Origin: Streptococcus sanguinis
GTDB lineage: Bacteria > Bacillota > Bacilli > Lactobacillales > Streptococcaceae
Length of the DNA stretch: 64,000 nt
Direction of reading: 5' to 3'
NCBI RefSeq assembly: GCF_013343115.1
Contig: NZ_CP054570.1
Span: 682,001-746,000 of the forward strand
The notes under the pieces: generated by a model
What the model was told of the DNA's origin: nothing
Seen by the model: only the letters and a program-made list of their open reading frames with translations
The model's database searches: none
Part shown: positions 1-64,000 of the stretch, one piece after another
Position numbering within the stretch: the stretch's first letter is position 1
How the letters are laid out: every line of letters starts with the position of its first letter
Position numbers and translations under genes: made by a program

Positions 1-2
1 TT

Positions 3-98
3 ATAGTCTATTGTGCAGTATATTGGTCAGCTGGAACTTTCCTATTTTTCACTTTATTGAACATTGCTAAAAAAAGAGGGAGCCTTTTCCATGTTTAG
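3..98 (+). CDS. ABC-2 type permease, C-terminal end only (partial)
   Basis: An open frame enters from the left edge and ends at a TAG at 96-98. The roughly 31 visible residues are a hydrophobic helix followed by a basic tail (AKKRGSLFHV). Its last 8 bases overlap the ATG of the next membrane gene, the coupled arrangement usual for paired ABC-2 permease subunits. The assignment comes from hydrophobicity and coupling only; no catalytic motif is available. It could be any polytopic membrane protein. Confidence 0.5.
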   Translation: MVYCAVYWSAGTFLFFTLLNIAKKRGSLFHV

Positions 99-672
99 TG
101 AATTAAGAAGATATTTCAATTATAGAGTTCGATACACGTTTGATAGTATTTGCGAAGTGATTTATTCCATGATTTTTATTACAGGAATCATTATTATTTT
201 CAATAGTGATAAACCGATAAATCTACTCTATTTTTTTATTTATTATTCTATAACTAATGTGATATTGCTTGCTAATGAGGAGTTGGAATTTGAAATTCGT
301 ACCAATCAATATACAAATATCAAAACAACTCGACGGACACCAATGATGATTTATATTGCTAGATCAACAACTTATTTTATTTGGTCGACATTCATTTTTT
401 TGATTTCAATCATTCTATCGCATCTGTTTTTTAATGGAAAATTTTTGATGCCCTCATTCCATTTAGTGGATTTGGTTTTGATATCAATACTTAATTATGC
501 TGTATTTTTTGTCTTATATACCATGGCAATTAAATTAACAGAACGTTTCAAACGAGTGTCTGTCTTATTGAATTTATTTAATACCATAATGCTATTTTAT
601 TCTGGACTAGTATTTCCAGCTCCCTTTGTTAGCTATGCAGATGTGTTAGATATATTTTTGAGTAAAAAGTAA
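91..672 (+). CDS. ABC-2 family transporter permease subunit
   Basis: A 193-residue very hydrophobic protein with about six predicted membrane spans and a short basic C-terminus (LSKK). ABC-2 permeases pair with a cytoplasmic ATPase, presumably encoded left of the window, to export drugs, lipids or peptides; the substrate is unknown. The ATG at 91 is preferred over the in-frame TTG at 64 because GAGGGAG lies just upstream of it. The start overlaps the end of the preceding frame, indicating translational coupling. It is more AT-rich than the housekeeping genes. The family call rests on layout and hydropathy and could be wrong. Confidence 0.55.
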   Translation: MFSELRRYFNYRVRYTFDSICEVIYSMIFITGIIIIFNSDKPINLLYFFIYYSITNVILLANEELEFEIRTNQYTNIKTTRRTPMMIYIARSTTYFIWSTFIFLISIILSHLFFNGKFLMPSFHLVDLVLISILNYAVFFVLYTMAIKLTERFKRVSVLLNLFNTIMLFYSGLVFPAPFVSYADVLDIFLSKK

Positions 673-691
673 AAGTGAATTGATATGCTTC

Positions 692-716
692 GAACTTCTT
701 ATTCAGTTCTTTTTTC
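692..716 (+). terminator. possible weak terminator after the permease gene
   Basis: GAACT and AGTTC can pair around an 8-base loop and are followed by six T. The stem is only five pairs, so this is tentative. Confidence 0.3.
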
Positions 717-840
717 GAAAGATTATAAAGTAGCCTTACATTTGATGCTTTCATTCAAATAATCAGGCTCCTATTTTATCCCCGTCTAGATAAAAAAAGA
801 CCATCTAAGTTGGTAAATAACTTCAGGAGGTTTATACGCT

Positions 841-2382
841 ATGCTTAGATCTTATGTAACTAAAAAGTATTTATTCTTCTATTTTGTGGCGATTATGATT
901 ACTTGGCTGGAGGCTGTCATTACACCGGCTTTGATTCAGTATATTGTCTCTAGTTTTACCAATCACCAGTTGCATTTGCTGTTGCAGGTCTTGATTTGGG
1001 GGATTGTGGGGAATTTGATTCTCTTGCTGGGTTTGGCGGGGAAACGTTATTACTATGCACGAGTGCTGACGGACTTCAAGTTGGGTATTAAGCAGGCTAT
1101 CTTTCAGACTTTCTTATATAGCCGTCGGATAGCGGATGAAGAGGTTTTGTCCGACCTGGAAAATGATGTGAAACAGCTAGAAGATAACTATATTGAGCCG
1201 ACTGTTATTATCATTTCTTCTTTGGGATTTACAACCGTCTCCATCTGCTATGCTCTCTGGACAAATTTTTATCTCGGCTTGCTCTTTATCATTTTTTATT
1301 CGATACCGGTTCTTTGTAGTGGGATTGGTTCCAAACGTTTGGATACGATTTCTGAGCATAAGTCCATGGCTAACCAGAGCTACGTCTCTCAAGTGACCAA
1401 TATGATTGCGGGTGCTCGTTCCATACGGCATTATCGGGGACAAAGCTTATTTTACAAACTGTTTTCCAAAGATTTACACAAGGCTTTAGAGCAAGAAGTC
1501 GCCTATGAAAAGCAACGGACTTTAAACAGTTTCTTTATCAATGGGATTGATGCCTTTTGCTCGGTCGCGCCTATTGTCATTGGTGGTTTCATGACCTATT
1601 ATAATTACCTGTCTGCAGCCAGCTTTGTTGGGATTTACCTAGTATCGCATAATATCGGCTATCAATTTCAAGAGCTATCTTACTTTATCAATACCAGGAA
1701 GTCAGCCAAGTCTCTTTGTGATAAGTATCAAAAATTGCTGGGAGAGGAGTTGACAATGCCTTCTGTTCTTGCAAGTTCCGTCTTTCCTATCCAGCTAGAG
1801 CAAGTTAGCGTAGAGCGTGATGGTCGAGAAATCCTAGCCCCTTGCAATCTTACCATTGAAGAAGGGGAAAAGATTGCCATTATCGGAGAAAGTGGGTCTG
1901 GGAAAACAACCTTACTGAACCTCATCTATGGTGAAATCAAGCCTAGTCAAGGTCAGATTCGCTACCATGGACAAGAGCTAAGCTCGGATGAACTTTATCA
2001 GGCAGGAGCCTACATTCTCCAGTCCAGTCATGTCTTTGATGGATTGACACTAGAAGAAAATATCGCTTTGGGACAAGAACTTGATTCCAGAAGGATGGAA
2101 GAGATTCTGCAGCAAACCGGTTTGAAAGCTCTCCAAGGCAAAACACCCAGCAATCAAACTCTGTCAGGCGGTGAGAAGCAGCGGCTAGAAATTGCCCGCG
2201 CGCTCTATCACAATCGCCAATTAATCTTAGCTGATGAGGTCAAGGCCAATCTGGACCTTAGAAATCAAGAGAAAATCAGTCGACTCCTTTTCTCACTCCC
2301 ACAAGCAGTCGTAGAAGTGATTCATCACTATAGCGAAGAGGACTTGAAGCGCTACGATAAGGTGATAAAACTGGATAGATAG
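841..2382 (+). CDS. ABC exporter with fused membrane and ATPase domains
   Basis: A 513-residue half-transporter. Residues 1 to about 300 form a six-span exporter membrane domain and residues 315-513 the nucleotide-binding domain. Visible motifs are Walker A GESGSGKTT, signature LSGGEKQR, Walker B LILADE with the catalytic Glu kept, and a switch His in the VIHHYS segment. The D-loop reads VKANLD instead of the usual SALD. It is shorter than typical 580-residue exporters. Streptococcal relatives are annotated as peptide or bacteriocin-type exporters, but the cargo cannot be told here. An AGGAGG site (826-831) precedes the ATG and a hairpin terminator follows. A second subunit is absent, so it is probably a homodimer. 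Confidence 0.85.
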   Translation: MLRSYVTKKYLFFYFVAIMITWLEAVITPALIQYIVSSFTNHQLHLLLQVLIWGIVGNLILLLGLAGKRYYYARVLTDFKLGIKQAIFQTFLYSRRIADEEVLSDLENDVKQLEDNYIEPTVIIISSLGFTTVSICYALWTNFYLGLLFIIFYSIPVLCSGIGSKRLDTISEHKSMANQSYVSQVTNMIAGARSIRHYRGQSLFYKLFSKDLHKALEQEVAYEKQRTLNSFFINGIDAFCSVAPIVIGGFMTYYNYLSAASFVGIYLVSHNIGYQFQELSYFINTRKSAKSLCDKYQKLLGEELTMPSVLASSVFPIQLEQVSVERDGREILAPCNLTIEEGEKIAIIGESGSGKTTLLNLIYGEIKPSQGQIRYHGQELSSDELYQAGAYILQSSHVFDGLTLEENIALGQELDSRRMEEILQQTGLKALQGKTPSNQTLSGGEKQRLEIARALYHNRQLILADEVKANLDLRNQEKISRLLFSLPQAVVEVIHHYSEEDLKRYDKVIKLDR

Positions 2383-2406
2383 GTGGAGGCATAGATTTCA
2401 AAAAGG

Positions 2407-2430
2407 AGTGGCAGAGGCCGCTCTTTTTTG
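2407..2430 (+). terminator. rho-independent terminator after the ABC exporter
   Basis: A seven-pair stem (GAGTGGC with GCCGCTC, one G-U pair) and a four-base loop are followed by six T. Confidence 0.8.
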
Positions 2431-2557
2431 TGGGTTGGAAAATAAGATAATTAGCTTTTTTTCCATTTATAATATACAATAAAGTTAACTAAGGAGTATA
2501 GAAGAGCGATGTAATGGATAATAAAAAACAACTCTGTCTGAAAATATCGGTACAAAA

Positions 2558-2691
2558 ATGTCAAACGAAGATTATGTTGAAGAACTTGATGAACGACTGA
2601 ATAATTTTAAAAGCTTAAAAAATAAAGCGATTTTCTTGAATTAGAGTTTGAACTATATAGTAATCTTGTAAAGTTAATCGAGGAGTTATTG
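2558..2691 (+). pseudogene. frameshifted remnant of a small unknown gene
   Basis: From the ATG at 2558 one frame reads 28 residues (MSNEDYVEELDERLNN...) to a TAG at 2642. The neighbouring frame from about 2626 continues in a similar acidic, helical style (SDFLELEFELYSNLVKLIEE) up to the next gene. Joining them by one frame change gives a plausible 40-45 residue helical protein. The two pieces together fill most of the gap between the exporter terminator and the APH-like gene. I do not recognise the family. It may instead be non-coding spacer. The remaining gap, 2431-2557, shows nothing else convincing. Confidence 0.35.
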
Positions 2692-3570
2692 ATGGATTTT
2701 ATTGGTAAGATAGCCATAAATAAAGGATGGTCAGATGATAAAAAATATTGTGTTACAGACCAGAACAATCAAAAATATTTATTGCGTGTTTCTGATAAAG
2801 AGAAGTTAGATTCTAAGAAAATTGAATTTGATATGATGGAGAAAGTTGCTTCTCTGGAAGTTCGTATGTGTAAACCGATTAAATTTGAATTCTGCGGTGA
2901 CGAAGTACATTCTATACACGAGTGGATAGACGGAAGAGATGCAATAGATACAATTTTAACTTATTCAGAAAAACAACAATACACTTACGGGATAGAAGCA
3001 GGAAGGATACTTAGAAAGATTCATACAATTCCTGCTACAGAAGTTTGTGAAGACTGGGAAATCTTTTTTAATAGAAAAATTGATGATAAAATCTCCAAAT
3101 ACAAAGAATGTCCCGTCCAATTTGAAAGCGGGCAGGTCTTTATTGATTTTTTGAACGAAAACCGTGAACTGCTAAAAAATAGACCCCAAGTTTTGCAACA
3201 TGGTGATTATCATATTGGAAATTTCATGATTGGAGAAGATCGTGAGATTTATGTCATTGACTTTGATCGTTTTGACTTTGGAGATCCTTGGGAGGAGTTC
3301 AATCGTATTGTGTGGTCAGCTCAAGTATCTCCCTCTTTTGCATCAGGTATGATAGATGGATATTTTGATGACAAGGTTCCAGATTTATTTTGGAAACTTC
3401 TTGCCGTTTACATTCTAAGTAACTTAATTGGAGGTCTTCCATGGGCTATTTCTTATGGAGAAGAGGAAATATCAGTAATGCAAAATCAAGCTAAGGAAAT
3501 TTTAGAATGGTATGATGATATGAACCGACTAGTCCCAAGTTGGTATATGAACAAGAATAATACTGAATAA
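2692..3570 (+). CDS. APH-family small-molecule kinase (phosphotransferase enzyme family)
   Basis: A 292-residue soluble protein with the choline/aminoglycoside kinase fold. The catalytic loop HGDYHIGN (consensus HGDxxxxN) lies near residue 170 and the metal-binding DFDRFDFGDP about 20 residues later. Such enzymes phosphorylate hydroxyl groups of small molecules. Nothing here shows that the substrate is an antibiotic, so resistance should not be inferred. AGGAG at 2681 sits 6 bases before the ATG at 2692, favouring it over the TTG at 2689. The gene is clearly more AT-rich than its flanks, consistent with acquisition by transfer. It is monocistronic and ends at a strong terminator. Confidence 0.8.
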   Translation: MDFIGKIAINKGWSDDKKYCVTDQNNQKYLLRVSDKEKLDSKKIEFDMMEKVASLEVRMCKPIKFEFCGDEVHSIHEWIDGRDAIDTILTYSEKQQYTYGIEAGRILRKIHTIPATEVCEDWEIFFNRKIDDKISKYKECPVQFESGQVFIDFLNENRELLKNRPQVLQHGDYHIGNFMIGEDREIYVIDFDRFDFGDPWEEFNRIVWSAQVSPSFASGMIDGYFDDKVPDLFWKLLAVYILSNLIGGLPWAISYGEEEISVMQNQAKEILEWYDDMNRLVPSWYMNKNNTE

Positions 3571-3640
3571 TTTAAGCGTTTGAATATCAATTTGGAAAAA
3601 GAATAGAATACAATGAAATCTCAAGATAGAAACTAATATT

Positions 3641-3664
3641 AAGCCTTGTCCTCAAGGCTTTTTA
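3641..3664 (+). terminator. rho-independent terminator
   Basis: Perfect 8-pair stem AAGCCTTG/CAAGGCTT with loop TCCT and a T-run. It separates the kinase gene from the GH13 gene. Confidence 0.85.
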
Positions 3665-3707
3665 ATATTCTCTGCTATACCTCCTATTCCCAAACTTGAA
3701 CAATAGC

Positions 3708-3736
3708 TTGCAATCATTTTTTTAAAATAGTATACT
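3708..3736 (+). promoter_or_regulatory. sigma-A promoter of the GH13 gene
   Basis: TTGCAA at 3708 and TATACT at 3731 are separated by 17 bases. It lies about 70 bases before the start codon, with the cre site immediately downstream. Confidence 0.75.
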
Positions 3737-3748
3737 AGGGCTAAGCTA

Positions 3749-3762
3749 TGGAATCGTTTGCA
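3749..3762 (+). promoter_or_regulatory. cre site (CcpA operator)
   Basis: TGGAATCGTTTGCA matches the low-GC Gram-positive cre consensus TGNAANCGNTNNCA at every fixed position. It begins 13 bases after the -10 box, so it covers the start of the transcript, the usual place for CcpA repression. This implies that glucose represses the downstream maltodextrin-degrading enzyme. Confidence 0.75.
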
Positions 3763-3808
3763 TAGAATTACGATGAGTTTAAAAAGTGAAATCTAGGAGA
3801 TGAAAAGT

Positions 3809-5566
3809 ATGGAATTAACAGCCATTTATCATAGACCGGAGTCGGAGTATGCCTACCTTTATAAAGAAGGGCAAGTGCATATCAGAATTAGGACTAAGAA
3901 AGAGGATATAGAGAAAATCGTTTTGCACTATGGCGATCCCTTTATTTTTCTTGAGGATTCTTTTGAAGATGCGAAAGAGATGGTCAAAGTGACTTCTGAT
4001 GCCTTATTTGACTATTGGCAAGTAGCTGTCTCTGTGCGCTTTGCTCGGATTCAGTATTTGTTTGAGCTTGAGGATAAAGAAAGTCAAAGCATCTTGTATG
4101 GAGATAAAGGTTTCGCTGACAATAGTCCAGAAAATCTTGCTTTAGAGGGTAACGGTTTTAAACTCCCTTATATTCACGAAATTGATGGTTGTCAGGTTCC
4201 TGACTGGGTTTCAAAAACGGTCTGGTATCAGATTTTTCCTGAACGTTTTGCCAATGGAAATGTTGAACTTTCACCAGAGAGAGCTCTAGATTGGGATTCG
4301 TCTATCAGACCTAAAAGTAGTGATTTCTTTGGCGGGGATTTACAGGGGATTATTGATCATCTAGATTATTTGCAAGACTTAGGGATTACAGGGCTTTACC
4401 TCTGTCCTATCTTTGAATCGCCAAGTAATCACAAGTACAATACGACTGATTACTTTGAAATTGATCGACACTTTGGGGACAAGGAGACTTTCCGTCAACT
4501 GGTGGAGCAAGCTCATCTGCGTGGCATGAAGGTCATGCTGGATGCGGTTTTCAATCATATGGGCGATCAATCCGCTCAATGGCTGGATGTTCTCAAACAT
4601 GGTGAAAAGTCTGTTTATAAAGACTGGTTCCACATTCAAGAGTTCCCAGTGACGAATGACAAACTTGTGAATCCCAAAGAACTGCCTTATCATACCTTTG
4701 CCTTTGCCAGCTATATGCCTAAGTTAAATACGGCAAATCCTGAGGTGAAAGACTATCTCTTAAGCGTTGCAACCTATTGGATTGAACATTTTGATATTGA
4801 TGCTTGGCGGCTGGATGTGGCCAATGAGGTTGATCACCAATTTTGGCGTGATTTTCGGAAGGCAGTTTTGGCCAAAAAGCCTGACCTTTATATTCTTGGA
4901 GAGGTTTGGCATACCTCTCAGCCTTGGTTAAATGGTGATGAGTTTCACGCAGTCATGAACTATCCTCTATCCGATAGTATCAAGGACTACTTTTTGAGCA
5001 GGAGCAAGAAGATCAGTCAATTCATAGCTGAGATTAATTGCCAGTCCATGTATTACAAGCAGCAGATTTCTGAGGTTATGTTTAATCTCTTGGACTCGCA
5101 CGATACGGAGCGCATTTTGGCGACAGCTCAAGGTGATATCCAGCTTGTCAAATCCGCACTCGCCTTTCTCTTTTTACAAAGAGGGACGCCTTGTATCTAT
5201 TATGGGACCGAGCTAGAATTGGATGGAGGTATGGACCCGGATTGTAGACGGGTTATGCCTTGGGAACGGGTTTCTAGTAGCAATGACATGCTCAATTTTA
5301 TGAAGAATTTAATTCAGCTTCGCAAGGATGTTGCGGGCATTATTCAGTATGGGAAATTTACCTTAGAAGAAATCGCTCCTAATGTGCTGGCTTTAGAATG
5401 GCAACATGATCATCAAGTAATCCGAGCTATTTTTAATCAGTCCAAAGAGAATTATCTGTTAGACAGAGATTCAGCTGATTTGGTGAGTCATTACCAAACT
5501 GATGACCAACAACTTGTCATCTTACCAAAGGGATTTGTAGTTTATTGTGATGAGTCTAAAAAGTAA
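3809..5566 (+). CDS. GH13 neopullulanase / cyclomaltodextrinase-type alpha-glycosidase
   Basis: A 585-residue cytoplasmic enzyme that cleaves alpha-glucan oligosaccharides. Residues 1-120 resemble the N-terminal beta-sandwich (CBM34-like) of the neopullulanase group, followed by a TIM-barrel. Conserved regions: DAVFNH, DAWRLDVANE with nucleophile Asp336, GEVWH with acid/base Glu365, and LLDSHDTER with Asp432. There is no signal peptide. AGGAG at 3795 is too close to the ATG at 3800 but 9 bases from the ATG at 3809, so 3809 is chosen. A consensus promoter plus a cre site predicts catabolite repression. Exact substrate preference (cyclodextrin, pullulan or maltodextrin) cannot be read from sequence. 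Confidence 0.88.
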   Translation: MELTAIYHRPESEYAYLYKEGQVHIRIRTKKEDIEKIVLHYGDPFIFLEDSFEDAKEMVKVTSDALFDYWQVAVSVRFARIQYLFELEDKESQSILYGDKGFADNSPENLALEGNGFKLPYIHEIDGCQVPDWVSKTVWYQIFPERFANGNVELSPERALDWDSSIRPKSSDFFGGDLQGIIDHLDYLQDLGITGLYLCPIFESPSNHKYNTTDYFEIDRHFGDKETFRQLVEQAHLRGMKVMLDAVFNHMGDQSAQWLDVLKHGEKSVYKDWFHIQEFPVTNDKLVNPKELPYHTFAFASYMPKLNTANPEVKDYLLSVATYWIEHFDIDAWRLDVANEVDHQFWRDFRKAVLAKKPDLYILGEVWHTSQPWLNGDEFHAVMNYPLSDSIKDYFLSRSKKISQFIAEINCQSMYYKQQISEVMFNLLDSHDTERILATAQGDIQLVKSALAFLFLQRGTPCIYYGTELELDGGMDPDCRRVMPWERVSSSNDMLNFMKNLIQLRKDVAGIIQYGKFTLEEIAPNVLALEWQHDHQVIRAIFNQSKENYLLDRDSADLVSHYQTDDQQLVILPKGFVVYCDESKK

Positions 5567-5652
5567 TGGAATAGAAATAAAGGAATCCGAACAAACAAGG
5601 TCTTAAAAATTCCTTCTTTAAAAGTGTTAGAATTTTTTCATGGTGGTGTAAG

Positions 5653-6150
5653 ATGAAATCAAAAGGACTTCTGAAGAAAAAGTTGATTAATCTAGCTAGT
5701 GGGGAGTTGGTCGCTGTTTTAGTATTTTGGATGAATTTTTTTCTGCTTAAAAAGTGGATTCTTACTACTAAAGCCTTCATTTCTATTTCCTTCTCCTTGT
5801 TTCTCCTAACTTTTATCTTGATACAGGGTTCCGTTTTTTGGTTGATTTTAATCAAGAGGATTTCCAATCTAGGATTTGCTGAAAAGTATACAGGACAAAT
5901 TTACAAGATATTGAAGAAATTGGATTTTATTTTACTAGCTACGGGAATTTTTGTGATATTATTGAATCACGGAGAATTTTCCATATTGTTCATTTCTTTA
6001 GGGATTTGGATGTTTGCTCTTATAGAGTGGGTAAATTACTATCAATTGCAATTGTCATACAGCTTGAATCCTGCTGTTTTATGGAGATACATTAGACATA
6101 GGAAATTGAAAAAGAGTAAAATAGCAAAGGAAATTGAGAAAATCCTATAA
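5653..6150 (+). CDS. small integral membrane protein of unknown function
   Basis: A 165-residue protein with four likely membrane spans (about residues 15-30, 42-65, 93-105 and 109-125) and a very basic C-terminal tail (RHRKLKKSKIAKEIEKIL) presumably in the cytoplasm. GGTGGTG precedes the ATG. I do not recognise a family. It lies between the GH13 gene and a ClbS-like gene with no tight overlap, so the context gives no function. Confidence 0.6.
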   Translation: MKSKGLLKKKLINLASGELVAVLVFWMNFFLLKKWILTTKAFISISFSLFLLTFILIQGSVFWLILIKRISNLGFAEKYTGQIYKILKKLDFILLATGIFVILLNHGEFSILFISLGIWMFALIEWVNYYQLQLSYSLNPAVLWRYIRHRKLKKSKIAKEIEKIL

Positions 6151-6209
6151 ATTCTGGCGTTTAGCAAGATAATTTCCAAGAGACGAAAGATGCAAAGGAG
6201 TGCAATCTT

Positions 6210-6752
6210 ATGCCCAGACCGAAAACTAAAGAAGATTTGATGCTGGCCGCTAAGGAAAACTATGAGAAGTTGCAAACTCTCATTTCCAAATTGTCTGATC
6301 AAGAGTTAAATATGCCTTTTGATTTTTCTCGGGATGAAAAGAAGAAAGAGGCACATTGGAGACGAGATAAAAATATAAGAGATGTTTTGATTCACCTCTA
6401 TGAATGGCACCAGCTCTTGTTAGATTGGGTGCATTCCAATCAAAAGGGTCAAGAGCAGCCCTTTCTTCCTGCGCCCTATAACTGGAAGACTTATGGAGAG
6501 TTGAATCTGGAATTTTGGAAGAAGCATCAAAAGACTTCTCTAAAAGAGGCAACTGAGGTATTTCATCAGTCCCATCAAGATGTTTTGGACTTAGCCGACA
6601 CATTTACAAACGAAGAATTATTTTTAAAAAATGTCTATAAATGGGTCGGAGGGACTGTATTAGGTTCCTATTTTGTAAGTGCTACTTCCAGCCATTATGA
6701 CTGGGCCATGAAAAAGTTGAATGCTCATCAGAAAAATTGTAAAGCAAAATAG
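6210..6752 (+). CDS. ClbS/DfsB-family four-helix bundle protein
   Basis: A 180-residue protein opening with MPRPKTKEDL, the characteristic N-terminus of the DUF1706 ClbS/DfsB family, which adopts a DinB-like four-helix bundle. Conserved features include the NIRDVLIHLYEWHQLLLDW segment and a late SSHYDWA motif. ClbS protects colibactin producers by acting on the toxin, but most family members, including streptococcal ones, have no known substrate. A role as a hydrolase or small-molecule resistance protein is therefore only family inference. Confidence 0.85.
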   Translation: MPRPKTKEDLMLAAKENYEKLQTLISKLSDQELNMPFDFSRDEKKKEAHWRRDKNIRDVLIHLYEWHQLLLDWVHSNQKGQEQPFLPAPYNWKTYGELNLEFWKKHQKTSLKEATEVFHQSHQDVLDLADTFTNEELFLKNVYKWVGGTVLGSYFVSATSSHYDWAMKKLNAHQKNCKAK

Positions 6753-6785
6753 TCTGTAGAAGACAAGAATTAGAGAGAAATAAGA

Positions 6786-7631
6786 ATGAAGAAATACAGC
6801 AAAATAATCATGTCCTGCGCCTGCCTGGCTTTAGCTTTTGGGATGGCAGCATGTGCTAGTTCGCAGAAAAATAATCAAACAAGTCAAACTACATCGACTT
6901 ATTCAAATTTAAACAGTGAAAAGAGTGTCGAAGAAGTGAGGAGTTTGTTATCAGCTCATTTGGATAAAGACAGTGTCGATAACTTTGTCAATCTCGTCAA
7001 TGACTACAACGGACTTGTTGGTTCTACTGGATTAACAGGCGATTTCACTAAGTTTACCAAAACTGAATATGACGTAGAAAAAATCAATCCTCTATGGCAG
7101 GCAAAGAAGGGCGATTTTATTGGGACAAATTGTCGGATTAATACTTATACTTTGCTGAAAAATAGCATCGACATCCCTCAAATAGAAAAAGATGACGAAC
7201 TTTTGTTCATAGATAATGATTCGATTGACAAGGGCAAGCTCTTTGATGCAAAAGATAAGGAAGATTTTAATATTCTGTTTTCAAGAGTCAAGACTGAAGC
7301 GACTCAAGATGTCAAAGTCCATGCTAAGAAGATGGAGGAATACTTCAAACAGTTCAAGTTTAATGAAAAGGCTCGAATGCTTTCAGTCATTGTCCACGAT
7401 AATCTTGATGGTGATTCTCTCTTTGTAGGGCATGTCGGCGTCTTGGTTCCAGATAAAGATGGCTACTTATTTATCGAAAAGCTGACATTTGAAGAGCCTT
7501 ATCAGGCAATCAAATTTGCGACCAAGGAAGATGTCTACAAATACTTGCAGACCAAATATAAGAACTACACAGGGGAAGGTTTGGCCAAGCCCTTTATCAT
7601 GGACAATGATAAGTGGGTAGAGGGTAAGTAG
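6786..7631 (+). CDS. DUF4300-family lipoprotein
   Basis: A 281-residue protein with a lipoprotein signal: positive N-terminus (MKKYSK), hydrophobic core, and a lipobox ending MAAC with Cys23 as the lipidation site. A Ser/Thr/Asn/Gln-rich linker (about 24-50) follows, then a globular domain containing GDFIGTNCRINTY and HVGVLVPDKDGYLFIEK, features I associate with DUF4300. It should be anchored on the outer face of the membrane. The function of the family is unknown. It is followed closely by the small gene at 7678. Confidence 0.75.
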   Translation: MKKYSKIIMSCACLALAFGMAACASSQKNNQTSQTTSTYSNLNSEKSVEEVRSLLSAHLDKDSVDNFVNLVNDYNGLVGSTGLTGDFTKFTKTEYDVEKINPLWQAKKGDFIGTNCRINTYTLLKNSIDIPQIEKDDELLFIDNDSIDKGKLFDAKDKEDFNILFSRVKTEATQDVKVHAKKMEEYFKQFKFNEKARMLSVIVHDNLDGDSLFVGHVGVLVPDKDGYLFIEKLTFEEPYQAIKFATKEDVYKYLQTKYKNYTGEGLAKPFIMDNDKWVEGK

Positions 7632-7677
7632 TGTGCTTCAGTTAGTATTAAGAAAAGAGAACTGGGAGATTTAGCGT

Positions 7678-7989
7678 ATGGAATTAAAAGATTTTACAGA
7701 AAAGGAACAGGAGCAGATCAATCAAGGGCTCAGCACTGCAGAAATTTCCGATAAGGAAGCTGCCAAAAAGATTCTAGCACTCGTGCCCCAAGAGTGGATT
7801 AAGAGGATTCCTTTCTTCGTGAGAGGGCATGCGACGACCAAGACGGTTGAGCGAGTTGCTAAGCAATATCCTGAGTTGTACGCTGTAGCCAAGCAGCAAG
7901 GCGAACTTCCTGACAAGGAAAGAGAAGACTTGCGCGGGATTATGACAAGCATTTTTGAAGAAAAGATGAATAAGCATAAGATTAAATGA
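7678..7989 (+). CDS. small conserved cytoplasmic protein, unknown
   Basis: A 103-residue, charged, probably all-helical protein with no membrane segment or signal. CTGGGAG lies about 10 bases before the ATG. It is only 46 bases after the lipoprotein gene and shares its terminator, so it is probably co-transcribed. No family is recognised with confidence. Confidence 0.6.
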   Translation: MELKDFTEKEQEQINQGLSTAEISDKEAAKKILALVPQEWIKRIPFFVRGHATTKTVERVAKQYPELYAVAKQQGELPDKEREDLRGIMTSIFEEKMNKHKIK

Positions 7990-8021
7990 ACTCTTACTTT
8001 GAAAGAAGTAAGAAGCTTTAG

Positions 8022-8047
8022 AAAGCCACTGGAAGCAGTGGCTTTTT
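8022..8047 (+). terminator. strong rho-independent terminator
   Basis: Ten-pair stem AAAGCCACTG/CAGTGGCTTT with loop GAAG; the T-run follows. It ends the lipoprotein transcript upstream of rexB. Confidence 0.85.
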
Positions 8048-8129
8048 CGTTTTTTATGGACATGACGAAGCTATTCACTAACGCTATCTTTGGATGCAGG
8101 CTTCTAATTGGGCTTTGGGACTATTCTCC

Positions 8130-8158
8130 ATGAGAATTATCGGTAAAAATGGTATAAT
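8130..8158 (+). promoter_or_regulatory. rexBA promoter
   Basis: Perfect TATAAT at 8153 with ATGAGA (4 of 6 matches to TTGACA) 17 bases upstream. It lies 33 bases before the rexB ATG. Confidence 0.6.
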
Positions 8159-8190
8159 GTTCCTATATTTTCTAGAGGAAAAGGCAGGCT

Positions 8191-11100
8191 ATGAAATTAC
8201 TTTATACAGATATTCGCCATTCTTTGACCAAGGTTTTAGTGGCTGAGGCTGAGAGCTTGGTGGCGGCTGGTAAGCGAGTCTTTTATATTGCGCCTAATTC
8301 GCTATCTTTTGAGAAGGAGCGGGCGGTTTTGGAGTGCCTGAAGAACAAAGCTTCCTTTGCCATTACAGTGACGCGCTTTGCCCAGATGGCTCGATATTTT
8401 GTCCTCAATGATGTTCGGCAAGGGCAGAGTTTGGACGATATTGGTCTGGGAATGCTGATTTATCGGACCTTGACAGAGCTGGATGATGGAGAGCTTAAAG
8501 TCTATGGCCGTATTAAGAAGGATCCTCAGTTTATCCAGCAGCTGATGGATCTTTACCATGAACTGCAGACTGCCCAGATGTCCTTTGCGGATCTGGAATT
8601 TCTCGAGGAGCCTGAGAAGCGGGAGGATCTGGTCAAGATTTTTACAGCGGTGACTGCTGCTCTGAATAAGGGCGATTTTGATTCGTCTTCTCAGATTGCT
8701 GCTTTTGCCCAGCATATTCTGGCTGGCGACACAGATGAGGAATTGGAGAATCTAGCTCTGGTCATTGATGGCTTTACTCGTTTTTCTGCCGAAGAGGAAT
8801 ACCTGGTCGGTCTCCTGCATCGAAAAGGTGTGGAGATTGTCATCGGGACCTATGCCAGCCAAAAAGCCTATCGAGCAGCCTTTCGTGAAGGCAATCTCTA
8901 TCAGGCCAGCGTGGATTTTTTGAGAAAGCTAGCCGAGGACTATCAGGTCAAGCCTGACTATATCTCTCATGCGGAAGCGGAAGATGCCTTTGGACGGATT
9001 TCCAAGGTCTTGGAGAGTCGTTATGATTTTTCTGAGCCGGCTGTTGAAGTTAGTGAGACAGATCGCTCACAGCTTCAAATTTGGGCTACTATGAACCAGA
9101 AAGAAGAGTTGGAGTATGTGGCTAAGTCCATCCGGCAGCGGGTTCATGATGGTGTGCACTATAAGGATATTCGTCTGCTTTTGGGAGATGTAGAAGCCTA
9201 CCAGCTTCAGCTCAAGACTATTTTTGACCAATATCAGATTCCCTACTATCTGGGGCGGAGCGAGTCAATGGCCCAGCATCCGCTGGTCCAGTTTGTCGAG
9301 TCCTTGGAGCGGCTCAAACGCTATAATTTTCAACTGGAAGACCTGCTCAATCTCTTAAAGACAGGGCTCTACGGCGATTTGACTCAGGAAGAGCTGGATC
9401 ATTTTGAGCAATATCTGCGCTTTGCGGACATTAAGGGAGCAGCCAAGCTAGCCAAGGATTTCACGGCCAATAGCCAAGGAAAATTTGACCTAGACCGTCT
9501 CAATCATATTCGTCGTCGGGTTATGACTCCATTGCAAGATTTTTTCAAATCCCGTAGCCAGACAACGTCGGGGCTCTTAGCTAAATTTACAGAATTTGTC
9601 CAAGTGGCCCGTTTGTCTGACAATTTGACGGCTCTGCTGCAGGGAGAAAGTCAGCAGGAGCAGGAGCGCCATGAGGAAGTCTGGAAGGCTTTCAGCCATG
9701 TCTTAGAGCAGTTTGCTCAGGTCTTTGCAGATAGTAAGGTCAAACTGGATGATTTTCTAGCCTTGGTCTTGTCAGGTATGCTTTTGTCCAACTACCGGAC
9801 GGTACCGGCGACAGTAGATGTGGTCAAGGTCCAGTCTTATGACCTGATAGAGCCTTTAGCAGCTCCTTACGTCTACGCGATTGGACTGACCCAAGAGCGT
9901 TTCCCGAAAATCGCGCAAAACAAGAGTCTGCTTAGTGATGAAGACCGGGCTCGGCTCAATGATGCAACGGATTCTCAGGCGGAACTCCAGATTGCCAGCT
10001 CAGAAAATCTCAAAAAGAATCGCTATACGGCTCTGTCGCTGATGAATTCTGCTACCAAAGAGCTGGTCTTGTCTGCGCCGGCCTTGGTCAATGAAGTAGA
10101 GGACAGCATGTCGACCTATCTGCTGGAATTGACTGCAGCTCCGCTTTCCTTGCCTATCATTGTCAAAAAGCCTCAGGCTTCCAGTGACGATATTGGCAGC
10201 TACCGAGCTCTACTTTCTCAAATTATCGAGCTTCACCAAGAGGAGATTGATCGAGAGTGGACAGCGGAGGAGCAGACTTTTTGGGCGGTGGCTGTACGGG
10301 TTCTGCGCAAGAAATTGGCAGCAGAAGGCATCAGCATTCCGCACATCAGCAAGGAACTGAAAACGGAGTCTCTACAGCCAGAAACTCTGCAAGCCCTCTA
10401 CCCTCAGGAGCAGCCTCTCCGACTTTCAGCGTCTGCTCTAAACGAATATTTTCGGCATCAGTATGCTTATTTTCTCAAGTATGTTCTGCGCCTGCAGGAA
10501 GAGTGGACCATTCATCCTGATGCTCGCAGCCATGGGATTTTCCTCCACCGGATCTTTGAAAAGGTTCTGCAGGATGATTCGTCGGCTGATTTTGACCGGC
10601 GTTTAGCACAAGCTATGGAAGAGACCAGTCGAGAGGCCGAGTTTGAGAGCATCTACGGTGAGTCAGGACAGACCCGTTTTGCCCGCCAGCTCTTGCTAGA
10701 TACGGCGAGGGCGACCGGCCGTGTGCTAGCTCATCCAAGCGGGATTGAGACCATTGGTGAGGAGACAGGCTTTGGTTCTGCTTCTAAGCCTTTCCTGACC
10801 TTGGGAAATGGCAGAGCAGTGACCGTGAGCGGTAAGGTGGACCGGATTGACCGTCTGACCAAGACCGAGAGTCTGGGAGTGGTGGACTATAAGTCTGGCG
10901 ATATTAAGTTCAGCTTTGAAAAGTTCTTTAATGGACTGAATTCTCAGCTGCCAACCTATCTAGCAGCGATTGAAGAGTTAGCAGACTATCAAGAGGATAA
11001 GGGGACTTTTGGCGCCATGTATTTGCAGATGACCGATCCGATTGTGGCGCTTAAAGATACCAAGACCTTGGCGGATGCAGTCAATCAGTCTATGAAACCA

Positions 11101-11472
11101 CTCCAGTACAAGGGGCTTTTTGTGGCTGATGCTGTCAAGGAGCTTGGTCCGCTCTATGAAAAAAATAAGACCAACTTGCTGAGCCAGGAAGACTTGGACT
11201 TGCTGCTGGCCTATAATGCTTATCTCTACAAAAAAGCTGCAGAAGGCATTCTATCAGGCCATTTTGCAGTCAATCCTTATACAGAGAATGGTCGCAGCAT
11301 TGCACCTTATGTGGAGCAGTTTAAGGCCATTACAGGCTTTGAAGCCAATCTACACTTGGGACAGGCACGCCAATTAGAAAAGCTGGATGCAAGCAAGTTT
11401 GATAGGCGTCCGACTGGTGAGAAGTTGCGTCAGGCCTGGCTAGAAAAGATGAGGGAGGAGATGGAAAGATGA
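8191..11472 (+). CDS. rexB: RexB, AddB-like subunit of the RexAB helicase-nuclease
   Basis: A 1093-residue subunit of the streptococcal counterpart of AddAB/RecBCD, which resects double-strand DNA ends for recombination. The N-terminal helicase-like half has no P-loop: where AddB has a GxxGxGKS the sequence is [10 protein letters not shown], so it cannot hydrolyse ATP. The C-terminal RecB-type nuclease domain is intact (VDRIDRL...VVDYKSG). The first iron-sulfur cysteine of AddB is absent ([14 protein letters not shown] in its place), consistent with RexB proteins lacking the cluster. Its stop overlaps the rexA start as ATGA. Confidence 0.95.
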
Positions 11473-14400
11473 AGAGAATTCCTTTTTTAACTGCGGAAGA
11501 GATTGCTCTTAAGCAAGCCCAAGAAGCTGCTTCGGACAAGCCACAGAAAAAGACGGCAGAGCAGATTGAGGCCATCTACTCCTCTGGCCAGAATATTCTA
11601 GTCTCCGCATCGGCCGGCTCGGGTAAGACTTTTGTCATGGTCCAACGAATCATAGACAAGATTCTTCGAGGTGTTGCTGTCAGTCAGCTCTTTATCTCGA
11701 CCTTTACTGTCAAGGCGGCAGGAGAGCTCAAAGAGAGGCTGGAGAAGGAACTGGGTCAGGCCTTGAAGGAGGCTGAAAGTCCTGAACTCAAGCAACATTT
11801 GGCCCAGCAATTGGCTGATCTGCCCAATGCTGACATTGGCACCATGGACGCCTTTACCCAGAAAGTACTTAGTCGCTATGGTTACCTGCTTGGTTTAGCA
11901 CCGAATTTTCGGATTCTCCAGTCTGCCAGTGAGCAGCTGATTCTGCAAAATGAAGTCTTTAGCCAAGTATTTGATCGTTACTATAACAGCGAGCGTCAGG
12001 ATTTGTTTAGCCGTTTGGTTAAGAATTTTACTGGTAAGCGCAAGGATTTATCAGGCTTCCGGGAGCAAGTTTATCGGATTTACAGCTTTCTGCAGTCAAC
12101 CAGCAGTCCTCAGCGCTGGCTGAAGGAAACCTTCCTTTATGGCTATGAGCACAGCGACTTTGAAGCAGAGAGAGAGCGGATATTTGGTCAAATCAAATCA
12201 GCTCTTTTGGAACTGGAAGCTTTCTTTTCTGCCCATATGGAGCATGAGGGGAGAGAATTTGCAGGTGCTAAATATCAGGAAAATGTCCAAGATGCTCTGA
12301 CCCTCTTAGCAGGCCTGAATGAACTGTCCTCAATAGAGGAAACAGCTCAAATTCTCAAACAGATCGTGGCACTTTCTCAACTGTCCAATGGCCAGGTCTT
12401 TACAGCTCGGGTTGGCAAGAATGCAGACGAGCTCAAAAAAGAAATGGCCAAGGACTACAATGAAGCCAGGAAGCCTATGATTGAGCGGTTGCGCAGTTTT
12501 GACCAGCAGCTTTATCAACTGGACTTTATCGAGCAGCATCAGGATGAGTGTCTGCCTCTGGTTGAGCTTCTGCGGGATTTTGTGGCGGACTTTGCACAGG
12601 CTTACTTGGAGCGTAAGAAAGTAGAAAATGCCTTTGAATTTGGTGATATCAGCCATTTTGCTATTGAGATTTTAGAGACTTTTCCAGAGGTACGTCGCTT
12701 TTATCAGGAGCGCTACCACGAGGTCATGGTGGATGAGTATCAGGATACCAACCACACGCAGGAGCGCATGCTGGATTTGCTTGCCAGAGGGCAAAATCGC
12801 TTTATGGTGGGTGATATCAAGCAGTCTATCTATCGTTTCCGTCAAGCGGATCCGCAGATTTTCAGTGATAAGTTTAAGGCCTATCAAGAGGATAGCAGTC
12901 AGGGCAAGCTGATTGTCCTCAAGGAAAATTTCCGTAGTCATCTTGAGGTACTGGAAGCGACCAATGATGTTTTCAAACGCCTGATGGATGAAGAAGTCGG
13001 GGAAATTGACTACAATGAAACCCACTATCTGGTGGCTGGAAATCCTGTCAAACGCGAGCCTAATCTAGCTAACCGCGCTTCTTTCTTAATCTATGAAGGC
13101 TCTAAGGAGAGTCCGGAAGAGGAGGCTGATGAGGGCTTGCCACAGGCAGTATCAGCTGGGGAAGTGGACCTAGTCATCAAGGAAATCATTCGCTTGCACA
13201 ATGAAGAAGGAGTGGCTTTTAAAGATATTACGCTGCTGACGGCTTCCAGAACCCGCAATGATTTGATTTTAGCTGCCTTTGAGCAGCACCAGATTCCGCT
13301 GGTACCAGATGATGGCGCCGCAAACTATCTGCAGTCAGTAGAGGTCTTAGTCATGCTGGATACCCTGCGGACCATCAATAATCCGCTGAATGACTATGCC
13401 CTGACCGCCCTTCTCAAGTCTCCTATGTTTGACTTTGGTGAGGACGAGCTGGCTCGGCTGTCCCTGCAGGCCAGTCAAGAGCGTTCTCAGGAAAATCTCT
13501 ATGAAAAATTGCTCAATGTCCTCCAAGGAAGAGGTTTGAACCCTGCTTTAGTCACCCAGGAACTGCAGAAAAAGCTGCAGCACTTCCATGAGACCCTGCA
13601 AGGCTGGCGAACCTATTCCAAGACGCATTCGCTGTATGATTTGATTTGGAAGATTTACCAGGACCGTTTCTACTATGACATGGTGGGGACTCTGACCAAT
13701 GGTGCCCAGAGACAGGCCAATCTCTATGCTCTTTCTTTGCGGGCCAATGAGTATGAAAAGTCCAGCTTTAAAGGCCTGTCTCGCTTTATCGGGATGATAG
13801 ATCGTATCTTGGAAAACCAGCATGACCTAGCCAGTGTGCCAGTGGCGGTGCCTAAGGACGCCGTTCGTCTCATGACCATTCATAAGAGTAAGGGGCTGGA
13901 GTTCAAGTATGTCTTCCTGCTCAATATGGACAAGGCCTTCAACCGTCAGGATAGCAGCTCGGCTATTATCCTCAGCCGGACCAAAGGAGTCGGCATCAAG
14001 TATGTGGCGGATGTATCGGTGTCTGTGGAAGATCCTTATGCGCCGAATCAGCTGCGCATTTCCATGGATACGCTGCCTTATCAGCAGAATTTAGCAGAGC
14101 TGCAGTTGGCCAGTCTGTCTGAGCAGATGCGTTTGCTTTATGTGGCCATGACGCGGGCTGAAACCAAGCTTTATCTGGTCGGCAAGGGCAGTCAAGAGGC
14201 CTTGGATAAGCGTCAGTGGGGCAAGAGCCAACAAGGGCGTTTGTCTGCCAGTCTGCGCAGCCAACTCAGTAATTTCCAAGACTGGCTCTATGCCATTCAG
14301 GCTGTTTTTTCCGATGAGAATCTTGCCTACGAGACCCGTTTTGTCACTGATGAGGAGCTAACTGCTGAAGAGATAGGGCAGATTAATGAGCCTGTGCTCT

Positions 14401-15143
14401 TTCCAGCGGATGATTTGGCAAATAATCGTCAGACGGATGATATCCGTCGGGCTCTGGATATTTTAGAAAGCGTGGACCAGCTGAATAGCCAGTATCGCTC
14501 TGCTATTGAGTTACCTAGTGTACGAACTCCAAGCCAGATTAAGAAGTTTTATGAGCCAATCATGGATATGGATGGTCTGGATATCATGGATGAGCGAGCA
14601 GCTTTTCGGCCGCAGCCCAGCTTTGAGTTGCCTGATTTTGGCAAGAAAGCCAAAGTGACTGGGGCTCAAGTCGGCAGTGCCGTTCATGAACTCATGCAGC
14701 GGATTCCTTTAGATAGCAGGCCCAGCATGGCTGTACTTCGTTCTGCCTTGGCTCAGGTTCAGGCCGATGAAGCGGTCAAAAATCAGATTCAGCTGCCTAA
14801 GATTGCATCTTTCTTCGAGACGGATTTGGGACGCCTCTTGATTGAGAACAGTGACAGAGTTCGTCGAGAAGCACCATTTGCCATGCTCAAGCAAGATGAG
14901 GACAGCGGTCAGGAATTTGTTTTGCGGGGTATTTTGGATGGTTACCTGCTTTTTGAGGACCGAATCATTCTCTTTGACTACAAGACGGATAAATACAAGG
15001 ATTCGTCTGAGTTGATTGCTCGCTACCATGGCCAGCTAGACTTATATGCTCAAGCTCTCAGCCGTTCTTATGGCATTTCGCAGATTGAAAAATATTTGAT
15101 TCTGCTGGGTGGTGAGCAGCTGCAGGTGGTTAAGGTGGACTGA
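11469..15143 (+). CDS. rexA: RexA, AddA-like helicase-nuclease subunit
   Basis: A 1224-residue UvrD-type helicase fused to a RecB-family nuclease. Visible motifs are the Walker A ASAGSGKT (about residues 48-54), motif [24 protein letters not shown], motif [19 protein letters not shown] and [14 protein letters not shown], and the C-terminal nuclease GILDGY...[10 protein letters not shown]. It supplies the only ATPase of the RexAB complex, since RexB lacks a P-loop. It is coupled to rexB by a 4-base overlap. Length and motif order match streptococcal RexA. Confidence 0.96.
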
Positions 15144-15176
15144 TTCGTTTGTCGTGTTCGGAAAGGAAGGAAGCCT

Positions 15177-15482
15177 GTGGAACAGTTAGAACGCATTCAA
15201 AAAATGGAAAAGCACCTGAATAAATATTCTCAGGTATTGGCAAGAGCCCAGGAAGCTTTAGCTGAGCTGGAGCGCTGCCAGTCAGATTATATCCAGTTGA
15301 GGGACTACTATACTGGTCAGGAATTTTTTGATGATTTAGAATTCTCGAATGGACCGGATTTCCCTGAAAATATAGCTTGCGGCGTCTTAAGCGAAGATGC
15401 TGTCTATGACCTGATGGGGGAGCATTTTGAGACAGCGATTAATCTGTTGGATTTGTCTAGTTCCATGCTGAAAGAACGTTAA
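15177..15482 (+). CDS. DUF4298 small protein
   Basis: A 101-residue coiled-coil-rich protein. An N-terminal helix (MEQLERIQKMEKHLNKYSQV) leads to the LRDYYTGQEFFDDLE segment typical of DUF4298, then a short acidic tail. The start is GTG at 15177, preceded by AAAGGAAGG at 15162. It lies 33 bases after rexA and is probably its last co-transcribed gene. Function is unknown; the link to RexAB is positional only. Confidence 0.75.
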   Translation: MEQLERIQKMEKHLNKYSQVLARAQEALAELERCQSDYIQLRDYYTGQEFFDDLEFSNGPDFPENIACGVLSEDAVYDLMGEHFETAINLLDLSSSMLKER

Positions 15483-15526
15483 TTTATTTAGAAAGAAAAA
15501 ATAATTAATTTTTTTCAATTTTCCTC

Positions 15527-15555
15527 TTGCTTTTTAATAAAAATTCATGTAGAAT
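15527..15555 (+). promoter_or_regulatory. his operon promoter
   Basis: TTGCTT at 15527 and TAGAAT at 15550 with a 17-base spacer, immediately before the T-box leader. Transcription should begin near 15562. Confidence 0.65.
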
Positions 15556-15574
15556 ATTCAACAATAAATTGAAA

Positions 15575-15826
15575 GCGATGAGAGAAAAAGTCTAAGACAA
15601 GAAACAGAGAGTGCCTAATGGTGAGACGGCGCGCAATCCTTAGACGACACATTCTTGAGTGCGGATGCGAAATCAGTCAGCAGTCTGAGACTAGTGTCCG
15701 ACGGCTGATTGCCGTTATCAATCTGGAGTCTCGTACTCCCAGAGGGTCCTCAGGCGACTGGGGTCCGAATAAAGGTGGAACCGCGTGTCAACGTCCTTGC
15801 AAAGTTTTTTTGCGAGGGCTTTTTAT
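15575..15826 (+). promoter_or_regulatory. T-box riboswitch, histidine specifier
   Basis: The leader contains the invariant T-box element AAAGGTGGAACCGCG (15771-15785) and an overlapping terminator (15793-15825, CCTTGCAAA paired with TTTGCGAGG, then T-run). Stem I begins with GCGATGAGAG; GTCTAAG (15590-15596) pairs with CTTAGAC (15639-15645). Directly 3' is GACACA, placing CAC (15648-15650), a His codon, in the specifier position. Uncharged tRNA-His should stabilise the antiterminator and allow hisC-K expression. This leader plus the promoter fills most of the gene-free stretch 15483-15954. Confidence 0.92.
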
Positions 15827-15954
15827 TATATTTAAATTAGAAGATTCCCCTATTTTCCTTTAGCAAAGTGGTAAATTTCGTTTTTCATTTATTAGAAGTT
15901 CTAAAAGATAATCAGAATCAGATAATGGCTAGTGTGTGAAAGAGAGGTGGCAGG

Positions 15955-17013
15955 ATGGTTAAGCTAAAAGGTCTCAGGCAGATTAATCCCTATGTAGCAG
16001 GGCAGCAGCCCAATGAGCCAGACATGATTAAGCTCAATACCAATGAAAATGCTTATGGACCAAGCCCTAAGGTGGCAGAGGCCCTGCAGAACTTTGATGC
16101 CCAAGAGTTGCGCAAATATTCCAGTTTGGATCAGGCGGAGCTTTGTCAGGCTTTGGCGGCCAACTTGGGTGTATCACCCGACCAGCTCATTATCGGAAAC
16201 GGAAGTGACGACATCTTGTCCATGGCTTTTCTGGCCTTCTTTAACAGTGGCGAGTCGGTCTTATTTCCAGACTTGACCTATGGTTTTTACAAGGTCTGGG
16301 CTGACCTCTACCACGTGCCTTTTCGCGAAATCCCTCTGACAGCTGATTTTGAGGTCCATCCGTCAGATTATTTTGGAGATAATGGCGGCATTATCCTAGC
16401 TAATCCTAATGCTCCGACGGGGATTTATCTGCCGCTGGAACAGTTGGAGGAAATTCTGGCGTCCAATCAAGATGTGGTCGTGGTGGTGGACGAGGCCTAT
16501 ATTCACTTTGGTGGTCAATCTGCCCTGCCTCTTCTAGAAACCTATCCTAACCTCTTTATCACGCGGACCTTTTCCAAGGATGCGGCCTTGGCTGGTCTGC
16601 GGGTGGGCTACGGCATCGGCCATCCAGACTTAATAGCTGTCATGAAAGCTGTCAAGGACTCCATTAATCCTTACTCAGTGGATATGTTAGCAGAGCGCTT
16701 GGCTCTTGCAGCGGTGAAAGATTGGGATTATTATCTCGAGACCGGTAGAGCCATTCAAGAGACCCGAGATTGGTTTGCTGGAGAATTGGCTGCGCTGGAT
16801 TTCCAAGTTCTGCCTAGTCAGACCAACTTTGTCCTAGCCCAGCCTACTAGAATCTCTGCAGCAGAGCTTTTTCAGCAGCTAGAGGAGCTTCAGATTTATG
16901 TGCGGTATTTTCCAAAAGCAGAGCGAATCAAAGACTTTCTGCGCATCTCTATCGGACGGCGAGAGGAGATGGAAACAGTCCTGGCAGCTATCGAGGAAAT
17001 TTGCAGCAGCTGA
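15955..17013 (+). CDS. hisC: histidinol-phosphate aminotransferase
   Basis: A 352-residue fold-type I PLP enzyme converting imidazole acetol-phosphate and glutamate to histidinol-phosphate. The active-site parts are clear: ANPNAPTG near 149-156, [10 protein letters not shown] near 178-187, and [16 protein letters not shown] with the Schiff-base Lys208. It is first behind the histidine T-box, with AGAGGTGG before the ATG. First-gene position of hisC and presence of hisZ next door match other streptococcal his operons. Confidence 0.96.
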
Positions 17014-17068
17014 GAGTTTGACTCAAAGCCAGCCAGTGTAAGAATAGAGCAAGAAAGGAAAGCAGCCT

Positions 17069-18058
17069 ATGAATAAAATCACCCTTCCGATTGGCATGCA
17101 CGACAAGCTTTTCAAGAGGGCGCGTGTGACTTACGAGATTGAGCGGGACATCAGTGATTTTCTGATGGCTCAGGGCTTCAATCGGATTGACACGCCGACT
17201 TTGGAGCATTTTGAGGTCTTCAGTGACCATGTGGAACCCCATCATTATCATCTTTTCGATAAAAAAGGCGAGCTATTGGTGCTGCGGCCAGATGTAACTA
17301 GCCAGATTGGTCGGGTTATTGCTTCGACCAGGGTTCATACGCCGACTAAGTTTTCCTATTCGGGCAAGGTTTTTCACTATCAAGAAGAACTGCGCGGTCT
17401 TGCTAACGAGCTCAGTCAAGCAGGTATTGAGATTATCGGCTATCCAGCTCGCGAGGCGGTGCTTGAGGCTATCAAGACAGCCAAGCAGTCGCTGGATTTG
17501 GCGCAGGTTAAGTCTTATCAGTTTGAGTTTTCCCATGCGGCAATCTTGCAGACCATCCTAGAGAGTTTGGCCTTGGATTCGCAGGAGGAGGCCCAGCTGC
17601 TAGATTATATTCGCAAGAAAAATAGGACGGGACTCTTTGAATTCACCCAGACCAGATCGAGTGAATTTGATGATTTTTTACAAGAGCTTCCCTATCTGTT
17701 TGGTCCTAGCCAACAGGTTTTAGCTAGGGCTAGAGAGATAGTTGACAACGAGCGGATATTGATGGCTTTAGATGATGTGGAGCAAGTTTTGCGGAGCCTA
17801 TCAGGCTTGCTGGATCAGACAACCATGGACTTGGGGCAGGTAGCGGCCATGCCTTACTATACTGGCCTTACCTTCAAGGTCTTTGGCGACCGAGTGCCAG
17901 ATGCCTTTCTATCTGGTGGTCGCTATGACCAGCTTTTCAAGCGCTTCGGGGCAGCAGAGCTGACAGCTATCGGCTGGTCCCTAGACATTGACAGTGTCTA
18001 TCAGTCCATTCATGATGACCTGCCTGACGAGGGCGGAAAGGGAGGTGATGGCAGATGA
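17069..18058 (+). CDS. hisZ: ATP phosphoribosyltransferase regulatory subunit
   Basis: A 329-residue paralogue of histidyl-tRNA synthetase that partners the short HisG and gives it feedback control by histidine. The class II synthetase core is recognisable ([39 protein letters not shown]), but the protein lacks the anticodon-binding domain, so it is not HisRS. AGGAAAG precedes the ATG. The stop overlaps the hisG start by 4 bases, fitting the 1:1 complex. Confidence 0.93.
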
Positions 18059-18699
18059 GTCAGATTACCATTGCCCTGACCAAGGGGCGGATTGAGGAAG
18101 ATACGGTCAAGCTCTTGACCCAGGCTGGCTTTGATATGTCCTTCATGGCAGACAAGGGGCGCAGCTTGATTTTTGAAAGCCCCGACGGTCGCTTTCGCTT
18201 TCTCTTGGTCAAAGGGCCTGATGTGACGACCTATGTGCGCAATGGAGTTGCTGATCTAGGAATTGTCGGCAAGGACATTCTCTTTGAGCATCCGACCGGC
18301 TATCTGGAGCTGCTGGATCTGAACTTTGGCCTTTGTAAATTTTCACTAGCCTCAGTGCCCAGCTATGAACCTCATGATCACAAGCGCAAGCGGATTGCGA
18401 CCAAGTACCCAACAGTAGCGACTGATTATTTTAATCAAAAAGGGGAAGATGTGGAAATCATCTCCATCCAAGGCAGTGTGGAGATTTCACCGGTGCTGGG
18501 CTTGGCGGATGCCATTGTTGATATTGTGGAAACGGGGCATACCCTGTCAGCTAACGGCCTGCTGGTTTTTGAAGACATTTGTCGGGTGTCAGCTCGGCTC
18601 ATTGCCAATCAGGCTTCCCTGAAAAATAACCCGGATATCATGCCTTTTGTGGCAAGGATTGAATCCCTAGTAGGAAGAAGAGAGGTGGCTTTTAAATGA
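18055..18699 (+). CDS. hisG: ATP phosphoribosyltransferase, short catalytic form
   Basis: A 214-residue short-form HisG that joins ATP and PRPP in the first step of histidine synthesis. It begins [18 protein letters not shown] and holds the PRPP-binding region [15 protein letters not shown]. It lacks the C-terminal regulatory domain of long HisG, which explains the neighbouring hisZ. It overlaps hisZ and hisD by 4 bases at each end. Confidence 0.96.
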
Positions 18700-19988
18700 C
18701 AATTATCAAGCGTTTAAGCGGAAGTAACGAAGAAATTTCACGGATTTTATACGAAGAGCAGCTGCAGCTTAGTCAGCAGAACTTAGATGTGGAAGAAGCA
18801 GTGGCTGAGATTATTGAAAGGGTCAAACAGGACGGTGACCAAGCTTTAAGAGACTATACCATGCTCTTTGACAAGGTTGAGGTGACAGATTTTGAGATTG
18901 GGCAGGAGCTGATTGATCAGGCTTTTGAGGAGATTGATTCAGAGGTCTTGACTGCCCTGAAAAATGCCCAAGCCAATATCGAATCCTACCACCGCCAGCA
19001 GTTGGAGACTGGTTTTGAGGATAGTCACAGCGAGGGCGTTGTCCGTGGTCAGTTGATTCGGCCGATTGAACGGGTCGGCACCTATGTACCTGGGGGCACC
19101 GCAGCTTATCCATCCTCCGTCCTCATGAATGTTATCCCAGCCAAGATTGCCGGTGTCAAGGAAATCATCATGATTACACCGCCCCAAGAGCACTTTACCC
19201 CAGCGATTTTGGTCGCTGCCAAGCTGGCTGGTGTGGATCGGATTTTCCAAATTGGCGGAGCCCAAGGCGTAGCAGCCCTGGCTTATGGAACTGAGACCAT
19301 TCCCAAGGTGGATAAGATAACGGGACCAGGCAATATCTTTGTGGCTACGGCAAAGAAGATGGTTTATGGGGTCGTGGGGATTGACATGATTGCTGGTCCT
19401 TCGGAGATTGGAGTCATTGCGGATCGTTCAGCCAGTCCCGTCTATGTGGCAGCTGACCTCCTGTCGCAAGCCGAGCATGACAAGCTGGCTCGGGCTATTC
19501 TAGTGACCGACTCGGAGGAGCTGGCAGACCAAGTGGAAGCAGAGCTAGACAGACAGCTGAAAGAGCTGCCGCGAGAGGAAATCGCGCGTGCTTCGATTGA
19601 GAACAACGGCCGTATCATCCTTGCGCCTTCCAAGGAAGCTATGTTTGAGCTTATGAATCAGGTGGCACCTGAGCATTTGGAAATTGCCATGGATGATGCT
19701 TACAGCTATCTGGATCAGGTTGAAAATGCTGGCTCTGTCTTTCTGGGGCATTATACCAGTGAGCCGATCGGTGACTATTATGCGGGAGCCAATCACGTTT
19801 TGCCGACAACCAGCACCAGCCGCTTTTCATCAGCTCTGGGGGTCTATGATTTTATCAAGCGTATCCAGTACATTCAGTACAGCCGTGCTGCTGTAGGGGC
19901 AGCTGACAAGGATATTACCAGTCTGGCCTATGCAGAAGGCCTGCAGGGACATGCCAAGGCCATCGAAGCCCGCAGACAGGAAAAATAA
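18696..19988 (+). CDS. hisD: histidinol dehydrogenase
   Basis: A 430-residue zinc enzyme that oxidises histidinol to histidine in two NAD-dependent steps. The family signature is visible ([21 protein letters not shown]... [11 protein letters not shown]), with later QAEHD and the Glu/His pair in VAPEHLE and GANHVLPT. Full length for the family. Start ATG overlaps the hisG stop. Confidence 0.96.
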
Positions 19989-19999
19989 AAGGAGTTGCC

Positions 20000-20584
20000 A
20001 TGAGACAAGCCGAAATCAAGCGAAAAACACAGGAGACCGATATTGAACTAGCTGTCAATCTCGACCAACAGGAGCCGGTAGCTATTGAGACTGGTGTCGG
20101 ATTCTTTGACCACATGTTGACCCTTTTTGCCCGCCACAGTAGGATTTCTCTGACGGTCAAGGCTGAAGGCGACCTTTGGGTGGACAGCCATCATACGGTC
20201 GAGGATGTGGGCATCGTGTTAGGACAGGCTCTGCGTCAGGCTTTGGGAGACAAGGCCGGCATCAACCGCTACGGTACTAGCTTTGTACCCATGGATGAAA
20301 CACTAGGTATGGCTAGTCTAGACCTATCAGGTCGCTCCTATCTGGTCTTTGAGGCTGATTTTGATAATCCCAAGCTTGGGAACTTTGACACCGAGCTGGT
20401 GGAGGAATTTTTCCAAGCCCTAGCCTTTAATCTGCAGATGAATCTGCACATGAAAATCCTTCATGGCAAGAACAGTCACCATAAGGCGGAAAGCCTCTTT
20501 AAAGCGACTGGCCGAGCTCTACGGGAGGCTATTACGATAAATCCAGAGATTCATGGAGTCAACTCCACTAAGGGCTTGCTTTAG
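20000..20584 (+). CDS. hisB: imidazoleglycerol-phosphate dehydratase
   Basis: A 194-residue monofunctional HisB, dehydrating imidazoleglycerol-phosphate. Metal-binding motifs are seen twice: FFDHML and [11 protein letters not shown] in the first half, and [19 protein letters not shown] in the second. It has no N-terminal phosphatase domain, so histidinol phosphatase must come from the PHP enzyme encoded at 23508. AAGGAG is 7 bases before the ATG. Confidence 0.96.
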
Positions 20585-20618
20585 CTTGTCCTTCTGAGTG
20601 AAAGGAGTTGATGTAGAG

Positions 20619-21242
20619 ATGATGATTGTTATTGATTATGACGCGGGAAATACTTCCAATGTTCTCCGTGCTCTAGCTCAAGTCGGAGTAGAAGCGCGCC
20701 TGTCAGCTGATCCGCAGGAAATTTTAGCTGCCGATGGTTTGATTTTACCAGGTGTCGGTGCTTTTCCTACTGCCATGCAGGAGTTGGAAAAGCGAGGGCT
20801 GGTGTCAGTTATTCAGCAGGCTGTGGCTGATGGCAAGCCTCTCTTGGGCATTTGCTTAGGCATGCAGCTCCTGCTAGAGGTTGGATTGGAGAATGGTCAA
20901 AGCTCTGGACTGGGTTTGATTCCCGGTGTTTGCCGCCGGATTCCGGACCAGGTTGGTCTGCCTGTGCCTCACATGGGCTGGAATGACTTACAAATCCAGC
21001 AGTCGTCTGCTTTGACAGCTGGTCTTGATGGCCAGTCAGTCTATTTCGTCCATAGCTACTATACGGATGTTCCAGAGGAGTACTTGGATGTGACGGCTGA
21101 TTATGGGCTGCCTATCCCAGCCATGATTCACCAAGGGTCGGTCTTTGGCTGCCAGTTTCACCCAGAAAAGTCTGGTGCTGTTGGCCTCGGTATCCTAGAG
21201 AAGTTTAAGGAGTATGTCTATGAAAATACTGCCCGCTATTGA
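20619..21242 (+). CDS. hisH: imidazole glycerol phosphate synthase, glutaminase subunit
   Basis: A 207-residue class I glutamine amidotransferase that feeds ammonia to HisF. The nucleophile elbow [11 protein letters not shown] carries the catalytic Cys and the late FHPEKSG the His/Glu pair. The open frame extends back to a GTG at 20598, but AAAGGAG lies at 20601-20607, inside that extension, so ATG 20619 (or 20622) is the real start. The end overlaps hisA by 23 bases. Confidence 0.94.
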
Positions 21243-21942
21243 TATCAAAGATGGCCAGGCCGTCCGCCTTTTTAAAGGGGATTTTAGCAAGAAGACGGTA
21301 GTCAATCCCGATGTCTTGGAGCAAGCTCGAGTTTTCAAAGAAGCCGGGGTTACTATGATTCATGTGGTTGACTTGGACGGAGCCTTAGAAGGTCGGGCGG
21401 CCAATCGGGATTTGATTGCCCAGATTAAAGCGGAAACTGGTCTAGCTATCCAAGTCGGGGGCGGCATCCGCAGTCTGGAGCAGATTGAAGATTACCTGGC
21501 GGTTGGCATTGACCGTGTCATTATTGGCTCTATGGCTGTTAAGAATCCTGAATTTGTTGAGGCTGCGCTGGAGCGCTTTGGAAGCAGCAAAATCGTGATT
21601 GGCATTGATGCGAAAAAGGGGCTGGTTGCGACTGAGGGTTGGCTGGAAACCAGCAGTCAGGACTATATCAGTCTGGCGCTGGCCATGGAAAAAATCGGCA
21701 TCCGTCTCTTTGTCTATACAGATGTGGACCGAGACGGGACTCTTACTGGCCCCAATATCCAGCATTATCAAAAATTGCTGGCGTCTCTCAAGCATGCTCA
21801 AGTCATTGCCTCTGGTGGCATCCAGTCAGCGGATGATTTAGAAGAGCTGAAAAAACTGGGTTTGGCTGGAGCCATTGTGGGCAAGGCCTATTACAGTGGA
21901 CGAATTAGCCTAGAGCAGATCAAGGAAGCAGAAAGGGGCTAG
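21220..21942 (+). CDS. hisA: ProFAR isomerase (HisA)
   Basis: A 240-residue TIM-barrel isomerase, acting between HisI and HisHF. Phosphate-binding motifs VGGGIRS and ASGGIQS and the catalytic Asp in PAIDIKDG and in YTDVDRDGT are present. ATG 21220 is preferred over ATG 21214 because AAGGAG ends at 21212, leaving 7 bases. It starts inside hisH, giving translational coupling. Confidence 0.95.
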
Positions 21943-21944
21943 CC

Positions 21945-22703
21945 ATGCTGAAAAAACGAATCATTCCCTGTCTGGATGTCAAGGACGGCCGGGTGGTCAA
22001 GGGCATCAACTTTCTCAATCTGACTGATGTGGGCGATCCAGTCGATGCTGCCAAGGCTTACTATGAAGCAGGCTGCGATGAGTTGGTCTTTCTGGACATC
22101 ACCGCCACCCATGAGGAGCGGGACACGACGGTTGAGATGGTCCGGCGCGTGGCAGAGCAGGTTTTCATTCCCTTTACCGTCGGGGGTGGCATTCGCACGG
22201 TTGAGGACATGAAGCGGATGCTGCAGGCTGGGGCGGATAAGGTTGCAGTTAATTCCTCAGCACTGGCAAATCCTCAGCTTTTGGCTGATTGCGCTGAGAA
22301 ATTCGGCAGTCAATGCGTGGTACTGGCAGTGGATGCTAAGAAAGAAGCGGATGGTAGCTGGCATGTCTATCTGGCTGGCGGCCGCAAGGACAGCGATCGT
22401 GACCTGTTAGACTGGGTCCAAGAAGCTGTCAGTCTTGGAGCGGGGGAAATTCTTCTGACCAGTATGGACAAGGACGGGACCAAGTCCGGTTTTGACTTGC
22501 CTATGCTGGAAGCCGTCTCCCAAGTGGTTTCCGTTCCCATCATCGCATCTGGTGGTGCTGGCAGTAGCCAGCATATCCTAGAAGTTTTTGAAAAGACTGC
22601 AGCGACAGGTGCTTTGGCTGCTTCGATTTTCCATTATGGTCAGGTTTCCATCTCAGAGACCAAAAAAGCCATGCAGGCCACTGGGTTGGAGGTGCGTATC
22701 TGA
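21945..22703 (+). CDS. hisF: imidazole glycerol phosphate synthase, cyclase subunit
   Basis: A 252-residue TIM-barrel cyclase homologous to HisA. It shows [15 protein letters not shown] with the catalytic Asp, [10 protein letters not shown], and [13 protein letters not shown] with the second Asp. With HisH it makes imidazole glycerol phosphate and AICAR. Only 2 bases separate it from hisA, and its stop shares a base with the hisI start. Confidence 0.96.
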
Positions 22704-23047
22704 TGACAGAAGTGAAGTTAGATTTTCAAAAGCAAGGCGGTCTTATACCTGCCATTATCCTAGACCACACTAGCAAAGAAGTCCTCATGCTGGCCTATCT
22801 CAATGAAGAAGCCTACCAGCTGACCCGCACCAGCGGTCAGATGTGGTATTGGAGTCGATCGCGTCAGGAGCTTTGGCATAAGGGAGCCACCAGTGGCCAC
22901 TACCAAACCGTCAAAAAAATCACAGCTGATTGCGACCAAGATACCTTGCTGATCGAGGTAGACCAGCTGGGAGCAGCCTGCCACACCGGTGCTAAATCCT
23001 GCTTTTTCCATCCAATCTGGGAAGAGGATGGCAGCAAAACTGACTAA
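22703..23047 (+). CDS. hisI: phosphoribosyl-AMP cyclohydrolase
   Basis: A 114-residue metal-dependent cyclohydrolase. Conserved W-rich [19 protein letters not shown], metal site DCDQDT and [12 protein letters not shown] are all visible. It lacks the HisE domain, which is a separate gene 112 bases downstream. Start and hisF stop overlap as TGATG. Confidence 0.95.
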
Positions 23048-23107
23048 AAGGTCCCTTACTTTAGTACTTGGTTAATGCAAAAATAAAACTAAGACATCAG
23101 CCTGCCA

Positions 23108-23136
23108 TTGGAAAGAATTGCTTTTTATAGTAAAAT
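23108..23136 (+). promoter_or_regulatory. possible internal promoter before hisE
   Basis: TTGGAA and TAAAAT with exactly 17 bases between them, in the only sizeable gap (112 bases) of the his operon. It could give hisE-hisK some T-box-independent expression. Confidence 0.45.
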
Positions 23137-23159
23137 AAGGACAGTAACAAGGAGATACC

Positions 23160-23474
23160 ATGCTAGAAACCCTCTATCAAGAAGCTCTCAAACGCAAAAA
23201 AGAGCCCAAGGAAGGCTCCTATACCAGCTATCTCTATGACAAGGGGCTGGACAAGATTCTCAAAAAAGTCGGTGAAGAAGCGACAGAAGTGGTCATTGCG
23301 GCTAAAAATGATGACAAGAACGAGATGGCCAATGAGACAGCTGATCTGCTCTACCATCTGGCGGTCGCTCTCGTCGAGACTGGCGTCAGTCTGGAAGAGG
23401 TAGAGACCGTCCTCCAGGCTCGACAGGGCAAGCAGAGCCGGATTCACGACCGACCTGAAATTGACCATTACTAA
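23160..23474 (+). CDS. hisE: phosphoribosyl-ATP pyrophosphatase
   Basis: A 104-residue MazG-like all-helical pyrophosphatase, second step of the pathway. Signature KKVGEEATEVVIAAK...ETADLLYHLAVAL holds the Glu and Asp magnesium ligands. It has its own AAGGAG site. The 112-base gap before it contains a promoter-like sequence. Confidence 0.95.
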   Translation: MLETLYQEALKRKKEPKEGSYTSYLYDKGLDKILKKVGEEATEVVIAAKNDDKNEMANETADLLYHLAVALVETGVSLEEVETVLQARQGKQSRIHDRPEIDHY

Positions 23475-23507
23475 ACGGATATAAGATTTGCAGAAAGGCG
23501 GTCCAGC

Positions 23508-24257
23508 ATGCGCGACAACCATCTTCATACCTATTTTTCCTATGATTCTGAGGCGGATTTCTGTGACTATCTGGACCATTATGAGGGCGAGATTGTCACT
23601 ACTGAGCACTATGATTTGTCCAATCCCTACCCCTACGAAGCTGTCTCGCCCCATGATGATGTACCTGACTATGCGGCCTATTCAGCAAAAATAGCAGAGC
23701 TGAACCAGCAGTATGGCAACCGCATCAAAAAGGGAATTGAAATTGGCTATTACGCTCCGCGTAAGGATGATATCCTAGCTTTCCTAGCGGACAAGGATTA
23801 TGACCTCAAGCTTCTGTCTGTCCACCACAATGGCAGTTTTGACTATCTGGAAGAGCCAGTCTTGCAGCTGGATAAGATGGAGCTGATTCCCTCCTATCTG
23901 ATAGAGTTAGAGGAGGCTATCGAGGCTGTGCCAGCAGATGTACTAGCTCACTTTGACTATGGTTTTCGGAAATTTGCGCTTACCGTAGAGGAGTTAAAAA
24001 CTTTTGAACCAGAGCTGCGACAGCTTTTTCAAAAGATGATTGACCATGGTCTGGCCTTTGAGCTTAACTGCAAGTCTATGTATCTATATGGTCACGAGGA
24101 ACTCTATATCTATGCTCTTTCGCTAGTTAAGGAGCTGGGCGGTCAGCGCTTTTCAGTGGGATCAGACGGCCACAAGCTGGAGCATTTCCGCTTGCAGTTT
24201 GACCGAGTTGCCAAAATCTTAGCGGAGGCCGGCATAGGCGAGGAGCAGTTGATCTAG
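23508..24257 (+). CDS. hisK: histidinol-phosphatase, PHP type
   Basis: A 249-residue PHP-superfamily phosphatase that completes the pathway between HisC and HisD. The N-terminal metal motif DNHLHTYFSYDSE, the GIEIGYY region, LLSVHHNG, AHFDYGFRK and the terminal GSDGHKLEHF line the trinuclear metal site. It is shorter than Bacillus HisJ but typical of lactic-acid bacterial HisK. With it the cluster encodes every histidine enzyme. Confidence 0.92.
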   Translation: MRDNHLHTYFSYDSEADFCDYLDHYEGEIVTTEHYDLSNPYPYEAVSPHDDVPDYAAYSAKIAELNQQYGNRIKKGIEIGYYAPRKDDILAFLADKDYDLKLLSVHHNGSFDYLEEPVLQLDKMELIPSYLIELEEAIEAVPADVLAHFDYGFRKFALTVEELKTFEPELRQLFQKMIDHGLAFELNCKSMYLYGHEELYIYALSLVKELGGQRFSVGSDGHKLEHFRLQFDRVAKILAEAGIGEEQLI

Positions 24258-24268
24258 AAGGAGAAATC

Positions 24269-24742
24269 ATGGCCGAAATTAGGCCCTTAAAATCAGAGGA
24301 AATCCCGCTCTTAGAGGAATTTCTTTACCAAGCTATTTTTATTCCCCAAGGTCTAGCGCCGCTTTCTAGAAGAATCCTGAAAGAGTCAGATTTAGAGATG
24401 TATATCAAGGACTTTGGCAAGCAGCCAGATGATTGGGCTTTAGTTGCAGAAATGGACGACCGGTTGGTCGGAGCCGTTTGGATTCGCATCATGAAAGATT
24501 ACAGTTATTATGACGACCAGACGCCCTCTCTGTCCATTTCATTCCTGCCTGAGTTCAGAAGCCAAGGACTAGGCCAGCAGTTGATGACGGCCATGCTGGA
24601 CTTGCTCAAGGCCAAAGGCTACCCAAGTGTCTCCCTTTCCGTTTCCAAAGACAATCCTGCCGTTCGATTTTATCAAAGACTGGGCTTTGTCACGGTTGAA
24701 GAGAGGGAAGAAGATTATTTGATGCTGTGCCGATTGAAATAA
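24269..24742 (+). CDS. GNAT N-acetyltransferase
   Basis: A 157-residue GCN5-related acetyltransferase. The acetyl-CoA loop is in motif A (LSISFLPEFRSQGLGQQLM) and motif B follows (SVSKDNPAVRFYQRLGF). Substrate unknown. AAGGAG lies 6 bases before the ATG. It follows hisK by 11 bases, so it may ride on the his transcript. Confidence 0.88.
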   Translation: MAEIRPLKSEEIPLLEEFLYQAIFIPQGLAPLSRRILKESDLEMYIKDFGKQPDDWALVAEMDDRLVGAVWIRIMKDYSYYDDQTPSLSISFLPEFRSQGLGQQLMTAMLDLLKAKGYPSVSLSVSKDNPAVRFYQRLGFVTVEEREEDYLMLCRLK

Positions 24743-24755
24743 GAAAAGAAAACTC

Positions 24756-25682
24756 ATGAAACTAGAACGATTAATTTATATTCTATTAGCCCTTTTGAAT
24801 AAAAGGCAGATAACAGCTAAAGAAATTGCTGAACGTTTTGAAATATCTACTCGTACCGTGTATCGAGATATGGATACGCTCAGCTTAGCTGGAATCCCTA
24901 TCTACTCAGAACGCGGAGATAAGGGTGGCTTTTATATACCAGATGACTACAAGATGGACAGCAGCTTTTTCACAGAAGAAGAAAAGCAGTTTATCATCAA
25001 TATGAGTCAAAATGTTGGCAAAATTGTTGGACATCCTAGTTTTGATAATATTGAGCATAAGCTTGTTTCTCAAGAAGCGACCGACAAGGTCAATCCTTTT
25101 TACTTCGATCTTACTTCCTGGTCTCTCAATACAAATTATTTACTTGAGATTGAGCAGGCTATACAAACAGGGAAGAAAGTTTCTTTTTCTTACTATTCTA
25201 AAACACAAGAACGAAGCCAGCGAACGATTCTTCCTTATCGTCTGATTTTTAAACTAAATGCTTGGTATGTTATCGGCTACTGTTTAGAAAAGTTAGATTT
25301 TCGTTTTTTCAAACTCAGCAGGATTCGTGATTTGCATCCAGTAGAAGAGGGTATCGAAGCTGGAGATTACCCTCTTTTATCTCAAGAAAAGCTAGATCTT
25401 TTTCTAAATCCATCCAAAGATAAAGTTGAGGGCAATAAAGAAGAAGTAGAGCTGATTTTCACAGAGTCTGCGCTCCCAAAGATTTATGACCACTTCACAG
25501 AAGAAGAAATCACTGTTGAGCAAACCAGAATAAAGGTCCATGCTTTCAGAGCATTGACACCGGCCTTTTTCGAATTGATTTTAAGTTTTGCTCATCAAGT
25601 AAAAGTCATATCGCCAAAAAAACTGCAGGGTAAATTAATTGATTCTCTTCAAAAAAATCTTCAGCAATATGACAGACTGTAG
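24756..25682 (+). CDS. HTH-WYL transcriptional regulator (YafY-like)
   Basis: A 308-residue regulator. Residues 1-60 form a DeoR-like winged helix (ITAKEIAERFEISTRTVYRD); a WYL ligand-sensing domain covers about 130-205 (SFSYYSKT, LPYRLIFKLNAWYVIGY), then a C-terminal WCX region. It is AT-richer than the his genes. Its own stop lies inside a terminator stem. Target genes are not evident; the downstream NTF2-like gene is a candidate by position only. Confidence 0.85.
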   Translation: MKLERLIYILLALLNKRQITAKEIAERFEISTRTVYRDMDTLSLAGIPIYSERGDKGGFYIPDDYKMDSSFFTEEEKQFIINMSQNVGKIVGHPSFDNIEHKLVSQEATDKVNPFYFDLTSWSLNTNYLLEIEQAIQTGKKVSFSYYSKTQERSQRTILPYRLIFKLNAWYVIGYCLEKLDFRFFKLSRIRDLHPVEEGIEAGDYPLLSQEKLDLFLNPSKDKVEGNKEEVELIFTESALPKIYDHFTEEEITVEQTRIKVHAFRALTPAFFELILSFAHQVKVISPKKLQGKLIDSLQKNLQQYDRL

Positions 25683-25696
25683 TCATATTGCTTTTT
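25663..25696 (+). terminator. terminator overlapping the end of the WYL regulator gene
   Basis: Eleven-pair stem AGCAATATGAC/GTCATATTGCT around an 8-base loop that holds part of the stop codon, then five T. Confidence 0.75.
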
Positions 25697-25765
25697 GTAT
25701 AATCTTAAATGGCTTGAAAATCTCATTGTTTGAGTGCTTGCCTAAATTATTTTTGGAGGTTCCAA

Positions 25766-26131
25766 ATGGATACAAGAAGATTAGCAGAAAGCTATTTTAC
25801 CGCAGTCAATAAAGGTGGCTGGGAAGATTTCGTGGCTGAACGTTTTGATTATGGGATGTGTGATAGTCAGGAGATCAGGCGAGGTCGTGATGTTTATCTG
25901 CAAGGTGCAGGTCAATTCTATGCTTTAAGTCAGCATCTTGAAGTGAAGAAGTTATTGGTAGAGGGACGAGAAGCAGTGGCTTTAAATCGCTATCGCCTGC
26001 AGTCGCCGAGCGGAAAAGAACTAGAATTGGATGTCGCAGAATTTTTAAAATTTGACGAATCAGATAAATTGATTGCGTCTACTATTTACTTTGATACTCA
26101 TCGTTTCCAAGAGTTTATGCAAGGGAGATAA
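25766..26131 (+). CDS. NTF2-like (SnoaL-like) small protein
   Basis: A 121-residue protein with the cone-shaped NTF2-like pattern: an N-terminal helix (TRRLAESYFTAVNKGGWEDF), a beta region with EFLKFDESDKLIASTIYFD, and a closing helix. Such proteins range from isomerases to stress-protein partners, and no catalytic set is certain here. GGAGG at 25755 is 6 bases before ATG 25766, which is preferred to the upstream start at 25730. A terminator follows. Confidence 0.7.
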   Translation: MDTRRLAESYFTAVNKGGWEDFVAERFDYGMCDSQEIRRGRDVYLQGAGQFYALSQHLEVKKLLVEGREAVALNRYRLQSPSGKELELDVAEFLKFDESDKLIASTIYFDTHRFQEFMQGR

Positions 26132-26140
26132 GCATGTAGA

Positions 26141-26165
26141 AAAGTCACCGATGGTGGCTTTTTTC
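26141..26165 (+). terminator. rho-independent terminator
   Basis: AGTCACC/GGTGGCT stem (one G-U) with a three-base loop, followed by six T. Confidence 0.7.
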
Positions 26166-26327
26166 AGTAACCAATGACTTCTGCAAATGCTTTATCGTAT
26201 TATTTGTAAGTTTTCTTGCCAAGTGATAAAATAAAGCCGAAATAAAATATGTTCTCCTAGAGCAATCTAATCGATTAGGAACAATTAATTTGACTGTTCT
26301 TCGTAGTCATATAAAGGAGTTGATTTT

Positions 26328-26684
26328 ATGACTAATACTAGGCGAGCAGTGCTAGCACTGAGCTTGGGTGTTTTGTTATTGCTAGCAGTGGGAATTCTAC
26401 TGCAGGTTCATTTTTGGAGAATGATCATTTTGCTAGGTCTATTCTTTTTTGCGGAAGTATTTATCATCTGGTACTCAGGAAGTAAGTCTAAGTCGCAGAA
26501 CAGTGGCGGGCAAAGCCTTGAATTCTTCTGGCTTTATATCAAACGCTTGAAAATCTTTTATGTCACAATTGTGTGTCTCGCAATTCCTTTCGTTTCTCTG
26601 TCTTCCAATCCTGCTTTCGATTTGTTTTTTGTGCTTGAGTTGTTAGTATTCTTGCTCTTAAGCAATTATATCTTTAGCTCTTAG
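26328..26684 (+). CDS. small membrane protein of unknown function
   Basis: A 118-residue protein with four likely membrane spans, two on each side of a polar central loop rich in Ser/Lys/Gly (SGSKSKSQNSGGQ, about 48-60). AAGGAG sits 8 bases before the ATG. No family recognised; monocistronic, between two terminators. Confidence 0.6.
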   Translation: MTNTRRAVLALSLGVLLLLAVGILLQVHFWRMIILLGLFFFAEVFIIWYSGSKSKSQNSGGQSLEFFWLYIKRLKIFYVTIVCLAIPFVSLSSNPAFDLFFVLELLVFLLLSNYIFSS

Positions 26685-26738
26685 GGCATTCAACCGCCCA
26701 AGAAAGAGAGGGCTCTTAGAGTATAATAGCTTTGTTTG

Positions 26739-26766
26739 CAGCAGTCAATTTGATTGCTGTTTTTTC
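26739..26766 (+). terminator. rho-independent terminator
   Basis: Nine-pair stem CAGCAGTCA/TGATTGCTG with one G-U pair, then six T. A TATAAT at 26722 lies only 12 bases upstream, but no -35 box was found. Confidence 0.7.
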
Positions 26767-26774
26767 AAAAAAGA

Positions 26775-26803
26775 AAAAAGCCTGGAAAAAATCCAGGCTT
26801 TTT
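26775..26803 (-). terminator. terminator of the DUF3042 gene, usable on both strands
   Basis: Stem AAAAAGCCTGG/CCAGGCTTTTT gives a T-run on either strand. It lies 17 bases past the DUF3042 stop. Confidence 0.75.
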
Positions 26804-26819
26804 AGTGAAATGTGCAGGC

Positions 26820-26990
26820 TTAGTGCGCTACACGTTTGCGAGCTGCTTTTTTACGGTTTTCTTCGATGAAAGCCGCTTTTTGTTCTTCAGGTTCGATGAC
26901 TTTTTTCTTAACTGCATATACTGCGCCTGCCACAGCAGCAACAGTAGCTGCAACTCCTGTAAGAACGCCTTTTCCAAATCCTTTAGCCAT
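26820..26990 (-). CDS. DUF3042 small protein
   Basis: A 56-residue protein, MAKGFGKGVLTGVAATVAAV followed by AGAVYAVKKKVIEPEEQ and a basic end (ENRKKAARKRVAH). The Gly/Ala-rich hydrophobic N-terminal helix and the KKKVIEP...IEENRKKAARKR pattern match the DUF3042 family of lactic-acid bacteria. A GGAGAA ribosome site precedes the ATG on the minus strand and a terminator follows the stop. The helix may be membrane-associated. It is the only gene on this strand for tens of kilobases on either side. Function unknown. Confidence 0.85.
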   Translation of the reverse strand: MAKGFGKGVLTGVAATVAAVAGAVYAVKKKVIEPEEQKAAFIEENRKKAARKRVAH

Positions 26991-27072
26991 GTGATTTCTC
27001 CTTTTCTGAACTTTTATTATTTATGTTATAATTAATAGTAACGAAAAATCAAAATTTTTTCAAGGAAAAAAG

Positions 27073-27957
27073 ATGAAAACCAAGATAATTGTGATAGTGG
27101 GGCCTACGGCAGTTGGGAAAACAGCTCTGAGTATTGAAGTAGCCAAGCGCTTCAATGGCCAAATCATCAGCGGTGACAGCCAGCAAGTCTATCGTGGCTT
27201 GGATATTGGCACGGCCAAGATTCGTCCTGAAGAGCAGGAGGGCATTCCCCATCATCTGCTGGATGTGAGGGAGGTTGGAGAAAGCTACTCGGCCTATGAT
27301 TTTGTGACTGAGGCGGCTCAGGCTATTCGTGAGATTGCGGCTCAAGGTCAGCTTCCCATCATTTGCGGTGGCACAGGACTCTATATCCAGAGTTTGCTCG
27401 AGGGCTACCATCTGGGCGGCTCCGTTCCTCACGAGGAGATTCTGGCCTATCGGGCGCAGCTGGACAGTTGGTCGGATGAGGATTTGTTTGAAAAAATAGC
27501 AGAGCTGAGTATCGAGATTCCCCAGCTGAATCGACGCAGGGCTATGAGGGCGCTGGAGATTGCTCAGTTAGGTGGTCAACTAGAAAACAATCAACCAGAC
27601 TATGAAGCCCTGCTGATTTGTCTAGATGATGAGCGGGAGCGACTTTATGATCGAATCAATCAGCGAGTAGATCTGATGCTAGAAGCTGGGCTTTTAGAAG
27701 AAGCTCGCTGGCTGTTTGAGAAAGGTCCGACCAGTCAAGCCAGCAAGGGGATTGGCTACAAGGAACTTTTCCTCTACTTCGAAGGTGAGATGAGCCTAGA
27801 AGAGGCCGTGGACAAGCTCAAGCAGAATACCCGTCGTTTCGCCAAGCGCCAGCTGACTTGGTTTCGTAACCGGATGTCCGTGACTTTTTATCAGGTGGGA
27901 AATCCAGACTATAAGAATCAGGTCATGGAGGATATCAGAAAGTTTTTGGATAAGTAG
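27073..27957 (+). CDS. miaA: tRNA dimethylallyltransferase
   Basis: A 294-residue enzyme that prenylates A37 of tRNAs reading UNN codons. P-loop [10 protein letters not shown] (10-19), [17 protein letters not shown], and [13 protein letters not shown] are the family hallmarks. AAGGAAAAAAG precedes the ATG. A TATAAT at 27027 lies between it and the divergent DUF3042 gene. It heads the run miaA-hflX-unknown-rnz-SDR-methyltransferase, the order known from other streptococci. Confidence 0.95.
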
Positions 27958-27988
27958 CTGGCTGACCAAGTCTTAGTAAGGATATGAG

Positions 27989-29227
27989 ATGATAGAAACA
28001 GAGAAAAAAACAGAGCGTGTCTTTTTGGTCGGTGTGGAACTAGCAGACACGGAGAATTTTGACCTATCTATGGAGGAGCTGCAAAGTCTGGCTAAGACTG
28101 CAGGGGCTGAGGTAGTCGGCTCCTATAGCCAGAAGCGGGAAAAGTATGACAGCAAGACCTTTGTCGGTTCTGGTAAGTTAGAAGAAATCCGACAGATGGT
28201 TGATGCCGAAGAGATTTCGACCGTCATTGTCAATAACCGTCTGACACCTCGCCAAAATGTCAATCTGGAGGAAAGCTTGGGGGTCAAGGTCATTGACCGG
28301 ATGCAGCTGATTTTGGATATTTTTGCCATGAGGGCTAGGAGTCATGAGGGCAAGCTGCAGGTGCATCTGGCCCAACTCAAGTACCTGCTGCCTCGCTTGG
28401 TTGGTCAGGGAATTATGCTCAGCCGTCAAGCAGGTGGAATCGGCTCCCGCGGTCCTGGTGAAAGCCAACTGGAGCTCAATCGGCGTAGTGTCCGCAATCA
28501 GATTCATGATATTGAGCGCCAGCTCAAGGCGGTCGAGAAAAATCGGGCTACCGTTCGTGAAAAACGGCTGGAATCCAGTATTTTCAAAATCGGCCTCATC
28601 GGTTATACCAATGCTGGTAAGTCCACTATCATGAACTGCTTGACCAGTAAGAGCCAGTATGAGGCGGACGAACTCTTTGCGACGCTTGATGCCACGACCA
28701 AGAACATCAATCTCAGTGGTCAGCTCAATGTCACTCTGACAGACACAGTTGGCTTCATTCAGGATTTACCGACAGAGCTGGTATCTAGCTTTAAATCCAC
28801 ACTGGAAGAGAGCAAAAATGTCGATTTGCTGGTCCATGTTATTGACGCTAGTGACCCTCATCATGAGGAGCATGAAAAAACAGTCCTTGACATCATGAAA
28901 GAGCTGGATATGCTGGATATTCCTCGGCTGACACTCTATAACAAAGCGGACAAGGCGGAGGATTTCACCCCGACCTTGACTCCTTATTCTTTGATTTCGG
29001 CTAAGGCGGACAATAGCAGAGCTCTTTTGCAGCAAGTCCTGCTGGAGCGGATGAAAGAGTTATTTTTGCCTTTTACCATCAAGGTAGCGCCTGCTAAAGC
29101 ATACAAGATTCATGATTTAGAGAAAGTCGCGATTATGGGGAATCGAGAATACATAGACGATGTCGAAACCATTTCAGGTTGGATTGCCGAGAAAAACAAA
29201 TGGAAACTGGAAGAATTTTATGACTGA
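27989..29227 (+). CDS. hflX: ribosome-associated GTPase HflX
   Basis: A 412-residue GTPase that rescues or splits stalled and hibernating ribosomes. The N-terminal glycine-rich nucleotide-independent domain (GSGKLEEIRQMV; GGIGSRGPGESQLELNRR) precedes a TrmE-Era-type G domain: G1 GYTNAGKST, G3 DTVGFI, G4 NKAD. The stop lies inside the next gene's start region. Confidence 0.94.
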   Translation: MIETEKKTERVFLVGVELADTENFDLSMEELQSLAKTAGAEVVGSYSQKREKYDSKTFVGSGKLEEIRQMVDAEEISTVIVNNRLTPRQNVNLEESLGVKVIDRMQLILDIFAMRARSHEGKLQVHLAQLKYLLPRLVGQGIMLSRQAGGIGSRGPGESQLELNRRSVRNQIHDIERQLKAVEKNRATVREKRLESSIFKIGLIGYTNAGKSTIMNCLTSKSQYEADELFATLDATTKNINLSGQLNVTLTDTVGFIQDLPTELVSSFKSTLEESKNVDLLVHVIDASDPHHEEHEKTVLDIMKELDMLDIPRLTLYNKADKAEDFTPTLTPYSLISAKADNSRALLQQVLLERMKELFLPFTIKVAPAKAYKIHDLEKVAIMGNREYIDDVETISGWIAEKNKWKLEEFYD

Positions 29228-29843
29228 TTATATTGACCTGGCCCTCAAATACGGCGGTTTTACAAGCCTAGACAGGGTCTACTTAGAGCAAGTGTTGGCT
29301 GGCCTGACAGAGGAGCAGAAGCGTAGCTTTATCACTCCGCCCCCCAGTGTTATCAATGCTTACTTTGCTGAGCTTTATCAAAAGAAAAGTCCGGAAGCCG
29401 CGACAGCCTATTTTCTAGAAATTACTCAAGCGCTGGACTTGTGGAATGCGGAGCCTAGCTTTGTAGAAAGCAAACCTTTTGTCCGGCTTAATCTTTCTGG
29501 CAAGTCCTATGGATTTTGCTATGAGAGCGAGAAAGTCGGCTTGGTCTTCCCTGAAAAGCCAGAGCCGGTAACAGCTGACTTGCTCTTTGAAATCGCTCAA
29601 GTCTTTCCACAGTACTTGGTTTACGAAGAAGCTGGGAGAATAAAAATGGTACCTCTCAAAGCTGAGTCTCAAGTCGTGGACAGTCAGGCTCTGACTGCTT
29701 TGACCGATTGGCAGCAGCTAGCAGATGGCAGCCAGAAAGTTCTGGGCTACAATCAAGATGAAGTCAGTCAGCTTGCTCAGTCCTATGCTGGCAGAAAATA
29801 CTATCACTCGCAGAATCGCTCTGCCATGATTTATATCATTTAG
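29220..29843 (+). CDS. conserved streptococcal protein of unknown function
   Basis: A 207-residue soluble protein without recognised motifs. The visible pattern is an N-terminal helical part ([20 protein letters not shown]), and a beta-rich middle ([21 protein letters not shown]). The ATG at 29220 overlaps the hflX stop by 8 bases, so an upstream start within hflX is not needed. Co-transcription with hflX and rnz suggests an RNA or translation link, but that is positional inference. Confidence 0.7.
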
Positions 29844-29853
29844 AAAGAAAAAC

Positions 29854-30783
29854 ATGCAAATACAATTTTTAGGAACCGGAGCCGGTCAGCCCTCCAAGGC
29901 TCGCAATGTGTCAAGTCTTGTCCTCAAGCTTTTGGAGGAAATCAATGAGGTCTGGATGTTTGACTGCGGTGAAGGTACCCAGCACCAGATCTTGGAGACG
30001 ACGATTAAACCGCGCAAAATCAGCAAGATTTTCATCACGCATCTGCATGGCGACCATATTTTTGGCTTGCCGGGCTTTTTATCCAGTCGTTCTTTTCAGG
30101 CTAATGAAGAGCAGACGGACCTAGAGATTTTTGGTCCTAAAGGCATTAAGAATTTTGTCCTGTCTAGCCTGCGCGTGTCTGGATCTCGTCTGCCTTATAG
30201 GATTGATTTTCGTGAGTTTGATGAAAACAGTCTGGGCAAGATTCTGGAAACGGACAAGTTCACTGTTTATGCGGATAAGCTGGATCACACGATTTTCTGT
30301 GTGGGTTATCGGGTGATGCAGAAAGATTTGGAAGGAACGCTGGATGCGGACAAGTTACGGGCAGCGGGCGTTCCCTTTGGTCCCCTCTTTGGTAAAGTCA
30401 AGAATGGTCAGGATATCGTCCTAGAAGATGGAACCAAAATCATTGCAGCTGACTATATCTCAGCCCCTCGTCCAGGTAAGACCATTGCTATTCTAGGTGA
30501 TACCCGTAAGACTGCTGCTAGCGTCCGCTTAGCTGTGGCAGCAGATGTGCTTGTACATGAAGCGACCTATGGCAAGGGAGACGAAAAATTGGCCCGTAAT
30601 CACGGTCATTCTACCAATATGCAAGCCGCAGAAGTAGCTAAGGAAGCTGGCGCTAAGCGCCTCCTTCTGAATCATATCAGTGCTCGCTTTCTAGCTAAGG
30701 ACATCAGCCAAATGCGCCGCGATGCAAGTAGCGTCTTTGACAACGTCCATGTGGTCAAGGACTTGGAAGAGGTGGAGATATGA
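29854..30783 (+). CDS. rnz: ribonuclease Z
   Basis: A 309-residue metallo-beta-lactamase-fold endonuclease that trims tRNA 3' ends. The HxHxDH zinc motif appears as [12 protein letters not shown] (about 63-74), with further ligands in ILGDT and NHISAR near the end. The insert around KPRKISK/RKTAAS fits the exosite region. Its last 4 bases overlap the SDR gene. Confidence 0.94.
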
Positions 30784-31535
30784 GAACCATCATCATCACA
30801 GGGGCTAGCGGTGGACTGGCCCAGGAAATGGTTAAGTTCTTGCCCCATGACCGACTGATTTTAGTTGGCCGGAGCAAGGACAAGCTGGAAGAACTATATG
30901 GAGGAAGGGAAAATCTTGACCTAGTGGAGCTGGATATTACAGACAACTTAGCTTTGGAGAGATTTGCTGATTGGATTGACAGTCAGTATGGCCACGTAGA
31001 TGTCCTAGTCAATAACGCTGGCTATGGAATTTTTGAAGAATTTGACAAAATTAGCTCAAGCGATATTGAGGCCATGTTTGAAGTCAATACCTTTGCCCTG
31101 ATGAATCTGTCCCGTATCTTTGGGACTCGAATGAAGCAGGAAGGTCAAGGACATATCGTCAATATCGTTAGTATGGCTGGCCTCATTGCAAGTGGCAAGT
31201 CCAGTCTTTACTCAGCGACCAAGTTTGCTGCTATTGGCTTTTCTAATGCCCTGCGTTTGGAACTCCTGCCTTTTGGGGTTTATGTCACGACAGTCAATCC
31301 TGGACCTATCAAAACAGCCTTTTTCGATCAGGCAGATCCTGACGGTTCCTATGTAAAAGCAGTCGACAAGTACATCCTTGAGCCTGACTTTGTAGCAAGC
31401 AAAATTGTCAGTTCCTTTGGCAAAAAGAAGTGGGAAATTAATCTACCTGGAATTCTCAATCTAGCCCACAAGCTTTATACCCTTTTTCCAAAAATTGCCG
31501 ACAAGATGGCAGCCAATATGTTTAACTATAAGTGA
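30780..31535 (+). CDS. short-chain dehydrogenase/reductase
   Basis: A 251-residue Rossmann oxidoreductase of the classical SDR type: cofactor loop TGASGGLA (7-14), NNAGYG, catalytic Ser in VNIVSMAG and YxxxK as YSATK. The C-terminal part ([18 protein letters not shown]) resembles the DltE/YdfG-like subgroup. Substrate unknown. It is coupled to rnz by ATGA. Confidence 0.9.
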
Positions 31536-31541
31536 GGTTTT

Positions 31542-32252
31542 ATGACAGCTAATCTACAAGCCTACAAAGCTCATCTGCAGGCGCCTTGGGGCAAGCTTCA
31601 GTATGATATTATTTTTGCTTTTCTTGAGTCGCTGAAGGGCCAGAAAATCCTTGATTTTGGCAGCGGTTTTGGAATTGTGGCTGATTTTCTAGCGGAAAAG
31701 AACCAAGTGACCGCCATCGAGCCAAACTCAGAAATGATTGCTGAGCGCAAGCAGGACTTTTCCTATGAGCAATTGCAAGGCAGCTTGGACCTTCTGCAAA
31801 CATTACAAGACCAATCTTTTGATGTCATCGTTTGTCATAATGTCTTAGAGTATGTATCTGACCCTGCTCTTTATTTAGCAGAATTTTCCCGTCTCTTAAA
31901 AAAGGACGGCAAAATTTCTCTGGTCAAGCATCACGAAGTTGGGCGGATTATGCATACAGTGGTTTTTGAAAATGACCCAGAAAAGGCCCAGCAGCTTTTG
32001 GCGGGTCAGGAATATCAAACCCACAGCATGGGAGCTGCAAAGGTCTATCAGATTAAAGAAGTGATTTCAGGTCTTCCATTAGAAGTTGAGGATTATCAGG
32101 GAGTACGAATTTTTTACGGGCTGCAATCCAATTACTACAAAACTGCCCCTGACTGGGCTGAAAAGATGCTTGAGATGGAGCTGGCTGTCTGCAACCAATC
32201 TCCTTATCGAGACATCGCTGCCTTTCAGCATGTTTGGCTAGTCAAGTCCTAA
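31542..32252 (+). CDS. class I SAM-dependent methyltransferase
   Basis: A 236-residue UbiE/UbiG-like methyltransferase. Motif I is ILDFGSGFGIVADFL, motif II TAIEPN, and a post-motif FDVIVCHNVLEYVSDP. Target unknown; relatives in streptococci are only generically annotated. Starts 6 bases after the SDR gene and ends the run that begins with miaA. Confidence 0.88.
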   Translation: MTANLQAYKAHLQAPWGKLQYDIIFAFLESLKGQKILDFGSGFGIVADFLAEKNQVTAIEPNSEMIAERKQDFSYEQLQGSLDLLQTLQDQSFDVIVCHNVLEYVSDPALYLAEFSRLLKKDGKISLVKHHEVGRIMHTVVFENDPEKAQQLLAGQEYQTHSMGAAKVYQIKEVISGLPLEVEDYQGVRIFYGLQSNYYKTAPDWAEKMLEMELAVCNQSPYRDIAAFQHVWLVKS

Positions 32253-32309
32253 ATTGAATGAAAAAGCGCTCATTTACATCTTAAACAAACCTCGTAAGGA
32301 GAAAACTTG

Positions 32310-33387
32310 ATGCAAGGGAGAGAAGTCATAGAGCCAGGGTAGCCAGTCAATTATGCCCTGCTCAGCCTTTTTCAATATATCGCTTCTGTGTTTGTGATTA
32401 TGGTCCATTGCCAGAGGCTTTTTGAACATGAAGCTCTACATTTTATTCAGAAGAGTATGTTTGGCCGCATGGCGGTCCCTTTCTTTTTAATTTCTTCAGC
32501 CTATTTTTTCCGAGTACGCTGGAAGCAAGAGCCTCAAGACGTGAAACTTACTCTGTATATTAAAGGTATTTTAAAGGTCTATGGCTTTTGGAGCTTGGTC
32601 TATCTCCCCTATGCTTTGACTTATTTCCAATCTCTGCATTTCCCCCTCTATCTAGCTCCTCTGGCTATTCTAGCAGCGCTCCTCTACATCGGAATGAGTT
32701 ACCAGCTCCGGTATATCCCCGCCTTTCTCTTAGGCTTGCTGCTGGTCCATTTTTTGTATAGGAAGTTGGGTCCCAAGAAAACATTTGCCCTTTTGTTAAT
32801 TCTCTACGCCTTAGGTGCTATTGAGACTTATCACGCCTATCTGTCGCCTAGTCTGCTGACAGACTGGTATGATGCTTATGCCAAGCTCTTTTTCACCAGC
32901 AGGAATGGCCTCTTCTATACGCCCATTTTTATCTATTTAGGCTACTTTCTAGCTGATTACGGGCAGATAGCCTTATTTCAGAAAAAACGCTGGCTGTCTC
33001 TTCTGTTGGCAAGTCTTTTCCTAGCAGGCGAAGGAATACTGGTTTACATCAGGCAGGGACTGGATAAAAACTTTTTCTTTGCTCTCATTCCCTTTACGCT
33101 CTTCTTATTCAATTGGCTGTTAAAAACTCAGTGGAAGCGTAAAAAAAAACTGGCGACATTTAAAAGATTTAAGTATCCTTTATTTCTTTCTCCATCCTAT
33201 CTTTATTGAGTTATCTTTCTTTCTGCTCAAATCCCAGCAGCTGACCAAGTGGGAAAATGGCCGTTGGACCTTCCTTCTGACGATTATCCTAACCCATCTG
33301 ACGTCAGAGTTGGTGATTCGATGGCGAGGGAAAAAACAGAAAAGAAGTGAAAGTTTAGTTTTTGAAGAAAATCATATAGAACGTTAA
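32310..33387 (+). pseudogene. broken acyltransferase-3-type membrane protein
   Basis: An AGGAG site precedes an ATG at 32310, but codon 11 is a TAG (32340). The same frame then encodes a polytopic acyltransferase-3-like protein (YIASVFVIMVHC, MFGRMAVPFFLISSAYFF). After an A9 run (33141-33149) it goes out of frame and stops at about 33209, while the neighbouring frame continues with LSILYFFLHPIFIE and a basic tail to TAA 33387. Removing one A restores one frame, so two lesions separate this from an intact roughly 359-residue protein. Intact relatives O-acylate cell-surface carbohydrates. A restart at GTG 32388 could make a truncated product. Confidence 0.8.
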
Positions 33388-33444
33388 GAGCAACTATCAA
33401 TTTTGAATAGAATTAGCTATAAAAACATTTCAAAGGAGTTCCAC

Positions 33445-34035
33445 ATGCTTAAACGTCTACAACAGCAACTGGCTTTTACCAATGAGCTGGAAAAGCTGAA
33501 AGCCACTCATCGCAACAATCGAACCTTGGACGCCTATCGTTTTGAGAATTCTGCTGAGCATAGTTGGCAGGGGGCGCTTATGGCGCTAGTCTTTCGAGAA
33601 TATATCCCCGAAGAAGTCAATCTGGAAAAGGTCATGTCTATGTTACTGATTCATGATTTGGGCGAAATATATGCTGGCGATACCTTTATCTTTGACGATG
33701 TGGGCAAGAGCGATTCTTACGATAGAGAGTTTGAGTCCTTGAAAATCAGTTTAGACAAGCTGCCGTCGGATCAGCAGGAATCCTTTTTAGGGCTTTGGCA
33801 GGAGTTTGAAACCGGTATTAGCATGGAGGCTAAATATGCCCGAGTGCTGGATGCTCTGGTTCCCCTGCTCAATCACTTGGAAGTCGCTCAGCCCCATGAC
33901 AACCCTCATGGCCTGACCAAGTCGCAGGTCATCGCAAAGAAATCCTTTATCCAAGAAACCTCTGAAAATCTTTGGGAATTGGCTCAGGAAGTTATTGACC
34001 AAAGTGTTGCCAAGGGGCTTTACCTAGATGAGTGA
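33445..34035 (+). CDS. HD-domain hydrolase, YfbR/HDDC2-like
   Basis: A 196-residue metal-dependent phosphohydrolase. The HD signature is ENSAEHSWQGAL then LLIHDLGEIYAGD, with a later Asp in ARVLDALVPLLNH. YfbR-type members dephosphorylate deoxynucleoside monophosphates, so that is the most likely activity, not proven here. ATG 33445 is chosen over 33403 because AAAGGAG at 33432 precedes it. Confidence 0.85.
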   Translation: MLKRLQQQLAFTNELEKLKATHRNNRTLDAYRFENSAEHSWQGALMALVFREYIPEEVNLEKVMSMLLIHDLGEIYAGDTFIFDDVGKSDSYDREFESLKISLDKLPSDQQESFLGLWQEFETGISMEAKYARVLDALVPLLNHLEVAQPHDNPHGLTKSQVIAKKSFIQETSENLWELAQEVIDQSVAKGLYLDE

Positions 34036-34068
34036 TCCTGAGAGTTTTGCTCGTAGATAGAAAGTTTG

Positions 34069-34090
34069 AGACTGGTTGAACCAGTCTTTT
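34069..34090 (+). terminator. terminator after the HD hydrolase gene
   Basis: Stem AGACTGG/CCAGTCT with a five-base loop and a short T-run. The recJ -10 box follows within ten bases. Confidence 0.6.
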
Positions 34091-34092
34091 CG

Positions 34093-34101
34093 TGTTATAA
34101 T
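34093..34101 (+). promoter_or_regulatory. extended -10 promoter of recJ
   Basis: TGTTATAAT is an extended -10 element (TGn-TATAAT) 39 bases before the recJ ATG. No good -35 box is present, as expected for this type. Confidence 0.5.
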
Positions 34102-34140
34102 ATTCAGACAAGATTGAACGGAGAAAGTGTTTCACTTATC

Positions 34141-36363
34141 ATGATTAGCTCAAAATACGACTGGCAGTTTGCCACAAATTTTACAGACGAAAAATTTTTA
34201 AAAAAGGCCAAGAAAGCCGGATTGGAACCCGCCGCTGCCAGTCTCCTTTACCAAAGAGGTGTGCAGACTGAAGAGGCTTTACAGGAATTTTTGGAGCCTA
34301 GTTTAGACCAGCTTCACGACCCTTATGATCTGCATGATATGGAGCGGGCAGTGAATCGCATTCGCTCAGCAATTGAGAATTATGAACAGATTTTAATCTA
34401 TGGTGATTATGATGCTGATGGGATGACCTCGGCATCGATTGTCAAGGAAACCTTGGAGCAGCTGGGGGCTGAGTGTCAAGTTTATCTGCCTAATCGCTTT
34501 ACGGACGGTTATGGTCCTAATAGCAGTGTTTACAAGTATTTTATTGAAAATCAAGGCATCTCGCTCATTATTACAGTGGATAATGGAGTAGCGGGCCTCG
34601 AAGCTATCGATCTGGCCCAATCTCTGGGCGTGGATGTCATCGTGACGGATCACCACTCCATGCCTGAGGAGTTGCCAAATGCCTATGCGATTGTTCATCC
34701 GGAACATAGAGGAGCGGATTACCCTTTCAAGCATCTAGCTGGTTGTGGAGTGGCTTTTAAGTTGGCAACAGCCTTGCTGGAAGAAGTCCAAGTCGAACTT
34801 TTGGACTTAGTGGCTATCGGTACCATTGCTGATATGGTCAGTCTGACGGGAGAGAATCGGATTTTGGTCAAATACGGCCTTTCCGTCCTCAAAAATACCC
34901 AGCGGGTGGGTCTTCAGGAGCTCTTCAAAATCGCAGGCATTCAGCCAGATGAGCTAGACGAAGAAACGGTTGGCTTCCAGCTTGCTCCTCGACTCAATGC
35001 ACTGGGACGGCTGGATGATCCAAATCCAGCGGTTGAGCTTTTAACAGGCTTTGATGACGAAGAAGCTCGTGATATTGCGCTTATGATTAACCAGAAAAAT
35101 GACGAGCGCAAGGAAATCGTCCAGCAGATTTATGAAGAAGCACAAACCATGCTGGACCCTAAGAGACCAGTGCAGGTACTGGCTAAGGAAGGCTGGAATC
35201 CTGGAGTGCTAGGGATTGTCGCTGGGCGCTTGCTGGAAGAGTTGCACCAGCCAGTCATAGTGCTCAATATTGAGGATGGTATCGCTAAGGGCAGCGCCCG
35301 CAGTATTGAAGCGGTCAATATTTTTGAAGCCTTGGACAGTCATCGTGATCTCTTTGTAGCTTTTGGTGGCCATGCTGGAGCGGCTGGAATGACCCTTGAA
35401 GCAGACAAACTAGCAGAGCTATCTGATATCCTGACAGCCTACATCTTAGACAATGATTTAGATTTGACTGGCAAAACAGTCCTGTATTTGGACGAGGAGC
35501 TGCACCTGCCAGAACTGACCCTGGATACACTCAAAAGCTTTGAAAAACTGGCGCCTTTTGGTATGGATAATAAGAAGCCGCTTTTTTACCTCAAGGATTT
35601 TAAAGTGGACAATACTCGGACTATGGGAGCTGGCAATAGCCATCTCAAGCTAAAAATTTCTCAACAAGATGCATCTTTTGAAGTAGTAGCTTTTGGGCAA
35701 GGAAGCCTGGCGACAGAGTTTGCCCAAACCAAGAATCTGGAGCTGGCTGTCAGCCTCTCTGTTAATAAATGGAATGGACAGACTAGTCTCCAGCTCATGC
35801 TGGTAGATGCTCGTGTGGACGGCGTTCAGCTTTTCAATATCCGCAGCAAAAATGCGACGCTGCCTGACAAGGTTCCAGTCTTGCGTTTCACAGAAGAGCT
35901 GCCAGATTTGACAAATAGCAGAGCGGTTGTGGTTTATGACCTGCCTGATGATTTGCAGGACTTGAAGACGATTTTTCAGTCTCAGGATTTCGAAGCTATT
36001 TACTTTAAGAATGAGATTGCCAAGCCTTACTATCTGACTGGTTATGGTAACCGTGAGCAATTTGCCAAACTCTACAAGACTATCTATCAGTTTCCCGAGT
36101 TTGACGTTCGCTATAAGCTTAAGGATCTAGCAGCTTATCTGAAAATTGACCCAATTCTCTTGGTCAAAATGATTCAAATTTTTGAAGAGCTGGGCTTTGT
36201 CAGCATCACAGAAGGAGTCATGACGGTCAATAAGGAAGCTGAAAAGAAAGAAATTGACAGCAGTCACATTTACCAAGACCTCAAGCGCCTAGTCAAAGAA
36301 CAAGAACTCATGGCACTGGGAACTGTGCAGGAGATTTATGATTATTTGATGGAAGCAGACTGA
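34141..36363 (+). CDS. recJ: single-stranded-DNA-specific exonuclease RecJ
   Basis: A 740-residue 5'-3' exonuclease. DHH-domain motifs: YGDYDADGMTSASI (motif I), VTDHH (motif III), DHHSMPEELP; the DHHA1 motif is GGHAGAAG, followed by an OB-fold and a C-terminal streptococcal extension ending in a winged-helix-like region. The open frame extends 25 codons upstream of ATG 34141, but that part overlaps the promoter and is not conserved-looking, so 34141 is used. RecJ acts with RecF-pathway and mismatch or base-excision repair. Confidence 0.93.
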   Translation: MISSKYDWQFATNFTDEKFLKKAKKAGLEPAAASLLYQRGVQTEEALQEFLEPSLDQLHDPYDLHDMERAVNRIRSAIENYEQILIYGDYDADGMTSASIVKETLEQLGAECQVYLPNRFTDGYGPNSSVYKYFIENQGISLIITVDNGVAGLEAIDLAQSLGVDVIVTDHHSMPEELPNAYAIVHPEHRGADYPFKHLAGCGVAFKLATALLEEVQVELLDLVAIGTIADMVSLTGENRILVKYGLSVLKNTQRVGLQELFKIAGIQPDELDEETVGFQLAPRLNALGRLDDPNPAVELLTGFDDEEARDIALMINQKNDERKEIVQQIYEEAQTMLDPKRPVQVLAKEGWNPGVLGIVAGRLLEELHQPVIVLNIEDGIAKGSARSIEAVNIFEALDSHRDLFVAFGGHAGAAGMTLEADKLAELSDILTAYILDNDLDLTGKTVLYLDEELHLPELTLDTLKSFEKLAPFGMDNKKPLFYLKDFKVDNTRTMGAGNSHLKLKISQQDASFEVVAFGQGSLATEFAQTKNLELAVSLSVNKWNGQTSLQLMLVDARVDGVQLFNIRSKNATLPDKVPVLRFTEELPDLTNSRAVVVYDLPDDLQDLKTIFQSQDFEAIYFKNEIAKPYYLTGYGNREQFAKLYKTIYQFPEFDVRYKLKDLAAYLKIDPILLVKMIQIFEELGFVSITEGVMTVNKEAEKKEIDSSHIYQDLKRLVKEQELMALGTVQEIYDYLMEAD

Positions 36364-36395
36364 AAATTGTTCAGCTAATCTCGTTAAAAAGTGAG

Positions 36396-36541
36396 TGTCT
36401 TGGACCTATGGCTCAGCATGTTAGGGAAAAGGAAGTTTCGCTCTTGGAACTAGTAGAAAAACGATAATAAAGAATAACCAACTTAATCCCGGCCTCAATG
36501 TGATGGTCTATGAATGGCTCAGACATGATTTTTCAGATTAA
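36396..36541 (+). pseudogene. probable remnant of an amidase gene (N-terminal piece)
   Basis: Two fragments in adjacent frames recall the N-terminus of GatA-type amidases: GPMAQHVREKEVSLLELVEKR up to TAA 36465, then NNQLNPGLNVMVYEWLRHDF up to about 36541. In intact amidases the pattern LAQxVRxKEVSPxELVE is followed 10-15 residues later by xLNPxLNAxV. The spacing here fits, but two stops and a frame change break it and the remaining 400 residues are missing. The pieces are short and the match is from memory, so this is tentative. The 274-base gap 36364-36637 otherwise holds only the apt promoter. Confidence 0.4.
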
Positions 36542-36573
36542 ATAATAGATACCAATAAAAAGTAAGTTTTCTG

Positions 36574-36602
36574 TTACCATTTGGATGAAAAAGTGATATA
36601 AT
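36574..36602 (+). promoter_or_regulatory. apt promoter
   Basis: TATAAT at 36597 with TTACCA (4 of 6) 17 bases upstream, 36 bases before the apt ATG. Confidence 0.6.
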
Positions 36603-36637
36603 AGAGAGTAAAAAATTTTTTTGAAAGAAAGTATATC

Positions 36638-37150
36638 ATGAATTTAAAAGATTACATTGCAACAATCGAAAATTATCCTAAGGAAGGCGTGACATTCCGT
36701 GATATCAGCCCATTGATGGCTGACGGAAATGCATATAGCTACGCTGTTCGTGAGATTGTTCAGTATGCGACAGACAAGAAGATTGACATGATCGTTGGAC
36801 CGGAAGCTCGTGGCTTTATCGTGGGTTGTCCAGTTGCCTTTGAGTTAGGAATCGGCTTTGCTCCAGTCCGTAAGCCTGGTAAGCTTCCTCGTGAGGTTAT
36901 CTCAGCTGACTATGAAAAAGAGTATGGTATGGATACCTTGACCATGCATGCGGATGCTATCAAGCCAGGTCAGCGCGTTCTGATTGTCGATGATCTTCTT
37001 GCGACTGGTGGAACAGTGAAGGCAACGATTGAGATGATTGAGCGCCTTGGCGGCGTAGTAGCTGGCTGTGCCTTCCTTATTGAGCTGGATGAGCTCAATG
37101 GTCGCGAAGCTATCGGTGAATACGACTACAAGGTTCTGATGCACTATTAA
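36638..37150 (+). CDS. apt: adenine phosphoribosyltransferase
   Basis: A 170-residue purine-salvage enzyme converting adenine and PRPP to AMP. The PRPP loop [15 protein letters not shown] (about 108-122) and the N-terminal [14 protein letters not shown] segment are diagnostic. GAAAG precedes the ATG. Its distance from recJ and its own promoter suggest independent transcription. Confidence 0.96.
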
Positions 37151-37191
37151 TACATAGTTTCTAGCTATATCTAGTTAGAGAAAAAGTATAA

Positions 37192-37220
37192 TTGAAAACT
37201 ATATCTCCTTTCAGTATAAT
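37192..37220 (+). promoter_or_regulatory. metA promoter
   Basis: TTGAAA and a perfect TATAAT separated by 17 bases. About 77 bases of leader follow before the ATG. Confidence 0.75.
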
Positions 37221-37246
37221 GAAAGTACATTGGATAAACAAAGAAT

Positions 37247-37275
37247 AGGCTGGAAAAGTATTTCCAAGCCTTTCT
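37247..37275 (+). promoter_or_regulatory. leader hairpin of metA
   Basis: AGGC-TGGAAA pairs with TTTCCA-(A)-GCCT with one bulged A and a four-base loop, followed by a weak TTTCT. It lies between the promoter and the ribosome site. It could act as an attenuator, but there is no strong T-run and no known riboswitch motif. Confidence 0.4.
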
Positions 37276-37297
37276 AACGATTGAAGGAGATATTTTC

Positions 37298-38239
37298 ATG
37301 CCAATTAAGATTGATAAGAAACTGCCAGCTGTTGACATTTTAAGTTCTGAGAATATTTTTGTCATGGATGACGACAGGGCGGACCATCAGGATATCCGCC
37401 CTCTGAATATTCTGGTACTCAATCTCATGCCCCAGAAAATGGTGACGGAGACTCAGATACTGCGCCATTTGGCTAATACCCCGCTGCAGTTGACTATTGA
37501 CTTCCTCTACATGAGCTCTCACCAGTCTAAAACGACACGTGCAGAGCATATGGAGACTTTCTATAAGACTTTTGATGAGGTTAAGAATCGCTATTTTGAT
37601 GGCTTGATTATCACTGGTGCGCCAGTAGAGCATCTGCCTTTTGAAGCGGTGGACTACTGGGAAGAGTTCCAGCAGGTGATTGAATGGTCCAAGACCCATG
37701 TCTTTTCGACTCTGCATATCTGTTGGGGAGCTCAGGCTGGACTTTACGCTCGCTACGGCGTTGACAAGCACCAGATGATGCGCAAATTATCGGGTGTTTA
37801 TAGCCAGTCAGCTGATAGCAGCAATCTGCTTTTCCGTGGCTTTGACGATGAGTTTTATGCACCGCATTCCCGTCATACTGAAGTTCTGAAGGAAGATATT
37901 GTCAACCTGACCAATCTGGAAATTCTCTCATATGGTGAAGATACCGGCCTCTCCGTGCTGGCTAGCCGAGACTTGCGAGAGGTGTATAGCTTCGGTCACA
38001 TGGAATACGACCGCGATACTCTATCCAAGGAGTATTTCCGCGATTTAAAGGCGGGCAAGAATCCACACATTCCAGAGAATTATTTCAAAAACGATGATGT
38101 CCATGCTACACCGGCCTTGCGTTGGAGTTCAGCCGCGGCACTCTTTTTCAGCAATTGGGTCAATTACGCTGTCTATCAGGAGACGCCTTTTGACTGGGAA
38201 AGTCCTGAAAATGATGTATCGTTTTTTGCTTATCTATAA
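37298..38239 (+). CDS. metA: homoserine O-acetyltransferase (MetA family)
   Basis: A 313-residue MetA-type acyltransferase for the first committed step of methionine synthesis. Nucleophile Cys142 lies in HICWGAQAG and the catalytic His in YSFGHMEYD. Residue 111 is Glu (GAPVE), the residue that in this family marks acetyl-CoA use; succinyl-CoA enzymes have Gly there. So despite the usual annotation as succinyltransferase, acetyl transfer is predicted. AAGGAG is 8 bases before the ATG. Confidence 0.93.
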
Positions 38240-38247
38240 GAGGTAAC

Positions 38248-38928
38248 ATGACTTATTTATCAGCTTTTAAATCGGGCAATCTTGTAATCCCGAGTGCCCT
38301 TCTTTTACATTTTAAGGACATCTTTGATTCCAGCGATGATTTTTTGGTCTGGCAGTTTTTCTATCTGCAAAATACGACTTCTCTGGAAGAGCTGGCGCCT
38401 AGTCAGATTGCGGAGCATATTGGCAAGACCCTGTCGGAAGTCAATCGCTCTATGTCCCATTTGACGGAGAAAGGTCTCTTACAGTATAAGACCATTGAGC
38501 TGAATGGAGAGACAGAGGTTATCTTTGATGCTTCACCGGCTTTGGAAAAGCTGGATGAACTGCTGGCAGCAAAAAGCGGTCATCAGACTGTAGCAAAGGC
38601 GCCTCAGAATGTCTTGAAAGATTTGGTTGAGACCTTTCAGCAGGAGCTGGGTCGTCTCTTGACACCCTTTGAAATTGAGGACTTGACCAAGACTGTTCAA
38701 GATGATAAAACCAATCCTGACTTGGTCAAGGCTGCCCTTCGTGAGGCTGTGTTTAATGGCAAGGCCAACTGGAAGTATATTCAGGCTATCTTGCGCAATT
38801 GGCGTAAAGAAGGCATCACTACGCTTGTTCAGGTAGAAGCCAAACGGGAAGAACGTGAAGCAGCTAATCCTCAAAACGTGACAGTTTCAGATGATTTCCT
38901 CAATGCCATGAATTTGTGGAAGGACTGA
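38248..38928 (+). CDS. DnaD-domain protein
   Basis: A 226-residue protein with a DnaD-type N-terminal winged helix (about 1-95) and a C-terminal DnaB/DnaD helical domain ending in the YxxxI motif region (NWKYIQAILRNWRKEGI). Such proteins remodel DNA and load the replicative helicase at restart sites. It follows metA by 8 bases. DnaD itself is the likely identity, but several DnaD paralogues exist in streptococci. Confidence 0.85.
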   Translation: MTYLSAFKSGNLVIPSALLLHFKDIFDSSDDFLVWQFFYLQNTTSLEELAPSQIAEHIGKTLSEVNRSMSHLTEKGLLQYKTIELNGETEVIFDASPALEKLDELLAAKSGHQTVAKAPQNVLKDLVETFQQELGRLLTPFEIEDLTKTVQDDKTNPDLVKAALREAVFNGKANWKYIQAILRNWRKEGITTLVQVEAKREEREAANPQNVTVSDDFLNAMNLWKD

Positions 38929-38946
38929 CTTTATTAGATTTATAGT

Positions 38947-38980
38947 GGCCTGTTAGATATGACAGGCCCTTGGTTTTATA
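38947..38980 (+). terminator. terminator after the DnaD-like gene
   Basis: Stem GGCCTGT/ACAGGCC with an 8-base loop, followed by a T-rich but interrupted tail. Confidence 0.55.
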
Positions 38981-38995
38981 AAAAAGGAGAAAAGT

Positions 38996-39784
38996 ATGAC
39001 CTATCAATTGCCAAAAGTCTGGTCTGCTGCGGACAGCGACCAAGGGAAATTTTCAGGTATCAATCAGCCTACTGCTGGCGCACGCTTTGAGCAGAAGCTT
39101 CCTGTTGGTAGAGAGCCTTTTCAGCTTTATTCGCTTGGAACTCCAAATGGGGTCAAGGTGACGATTATGCTGGAGGAACTGCTGGCAGCAGGGGTGACAG
39201 AGGCAGCCTATGACCTCTATAAGATCAGCATCATGGATGGCGAGCAGTTTGGCTCAGATTTTGTGAAAATCAATCCCAACTCCAAGATTCCGGCCTTGTT
39301 GGACCAGTCAGGTCATAAGCCGATTCCTGTCTTTGAATCGGCGAATATCTTGCTCTATCTGACAGAGAAGTTTGGAAAGCTAATTCCGTCAGATTTGGTC
39401 GGTCGGACTGAGGTGCTCAACTGGCTCTTCTGGCAGACAGGAGCTGCGCCCTTTTTGGGAGGCGGATTCGGTCATTTCTTTAACTATGCTCCAGAAAAGC
39501 TAGAATATCCCATCAACCGCTTTACGATGGAAGCCAAGCGACAGCTGGATTTATTGGACAAAGAATTGGCCAAGAAAGCTTATATCGCTGGAGATGACTA
39601 CAGTATTGCTGATATTGCTATCTGGTCTTGGTATGGGCAGTTAGTACAGGATAAGCTCTATCCAGGCGCAGCTGAGTTCTTGGATGCTGCATCCTACAAA
39701 CATCTATCTGCTTGGGCGGAGAAGATTGCAGCTCGTCCGGCAGTCCAGCGTGGTTTAGCTTCTGAGTATCAGGAAATTAAATAA
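38996..39784 (+). CDS. yghU: YghU-like glutathione S-transferase family protein
   Basis: A 262-residue GST-fold protein. A YghU-type N-terminal extension (YQLPKVW...SGINQPTAGARFEQKLPVG) precedes a thioredoxin-like domain with SLGTPNGVKVTIMLEE and NPNSKIPAL...VFESANILLYL, then the helical domain with DDYSIADIAIW. E. coli YghU is a disulfide-bond reductase that binds two glutathiones. Similarity is strong in key blocks. AAAGGAG precedes the ATG. Confidence 0.85.
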   Translation: MTYQLPKVWSAADSDQGKFSGINQPTAGARFEQKLPVGREPFQLYSLGTPNGVKVTIMLEELLAAGVTEAAYDLYKISIMDGEQFGSDFVKINPNSKIPALLDQSGHKPIPVFESANILLYLTEKFGKLIPSDLVGRTEVLNWLFWQTGAAPFLGGGFGHFFNYAPEKLEYPINRFTMEAKRQLDLLDKELAKKAYIAGDDYSIADIAIWSWYGQLVQDKLYPGAAEFLDAASYKHLSAWAEKIAARPAVQRGLASEYQEIK

Positions 39785-39826
39785 ATAAGTGTCGGGTGGG
39801 AATATCCCATCACCAAGTGACGAGAC

Positions 39827-39857
39827 AAAATCAGTTTATCAACAGGCTGATTTTTCT
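39827..39857 (+). terminator. rho-independent terminator
   Basis: AAAATCAG/CTGATTTT stem with a 12-base loop, then T-rich sequence. Confidence 0.6.
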
Positions 39858-39925
39858 TTCGTTGCTTTTTTTATACCCTTAAAAATGATATACTGAATAG
39901 AAGAATGTTTAGAAAAGAGTGAGCA

Positions 39926-40615
39926 ATGCAAAAAAAGACTATTTCCCAACGCTTGGAGCGAGTAGCTGCTTTTGTGCCGGATGGGGCTAAGCTGCTGGAT
40001 GTTGGGAGCGATCACGCCTATCTGCCTATTTACCTGATTCAGGAGGGACGGATTGAGAATGCTCTAGCCGGAGAAGTGGTAGAAGGCCCTTTTCAGTCTG
40101 CCCAGAAAAATGTGGCAGAGCATGGGCTGACGAAGCAGATTGAGGTTCGTCTTGCCAATGGTCTGGCGGCTTTTGAAGTGGAAGATCAGATTGATACTAT
40201 CGTTATAGCTGGCATGGGTGGTCGCTTGATTTCAGAGATTTTGGAAAATGGCAGAGCTAAGCTTGGAGCTATTTCCCGCTTGATTTTGCAGCCCAATAAC
40301 CGAGAGGATGAGCTTCGCAGCTGGCTGGTATCTAACGGTTTTCGTTTGCTGGCTGAGGATATCTTAGAAGAGGCGGGGAAGTTTTACGAAATCCTGGTAG
40401 CAGAAGCTGGCCAGCAAACTTTAACAGAGCAAGAAAAGCGTTTTGGGCCTTTTCTAATGAAGCAACAGTCACCTGCTTTTCAGCTAAGATGGCAGAAAGA
40501 ACTGAAGAAACTAGAAGGAGCACTAGCCCATATCCCAGAAAAGAATGAGCTGGAACGCTCTGCTATGTCTCAAAAAAACGAAAGTATCAAGGAGGTGCTC
40601 CATGTTAGCAAGTGA
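39926..40615 (+). CDS. trmK: tRNA (adenine-22 N1) methyltransferase
   Basis: A 229-residue class I methyltransferase. SAM motif [15 protein letters not shown] and catalytic-region NPPF-like equivalent [13 protein letters not shown] and LQPNNRE are those of TrmK. The C-terminal helices form its coiled-coil tail. The Nif3-like gene overlaps its last 14 bases; the trmK-nif3 pair is widely conserved in Firmicutes. Confidence 0.92.
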
Positions 40616-41399
40616 AATCATCACCCGATATGAAGCCTATTGCCCGCAAGAACTGTCCATGGAGGGCGACATTTCAGGTCTGCAAATCGGGACTTTGGAT
40701 AAGGAAGTGGACAAGGTTCTAGTGGCGCTGGATATTCGTGAGCAGACGGTGGCGGAGGCTATTGAGGCAAATGCTGGACTGATTATCGTTAAGCATGCGC
40801 CTATCTTTCGCCCGCTCAAAGACCTAGTGGCAGATAAGGCACAAAATCAAATCATTTTAGATCTTATCAAGCATGATATTGCTGTCTATGTCAGCCATAC
40901 CAATATTGATGTCGTGGAGGACGGGCTTAATGATTGGTTCTGCCAGCTTTTAGAGATTGAGGAGACAAGTTATCTTAGTCAGACGGGGCCAGATTACGGT
41001 ATTGGCCGCGTAGGGAAGATTGCTCCTCAGACCTTTGGGGACTTTGCGGCTAAGATCAAGGCAACTTTTGGACTAGATAGTTTGCGTCTGGTCGCTTATG
41101 AAGAAGCGGATCTCGAACGCGTGATTGAGCGTGTAGCTATCTGCGGTGGCAGCGGTCAGTCCTTTTATCCAGAGGCTATTTCCAAGGGAGCGCAGGTCTA
41201 CATTACAGGTGATATTTACTATCACACAGCCCAGGAAATGCTGACAGAAGGTCTTTTGGCGCTGGATCCTGGACACCATATCGAGGTTCTTTTCACGGAA
41301 AAATTGAAAGAAAAGCTTGATTCTTGGAAGGCAGAAGAGGGCTGGGAGATTGAGATTCTATCTAGCCAGGCTTGGACCAATCCTTTCCGCCATATTTGA
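40602..41399 (+). CDS. Nif3-like dinuclear metal-centre protein
   Basis: A 265-residue Nif3/DUF34 family protein that forms toroidal hexamers with two metals per subunit. Metal-binding segments are visible: [17 protein letters not shown], and [13 protein letters not shown]...DPGHHIEV. Function is debated (GTP cyclohydrolase-like claims, metal chaperone). AAGGAGGTG at 40589 fixes the start at ATG 40602 rather than 40545. Confidence 0.9.
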
Positions 41400-41410
41400 G
41401 AGGGAGCGAC

Positions 41411-42505
41411 ATGAAAAAAGTAGCAGTGATTGGAGCTGGGATTGTTGGCTCAACAGCCGCTTACTATCTATCCAAATCCCCAGATGTGGAAGTGACTGTC
41501 TTTGATGACGGCAAGGGGCAGGCAACCAAGGCAGCCGCTGGCATTATCAGTCCTTGGTTTTCCAAGCGGCGCAATAAGGCTTGGTACAGGATGGCGCGTC
41601 TGGGCGCTGATTTTTATCAGGACTTGATTGCGGAACTGAAATCGGCTGGAATCCAGACAGACTTTTACCAACAGACAGGTGTTTATCTGCTGAAAAAGGA
41701 TGAGAGCAAGCTGCAGGAGCTTTATGATTTGGCTGCTAATCGTCGTGAAGAGTCGCCCTTAATAGGGGACTTGAGTCTTCTCAGCCTTCAGGAAGCCCAT
41801 GAGAAATTTCCAGACTTGCAAGGCTTTGAGCGGCTTCTTTATGCTTCCGGTGGTGCCCGTGTGGAGGGAGCACTCTTGACGGAGACGCTTGTGAAAGCAA
41901 GCAAGGCAGAGTTGGTTGAGAAAAAGGCAAGCTTGACAGTAGATGGAGAGCAACTTCTTGTGGACGGACGCAGATTTGACTGTGTTATCTTAGCTGTGGG
42001 GGCTTGGCTAGGAGAAATCTTGCAGCCACTGGGCTATAAGACAGATGTTCGGCCGCAAAAGGGACAGCTACGTGATTTTAAGCTGGCTGAAAAGACGGAT
42101 GACTACCCTGTGGTTATGCCTGAGGGCGAGCTGGATATTATTCCCTTTCCAGCAGGCAAGGTCAGCGTCGGTGCTAGCCATGAAAATGATCAGGGCTTTG
42201 ATTTAACGGTAGATAAGAAAGTGCTGGATCAGTTGCAGCGAGAAGCGGAAACTTACTTGCCAAGGTTGTCTAATGCAGAGATTCTAGGTGAGCGCGTGGG
42301 AATACGGGCTTATACCAGTGACTTTGCGCCTTTCTTCGGAGCTGTACCAGATTTGCTAAATGTCTACGCTGCCAGCGGATTAGGCTCTTCTGGTCTGACA
42401 ACTGGCCCGCTCATCGGATGCCAATTGGCTCAGATGGCTTTGGGAGAAGCGGGGCTGCTGAATCCAGCTGACTATCCTATTGAACAGTATGTGAAGAAGG
42501 TTTGA
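41411..42505 (+). CDS. FAD-dependent amino-acid oxidase-like enzyme (DAO family)
   Basis: A 364-residue flavoprotein of the glycine oxidase/D-amino-acid oxidase fold. The dinucleotide motif is VAVIGAGIVGSTAAYYL at the N-terminus; a second FAD segment near the end reads AASGLGSSGLTTGPLIG. Amino-acid substrate is not determinable. ATG 41411 follows AGGGAG and begins the Rossmann motif, so the longer frame from 41372 is rejected. It is probably co-transcribed with trmK-nif3. Confidence 0.87.
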   Translation: MKKVAVIGAGIVGSTAAYYLSKSPDVEVTVFDDGKGQATKAAAGIISPWFSKRRNKAWYRMARLGADFYQDLIAELKSAGIQTDFYQQTGVYLLKKDESKLQELYDLAANRREESPLIGDLSLLSLQEAHEKFPDLQGFERLLYASGGARVEGALLTETLVKASKAELVEKKASLTVDGEQLLVDGRRFDCVILAVGAWLGEILQPLGYKTDVRPQKGQLRDFKLAEKTDDYPVVMPEGELDIIPFPAGKVSVGASHENDQGFDLTVDKKVLDQLQREAETYLPRLSNAEILGERVGIRAYTSDFAPFFGAVPDLLNVYAASGLGSSGLTTGPLIGCQLAQMALGEAGLLNPADYPIEQYVKKV

Positions 42506-42506
42506 T

Positions 42507-42977
42507 ATGACAGAAACCATTTTGAATTGGGTCAATATTTGTGTGAAAAAAGATGATGAAATTTTACTGCTTAATCGCCAGCATGATAACTTTAAAGGGT
42601 GGATACAACCAGGCGGGAAGGTGGAGTTTCCAGAATCTTTTTTCGAAGCTGCAAGGCGCGAATTAAAAGAAGAAACAGGGCTGACTGCTCTAAACATGAA
42701 ATTGAAGGGAATTTCAGGCTTCACTAATCCGAGTAAAAAAGAACGGTATGTGTATTACGATTTTCTTTGTACTGCCTTTGAGGGGCAAGTTAGGGGAAAC
42801 GATCATGAAGGGGAGCCCAAATGGTGGAAGATTTCGGAACTTGGCCAAATAGATATGCAGGACGACATACGTGAACGTTTGCCTCTCTACTGGCGGAAAG
42901 GCTCTTTCGAGCGGATTCATTACTGGAATGAGGAAAAACACTGTATAGGGGAAACCAAGACGATTTTGTATGATTGA
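42507..42977 (+). CDS. Nudix hydrolase (MutT-like)
   Basis: A 156-residue Nudix protein. The Nudix box GGKVEFPESFFEAARRELKE followed by ETGL fits Gx5Ex7REUxEExGU exactly. Relatives include 8-oxo-dGTP diphosphatases, but the substrate is not provable. It starts 1 base after the oxidoreductase stop. Confidence 0.9.
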   Translation: MTETILNWVNICVKKDDEILLLNRQHDNFKGWIQPGGKVEFPESFFEAARRELKEETGLTALNMKLKGISGFTNPSKKERYVYYDFLCTAFEGQVRGNDHEGEPKWWKISELGQIDMQDDIRERLPLYWRKGSFERIHYWNEEKHCIGETKTILYD

Positions 42978-42999
42978 TTTCAGAGGATAAGGAGAAGTT

Positions 43000-43824
43000 A
43001 TGGACTGGTTACGATCGCAGCCTGTAGTTATGCAGGCATTCTTGGCTGGGCTTTTTACATGGGGATGTACCATTGTGGGCTCGGCTGTTGTATTTTTCTT
43101 TAAACAGGTCAGTCGCAAGTTGCTGGATATTATGATGGGCTTTGCGGCAGGCGTCATGATTGCGGCTTCCTTTTGGTCGCTTTTGGCACCGTCAATTGAG
43201 TATGCGGAGGTTTCTTATGGTAAGCTATCCTGGTTGCCTGCGGCGATTGGCTTTTTAGTGGGAGGTTTTTTCCTGCGGCTGATTGATGCTGTGGTGCCTC
43301 ACTTGCACTTGAGCAAGGATATTTCGGAGGCAGAGAGTGTTCCCGAGCATAGCCGAAATAAGCTGTCCAAGACTGCTCTGCTCTTTTTAGCCATTACCAT
43401 TCACAATTTTCCAGAAGGTTTGGCAGTCGGAGTAGCCTTTGGTGCTTTGGCCGCCAATCCTAGCCTGGAAGCCTTTGTCGTCGCAATTGGCCTAGCTTTG
43501 GGAATTGGCCTGCAAAACGTCCCAGAAGGAGCGGCTCTGTCCATTCCGATTCGGACGGACGGCAAGTCTCGGCTTAAAGCCTTTTATTGGGGTTCCATGT
43601 CTGCGATTGTAGAGCCAATTGGGGCTGTTCTGGGGGCAGTGGCTGTTATGGCTATGACGGCTATTCTGCCCTATGCCCTATCCTTTGCGGCGGGTGCTAT
43701 GATTTTCGTGGTGGTAGAGGAGCTGATACCGGATTCGCAGACCAATGGCAATACTGATGTGGCGACTTTAGGTCTCATGGTGGGCTTTGTTCTCATGATG
43801 GTCTTGGATGTGGCTTTGGGATAG
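43000..43824 (+). CDS. ZIP-family divalent metal transporter
   Basis: A 274-residue GufA/ZupT-like ZIP protein with eight predicted spans. The metal-path motifs HNFPEG in span 4 and NVPEGAAL in span 5 are intact, and HLHLSKD lies in the variable loop. Zinc, iron or manganese are possible. It ends with a clear terminator. Confidence 0.9.
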   Translation: MDWLRSQPVVMQAFLAGLFTWGCTIVGSAVVFFFKQVSRKLLDIMMGFAAGVMIAASFWSLLAPSIEYAEVSYGKLSWLPAAIGFLVGGFFLRLIDAVVPHLHLSKDISEAESVPEHSRNKLSKTALLFLAITIHNFPEGLAVGVAFGALAANPSLEAFVVAIGLALGIGLQNVPEGAALSIPIRTDGKSRLKAFYWGSMSAIVEPIGAVLGAVAVMAMTAILPYALSFAAGAMIFVVVEELIPDSQTNGNTDVATLGLMVGFVLMMVLDVALG

Positions 43825-43833
43825 TTTAATTGG

Positions 43834-43863
43834 GCTTCTGACCTTTGGTGTCAGAAGTTTTTC
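43834..43863 (+). terminator. rho-independent terminator
   Basis: CTTCTGAC/GTCAGAAG perfect stem, 7-base loop, five T. Confidence 0.85.
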
Positions 43864-43888
43864 ATTCTGGGGAATCATCATATAAAAA

Positions 43889-43917
43889 GTGACATTCGTT
43901 TGCAAAAATGATAAAAT
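43889..43917 (+). promoter_or_regulatory. rml cluster promoter
   Basis: GTGACA and TAAAAT with a 17-base spacer, 31 bases before the rmlA ATG. Confidence 0.65.
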
Positions 43918-43948
43918 AAAGGGAATATATAACAGAGAGGAAACTCAT

Positions 43949-44818
43949 ATGAAAGGTATTATTCTTGCAGGTGGTTCTGGTACACGTTTGTATCCATTGA
44001 CCCGCGCTGCGTCAAAACAGCTCATGCCGGTTTATGACAAACCCATGATTTATTATCCACTGTCAACTCTTATGCTGGCTGGCATCAAGGACATCTTGAT
44101 TATCTCCACTCCGACGGATTTGCCTCGTTTTGAGGATTTGCTGGGAGATGGCTCTGAGTTTGGTATCAAGCTCTCTTATGCAGAGCAGCCAAGTCCGGAT
44201 GGATTGGCACAAGCCTTTATCATTGGGGCTGATTTTATTGGAGATGACCGCGTGGCGCTGATTCTTGGGGATAATATTTACCATGGCCCAGGTTTGAGTA
44301 AAATGCTCCAAAATGCTGCGGCTAAGGAAAAAGGGGCAACAGTTTTTGGCTACCATGTTAAGGATCCAGAACGCTTTGGTGTAGTAGAATTTGATGAGAA
44401 TATGAATGCTATTTCCATCGAAGAAAAACCGGAACAGCCTCGCTCTAACTATGCAGTGACTGGACTCTATTTCTATGATAACGATGTTGTAGAAATTGCC
44501 AAGAACATCAAGCCAAGTCCTCGCGGAGAATTAGAAATTACAGATGTTAACAAGGCTTACTTGGAACGTGGTGATTTGTCTGTTGAGCTCATGGGACGTG
44601 GTTTTGCCTGGTTGGATACAGGTACCCACGAAAGTCTCTTAGAGGCAGCTCAATATATCGAAACAGTTCAGCGTATGCAGAACGTTCAGGTGGCAAATCT
44701 GGAAGAAATTGCCTATCGTATGGGCTATATCACTAAAGAGCAAGTGCACGAATTGGCGCAGCCGTTGAAAAAGAATGAATATGGCCACTATCTCTTGCGT
44801 TTGATTGGAGAAGAATAA
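43949..44818 (+). CDS. rmlA: glucose-1-phosphate thymidylyltransferase
   Basis: A 289-residue nucleotidyltransferase that makes dTDP-glucose. [11 protein letters not shown] near the N-terminus, [19 protein letters not shown] and the late [15 protein letters not shown] are typical. ATG 43949 follows AGAGAGG; the frame extends to 43889 only through the promoter. It is the first of three dTDP-rhamnose genes; rmlD is not in this window. Confidence 0.95.
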
Positions 44819-44822
44819 GAAG

Positions 44823-45416
44823 ATGACGGAACAATTTTTTGATAAGGAATTAGCAGCGCGTGAGATTCCTGGAATTCCTGGAATGCTGGAGTTTGATATC
44901 CCTGTTCGTGGGGACAATCGAGGCTGGTTTAAGGAGAATTTCCAAAAGGAAAAAATGCTGCCGCTAGGCTTCCCTGAAAGCTTCTATGCAGAAGGGAAAC
45001 TGCAAAATAATGTCAGCTTTTCTCGTAAAAATGTCCTGCGTGGTCTTCATGCTGAGCCATGGGATAAGTACATTTCAGTCGCTGACGATGGTAAAGTACT
45101 AGGCTCATGGGTAGACTTACGTGAGGGTGAAACCTTTGGTAACACCTACCAGACAGTCATTGATGCCAGCAAGGGGATTTTTGTGCCGCGTGGTGTAGCC
45201 AACGGCTTCCAAGTCCTTTCTGACACTGTTTCTTATAGCTATCTGGTAAACGACTATTGGGCTTTGGAGCTCAAACCGAAGTATGCCTTTGTCAACTATG
45301 CAGACCCAGCTCTAGGCATCCAGTGGGAAAACCTAGAAGCAGCAGAAGTCTCAGAAGCAGACAAGAACCATCCATTACTCAAGGATGTAAAACCTCTAAG
45401 AAAAGAAGATTTGTAA
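44823..45416 (+). CDS. rmlC: dTDP-4-dehydrorhamnose 3,5-epimerase
   Basis: A 197-residue cupin epimerase of the streptococcal type, which carries about 25 extra N-terminal residues (EQFFDKELAAREIPGIPGM). Active-site segments: RGDNRGWFKENF, RKNVLRGLHAEPWDKY, PRGVANGFQVLSD. ATG 44823 is 2 codons after the rmlA stop zone; the ribosome site is weak (AAGAAG), suggesting coupling to rmlA. Confidence 0.94.
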   Translation: MTEQFFDKELAAREIPGIPGMLEFDIPVRGDNRGWFKENFQKEKMLPLGFPESFYAEGKLQNNVSFSRKNVLRGLHAEPWDKYISVADDGKVLGSWVDLREGETFGNTYQTVIDASKGIFVPRGVANGFQVLSDTVSYSYLVNDYWALELKPKYAFVNYADPALGIQWENLEAAEVSEADKNHPLLKDVKPLRKEDL

Positions 45417-45425
45417 GAAGAGTGA

Positions 45426-46676
<1,251 letters not shown>

Positions 46677-46723
46677 GAATAGGCTATCTATGATGAGCCT
46701 TGTAAAACTAGCGCTATGTGATT

Positions 46724-46755
46724 GAGAGGCTGGGAGTATCTGTCCCAGCCTTTTC
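46724..46755 (+). terminator. rho-independent terminator after rmlB
   Basis: AGGCTGGGA/TCCCAGCCT stem, seven-base loop, TTTT. Confidence 0.85.
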
Positions 46756-46879
46756 TCACAAGATTGTTAGCTTTTTAATATGTTTGTTACAGAAAATTAT
46801 GCAAAAATAGTGTAAAATAAGATAAATCCTTTCTGTGTTTTTAGCTAAAGGGATTTTCTCAAATTAAAGGAATACAAAC

Positions 46880-47479
46880 ATGAAAATGGTAAAAAGAGTA
46901 GTGGGAATTGCTTTGGTGCTGTTGCTTGCAGCGGTGCTGTTTCTAGTTCCTGCATCTGTTAATCAAAGTGAACAATTAAAAAATGTTCAAGGCAGTGCTT
47001 CCTGGATGAGTATTATTGAGCCGGCTTTGAGCAATGCCAATGTGACGGCTCAGGGAGTCAGCACAGAAGTTTCTCTCAATAGCGTCCAGCTTAATCAGGT
47101 GCTCAAGTCTTCTCTGACTGACTCTGAGAATCAGGAGCTGCTGAACAGTGTTTACAGTATTGAAGGCAATAAGCTACGCATCCAGTATCCAGTCAAACTG
47201 CTCTTTATTGACAGTAAGCTGGACCTAGAGGTGGATGTGACGGTGAGAGATAATGTCTTGCACATCACAATCGATAGTGCCAAGCTGGGCTCTCTTCCTA
47301 TCCCTAAATCTTGGGTGACAGGCATGCTGAAGCAACAAATGCAGGCCTCTAATTCATCTATCACAACGGAGGGAGATAGTTTCCTTCTAGCTCTGCCGCA
47401 GAGTCAATTCAGCATTAACAAGATCAGCTTCCAGAACGGTGCTGCTAAAATCCAGTTCAGCATGGGCTATGGATTCTAA
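46880..47479 (+). CDS. membrane-anchored extracytoplasmic protein, YpmS/DUF2140-like
   Basis: A 199-residue protein with an N-terminal membrane anchor (VVGIALVLLLAAVLFLV, about 6-22) and a beta-rich outer domain. The block YPVKLLFIDSKLDLEVDVTV followed by IDSAKLGSLPIP resembles the YpmS (DUF2140) fold of Firmicutes, where the same strand order occurs. The resemblance is partial, so the family call is cautious. It is monocistronic. Confidence 0.6.
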   Translation: MKMVKRVVGIALVLLLAAVLFLVPASVNQSEQLKNVQGSASWMSIIEPALSNANVTAQGVSTEVSLNSVQLNQVLKSSLTDSENQELLNSVYSIEGNKLRIQYPVKLLFIDSKLDLEVDVTVRDNVLHITIDSAKLGSLPIPKSWVTGMLKQQMQASNSSITTEGDSFLLALPQSQFSINKISFQNGAAKIQFSMGYGF

Positions 47480-47487
47480 AAAAGAAA

Positions 47488-47530
47488 ACTTCATTTGAGG
47501 AGGAGTCCTTCCGAATCAAATGGAGTTTTT
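47488..47530 (+). terminator. rho-independent terminator
   Basis: Eleven-pair outer stem ACTTCATTTGA/TCAAATGGAGT (one G-U) around a 17-base loop that can fold further, then five T. Confidence 0.75.
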
Positions 47531-47569
47531 ATACTATTATTTGAGCAATAGCATTGTGAGGGAGAGAAG

Positions 47570-48430
47570 ATGCCTATTCCCAATATCCAGCAAGAGGAGC
47601 TGATTATTATTGATGACAATCTGCGTTTGCGGGCCTATGATGGTCAGTTTGAGCTGGCCTTGGACTGGTACCAAGATCCAGATATGATTTATATGATTGA
47701 TGGCAGAAGAGAGCCCTATTCGCCGGAGCGAGTTCAAAGGATGTATGATTATCTTGCTAGGCAAGGTGAAGTGTATTTTATTGAGGTTTGGGAGCAGGAG
47801 TGCTGGCTGGCCATTGGGGATGTGACCTTTTGGCAAGATGATTTGCCTATTATCATTGGAAATGCGGACTACCGTAGGAAAGGAGTTGGCAAGAAAGTTC
47901 TTTCTGCTTTGATACAGCGCGCACGCAATCTAGACTATCAAAAACTAGCAGTTCAAGAAATTTACGATTTCAATCAGCCCTCTCGCAGTTTGTTTGAGTC
48001 GCTTGGTTTCTATCCAACCCTTGCTACAGAGAAAGGCAGATCCTATACACTTGATTTGACCTTGTCCATAGCGCAGATCCAGCCCAGTCAGTTCTACCTT
48101 TCACGGGAAAAGCTGGACAGGATTTGTATTGATTTTGACCAACAAGAACTTGAAGCTTTACCTGTCAAGCGTATGGATGGAAAAGTTTTCTTTACTGATG
48201 GACATAGCAGAGCCTTTAAGGCTTATCAGGCTGGCCTCTCTCATATTCCCATCTATTATGATAGGGACGAGCTTAACTGGGTCTTTTATCGATACTGTGT
48301 CCAGGCTTGTCAAGAAAGAGGCATCTTCTCGATAGCTGATTTACAGAACCGCATCTTGTCCAAGGAAGACTATCAGACTAATTGGCTTGATTGGTGTAAG
48401 AGAGAAGCTAGAAAATTTGATAAGAGCTGA
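47570..48430 (+). CDS. GNAT acetyltransferase with ParB-like C-terminal domain
   Basis: A 286-residue two-part protein. Residues 1-165 are a GNAT domain with the acetyl-CoA loop NADYRRKGVGKKVL and the NQPSRSLFESLGF motif. Residues 170-286 contain LEALPVKRMDGKVFFTDGHS followed by RAFKAYQAGLSHIPIYY, which resembles the DGHxR active-site motif of ParB/sulfiredoxin-like nucleotide-binding domains. The combination suggests a modifying enzyme with a nucleotide-dependent partner activity. Substrate unknown. Start ATG follows GGGAG by 9 bases. Confidence 0.7.
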   Translation: MPIPNIQQEELIIIDDNLRLRAYDGQFELALDWYQDPDMIYMIDGRREPYSPERVQRMYDYLARQGEVYFIEVWEQECWLAIGDVTFWQDDLPIIIGNADYRRKGVGKKVLSALIQRARNLDYQKLAVQEIYDFNQPSRSLFESLGFYPTLATEKGRSYTLDLTLSIAQIQPSQFYLSREKLDRICIDFDQQELEALPVKRMDGKVFFTDGHSRAFKAYQAGLSHIPIYYDRDELNWVFYRYCVQACQERGIFSIADLQNRILSKEDYQTNWLDWCKREARKFDKS

Positions 48431-48446
48431 TATCGCGAAGCTCTTG

Positions 48447-48455
48447 TGTTATAAT
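48447..48455 (+). promoter_or_regulatory. extended -10 promoter of cutC
   Basis: TGTTATAAT is an extended -10, with CTGATA (4 of 6 to TTGACA) 17 bases upstream of TATAAT. A hairpin AAGAGCT/AGCTCTT overlaps and may end the upstream gene. Confidence 0.55.
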
Positions 48456-48491
48456 AGGTAGAGGGAATCAATATATTAAATCAGAGGTGAG

Positions 48492-49127
48492 ATGATGCTT
48501 TATGAATTTTGTGCGGAAAATGTAACTTTGTTAGAAAAGGCTATGAGGGCGGGAGCTCAACGGATTGAGCTCTGTGATAATCTGGCTGTCGGTGGTACGA
48601 CGCCCAGCTATGGCGTAATTCGAGCAGCAGTTGACTTAGCCAAGCTTTATGGTGCGACAGTGATGACCATGATTCGGCCTCGGGGCGGTGATTTTGTTTA
48701 CTCGGATCTTGAAATTGAGATTATGCTGGCAGATATCCAAAAAGCCAAGGAAGCCGGGAGTCAGGGAGTGGTCTTTGGTGTCTTGACGGAGAAGAACGAA
48801 ATAGATGTTTCGAAGATGCAGCGCCTGCTGGAGGCTTGCAAGGGACTGGAAGTAGTCTTCCACATGGCTTTTGATGCCATACCGGCTGAATACCAGTTTG
48901 GCGAAATAGACTGGCTGATTGAGAACGGTGTCCAGCGAATTTTGACCCACGGAGGACCTGCCAGTGAGCCGATTGAGAAGCATTTTGCTTGGCTGGATGA
49001 GTTAATCGAGCATGCTGCTGATCGGATTGATATCATGCCGGGCGGTGGCATTCATCTGGGCAATCGTCAGCAAATTATAGACAGTCTGGCAGTTGACCAG
49101 CTGCATGGAACTAAAATTGTATTTTAA
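48492..49127 (+). CDS. cutC: CutC family protein
   Basis: A 211-residue TIM-barrel CutC. Motifs RIELCDNLAVGGTTPSYGVI, MIRPRGGDFVYSD, GVVFGVL and HMAFDAI are complete. Named for copper homeostasis in E. coli, but a copper role is weakly supported across the family; a hydrolase or epimerase-like function is equally possible. AGAGGTGAG precedes ATG 48492 and ATG 48495 is an alternative. Confidence 0.92.
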   Translation: MMLYEFCAENVTLLEKAMRAGAQRIELCDNLAVGGTTPSYGVIRAAVDLAKLYGATVMTMIRPRGGDFVYSDLEIEIMLADIQKAKEAGSQGVVFGVLTEKNEIDVSKMQRLLEACKGLEVVFHMAFDAIPAEYQFGEIDWLIENGVQRILTHGGPASEPIEKHFAWLDELIEHAADRIDIMPGGGIHLGNRQQIIDSLAVDQLHGTKIVF

Positions 49128-49159
49128 GGAGGAGAAGGGCTCTAGCGGCTCCTAATAAA

Positions 49160-49831
49160 ATGTTGGAACTATTTGAAAAATACAAGTCTAATCTAAATAA
49201 GCTTCAGACTTACGGCTTTAAGGAGTCTGATGGAGCTTACCGTTTCTCGCAGAAGATTATGAAGGGTGACTTTCGCTTGGAAGTGACTATCAGAGATGCA
49301 GAGCTAGACTATCAGGTTTTTGACTGCGATACTGATGACGCCTATGTGCAGGTCAAGATGGAGCAGGTGACGGGGGAGTTTGTCGGTCAGGTTCGTGAAG
49401 CTTGTCAGGCAGCTCTTCTGGCTATCCGTCAGCACTGTTTTGATGAGGTTGGCTTTCTCTATGAGCAGAGTAAGCGACTGCGGGATCATGCGGCTGAGGT
49501 TTATCAGGGGCAAATAGAGTACCTCTGGGAGAAGTCGTCCAGAAAGAGCTCGACCAAGGCTGGAGTTTTCCGCCACCAGGACAGTAAAAAATGGTATGGG
49601 GCTTTTCTGACCACAGACTGGTCTAAGTTTGAAGCAGAGCGAAGCGGCGCTATTGAGGTGCTAAATGTTAAGAATGATCATGTAGCAGAACTGATTCAGA
49701 AAAAGGGGATTTATCCAGCCTTTCACATGAATAAGAAATATTGGCTCAGTCTGCCCTTGGATGATAGCCTGAGCGATCAGGAAATCTTTGATTTACTGGC
49801 TGTTAGTTACCAGCTGACCAGTAAAAAATAG
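49160..49831 (+). CDS. MmcQ/YjbR-like protein
   Basis: A 223-residue protein. Residues 1-100 form an extra N-terminal domain (FKESDGAYRFSQKIMKGDFR); residues 105-223 match the YjbR/MmcQ fold (RHQDSKKWYGAFLTTDWSKF, LIQKKGIYPAFHMNKKYWLSL). YjbR proteins have a CyaY-like DNA-binding fold of unknown role. The nearest AAGGAGG is just after the cutC stop, 27 bases from the ATG, which is unusually far. Confidence 0.8.
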   Translation: MLELFEKYKSNLNKLQTYGFKESDGAYRFSQKIMKGDFRLEVTIRDAELDYQVFDCDTDDAYVQVKMEQVTGEFVGQVREACQAALLAIRQHCFDEVGFLYEQSKRLRDHAAEVYQGQIEYLWEKSSRKSSTKAGVFRHQDSKKWYGAFLTTDWSKFEAERSGAIEVLNVKNDHVAELIQKKGIYPAFHMNKKYWLSLPLDDSLSDQEIFDLLAVSYQLTSKK

Positions 49832-49839
49832 AATCGAAG

Positions 49840-49872
49840 CACAGCGCTCCAATCCGCTGTGTTTCATTTTTC
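49840..49872 (+). terminator. terminator before the ABC exporter pair
   Basis: CACAGCG/CGCTGTG stem, eight-base loop, T-rich tail. The TATAAT of the next transcript follows at 49885. Confidence 0.65.
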
Positions 49873-49918
49873 CTTAAAAAACAGTATAATAAAAAGACTA
49901 GTAAGAATAGGAGAAATT

Positions 49919-51661
49919 ATGAACCTCATTAGAAAATTAGCCTGGTTTTTTAAGTTAGAAAAGCGGCGCTATATCATCGGTATCCTGGCCTTGTCCTTGG
50001 TCAGTGTCTTCAATCTGATACCGCCCAGAGTCATCGGTCAGGTTATTGACCGAATTGCTAGCAAACATCTGACTTCTCAAGAGCTGCTCTTTAATTTGCT
50101 GTTGCTGATTGCTTCAGCTTTTATCATGTACGGCCTCCGTTATGTCTGGCGTCTTTATATCTTAGGGACGTCTAATAATCTGGGACGAATTCTGCGCTCT
50201 CGATTGTTCGAGCACTTTACTCACATGTCTCCCTCTTTTTATCAGAAATACCGTACAGGGGACTTGATGGCTCATGCGACCAACGATATCAATGCAATTG
50301 TCAGTCTGGCTGGGGGTGGAGTCATGTCAGCTGTGGATGCTTCTATTACAGCCCTGGTGACCCTGCTGACTATGTTTTTCGTTTTGGACTGGCGGCTAAC
50401 CTTGATTGCCATTGTGCCCATGCCCTTCTTGTCGTGGGGTACGGGCTTGATTGGCCGAAAAAATCATGAAAGTTTTAAGGCTGCTCAAGAGGCGTTTTCG
50501 GATTTGAACAATAAGGTTCAGGAGAGTGTTTCAGGGATTCGAGTGACCAAGTCCTTTGGTTATCAGGAGGCGGAGACTCAGTCTTTTGCCAAGACCAATC
50601 AGGAGGTCTACGAAAAAAACGTTTTGGCTGCCAAGTACGATTCTCTTTTTGACCCCTTGGTTTTGCTTTTTATCGGTCTTTCTTATGTTTTGACCTTGAT
50701 TTTCGGTGGAATTTTTATCTCCCAAGGGCAGTTTACCATAGGAGAGTTGGTTACTTTTATCACTTATCTGGATATGCTGGTTTGGCCGCTGCAGGCTACA
50801 GGCTATCTTTTTAACATCGGCCAGCGAGGTGCTGTTTCCTATGAACGGATTGAGAAACTGCTGGCTCAGGAGTCAGATGTCAAGGAAGCTGAACAACCCC
50901 TCTCTCATGCGGAAAATGGTCGATTGGATTATGACATTCGGAAGTTTGCTTATGCAGAGGGGACTAGTTTATCGGATATTTATTTTTCTATTGAGCAGGG
51001 ACAGACACTGGGAATTGTCGGTCAGACGGGCTCAGGGAAGACCACTCTTCTGCGCTTGCTGCTGCGGGAGCAAGATATTCAGGAGGGGGCTATCTATTTG
51101 AATGGACATGATATCCGAGAGTACCGTCTCAAAGACTTGCGCCGTCTTATCGGCTATGTACCACAGGAACAGATGCTTTTTGCTCTGTCCATTCGGGACA
51201 ATATCCGTTTTGCTAATCCCCAGCTGACAGATAGCCAGGTTCTAGCTGCCGCTAAACTATGCGGTGTGTATGAGGATATTCAGGCTATGCCAGAGGGGCT
51301 GGATACGGTTGTCGGTGAGCGGGGCTTGTCCTTATCTGGTGGGCAGAAGCAGCGCTTGGCGATGAGTCGGGCTATTATTACCAATCCTGAAATCCTGATT
51401 TTGGATGATTCCCTGTCGGCTGTTGATGCCAAGACAGAGCATCTGATTTTAGAAAATCTAAAGTCAGAGCGTGCTGGCAAGACAACCATCATCACAGCTC
51501 ATCGGCTGTCAGCCTTGGTGCATGCAGACCTGATTTTGGTTATGGAAGAGGGGCGTATCAAGGAGCGGGGCACCCACCAAGAGCTATTGGAGCAAAAGGG
51601 CTGGTATGCCCAGACTTATCATAATCAGCAGCTGGCAGAAAGCTTGAAGGAGGAAGATTAA
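49919..51661 (+). CDS. heterodimeric ABC exporter, subunit with degenerate catalytic site
   Basis: A 580-residue exporter half: six membrane spans (1-310) then ATPase. Walker A GQTGSGKTT and signature LSGGQKQR are normal, but Walker B reads LILDDS with Asp where the catalytic Glu should be. In LmrC/PatA/BmrC-type heterodimers exactly one subunit has this change, making one of two ATP sites inactive. AGGAG precedes ATG 49919. The partner starts 1 base downstream. Substrate is probably amphiphilic drugs or peptides. Confidence 0.9.
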   Translation: MNLIRKLAWFFKLEKRRYIIGILALSLVSVFNLIPPRVIGQVIDRIASKHLTSQELLFNLLLLIASAFIMYGLRYVWRLYILGTSNNLGRILRSRLFEHFTHMSPSFYQKYRTGDLMAHATNDINAIVSLAGGGVMSAVDASITALVTLLTMFFVLDWRLTLIAIVPMPFLSWGTGLIGRKNHESFKAAQEAFSDLNNKVQESVSGIRVTKSFGYQEAETQSFAKTNQEVYEKNVLAAKYDSLFDPLVLLFIGLSYVLTLIFGGIFISQGQFTIGELVTFITYLDMLVWPLQATGYLFNIGQRGAVSYERIEKLLAQESDVKEAEQPLSHAENGRLDYDIRKFAYAEGTSLSDIYFSIEQGQTLGIVGQTGSGKTTLLRLLLREQDIQEGAIYLNGHDIREYRLKDLRRLIGYVPQEQMLFALSIRDNIRFANPQLTDSQVLAAAKLCGVYEDIQAMPEGLDTVVGERGLSLSGGQKQRLAMSRAIITNPEILILDDSLSAVDAKTEHLILENLKSERAGKTTIITAHRLSALVHADLILVMEEGRIKERGTHQELLEQKGWYAQTYHNQQLAESLKEED

Positions 51662-51662
51662 T

Positions 51663-53402
51663 ATGAAAAAGAAAGCAACTTTTCATCGCCTCCTTGGCTA
51701 TATGTGGCGCTACAGGATAGTGAGCAGCATGGCTTTGACATTTATCCTGCTGACGACTCTGGTAACAACAGCATTGCCGCTCTTGGCCCGCTATTTTATT
51801 GATCAATTTATCGGCCGTAACCAAGCCTTTGCTGGCCTGCCTTTGCTGGCTCTTTACTATGGCCTTTTCCTCTTGCGGGTACTTTTTACCTTCTTGGGAA
51901 AGTATTTCTTTGCGCGTGTGGCTCAAAGTGTGGTTCGGGATTTGCGACAGGAAAGTTTTGCCAATATCCAGCGCCTGCAAATGGCTTATTTTGATAAAAC
52001 GCCAGCTGGTGCTATCGTTTCCCGCCTGACTAATGATACTCAGGCAGTCGCAGATATGTTCAGTGAGATTTTTTCTAATTTTTTGAGCTCCTTGCTGATT
52101 TTAGTTGTTACTTTGAGCGCCATGTTTGCCCTCAACTGGCAATTGACCCTGATGATTGCTCTCTTTTTGCCTCTGATGGCAGCCTCTATCTTGCTCTATC
52201 AGCATCTATCCAATCGTCAGCTGAAGCAGGTCCGGAATAAACTCAGCGATTTGAATGTCAAGCTATCTGAGAGTATTGAGGGGATGCGGATTATTCAGGC
52301 GTTTGGGCAAGAGAAGCGCTTGCTGAGGGAATTTGAAGAAATCAACGGTCAGCATTTAGGCTTCACCAATCGCTATCTCAATATCAACAGTCTCTTTCTG
52401 AGACCGGCCATGTCCCTGCTGAAAATCTTGGCTTATGGAGTGATTCTGACTTACTTTGGCATGACTTGGCAAGTGGCGGGTATTACGGCAGGTATTATGT
52501 ATGCCTTTATCCAGTATGTCAATCAGCTTTTTAATCCTTTGATTGATGTTATGCAGAATTACTCTGTTTTACAGACATCTATGGTTGCTGCGGAGCGGGT
52601 TTTTGAAATCATGGACCGCACAGACTATGAGCCTGAGCAGGCTAACCAAGACTTGCAAATCCAAGATGGCAGCATCGAATTCAAGCATGTTTCCTTTTCT
52701 TATGATGGAAAGCGAGATGTTTTGCGGGATATCTCCTTTTCTGTCAAAAAAGGCCAGACGATTGCCTTTGTGGGCTCGACTGGCTCTGGCAAGTCCTCTA
52801 TTATCAATCTTTTCCTGCGTTTTTATGAATTTGAGCGGGGACAGATTTTGATTGATGGACGCAATATTAAAGACTATAGTCAGGCGGAGCTGCGGCGAAA
52901 GATTGGCCTTGTTTTGCAGGATCCCTTCCTTTATCACGGTAGCGTTGCTTCCAATATCAAGCTTTACCAAGAGCAGCTGACGCGAGAAGAAATTATAGAA
53001 GCGGCCAAGTTTGTAGATGCTCATGGATTTATCAGTCAGTTGCCTCAAGGCTATGATGCCCCTGTGACTGAGCGGGGAGCGACTTTTTCCAGCGGTCAAC
53101 GGCAGCTTCTAGCCTTTGCTAGGACCATCGCCACCAAGCCTAAAATATTGATTTTGGATGAGGCGACAGCCAATATTGATTCGGAAACAGAGGAGCTGAT
53201 TCAAGCCTCACTGAGAAAGATGCGGCAGGGTAGGACAACCATTGCCATAGCCCATCGATTATCTACCATTCAGGATGCCGACTGCATCTATGTCTTAGAC
53301 AAGGGCCGCATTATCGAATCCGGCAGCCACGAAGAATTGCTAGCTCAAGATGGCACCTATAAGAAAATGTACCAACTCCAGGCTGGCATGATGAAGTCTT
53401 GA
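51663..53402 (+). CDS. heterodimeric ABC exporter, catalytic partner subunit
   Basis: A 579-residue exporter half. Walker A GSTGSGKSS and Walker B LILDEATANID with intact Glu, but the signature is FSSGQRQL instead of LSGGQ. That deviant signature pairs with the Asp-containing Walker B of the first subunit to form the degenerate site; the other composite site is complete. This matches LmrCD/PatAB-type multidrug exporters. It ends at a bidirectional terminator shared with the convergent MocR gene. Confidence 0.9.
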   Translation: MKKKATFHRLLGYMWRYRIVSSMALTFILLTTLVTTALPLLARYFIDQFIGRNQAFAGLPLLALYYGLFLLRVLFTFLGKYFFARVAQSVVRDLRQESFANIQRLQMAYFDKTPAGAIVSRLTNDTQAVADMFSEIFSNFLSSLLILVVTLSAMFALNWQLTLMIALFLPLMAASILLYQHLSNRQLKQVRNKLSDLNVKLSESIEGMRIIQAFGQEKRLLREFEEINGQHLGFTNRYLNINSLFLRPAMSLLKILAYGVILTYFGMTWQVAGITAGIMYAFIQYVNQLFNPLIDVMQNYSVLQTSMVAAERVFEIMDRTDYEPEQANQDLQIQDGSIEFKHVSFSYDGKRDVLRDISFSVKKGQTIAFVGSTGSGKSSIINLFLRFYEFERGQILIDGRNIKDYSQAELRRKIGLVLQDPFLYHGSVASNIKLYQEQLTREEIIEAAKFVDAHGFISQLPQGYDAPVTERGATFSSGQRQLLAFARTIATKPKILILDEATANIDSETEELIQASLRKMRQGRTTIAIAHRLSTIQDADCIYVLDKGRIIESGSHEELLAQDGTYKKMYQLQAGMMKS

Positions 53403-53422
53403 AAAGCCTGATTATAAATAAC

Positions 53423-53453
53423 AGGTGTAGAATTCATTTGGAATTCTACACCT
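53423..53453. terminator. bidirectional terminator between convergent genes
   Basis: Perfect 13-pair stem AGGTGTAGAATTC/GAATTCTACACCT with a five-base loop. It lies between the ABC pair and the minus-strand regulator, whose stop codon lies at the stem's edge. Confidence 0.75.
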
Positions 53454-54726
53454 ATTTTAAATAGTCTTTTAATTTCTCTACATTTTTTTCTAAGTTATCA
53501 TAAGGCAGCTTAGCATACTGGTAAGGGCAGCTAGCAAGGTAGCTCTGTTCAAAGAAGTCAAGCGGCAGGCTGCTGTGTTTGAGAGCACTGACGGAAGAAA
53601 GTGACCTCAAGTCTAACAGAATGCCGTCCTTTGTCAGATAGCTGGATAGTGGCAGCTGAGCTTGCTCCAGTAGTATCTGCGCCTTTCTTGCTTCCTCTTC
53701 TTGAAGCTGCAGCAGCGCCAGCCTATTTTTTTCAAACATGAGACTGTTGATGTAGAGAGATAGAGCCTTCTGCATGATGAGGTTGCTGTCATAGTCCACG
53801 GCGCTTTTGTAAACGATGAAGGTTTTTTGAATCTGGGGCGGAAGGAGTAGGGCGGTAATCCTCAGGGCTGGGAAAAGGCTGGTTGAAAAGGACTTGATGT
53901 AGATGACCCGCTGGCTATTGTCTAGATAGTGAAAGGTCAGCTCCCGACGGCTATCAAAGTCTGATAGATAGTCATCTTCTACGATATAGACATTATAGAG
54001 CTGGGCTAGCCGAAGAATTTCTTCCTTTTCCTGCCGACTGTAAGAGTGGCCCAAGGGATAGTGAAAACGCGGAATGGTGTAGAAAAACTTAATCTTTCCG
54101 CTTTGAAAAATCCTCTCCAGCTCTTGCAGGTCAATCCCCTGTGGTGTTCTTTCAATGGTTTCATAAGGAAGTTTTTGCGCTAGCAGAAGATCATTAATCC
54201 GATGGTAGGTCGGCTGCTCTACTAAGATACGCTCTTTTTGGTTGGGAAAGTCAATCTGTGAAAGGATATAGAGAGCCTGCTGGGTGCCGGAAGTCAGTAC
54301 CAACTGATCCCTAGAAGCATAAACAGCAGAGTCTAGCATTAGCTTTTGCACAGAGCGACGTAAATCCTCCAGTCCTTCCTGCTGAGAGTAATAGTTGAAG
54401 AGATAATTTTCCCGGCCAATCAGAGTTTCATTCACACAGAGTCGGAAATCCTCATAGGCTTGGTGACGGTCATCCCTCACAGGTAACTCCAAATCCTGCT
54501 TTTCTTCCTGAGCATTCTCCAGCACATAGTAGCCGCTTTTGGGAACGGCATAGATGTACTTCTGATACTTGAGCTCAATCAGAGCCTTCTGCGCAGTATC
54601 CTTGCTACAGTGATAACGCTCTGCCAGCTTCCGGACAGAAGGAATTTTCTGACCAGTTGTCAGTTTTCCCTCTTTAATATCCTTAGTAATCTTATCGACG
54701 ATGCGTTGGTATTTTGCCTTGGTCAT
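53452..54726 (-). CDS. pdxR: MocR/PdxR-type regulator (GntR HTH plus aminotransferase-like domain)
   Basis: A 424-residue protein: GntR winged helix (1-75, IPSVRKLAERYHCSKDTAQKAL) and a fold-type I aminotransferase-like sensor (about 100-424, TSGTQQALYIL, VEDDYLSDFDS). The position of the PLP-binding lysine is Thr282: the sequence is YIKSFSTSLFPALRI where GabR-like proteins have TFSK. ATG 54726 is used because GGGGACA precedes it and the promoter would exclude the longer frame starting at 54798. It is divergent from pyridoxal kinase and an S component, so it probably controls B6 salvage. The name is inferred from context. Confidence 0.8.
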   Translation of the reverse strand: MTKAKYQRIVDKITKDIKEGKLTTGQKIPSVRKLAERYHCSKDTAQKALIELKYQKYIYAVPKSGYYVLENAQEEKQDLELPVRDDRHQAYEDFRLCVNETLIGRENYLFNYYSQQEGLEDLRRSVQKLMLDSAVYASRDQLVLTSGTQQALYILSQIDFPNQKERILVEQPTYHRINDLLLAQKLPYETIERTPQGIDLQELERIFQSGKIKFFYTIPRFHYPLGHSYSRQEKEEILRLAQLYNVYIVEDDYLSDFDSRRELTFHYLDNSQRVIYIKSFSTSLFPALRITALLLPPQIQKTFIVYKSAVDYDSNLIMQKALSLYINSLMFEKNRLALLQLQEEEARKAQILLEQAQLPLSSYLTKDGILLDLRSLSSVSALKHSSLPLDFFEQSYLASCPYQYAKLPYDNLEKNVEKLKDYLK

Positions 54727-54758
54727 AAAACTGTCCCCATACAGATTTGATTTTTTCA

Positions 54759-54790
54759 TATTGTAACTCATTTTCAGATATTTTACAATA
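54759..54790. promoter_or_regulatory. superimposed divergent promoters in an inverted repeat
   Basis: TATTGTAA (54759-54766) and TTACAATA (54783-54790) form a perfect inverted repeat. Plus strand: TTGTAA-17-TACAAT (54761-54789). Minus strand: TTGTAA-17-TACAAT over 54788-54760. Both promoters use the same bases, so they compete for polymerase, and a regulator bound to the repeat would affect both. Confidence 0.75.
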
Positions 54791-54810
54791 GAGAGCAAGT
54801 AGGAGAAGTC

Positions 54811-55677
54811 ATGAAAACAAAAACAGTCATTCTGGCCACAGATATTTCTGGCTTAGGTAAGGTTGCTGTAACAGCTGCCCTGCCGCTCTTTGCAATTTGC
54901 CAGCTAGAGGTGGCCCTGTTGCCAACCATGATTTTATCGTCCCATACAGGCGGTTTTCCAGACGTCTATATAGATGATTACACGCATGGGATGCTTGCTT
55001 TTTTGAAACAATGGCAGAGCCTAGAGTTCGACTTTTTAGCTTTGGTAACAGGATATTTGAAATCTGACATACAGGTGGAAAATTTGCTGCACTTTAAAAA
55101 GGAAAAAAGCTTGCCCCTTATCGTGGATCCTATCATGGGAGACAAGGGGACTTTTTATCAGGGATTTTCAGATGCCCATCTAGACCATATGCGTCGCCTC
55201 TGCCAGCATGCCGATTTGGTTCTGCCCAATTTGACGGAAGCCTGTTTGTTGTTAGAAGAATCCTACGAAGAGAGTTTATCAGAAGATAGATGGGAGGACT
55301 ACTGCAAGCGTTTGGCTGAGTTAGGACCGAGCAAGGTCTTGTTGACTGGCTTGCCGATGAAAGAGAATCAGATTGGTGTGGCCTATTTTGATGCGGCAAC
55401 AGAGGAGTTTAACCTCTTTTCCAGTCCAGCTCTGCCCCAGCAATTTTTTGGAACGGGTGATATATTGACGACACTTGTAGCTGCGGCTTTTGTTCAGGGG
55501 ATTGACATCAAGCAAGCCCTGCCGGTGATTTTGAAGTTTATTGAAAAGAGCTTGGTACTTAGCTTTAAAGAGCAAATAGATCCAAAGAAGGGCGTTTTTT
55601 ACCAGCCCTACCTAGGAGAGCTTTTCGCTGATTTTCAAGCCTTAATGGAGGAAAGAGATGAAGAAACAAACACTTGA
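54811..55677 (+). CDS. pdxK: pyridoxal/pyridoxine kinase
   Basis: A 288-residue ribokinase-like kinase that phosphorylates B6 vitamers. Evidence: LATDISGLGKVAV and LPTMILSSHTGGFPD near the N-terminus, VDPIMGDKGTFY, LPNLTEACLL, and the anion-hole FFGTGDILTT with the catalytic Asp. AGGAG precedes the ATG. It overlaps the S component gene by 20 bases. Confidence 0.9.
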   Translation: MKTKTVILATDISGLGKVAVTAALPLFAICQLEVALLPTMILSSHTGGFPDVYIDDYTHGMLAFLKQWQSLEFDFLALVTGYLKSDIQVENLLHFKKEKSLPLIVDPIMGDKGTFYQGFSDAHLDHMRRLCQHADLVLPNLTEACLLLEESYEESLSEDRWEDYCKRLAELGPSKVLLTGLPMKENQIGVAYFDAATEEFNLFSSPALPQQFFGTGDILTTLVAAAFVQGIDIKQALPVILKFIEKSLVLSFKEQIDPKKGVFYQPYLGELFADFQALMEERDEETNT

Positions 55678-56224
55678 TTTGCAAACCTTAACCATGATTA
55701 GTTTATTTGCTGCTTTGATTTTTCTGAGCATTCAGTTTTTTAAAATTCCTGTCGGAGCTCAATTTATTCATTTTGGGAATGCACTGGTGGTAGTGGGCTG
55801 TCTGATTTTTGGCAGTAAACTCGGTTTTTTAGCGGCCGCTATCGGATTGGGAATATTTGACTTGCTGAATGGTTACGCAGTGGAAATCCCAGTTATCTTG
55901 CTAGAAGCACTTGCGGTGGCCGTGGTGATTCATTTTCTGTATGAAGAACTTTTTCAGAGAAAGGATAAACTAAGAAATATTCTTGTGACAGCAGTAGCAG
56001 CAGCTTTGGTGAAGATTGTACTCAATATCTTCAAGTACACTCTGACAGGAACACTGTTTGGCGGGAGTAGTTTACCAGCAGCCTTTTTACTGGCAGTAGC
56101 TGAGATTACTGGTACATTTGGCTCCAGTCTAGCCACAGTCATCGCTGTTCCAATCTTATATCCAATCTTTAAGCAAGTCAGAAAAGCGCACAAGCAAAGA
56201 AGTCCTCTAGAAAAGCAGGGATGA
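55658..56224 (+). CDS. pdxU: ECF transporter S component, probably for vitamin B6
   Basis: A 188-residue membrane protein with six predicted spans and the S-component pattern: an N-terminal helix with LFAALIFLSIQFFKIPVG, HFGNALVVVGCLIFG and a Gly-rich span 3 (LAAAIGLGIFDLLNG). It needs a shared energising module (EcfA-A'-T) not in this window. Cargo is inferred from coupling to pyridoxal kinase; HmpT-type hydroxymethylpyrimidine uptake is the alternative. Confidence 0.8.
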   Translation: MKKQTLDLQTLTMISLFAALIFLSIQFFKIPVGAQFIHFGNALVVVGCLIFGSKLGFLAAAIGLGIFDLLNGYAVEIPVILLEALAVAVVIHFLYEELFQRKDKLRNILVTAVAAALVKIVLNIFKYTLTGTLFGGSSLPAAFLLAVAEITGTFGSSLATVIAVPILYPIFKQVRKAHKQRSPLEKQG

Positions 56225-56248
56225 ATCAATAATCAGCATAAACAAAGA

Positions 56249-56276
56249 AACCGTCTGAGAATCCTCAGACGGTTTT
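56249..56276. terminator. bidirectional terminator
   Basis: Perfect AACCGTCTGAG/CTCAGACGGTT stem with loop AATC, T-run on the plus strand and A-run on the other. Serves both the pdx genes and the convergent hemolysin-III gene. Confidence 0.85.
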
Positions 56277-56286
56277 GTATTTTTTC

Positions 56287-56934
56287 TTACATAAAATAAA
56301 CGATAGCAAGGTATTGCAGGGCAGAGGCCGCTAGAATGAAAAGGTGCCAAATCATGTGGAAGTAGGGCTTCTTTTGAGCATAGAAGCCAGCTCCTACAGT
56401 ATAGCAGAGGCCACCAGCCAGCATGAGTCCCCAGAAGACTGGTCCGGTTTGACCGATAATCTGCGGAATGATAAAGACCACCAGCCAGCCCATAATCAGA
56501 TAGAGTGCCAAACTGAATTTTTCATTGACCTTCTTAGCGAAAATCTTATAGAGGATACCAAAGATGGTCGTTCCCCACTGGATAGCAATGATGAGATAGC
56601 CAAACCAGTTATTCATCAGCGACAGCACGACTGGCGTGTAGCTGCCAGCAATGGCGATATAAATCATGGAGTGGTCGATAATGCGCAAGATATATTTGTG
56701 GGTCGAGCCATAGGACATAGAGTGATAGACTGTCGAGGAGAGGAACATGAGAAAGAGGCTGATAACAAAGATAGAAGTTCCGACAGCAGCCACCAACCCG
56801 TGCCCTTCATAGCTATAAATGGCTGAGATAGGCAGCAGAATCAGCATCAGGACGGCTCCTACCGCATGGGTAACAGCATTGGCAATTTCCTCTCCGAAGG
56901 ATAGTTTTTTACTGAGTTTAAGCGCGTAGTTCAA
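56287..56934 (-). CDS. hemolysin III family membrane protein (PAQR-like)
   Basis: A 215-residue seven-span protein of the HlyIII/YqfA family. Hallmarks are SFGEEIANAVTHAVGA, SSTVYHSM with the metal His, RIIDHSMIYIAIAGSYTP, and the C-terminal HMIWHLFILAASALQYLAI. Haemolytic activity is not implied for most members; lipid hydrolase or receptor roles are proposed. AGGAGG at 56944-56949 is 9 bases before TTG 56934, so this is preferred to the ATG at 56952, which has no ribosome site. It overlaps the DUF1836 gene. Confidence 0.88.
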   Translation of the reverse strand: MNYALKLSKKLSFGEEIANAVTHAVGAVLMLILLPISAIYSYEGHGLVAAVGTSIFVISLFLMFLSSTVYHSMSYGSTHKYILRIIDHSMIYIAIAGSYTPVVLSLMNNWFGYLIIAIQWGTTIFGILYKIFAKKVNEKFSLALYLIMGWLVVFIIPQIIGQTGPVFWGLMLAGGLCYTVGAGFYAQKKPYFHMIWHLFILAASALQYLAIVYFM

Positions 56935-57379
56935 GATTTTCTTCCTCCTCATTTGGTACTTGGATTAGGGATAAGGTCTTTTGATAGAGTTTGACCGTCT
57001 GGCAGGCTGTGGAAATAATGGGTACCACCTCTAGTTTATTGCCATTCATGTAGTCAACGAAGTCATCATAAAGCTCTCGCGAATCTGCTGATTTATGCAG
57101 CATATTTAAAGTAGCTGAGATTTCCTGGATAGAAAAGACCGTTTTTAAGGTTGTTATGGCAATCAAGCGTGCTACCTGACGACGTTGATATTTTTTCTTG
57201 ACCGGCTTGGCAATATAGCCATGCTTGACGTAGTTGTTAATCATAGAAGCGGTCAGTCCCTTGTCAGCAGCTGAAATGGAAGAGCCACAGACATTGTTTA
57301 CATAGAGCAGAACTTGGTCCAAATATAGCTCCAGTTCTGGTAATTCGTCCCACTTGGGAAAAACTTGTTGAGCGTTCAA
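56918..57379 (-). CDS. DUF1836 HTH-type regulator
   Basis: A 153-residue protein with an N-terminal MerR/Xre-like helix-turn-helix of the DUF1836 (YkrK) family: KGLTASMINNYVKHGYIAKP and KKYQRRQVARLIAITTLK. The start is TTG 57379. It overlaps the HlyIII gene, forming an operon; the same pairing is seen in other Firmicutes. A palindrome sits between its promoter and start. Confidence 0.85.
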   Translation of the reverse strand: MNAQQVFPKWDELPELELYLDQVLLYVNNVCGSSISAADKGLTASMINNYVKHGYIAKPVKKKYQRRQVARLIAITTLKTVFSIQEISATLNMLHKSADSRELYDDFVDYMNGNKLEVVPIISTACQTVKLYQKTLSLIQVPNEEEENLELRA

Positions 57380-57396
57380 ATCTTTATCACTTTCTT

Positions 57397-57417
57397 ATCT
57401 AGTCTTTATAACTAGAT
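57397..57417. promoter_or_regulatory. inverted repeat, likely operator of the DUF1836 operon
   Basis: ATCTAGT and ACTAGAT are perfect complements around ctttata. The repeat touches the -10 box of the minus-strand promoter, a position where a repressor would block transcription. Confidence 0.6.
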
Positions 57418-57444
57418 GATAACATCTCTGTAAATCAAAGTCAA
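57416..57444 (-). promoter_or_regulatory. promoter of the DUF1836-hlyIII operon
   Basis: On the minus strand TTGACT and TATCAT are separated by exactly 17 bases, about 40 bases before the TTG start. Confidence 0.65.
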
Positions 57445-57508
57445 GCAAAAAATAGAATGTCCCATTGAAATTTGATATAATCTTAAAAAGAAGAAAGGGA
57501 GGTTTCAG

Positions 57509-58093
57509 ATGAAAAAACAAATAATCTTTGATATGGCAGCCTTCCTAGGCAGTCTGATTTTTTGGTCTTGGCTCTATATGCGCTTTTTTTATGCCTATGT
57601 AGCCCTTGTCTTTTACAAGAATCAGCCAGAGTGGAACCTGCTGATACCAGCTTCTATCATCCTGACTCTGACAGCTATTAGCTCGCTTTTTATTCGCGGC
57701 CTCTATAGTCGGCACATTCCTCGTTGGCTGGTGCTAGCCAGTTACACCCTCTATTTTCTCATTCTATTCTATGCCCTCTTTTTGAAAAATATCGGCAGGC
57801 AGGGCTTCAGTCTGGACCTGCAGTCTTTTACCTATAATTGGATTTATGGAGATAAGCTGGTACCCACCATGAATATCATTATGTTCATTCCGCTGGGCTT
57901 TCTCTGCAAGCTGTCATGGAAACATGCGGCTTATTTTACCTTGGCTATCAGTCTGGTTGAGGGGAGCCAGTATCTCTTTCATCTTGGCATTTTTGACTTG
58001 GGTGATATCCTGACTAATCTGCTAGGCTTCATTATCGGCAGCTATCTACTAGAGACAGCCTTGGGTAAATGGGTTGTCCGTCATATTCACTAA
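57509..58093 (+). CDS. VanZ-like family membrane protein
   Basis: A 194-residue protein with five or six spans. The VanZ block reads MNIIMFIPLGFLCKLSW followed by SQYLFHLGIFDLGDILTN and LLGFIIGSYL. VanZ itself lowers teicoplanin susceptibility, but most family members are uncharacterised. GGGAGG precedes the ATG and TATAAT lies at 57476. Confidence 0.85.
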   Translation: MKKQIIFDMAAFLGSLIFWSWLYMRFFYAYVALVFYKNQPEWNLLIPASIILTLTAISSLFIRGLYSRHIPRWLVLASYTLYFLILFYALFLKNIGRQGFSLDLQSFTYNWIYGDKLVPTMNIIMFIPLGFLCKLSWKHAAYFTLAISLVEGSQYLFHLGIFDLGDILTNLLGFIIGSYLLETALGKWVVRHIH

Positions 58094-58109
58094 ATGAAAG
58101 AAGGAAACT

Positions 58110-58838
58110 ATGAAAATTCTTATCCCAACTGCCAAAGAGTTGAATCTAACTGCGCCATCAGCAACTCCTAATCCACTTTCAGCACAAACTCAGGCTGTGT
58201 TGGATGAGTTGGCAACCATGTCAGTAACTGACTTGGCATCATTTTATAAAATCTCCCCAGAAAGAGCGGAGGTAGAGTGGCAAGCCATTCAGGCTTTGCG
58301 AGAAGGAACTGCGCAGCATGCTCCAGCCCTTTATCTTTTTGATGGACTCATGTACCGTCATATCAAGAGACAGGACTATACCAAGGAGGAAAGTCAGTAT
58401 ATCGAGAAGTATCTTGCTATTACATCAGCGCTTTACGGTGTCATCCCAGCCCTGGAGCCCATAGCTCCCCATCGCTTGGACTTTATGATGCCACTCAAGT
58501 TAGATGGGAAGAGTTTCAAGGCATTTTGGAAAGAAGCTTATGACCAAGCTCTGGCAGAAGATGAGATGATTTTCTCCCTCCTGTCCAGCGAGTTTGAAAC
58601 AGTCTTTTCCACGGAAACCCGCCAGCGCATGATAGGTTTCAAATTTCTGGAAGACCGAGGCGGAAAGCTGAAAGTCCATTCGACCATTTCTAAAAAAGCG
58701 CGCGGTGAGTTTTTAACAGCTTTAATAACTAACCAAGTGACAGAAATCGAACAGATGAAAAAATTAAGCTTTGCTGGCTTCACCTACCGACCTGACCTGT
58801 CTAGTGAACAAGAGTTGGTTTATGTCAAGGAAGTGTGA
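58110..58838 (+). CDS. yaaA: peroxide stress protein YaaA
   Basis: A 242-residue YaaA (DUF328) protein, which in E. coli lowers intracellular iron under peroxide stress and has a DNA-binding fold. Seen: MKILIPTAKELN at the N-terminus, the YGVIPALEPIAPHRLDFMM block and the IGFKFLEDRGGKLKVHSTIS block near the end. It is 16 bases after the VanZ-like gene. Confidence 0.9.
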   Translation: MKILIPTAKELNLTAPSATPNPLSAQTQAVLDELATMSVTDLASFYKISPERAEVEWQAIQALREGTAQHAPALYLFDGLMYRHIKRQDYTKEESQYIEKYLAITSALYGVIPALEPIAPHRLDFMMPLKLDGKSFKAFWKEAYDQALAEDEMIFSLLSSEFETVFSTETRQRMIGFKFLEDRGGKLKVHSTISKKARGEFLTALITNQVTEIEQMKKLSFAGFTYRPDLSSEQELVYVKEV

Positions 58839-58879
58839 AAAGGGAAATCAATTTTTGTAATATCTACGTAATATTTTTG

Positions 58880-58888
58880 TGATAAAAT
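58880..58888 (+). promoter_or_regulatory. possible extended -10 promoter of the LXG cassette
   Basis: TGATAAAAT is a TGn-TAAAAT extended -10 at 38 bases before the first gene; no clear -35 box. Confidence 0.4.
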
Positions 58889-58926
58889 TGTTATAAAAAA
58901 TGAATTTTCTAAGGAGTTTTAGAACT

Positions 58927-59199
58927 ATGGGAAAAATCAAGTCGGATAGTATTTCCGCTCAGAATGCTATCAGTGAATTGGTTGGGGTAGATACAAGCGA
59001 CAAGCAAAATCAGCAGGTAGAGTTTAGCTATACAACAGAGATTGCTGGGATGGAAGCAGGCCGTCAGGTATGCAATCAAATGCTGCAGGCTGTCAGTGAC
59101 TTTAGCGTAGCTGTCCTGGCTCAGGCTAATAAATTTCCTGATATAGCTTATAAAATTGAAAAGCGTGATGTAGAGCAAGCGCAACGTTGGAGCAACTGA
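58927..59199 (+). CDS. DUF3130-like type VII secretion partner (Lap1-type)
   Basis: A 90-residue helical protein, sized like WXG100 proteins but without WxG. N-terminal KSDSISAQNAISELVG, a middle FSYTTEIAGMEAGRQVCNQM, and KFPDIAYKIEKRDVEQAQRW at the end resemble DUF3130 (SACOL2603-family). In other streptococci this class binds the LXG domain of the toxin encoded just downstream and forms part of its secretion signal. AAGGAG at 58911 supports ATG 58927 over 58900. It is the first gene of the cassette. Confidence 0.82.
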   Translation: MGKIKSDSISAQNAISELVGVDTSDKQNQQVEFSYTTEIAGMEAGRQVCNQMLQAVSDFSVAVLAQANKFPDIAYKIEKRDVEQAQRWSN

Positions 59200-59558
59200 T
59201 GATAAAAGATAAAAATCAAGAAAAACGTGGGCAATTACATAAGCAAATCATTCAGCTTGAGAATCAAGAAGAAGATCTTTTAGTTCTCAAAAGGCGTTAT
59301 GAAGAGAAGGTAATGGATTTTCGTACAGATATTTGGACGATGAATGCCCAAATAGAAAACTTGATAGATCCCGTATCAGAGACTAGTTCTACCAATCGTA
59401 AAATATGGGAAGAAAACCAAGCCTTGCAGCAAGCAATTGACAGCTACGTAGAGCAAGAGTTGGACAATGTTTCCAAACAAACAAGGAAAGTTCGGCAAAA
59501 ATTAGATGAAAATCGAGAAAAATTGACGAAAGAAAGGAACTCTTTACCATGGGAGTAA
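59199..59558 (+). CDS. LXG-associated helical protein (Lap2/DUF5082-type)
   Basis: A 119-residue, almost entirely coiled-coil protein (ENQEEDLLVLKRRYEEK near 25-45, VSKQTRKVRQKLDENREKLT near 93-115). Size, helical content and position between the DUF3130 gene and LXG gene match the second partner of LXG toxins. ATG overlaps the previous stop (TGATG) and the end overlaps the LXG start by 10 bases, so production is coupled. Confidence 0.75.
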   Translation: MIKDKNQEKRGQLHKQIIQLENQEEDLLVLKRRYEEKVMDFRTDIWTMNAQIENLIDPVSETSSTNRKIWEENQALQQAIDSYVEQELDNVSKQTRKVRQKLDENREKLTKERNSLPWE

Positions 59559-61183
59559 AGTACAGTGCGTCAGAGTCTTCACAGCTGATGGAGGCAATGG
59601 CTAATAATATTCGAGTGGCTAATGAGGTGACAGACCGATTATCTCAGGGATGTGATCACCTGATAGCTACCCTAGACTCTGGAGAACTCATGGGAGCAGC
59701 CTATACAGCAGGGAAAGGCCTCTTTTCAGAGATTATCATTCCTGCCATTAAGAAGCTACAGGCTGCAGTGGACGACATTCAAACGGAGTTAAATTCATAC
59801 AGAGCTGCAGATGCTCAGGTAGCTGAGTACGGAAACCTCGACCTGGATCAGCTGAAGAAGACAAAAGAGTTGAGAGAGCAGCAGCTAGCCTCTGTCAAAA
59901 AGGCTATTGAAGCAAAAGAATCATTCTTAGAGCGCATGAAGTCTATTGCTACATTTAATATCGTTTCTCACATGCAGTCTCTGGTGATTCTTTCTAGTGC
60001 AGAATCGCAAATTGAATCACAAATCAAAGAATTGGAAGAGAAGATTGAAAAGCTGGAGTTCTTTGTCGCTCAAGTCTCCCAATATTTCAGCGATAGTCTA
60101 GAAGTTCTTCGTCTAGCTATCCAAGGAGCCAGCCAGCTAAGCCAAGTCCTAGTGGATAGTGATGGAAATTACTCAGTTGATGGTGTAGATATGAGCTGGG
60201 CTATTAAAATGAAGGGACAGAAGATTGAGACATACATACCAGTAACTAAAAAAGAGAAATTTATTCAAACTATTAGACAACAGTATGGATTTAGTCGAAC
60301 TGAATCAGAGATATTACTAAATTTATATCAAAAGCTAGAAAAGGAATATGGATCCAAGAAAGCAAATATAGAATTCTTTAAAATAGTTGCATCTTACTCT
60401 TATGGTGATAAATCTTATGGAGCTTGGCAAGTGGTCGGTGGATTATATAGCCCGAATGGGGTAAACGGTATAAATGTTGGTATTAATTATAGAATGAAAT
60501 CTGTTTTGAAAAAATATGGCTTAAAAGATGATGAAATTGATACGATTCAGAAAGCTATTCAGAATCAGCATAATTTTACTAACCTAAAAAAGATTCAGGA
60601 AACAGATTCAGAAGCAGAACTTACTCAAAAACTAGATGCTGGTGCTTCAAAGGCATATGGGAAAGATGTTAGATATGCCGATTTAGATGCCAATCAAAAA
60701 TCTAGAGTAAGAGAATTACTATCTCAATTTGGAGGAACCACAGACTATTCCCATATGGCCGCAACTATTTCCGCACATTATACAGGTAATCATTTTATTG
60801 AAAATGAAGATGATTTAGCGGGATGGCAAGGTGATGTAGCTGGTACTATGGGACTTCCGCCGAGTCTTGGTAACGATGACTATCGTTCAGATTTAGATGC
60901 TGTTAATATTTACAACAAAATGAAGAATGGGGATAGCGTAGTTGATGTTACAAACTCATATTACGATAGTGTTGAGAGAACATCTGGCTATAGAGCTTAT
61001 GAATTTGTTCAAAATATTGGAGAAGGGGATTACACGAAAGGAATGAATAAATTAGAAGAAACTTATAAATTATACGTTTCTTCTCATTCTAGTGAACAAT
61101 CATCAAACTTCGAAAAATTCATGAATGCTATCCAACATTTCCAAAAGGATTTAGACAAACCCAATCCCTCTATCGGAGAGTAA
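59549..61183 (+). CDS. LXG-domain polymorphic toxin, type VII secretion effector
   Basis: A 544-residue protein. Residues 1-200 are the LXG domain: helical, with LMGAAYTAGKGLF carrying the LxG (47-49). A linker (200-230) leads to a 310-residue C-terminal domain. That domain is rich in Asp and His: Asp399 and His402 in TDYSHMAA, His410, DDLAGWQGD (421-429) and DDYRSDLDA (443-451). The pattern suggests a metal-dependent hydrolase. Whether it relates to TelC, an LXG lipid II phosphatase with an Asp-rich site, is a guess. Base composition drops to AT-rich from about 60230. Partners lie upstream and candidate immunity genes downstream. Confidence 0.88.
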   Translation: MGVKYSASESSQLMEAMANNIRVANEVTDRLSQGCDHLIATLDSGELMGAAYTAGKGLFSEIIIPAIKKLQAAVDDIQTELNSYRAADAQVAEYGNLDLDQLKKTKELREQQLASVKKAIEAKESFLERMKSIATFNIVSHMQSLVILSSAESQIESQIKELEEKIEKLEFFVAQVSQYFSDSLEVLRLAIQGASQLSQVLVDSDGNYSVDGVDMSWAIKMKGQKIETYIPVTKKEKFIQTIRQQYGFSRTESEILLNLYQKLEKEYGSKKANIEFFKIVASYSYGDKSYGAWQVVGGLYSPNGVNGINVGINYRMKSVLKKYGLKDDEIDTIQKAIQNQHNFTNLKKIQETDSEAELTQKLDAGASKAYGKDVRYADLDANQKSRVRELLSQFGGTTDYSHMAATISAHYTGNHFIENEDDLAGWQGDVAGTMGLPPSLGNDDYRSDLDAVNIYNKMKNGDSVVDVTNSYYDSVERTSGYRAYEFVQNIGEGDYTKGMNKLEETYKLYVSSHSSEQSSNFEKFMNAIQHFQKDLDKPNPSIGE

Positions 61184-61184
61184 A

Positions 61185-61817
61185 ATGTTAAAAAAAATGA
61201 AAAACTATTATAAAAACAAACCAACTCAAGCTTTCTTAATGCTCATAGTTCTTATTTGGTCAGTATACGAGATTGGTGCGACTAGTTTAGCTAACAACTC
61301 GGCCTTGACCAAGGAATTCATGCATAGTCGGTATGTTATGGTTTGGCCAATAGTAGATAGAAAGGCGAATCTATACCACTATGCGGAAGAATGGACTAAT
61401 GATGTATTAGATGGAATTATGCATCTGGACTATGAAAATATAAAAATGACTTGTTACCCTAGTAAATATGATGATCAGGTTTCCGCTGAATACAATCGGA
61501 TTCCTAATAAGGAAAATTATGCGATTTCATTTCCTTTAGACGGGTCGTTGTCCAAATCAAATTTTTCGACATTAGACACTAGATACTTTCTAATATCAAA
61601 GAATGCAGCTATTGTGGAGCAAAAGACAGGTAAGACTATTGAGGAATTAACCCATGAGATAGGGTATGCAAGGGAGGACTTCTTGTCTGCTCTTGGTAAG
61701 ATGAAAATCCTTCGTTTGGTCTATTTGATTCTTCGTATGATAGTACTGTTGCTATGTATCAGGTTGTCGGGTCAGCGGAGAAAAAGGAAAGAAGATGAAA
61801 TATTGCAGAATGGATAG
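61185..61817 (+). CDS. candidate immunity protein, two-span membrane protein
   Basis: A 210-residue protein with an N-terminal span (about 16-32), an outward domain (40-175) and a C-terminal span (about 178-198) with a basic tail. It begins 1 base after the toxin stop, the standard immunity position. An outward domain fits a toxin that acts outside the cell or in the envelope, as with TipC for TelC. No sequence family is recognised with confidence. Confidence 0.65.
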   Translation: MLKKMKNYYKNKPTQAFLMLIVLIWSVYEIGATSLANNSALTKEFMHSRYVMVWPIVDRKANLYHYAEEWTNDVLDGIMHLDYENIKMTCYPSKYDDQVSAEYNRIPNKENYAISFPLDGSLSKSNFSTLDTRYFLISKNAAIVEQKTGKTIEELTHEIGYAREDFLSALGKMKILRLVYLILRMIVLLLCIRLSGQRRKRKEDEILQNG

Positions 61818-61856
61818 AGTCCTAATATGATATGGGGTCTATAAAGGAAATAAAGA

Positions 61857-62379
61857 ATGATAACTTCAGTAATTTTTATTGCTTCTCTATTATTCCTTTT
61901 GCGCTGTTTTAAAAGTAGGCGTTCAAGGATTATTATTGGCCTGCTGTATAGTCTGTTTGTTGTCTGGTACGTTCAGGCAATTTTAAATTACGGCAAATAT
62001 ACTCTGCAATCAGGTCAAAGCGTTGAATTAAGAGTGTCTCCAAATACGGATCAGTTAGAGTATAGTTCAGAATTAATGTTAAAAAAAATTAAATGATGCT
62101 AAAATAAAATTATCAGGTACAAATGTTTGGTCTGAAAAATTTGGGGATGTATTATTTGGGGTAAGTGAAAAGAAAATTATTAAGATAGGCAGTACCGAGG
62201 GAGACAAGAATGAGCTTCCTAATAATCAAAAAGGTATTCATTTAGTAAAAGATGGGATTGTTGTTAATTATCAGGGAGAAAAAGTTTTTGACGTCACGAA
62301 TAACAAACCCTATACTATCACCATCACCAATGTAGACAACAAACCTGCTAAATTTGAAGCTCAAGTGGTGGATAGGTAA
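61857..62379 (+). pseudogene. frameshifted membrane-anchored gene, possibly second immunity gene
   Basis: The frame from ATG 61857 gives 79 residues with two hydrophobic segments (1-17, 25-44) and stops at TGA 62094. The next frame then continues without a stop from about 62089 to TAA 62379 with a well-formed globular sequence (SGTNVWSEKFGDVLFGV, KPYTITITNVDNKPAKF). The break lies in an A8 run (62081-62088); with seven A the two join into one 173-residue protein. It may be a true mutation, phase variation, or a sequencing artefact. Confidence 0.7.
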
Positions 62380-62393
62380 AGTTTAGGAAGAAT

Positions 62394-62433
<40 letters not shown>

Positions 62434-62468
62434 AGCTCTATTTTTTATTAATATGATGGTATTGAAAA

Positions 62469-63020
62469 ATGAAGAAAATGAAATCTATGGTTATCATAGG
62501 CGGCTTTCAAGGTCGAAACATCTTTTATGATGTGAAAAGAAAAAAAGTATATTCTAATAAAGTCAATGAGAGAGTTTTTCCTAATCTCAGGTGGTTAGTA
62601 ATATCCTTTGGAATTCTAGGAAATGCTTTTCTCATTCAAGTAAACAATATAAAATTTGAATCCCCTATTTTCAAAGTAATTGTTTTGTGCGCGACTCTTA
62701 TTCTTATATCTTTGGTCTGTCACTTTGGATTTAAAGATGAGTATTTAGGGCAAAACGTTGAAGTATTTAATCCCAAATTATATGAACATGTTGGTTGGTT
62801 GAATTTTTTAGAAGAAGAGAGAAACCGATTATACATTCTTCTTATTACATTTTCAGTGAGTTCTTTCTTAACTGTTTTTCAAATGAGAGAATATTTGAAC
62901 GCTCCTACCATGACAAACTTAATAGAAGTTATTGCCTTTTATTTTATATTTTATATGGCAATAACAAAAAGCAATTTTATGAAAAGAATGATGGCAATAA
63001 AGGAATTGATGAAACAATAA
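62469..63020 (+). CDS. tandem paralogous membrane protein, copy 1
   Basis: A 183-residue protein: short N-terminal strand region with GGFQGRNIFYDVKRKKVYSN, then four hydrophobic segments (about 42-58, 67-86, 120-137, 146-165). The same opening pattern recurs in the two following genes, so this is a duplicated family. Small Tyr-rich start plus membrane spans recalls the DUF443/TsaI immunity proteins linked to staphylococcal LXG toxin TspA; this is a hypothesis only. The weak ribosome site and upstream TTTC repeat suggest variable expression. Confidence 0.6.
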   Translation: MKKMKSMVIIGGFQGRNIFYDVKRKKVYSNKVNERVFPNLRWLVISFGILGNAFLIQVNNIKFESPIFKVIVLCATLILISLVCHFGFKDEYLGQNVEVFNPKLYEHVGWLNFLEEERNRLYILLITFSVSSFLTVFQMREYLNAPTMTNLIEVIAFYFIFYMAITKSNFMKRMMAIKELMKQ

Positions 63021-63061
63021 AGAAAGAATTTTAGCTTATAATCTATGAATCAAGGTAATGT

Positions 63062-63133
63062 ATGACCAATTACTTACTGAATGGAAGTGCTATGATTATG
63101 AACCGTCGCCACTTGGAAGAAATCAATGAATAA
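63062..63133 (+). CDS. very small open frame between the paralogues
   Basis: A 23-codon frame (MTNYLLNGSAMIMNRRHLEE...) starting 20 bases after a TATAAT at 63037 and overlapping the next ATG by 8 bases. It could be a leader peptide coupling translation to copy 2, or a piece of an older gene. No ribosome site of note, so weak. Confidence 0.25.
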   Translation: MTNYLLNGSAMIMNRRHLEEINE

Positions 63134-63668
63134 GAATGTATTTTGGTTAGGTAATTTCAGAGATAAAAATATTTTTTATGATAGAAAAACTGGACAACTA
63201 TACTCTATAGATAAGAAAGAAGAGAAAGCTCCTAATCTCACTTGGGCTATTCTGCCTGCTTCCTTTCTTTTACGAAACATTTATTCAGAAGCAACAGCAC
63301 CTCAGGTTGCCAGTGTGCCTATCAGAATATTTATTTTGTGTTCGACTGTTCTCTGCGTTTTAGTTTTGATAATATTTGTTCTAAGAAATACTAGAAAAGG
63401 AACTATAAAAAGTTTTAATCAGAAACTATATTTTGACTGGCCTAATTTTCTTTATAACCAACAAACACAATGTAAAGGAATATTGTTTTTTGGGACTATA
63501 CTATTTTTTACGTCAATTAAATTTATAATTGATTATTATTTTTCAGGAAGCTTTATTTCTTTTATAGCTATCATTGGTTTTCTCCCAGTATCTGGGCTCT
63601 TATTATTTGGAAATAGGCCATTAGAAAAATTGATTATCCTTAAAAGGTTGGAAAAGCAATTGAAATGA
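63126..63668 (+). CDS. tandem paralogous membrane protein, copy 2
   Basis: A 180-residue relative of copy 1. GNFRDKNIFYDRKTGQLYSI aligns with GGFQGRNIFYDVKRKKVYSN, then KAPNLTWAILP aligns with RVFPNLRWLVI. Four hydrophobic segments follow (about 42-58, 68-88, 115-135, 140-162). Its stop overlaps the next start by 4 bases. Confidence 0.6.
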   Translation: MNKNVFWLGNFRDKNIFYDRKTGQLYSIDKKEEKAPNLTWAILPASFLLRNIYSEATAPQVASVPIRIFILCSTVLCVLVLIIFVLRNTRKGTIKSFNQKLYFDWPNFLYNQQTQCKGILFFGTILFFTSIKFIIDYYFSGSFISFIAIIGFLPVSGLLLFGNRPLEKLIILKRLEKQLK

Positions 63669-64000
63669 AGGAAAAAGAATATTTAACCTATCTCTTGACC
63701 TTTCAAGGTAGAAACTATTATTTAGATCTAAAAACTAATAAAATTTATGCAAATGTTCATAGTCCACAATTCCATCTGGATCTCACGAAATATGTTCCCG
63801 CAGCTAGCATTATGCTGCTACATGGATTTACTTCTGTTTCGAATAGCCGCTTGTCCTTCCTATGGAAAATAATCTTGTTAGTTTTGGGTTATGTTATTGT
63901 TGGGTATCTAGTAGAATTGCTTGCAAGGACAAGGAAAGAGCCGTCATTTAAAGAGTTTCACTTTGAAACACTACCTATAAAAGATGAGTTTTTATATATT
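63665..64000 (+). CDS. tandem paralogous membrane protein, copy 3 (partial, runs off the window)
   Basis: The open frame from ATG 63665 (ATGA overlap with copy 2) reads 112 residues to the edge without a stop. LTFQGRNYYLDLKTNKIYAN matches the N-terminal pattern of copies 1 and 2, and LWKIILLVLGYVIVGYLVE is a membrane span in the same place. Three copies in a row show local duplication. Confidence 0.6.
   Translation, partial: MKEKEYLTYLLTFQGRNYYLDLKTNKIYANVHSPQFHLDLTKYVPAASIMLLHGFTSVSNSRLSFLWKIILLVLGYVIVGYLVELLARTRKEPSFKEFHFETLPIKDEFLYI

Follow-up and report, generated by a model that had tools for sequence, protein, structure and literature searches.

The stretch of the Streptococcus sanguinis chromosome analyzed here (the window; 64,000 nucleotides, positions 682,001 to 746,000 of NZ_CP054570.1) ends in a row of forward-strand genes comprised of two helical partner genes, an LXG-type toxin gene, a two-span membrane gene (Tip1), a broken second membrane gene (Tip2), a tetranucleotide tract, and three membrane paralogues (M1–M3) (Table 1). 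The two helical partners, the toxin, and the two-span gene proposed in a first-pass annotation all correspond to open reading frames. The spacing of 1–10 bases given there holds through Tip1 when the ATG start of partner 2 is used (an overlap of 1 base with partner 1, or 13 bases with the TTG start; an overlap of 10 bases between partner 2 and the toxin; and a gap of 1 base before Tip1), but not before Tip2, which follows after 39 bases. The frame of Tip2 is indeed broken: it stays open for 79 codons and then fails at an A-rich stretch. Intact copies occur in relatives. The partners, toxin, and Tip1 are open. The first-pass annotation did not reach the full unit, which runs past position 62379 through M1–M3 and a DUF4176 gene to a hairpin. 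A promoter scan gave no excess (26 versus 22.6 expected), and PADLOC returned weak matches only (best 0.0023). The order partner 1, partner 2, toxin, Tip1 is found again at two other loci, L010 and L011, with identities of 93–97% for the partners, 93–98% for the toxin, and 98% and 70%, respectively, for Tip1; because the same order recurs, the cassette is not a chance arrangement.

Table 1. Features of the locus, numbered from the first base of the window; positions beyond 64000 continue the same scale.
Feature	Position	Strand	Basis or remark
Partner 1 (Lap1-like helical, DUF3130/TIGR04197-like)	58927..59199	+	ORF list; TIGR04197 below cut-off
Partner 2 (Lap2-like coiled-coil)	59187..59558	+	TTG start; alternative ATG at 59199; LapC2-like position
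LXG-type toxin, N-terminal targeting half and TelC-type domain	59549..61183	+	544 aa; TelC 5ukh match
Exchanged cassette (toxin domain, Tip1, Tip2, repeat)	60229..62457	+	blastn vs L089 (G046)
Hypervariable toxin segment, codons 345–398	60581..60742	+	Differs between alleles A and B
Tip1, probable cognate immunity, two spans around a small sheet domain	61185..61817	+	Hydropathy, model, allele coupling
Hypervariable Tip1 centre, codons 86–165	61440..61679	+	DNA identity to allele B
Tip2, broken second membrane gene	61857..62379	+	ORFs; intact copies in relatives
(TTTC)10 tract	62394..62433	+	TRF, 100% matches; genome scan
M1, multi-span membrane protein, candidate leftover immunity for glycine-zipper toxin	62469..63020	+	
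M2, M1 paralogue	63126..63668	+	24% identity to M1
M3, third paralogue	63665..64000, on to 64210	+	
DUF4176 gene, beyond the window, after M3	64242–64541		PF13780, 93.9 bits (cut-off 25)
Terminator-like hairpin, past the DUF4176 gene	64571–64598		

The first-pass annotation regarded the cassette as an orphan effector relying on a distant type VII apparatus, and proposed a search of the genome for EssC and EsxA. That search bears out a type VII apparatus elsewhere in the genome: EssC matched two places genome-wide, both outside the window and one of them over the cut-off (1770.9 bits), and the same genome encodes a WXG100 protein (1.7e-20) and YukC (4.1e-108). The EssC gene lies approximately 1.47 Mb from the cassette along the contig; a profile search for EssA (PF10661) gave no match. 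Partner 1 scored 20.5 bits against TIGR04197, under the 26-bit cut-off. The aspartate of its FxxxD motif is kept in 13 of 13 aligned rows, and the phenylalanine is replaced by isoleucine or methionine in all six members of its own group, for which reason it is termed only Lap1-like. Partner 2 scored 12.9 bits against DUF3958 (cut-off 26.3), and PDB searches with both partners returned no credible match.

The toxin is, on sequence grounds, an LXG-type effector of the TelC type. Residues 207–490 match TelC (PDB 5ukh; E = 3.1e-17), the structurally solved lipid II phosphatase of Streptococcus intermedius, for which the role of the motif has been described (PMC5555719) and a D401A variant has been named (PMC6193138). 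Thus, the C-terminal half, which the first-pass annotation had singled out for profile searching, matches an antibacterial toxin fold and no housekeeping fold. The TelC aspartate motif (D401 region, DDYxxDLD) is retained, D399 taking the place of D401, and among 22 aligned rows D399 is conserved in 20, H402 in 21, D429 in 22, D444 in 21, D448 in 22, and D450 in 22; the D399 exceptions are L031 and L013, the latter being a toxin of another type (Ntox44) whose alignment with the rest was forced. In a search of the whole genome, the LXG profile PF04740 scored 24.7 bits, short of its 26.5-bit cut-off, and it is absent from the hmmscan listing; the accession PF27189 is shown for most toxin relatives. 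The window toxin shares with TelC an LXG-type layout, a pair of helical partners, the aspartate motif, and a homologous domain. However, its domain is 25–36% identical to the TipC-paired domains of our set, and it adjoins Tip1, whereas TelC adjoins TipC. No title or opening of an abstract retrieved in a literature search on TelC/TipC, LXG, S. sanguinis, and orphan immunity describes this cassette. Since T7SSb effectors have also been tied to hosts in some species and lipocone relatives work on several lipids, the toxin might be directed at a host lipid instead of rival bacteria; this seems very improbable, because TelC is reported to cleave lipid II and to leave yeast unharmed (PMC5555719), and immunity-like arrays point to bacterial targets.

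A search for TelC domains identified 40 places, which yielded 30 loci. The gene after the toxin, defined as the first following ORF that either matched a family or exceeded 120 aa, was counted at 23 loci (19 genomes): it is TipC in 18, Tip1 in 4, and Tip3 in 1. The count excludes L035, L039, L040, L042, L043, L044, and L045 (linker-only matches or C-terminal fragments), as well as 10 places without a locus, including one nearly full domain in G069; two downstream ORFs cross masked stretches, the family profiles derive in part from the loci that they label, and L014/L018 and L012/L031/L103 are probable duplicate records. In a tree of 20 toxins, from which the split toxins of L027, L028, and L030 were removed, the Tip1/Tip3-paired toxins separate from the TipC-paired toxins with a support of 0.984. 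These observations suggest that immunity to lipid II phosphatase toxins is provided by more than one protein family.

Tip1, which is present in 11 of 147 genomes, has hydropathy segments at residues 14–36 and 172–197, and its structure model has a pLDDT of 70.3 and a pTM of 0.67. TipC (PDB 6dhx, TipC2) is likewise described as being anchored in the membrane and encoded behind a TelC toxin, and each has a divergent centre between conserved ends; however, TipC has one N-terminal span and Tip1 has two, and the sequences do not match. By sequence, Tip1 does not belong recognizably to the TipC family: hhalign gave a probability of 3.6%, and PDB sequence searches with Tip1 found no match to 6dhx, which the TipC of G038 matched at 6.3e-14. 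Fold searches with Tip1 found no fold. By hhalign it is linked only weakly, with a probability of 37.7%, to the distant L019 type, and the L019 and L036 forms were not reported in a genus search with Tip1 at E ≤ 0.001.

The first-pass annotation listed the gene directly after the toxin as an immunity candidate, and allele coupling fits such a role. Toxin and Tip1 alleles agree in all four distinct pairs (two A and two B; a fifth row, L017, equals L011), one of which includes the L014 toxin, a headless domain without the LXG half. A perfect match of two A and two B pairs would arise by chance with a probability of 1/6, and the genes are linked; hence, the argument depends on two separated divergent segments. 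Compared with allele B, the DNA is 55–63% identical at toxin codons 351–390 and 48–63% identical at Tip1 codons 86–165, with 87–98% identity in the stretch between the variable segments. L010 carries an additional B-type Tip1 and has no B toxin within its locus. Thus, Tip1 probably encodes the immunity protein that is cognate to the window toxin. Position alone is a poor guide, because a membrane gene beside the toxin failed to protect in studies of group B Streptococcus (GBS) BltA and SGG TelE: in the reported BltA test the adjacent gene gave no protection, and for TelE protection came from the third downstream gene. On this precedent, Tip1 could instead assist folding or export as an accessory membrane protein, with another gene of the row conferring protection. 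We consider this distinctly unlikely, because Tip1 alleles track toxin alleles and because in 8 of the 11 Tip1 genomes Tip1 does not directly follow an intact TelC-domain toxin, which suits an immunity protein and not an export helper.

The first-pass annotation listed the second membrane gene as an immunity candidate too; that it serves the same toxin is less likely, judging from its contexts. Tip2 matched 39 places, giving 30 loci, of which 29 were scanned, some of them overlapping (L135, a piece of the window, was omitted). The preceding gene is an Ntox44 toxin or fragment at 6 loci, Tip1 at 8, Tip3 at 10, and another gene at 5, and Ntox44 is the only toxin found directly before Tip2; the label of L129 is circular, L107 is possibly a near copy of L013, and the independent Ntox44–Tip2 cases are L108, L109, L111, and L132, with L111 and L132 being fragments. 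Behind a TelC-type toxin, Tip1 is followed by Tip2 in the window, G145, and G146. An unlikely alternative is that Tip1 and Tip2 act jointly as a two-part immunity to this toxin, as ExiC and ExiD do for EsxX, and that the strain with its broken Tip2 is only partly protected. The polytopic ExiCD is reported to neutralize EsxX extracellularly and to protect only as a pair, and Tip2 directly follows Tip1 more often than it follows Ntox44. By contrast, Tip2 directly follows a TelC domain at none of the 23 loci, in addition to its Ntox44 contexts; Tip1 occurs without an adjacent Tip2, for example in G104 and G038, and Tip2 is broken in the window genome itself.

The cassette occupies a site of toxin exchange, flanked by yaaA and an FMN reductase gene (S. 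sanguinis-like genome). When positions 57000–65300 were compared with locus L089 of G046 by blastn (plus strand, E ≤ 1e-8, pieces ≥60), only 57000–60228 and 62458–65300 matched. The first 215 residues of the toxins are near-identical, and either a TelC-type or a zipper C-terminus follows at one site. In two genomes (G046 and G055), counterparts of M1–M3 and the DUF4176 gene sit at the same site behind an LXG toxin with C-terminal glycine-zipper runs. These two toxins resemble the glycine-zipper LXG toxins TelE and EsxX in their zipper runs, behind which M-family genes follow, whereas the window genome has no zipper toxin at the site and retains only M1–M3 and DUF4176. The telD operon described for S. 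intermedius GC1825 (Lap1, Lap2, LXG toxin, two DUF443 genes, and DUF4176 last) has the same layout as the G046 site, but hmmscan of M1–M3 placed no Pfam family, DUF443 included, over its cut-off. M-like proteins occur without an LXG cassette in view in all six other mapped genomes (L097–L102); therefore, the M family extends beyond T7SS immunity. At the same site, the toxin is split in G062 (L088), and G104 (L090) has no toxin and retains Tip1. Together with the broken Tip2 and the repeat, these two genomes might indicate a degenerating islet whose toxin is no longer secreted, although such decay is improbable: the partners, toxin, and Tip1 are open and similar to the L010 and L011 copies, the toxin motif is intact, and T7SS genes are present in the genome. 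The locus is therefore a TelC-type cassette at a site of toxin exchange, and its further immunity genes are probably leftovers. Reported T7SS immunity arrays (esaG, tipC, and tsaI) likewise form strings of immunity genes, some toxin-free and shaped by recombination; by contrast, the present site stacks unrelated families tied to three toxin types.

Taken as a whole, the locus is likely to encode a T7SSb antibacterial cassette of the TelC kind at this swap site, with Tip1 as an allele-matched immunity protein and leftover spare immunity genes. The helical partners would bind the N-terminal LXG half and deliver the toxin to EssC, and the C-terminal half would act on rival bacteria by cleaving lipid II outside their membrane. 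Tip1, held by its two membrane spans, may block the toxin by placing its variable sheet domain on region 345–398, so that specificity would be fixed by matched toxin/Tip1 allele pairs. Broken Tip2, M1–M3, and DUF4176 probably come from cassettes for other toxins (Ntox44 and glycine-zipper), and, where intact, Tip2 and M1–M3 with DUF4176 may serve as spare immunity. The comparison thus shows a single fixed chromosomal site where the toxin portion of a T7SS effector is exchanged beside immunity-like genes that are tied to other kinds of toxin. The matched toxin/immunity alleles, which differ in two short segments, can be proposed as a specificity code, and allele tables could forecast which oral streptococci inhibit one another.

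A more tentative and, in our estimation, rather doubtful reading joins three elements: Tip1 as a second TelC immunity unrelated to the first; specificity set by two swapped segments, in which an exchangeable Tip1 centre would be coupled to a 50-residue toxin segment just before the motif; and a zipper immunity switched by the TTTC repeat. The (TTTC)10 tract may mediate phase variation of part of the cassette. It is missing from L010, L011, L014, and L017, and in the window genome it is the only place at which five or more consecutive TTTC units occur.

The toxin of the cassette (Table) is a member of a known family. Its residues 207-490 align with TelC of S. intermedius, a lipid II phosphatase toxin (5ukh; phmmer against PDB, E=3.1e-17; next match 0.21), so that the search of the C-terminus proposed in the first-pass annotation, run here against PDB, returned a known toxin. 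If the 5ukh chain carries the usual 14-residue tag, as we assume when numbering residues, toxin D399 equals TelC D401 by chain-residue count. A D401A variant of TelC is used in PMC6193138, where a legend mentions an inactive variant. Across 22 aligned rows, which include locus L013, whose toxin turned out to be another one (Ntox44), the motif residues are conserved as D399 (20/22), H402 (21/22), D448 and D450 (both 22/22). TelC is described as binding calcium through conserved aspartates, cutting lipid II at the undecaprenyl phosphoester and exerting its toxicity from outside the cell, with yeast unaffected (PMC5555719). The lipocone paper notes an aspartate six positions past the active-site aspartate, a spacing that D444 and D450 of the window toxin would fit; it places both VanZ and TelC in the lipocone superfamily (PMC12419801). 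The VanZ-like gene close upstream of this TelC-type toxin, where yaaA also lies, is probably a coincidence.

Features of the cassette and its surroundings (positions beyond 64000, the window end, are window-scale, the same numbering run past that end)
Feature	Position	Strand	Basis or remark
VanZ-like gene	57509-58093		PF04892, 1.6e-10; upstream of cassette
Partner 1, small helical protein	58927-59199	+	ORF reading
Partner 2, small helical protein	59187-59558, or ATG start at 59199	+	ORF reading
Toxin, 544 residues	59549-61183	+	ORF reading
Tip1, 210 residues, two hydrophobic segments	61185-61817	+	ORF reading, hydropathy
Tip2, membrane gene, frame lost after 79 codons	61857-62379	+	ORF reading
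(TTTC)10 tract	62394-62433		between Tip2 and M1
M1	62469-63020	+	ORF reading
M2	63126-63668	+	ORF reading
M3	63665-64210	+	ORF reading
DUF4176 gene	64242-64541		PF13780, 93.9 bits; beyond window
Terminator-like hairpin, 12 pairs	64571-64598		after DUF4176 gene

The tight stacking described earlier (spacings of 1-10 bases) holds for the first four genes, which range from a 1-base gap to a 10-base overlap if the ATG start of partner 2 is taken, and fails for the fifth, Tip2, which begins after a looser gap of 39 bases; the frameshift reported in this second membrane gene was borne out. The gene row continues beyond Tip2 through three multi-span membrane paralogues (M1, M2 and M3) and the DUF4176 gene to the hairpin. 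The opposite-strand gene downstream is, by its sequence, presumably FMN-reductase-like. Named relatives belong to Streptococcus sanguinis and S. cristatus.

In the whole-genome search the toxin reaches 24.7 bits against the LXG profile, under the 26.5 cut-off, and the profile is absent from its hmmscan matches. A stronger argument for an LXG-type assignment is that two genomes (G046 and G055) encode at the same site a toxin whose N-terminal ~215 residues are nearly identical and whose C-terminus is a glycine-zipper domain. Partner 1 reaches 20.5 bits against TIGR04197 (cut-off 26) and partner 2 12.9 bits against DUF3958 (cut-off 26.3). Such partner families have been named Lap1 and Lap2, with an FxxxD export motif reported in Lap1 (PMC9600955); in the Lap1-like group of partner 1 the D is retained and the F is replaced by I or M in 6/6 rows. 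Because of these sub-cut-off scores and the altered motif, the partners are named only Lap1-like and Lap2-like.

The gene after a TelC-domain toxin is TipC, the known immunity protein, in 18 of 23 loci (19 genomes), Tip1 in four and Tip3, a further immunity-like family, in one. A tree of 20 toxin domains places those paired with Tip1 or Tip3 apart from those paired with TipC (support 0.984). No match links Tip1 to TipC (hhalign probability 3.6%; no 6dhx match), whereas the TipC of another genome (G038) does match 6dhx (6.3e-14). Two loci hold both kinds, Tip1-like then TipC in L019 and the reverse in L036. Kinship of Tip1 with these distant forms is weak (blastp 1.9e-4, 25% and 21% identity; hhalign probability 37.7%), and the Tip1 search of 147 genomes at E<=0.001 did not report them. 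Adding this distant family raised the pLDDT of the Tip1 model from 43.7 to 70.3; in it, two membrane helices flank a small sheet (residues 61-116), and no matching solved fold was identified. Tip1 is present in 11/147 genomes, in eight of them without an intact TelC-domain toxin directly before it. Rows of TipC genes alternating with headless C-terminal TelC fragments (~125-180 residues) occur in L022, L026, L039, L040, L042 and L043.

Toxin and Tip1 each occur as two sequence types. Toxin allele A is 98.3% alike between the window and L010, and allele B 98.5% alike between L011 (identical to L017) and L014, the latter a headless domain without the LXG half; Tip1 likeness is 97.6% among A strains, 93.7% among B strains and ~70% between them. 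DNA identity between the window and B is 97-100% over toxin codons 151-330, 85% over 331-350 and 55-63% over 351-390, recovers to 87-98% over the stretch that ends at Tip1 codon 85, and falls again to 48-63% over Tip1 codons 86-165; against A it is 87-100% throughout, save 78% in the last bases. With only four distinct toxin/Tip1 pairs, counts cannot carry a test, and it is this pattern of two separated divergent segments that argues for allele coupling. L010, an A strain, carries further along an extra Tip1 of type B, and its fetched locus holds no B toxin.

Among 29 Tip2 loci scanned, six have a toxin or toxin fragment of the Ntox44 kind directly before Tip2 (L107, L108, L109, L111, L129 and L132), eight have Tip1, ten Tip3 and five another gene; the L013 toxin (1.7e-8) and the L018 fragment (4.2e-9) match Ntox44. 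It is possible that Tip1 and Tip2, adjacent in eight of these loci, form one pair. On account of its neighbours, Tip2 looks like an Ntox44 immunity gene that has come along within arrays. T7SS immunity arrays and orphan immunity already figure in published accounts; less usual are a partner other than TipC, the coupling of allele segments and the stacking at one site of immunity-like families linked to three toxin types.

The window matches G046 DNA only at 57000-60228 and 62458-65300, so the exchanged cassette spans 60229-62457. At the same site G104 carries no toxin and shows Tip1, a Tip3 and a piece of DUF4176; in G062 the toxin is split and the array is long. The M family is found in 14/147 genomes. 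M genes begin 33 bases (G046, three genes) and 56 bases (G055, one gene) past the glycine-zipper toxin and are followed by DUF4176, a layout resembling the telD operon as outlined in the literature. Mapping of weaker M relatives took in L097-L102, with G003, G020 and G102 left out, and in 6/6 of these genomes no LXG cassette is in view, which counts against tying the family to glycine-zipper toxins. These M1-M3 relatives are distant, lie at unrelated chromosomal places and are sometimes in tandem. The (TTTC)10 tract, 35 bases before the M1 start, is absent from L010, L011, L014 and L017, and a genome scan found no second run of at least five TTTC units. In several bacteria phase variation is driven by tetranucleotide tracts; such a role here is conjectural.

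The apparatus was expected to be distant, and the genome search placed EssC (1770.9 bits) at 2216847-2220698 of the 2,358,846-base contig, outside the window and ~1.47 Mb from the cassette. Its locus (L007) encodes a WXG100 protein (1.7e-20) and YukC (4.1e-108), which we take to be EssB; a profile search for EssA gave no match. Beside it, an 866-aa protein with an NADase_NGA domain (L007 15223-17823; 3.2e-53) is likely a further T7SS effector. A second LXG-type toxin (L008 7009-8640) shares this N-terminal type with the window toxin but differs in its C-terminus, which shows glycine-zipper-like runs, and is followed by an unrelated gene. The third LXG-type protein of the genome (L009 6269-7996; PF04740 17.4 bits by hmmscan, 21.5 in the genome search) has several small genes downstream.
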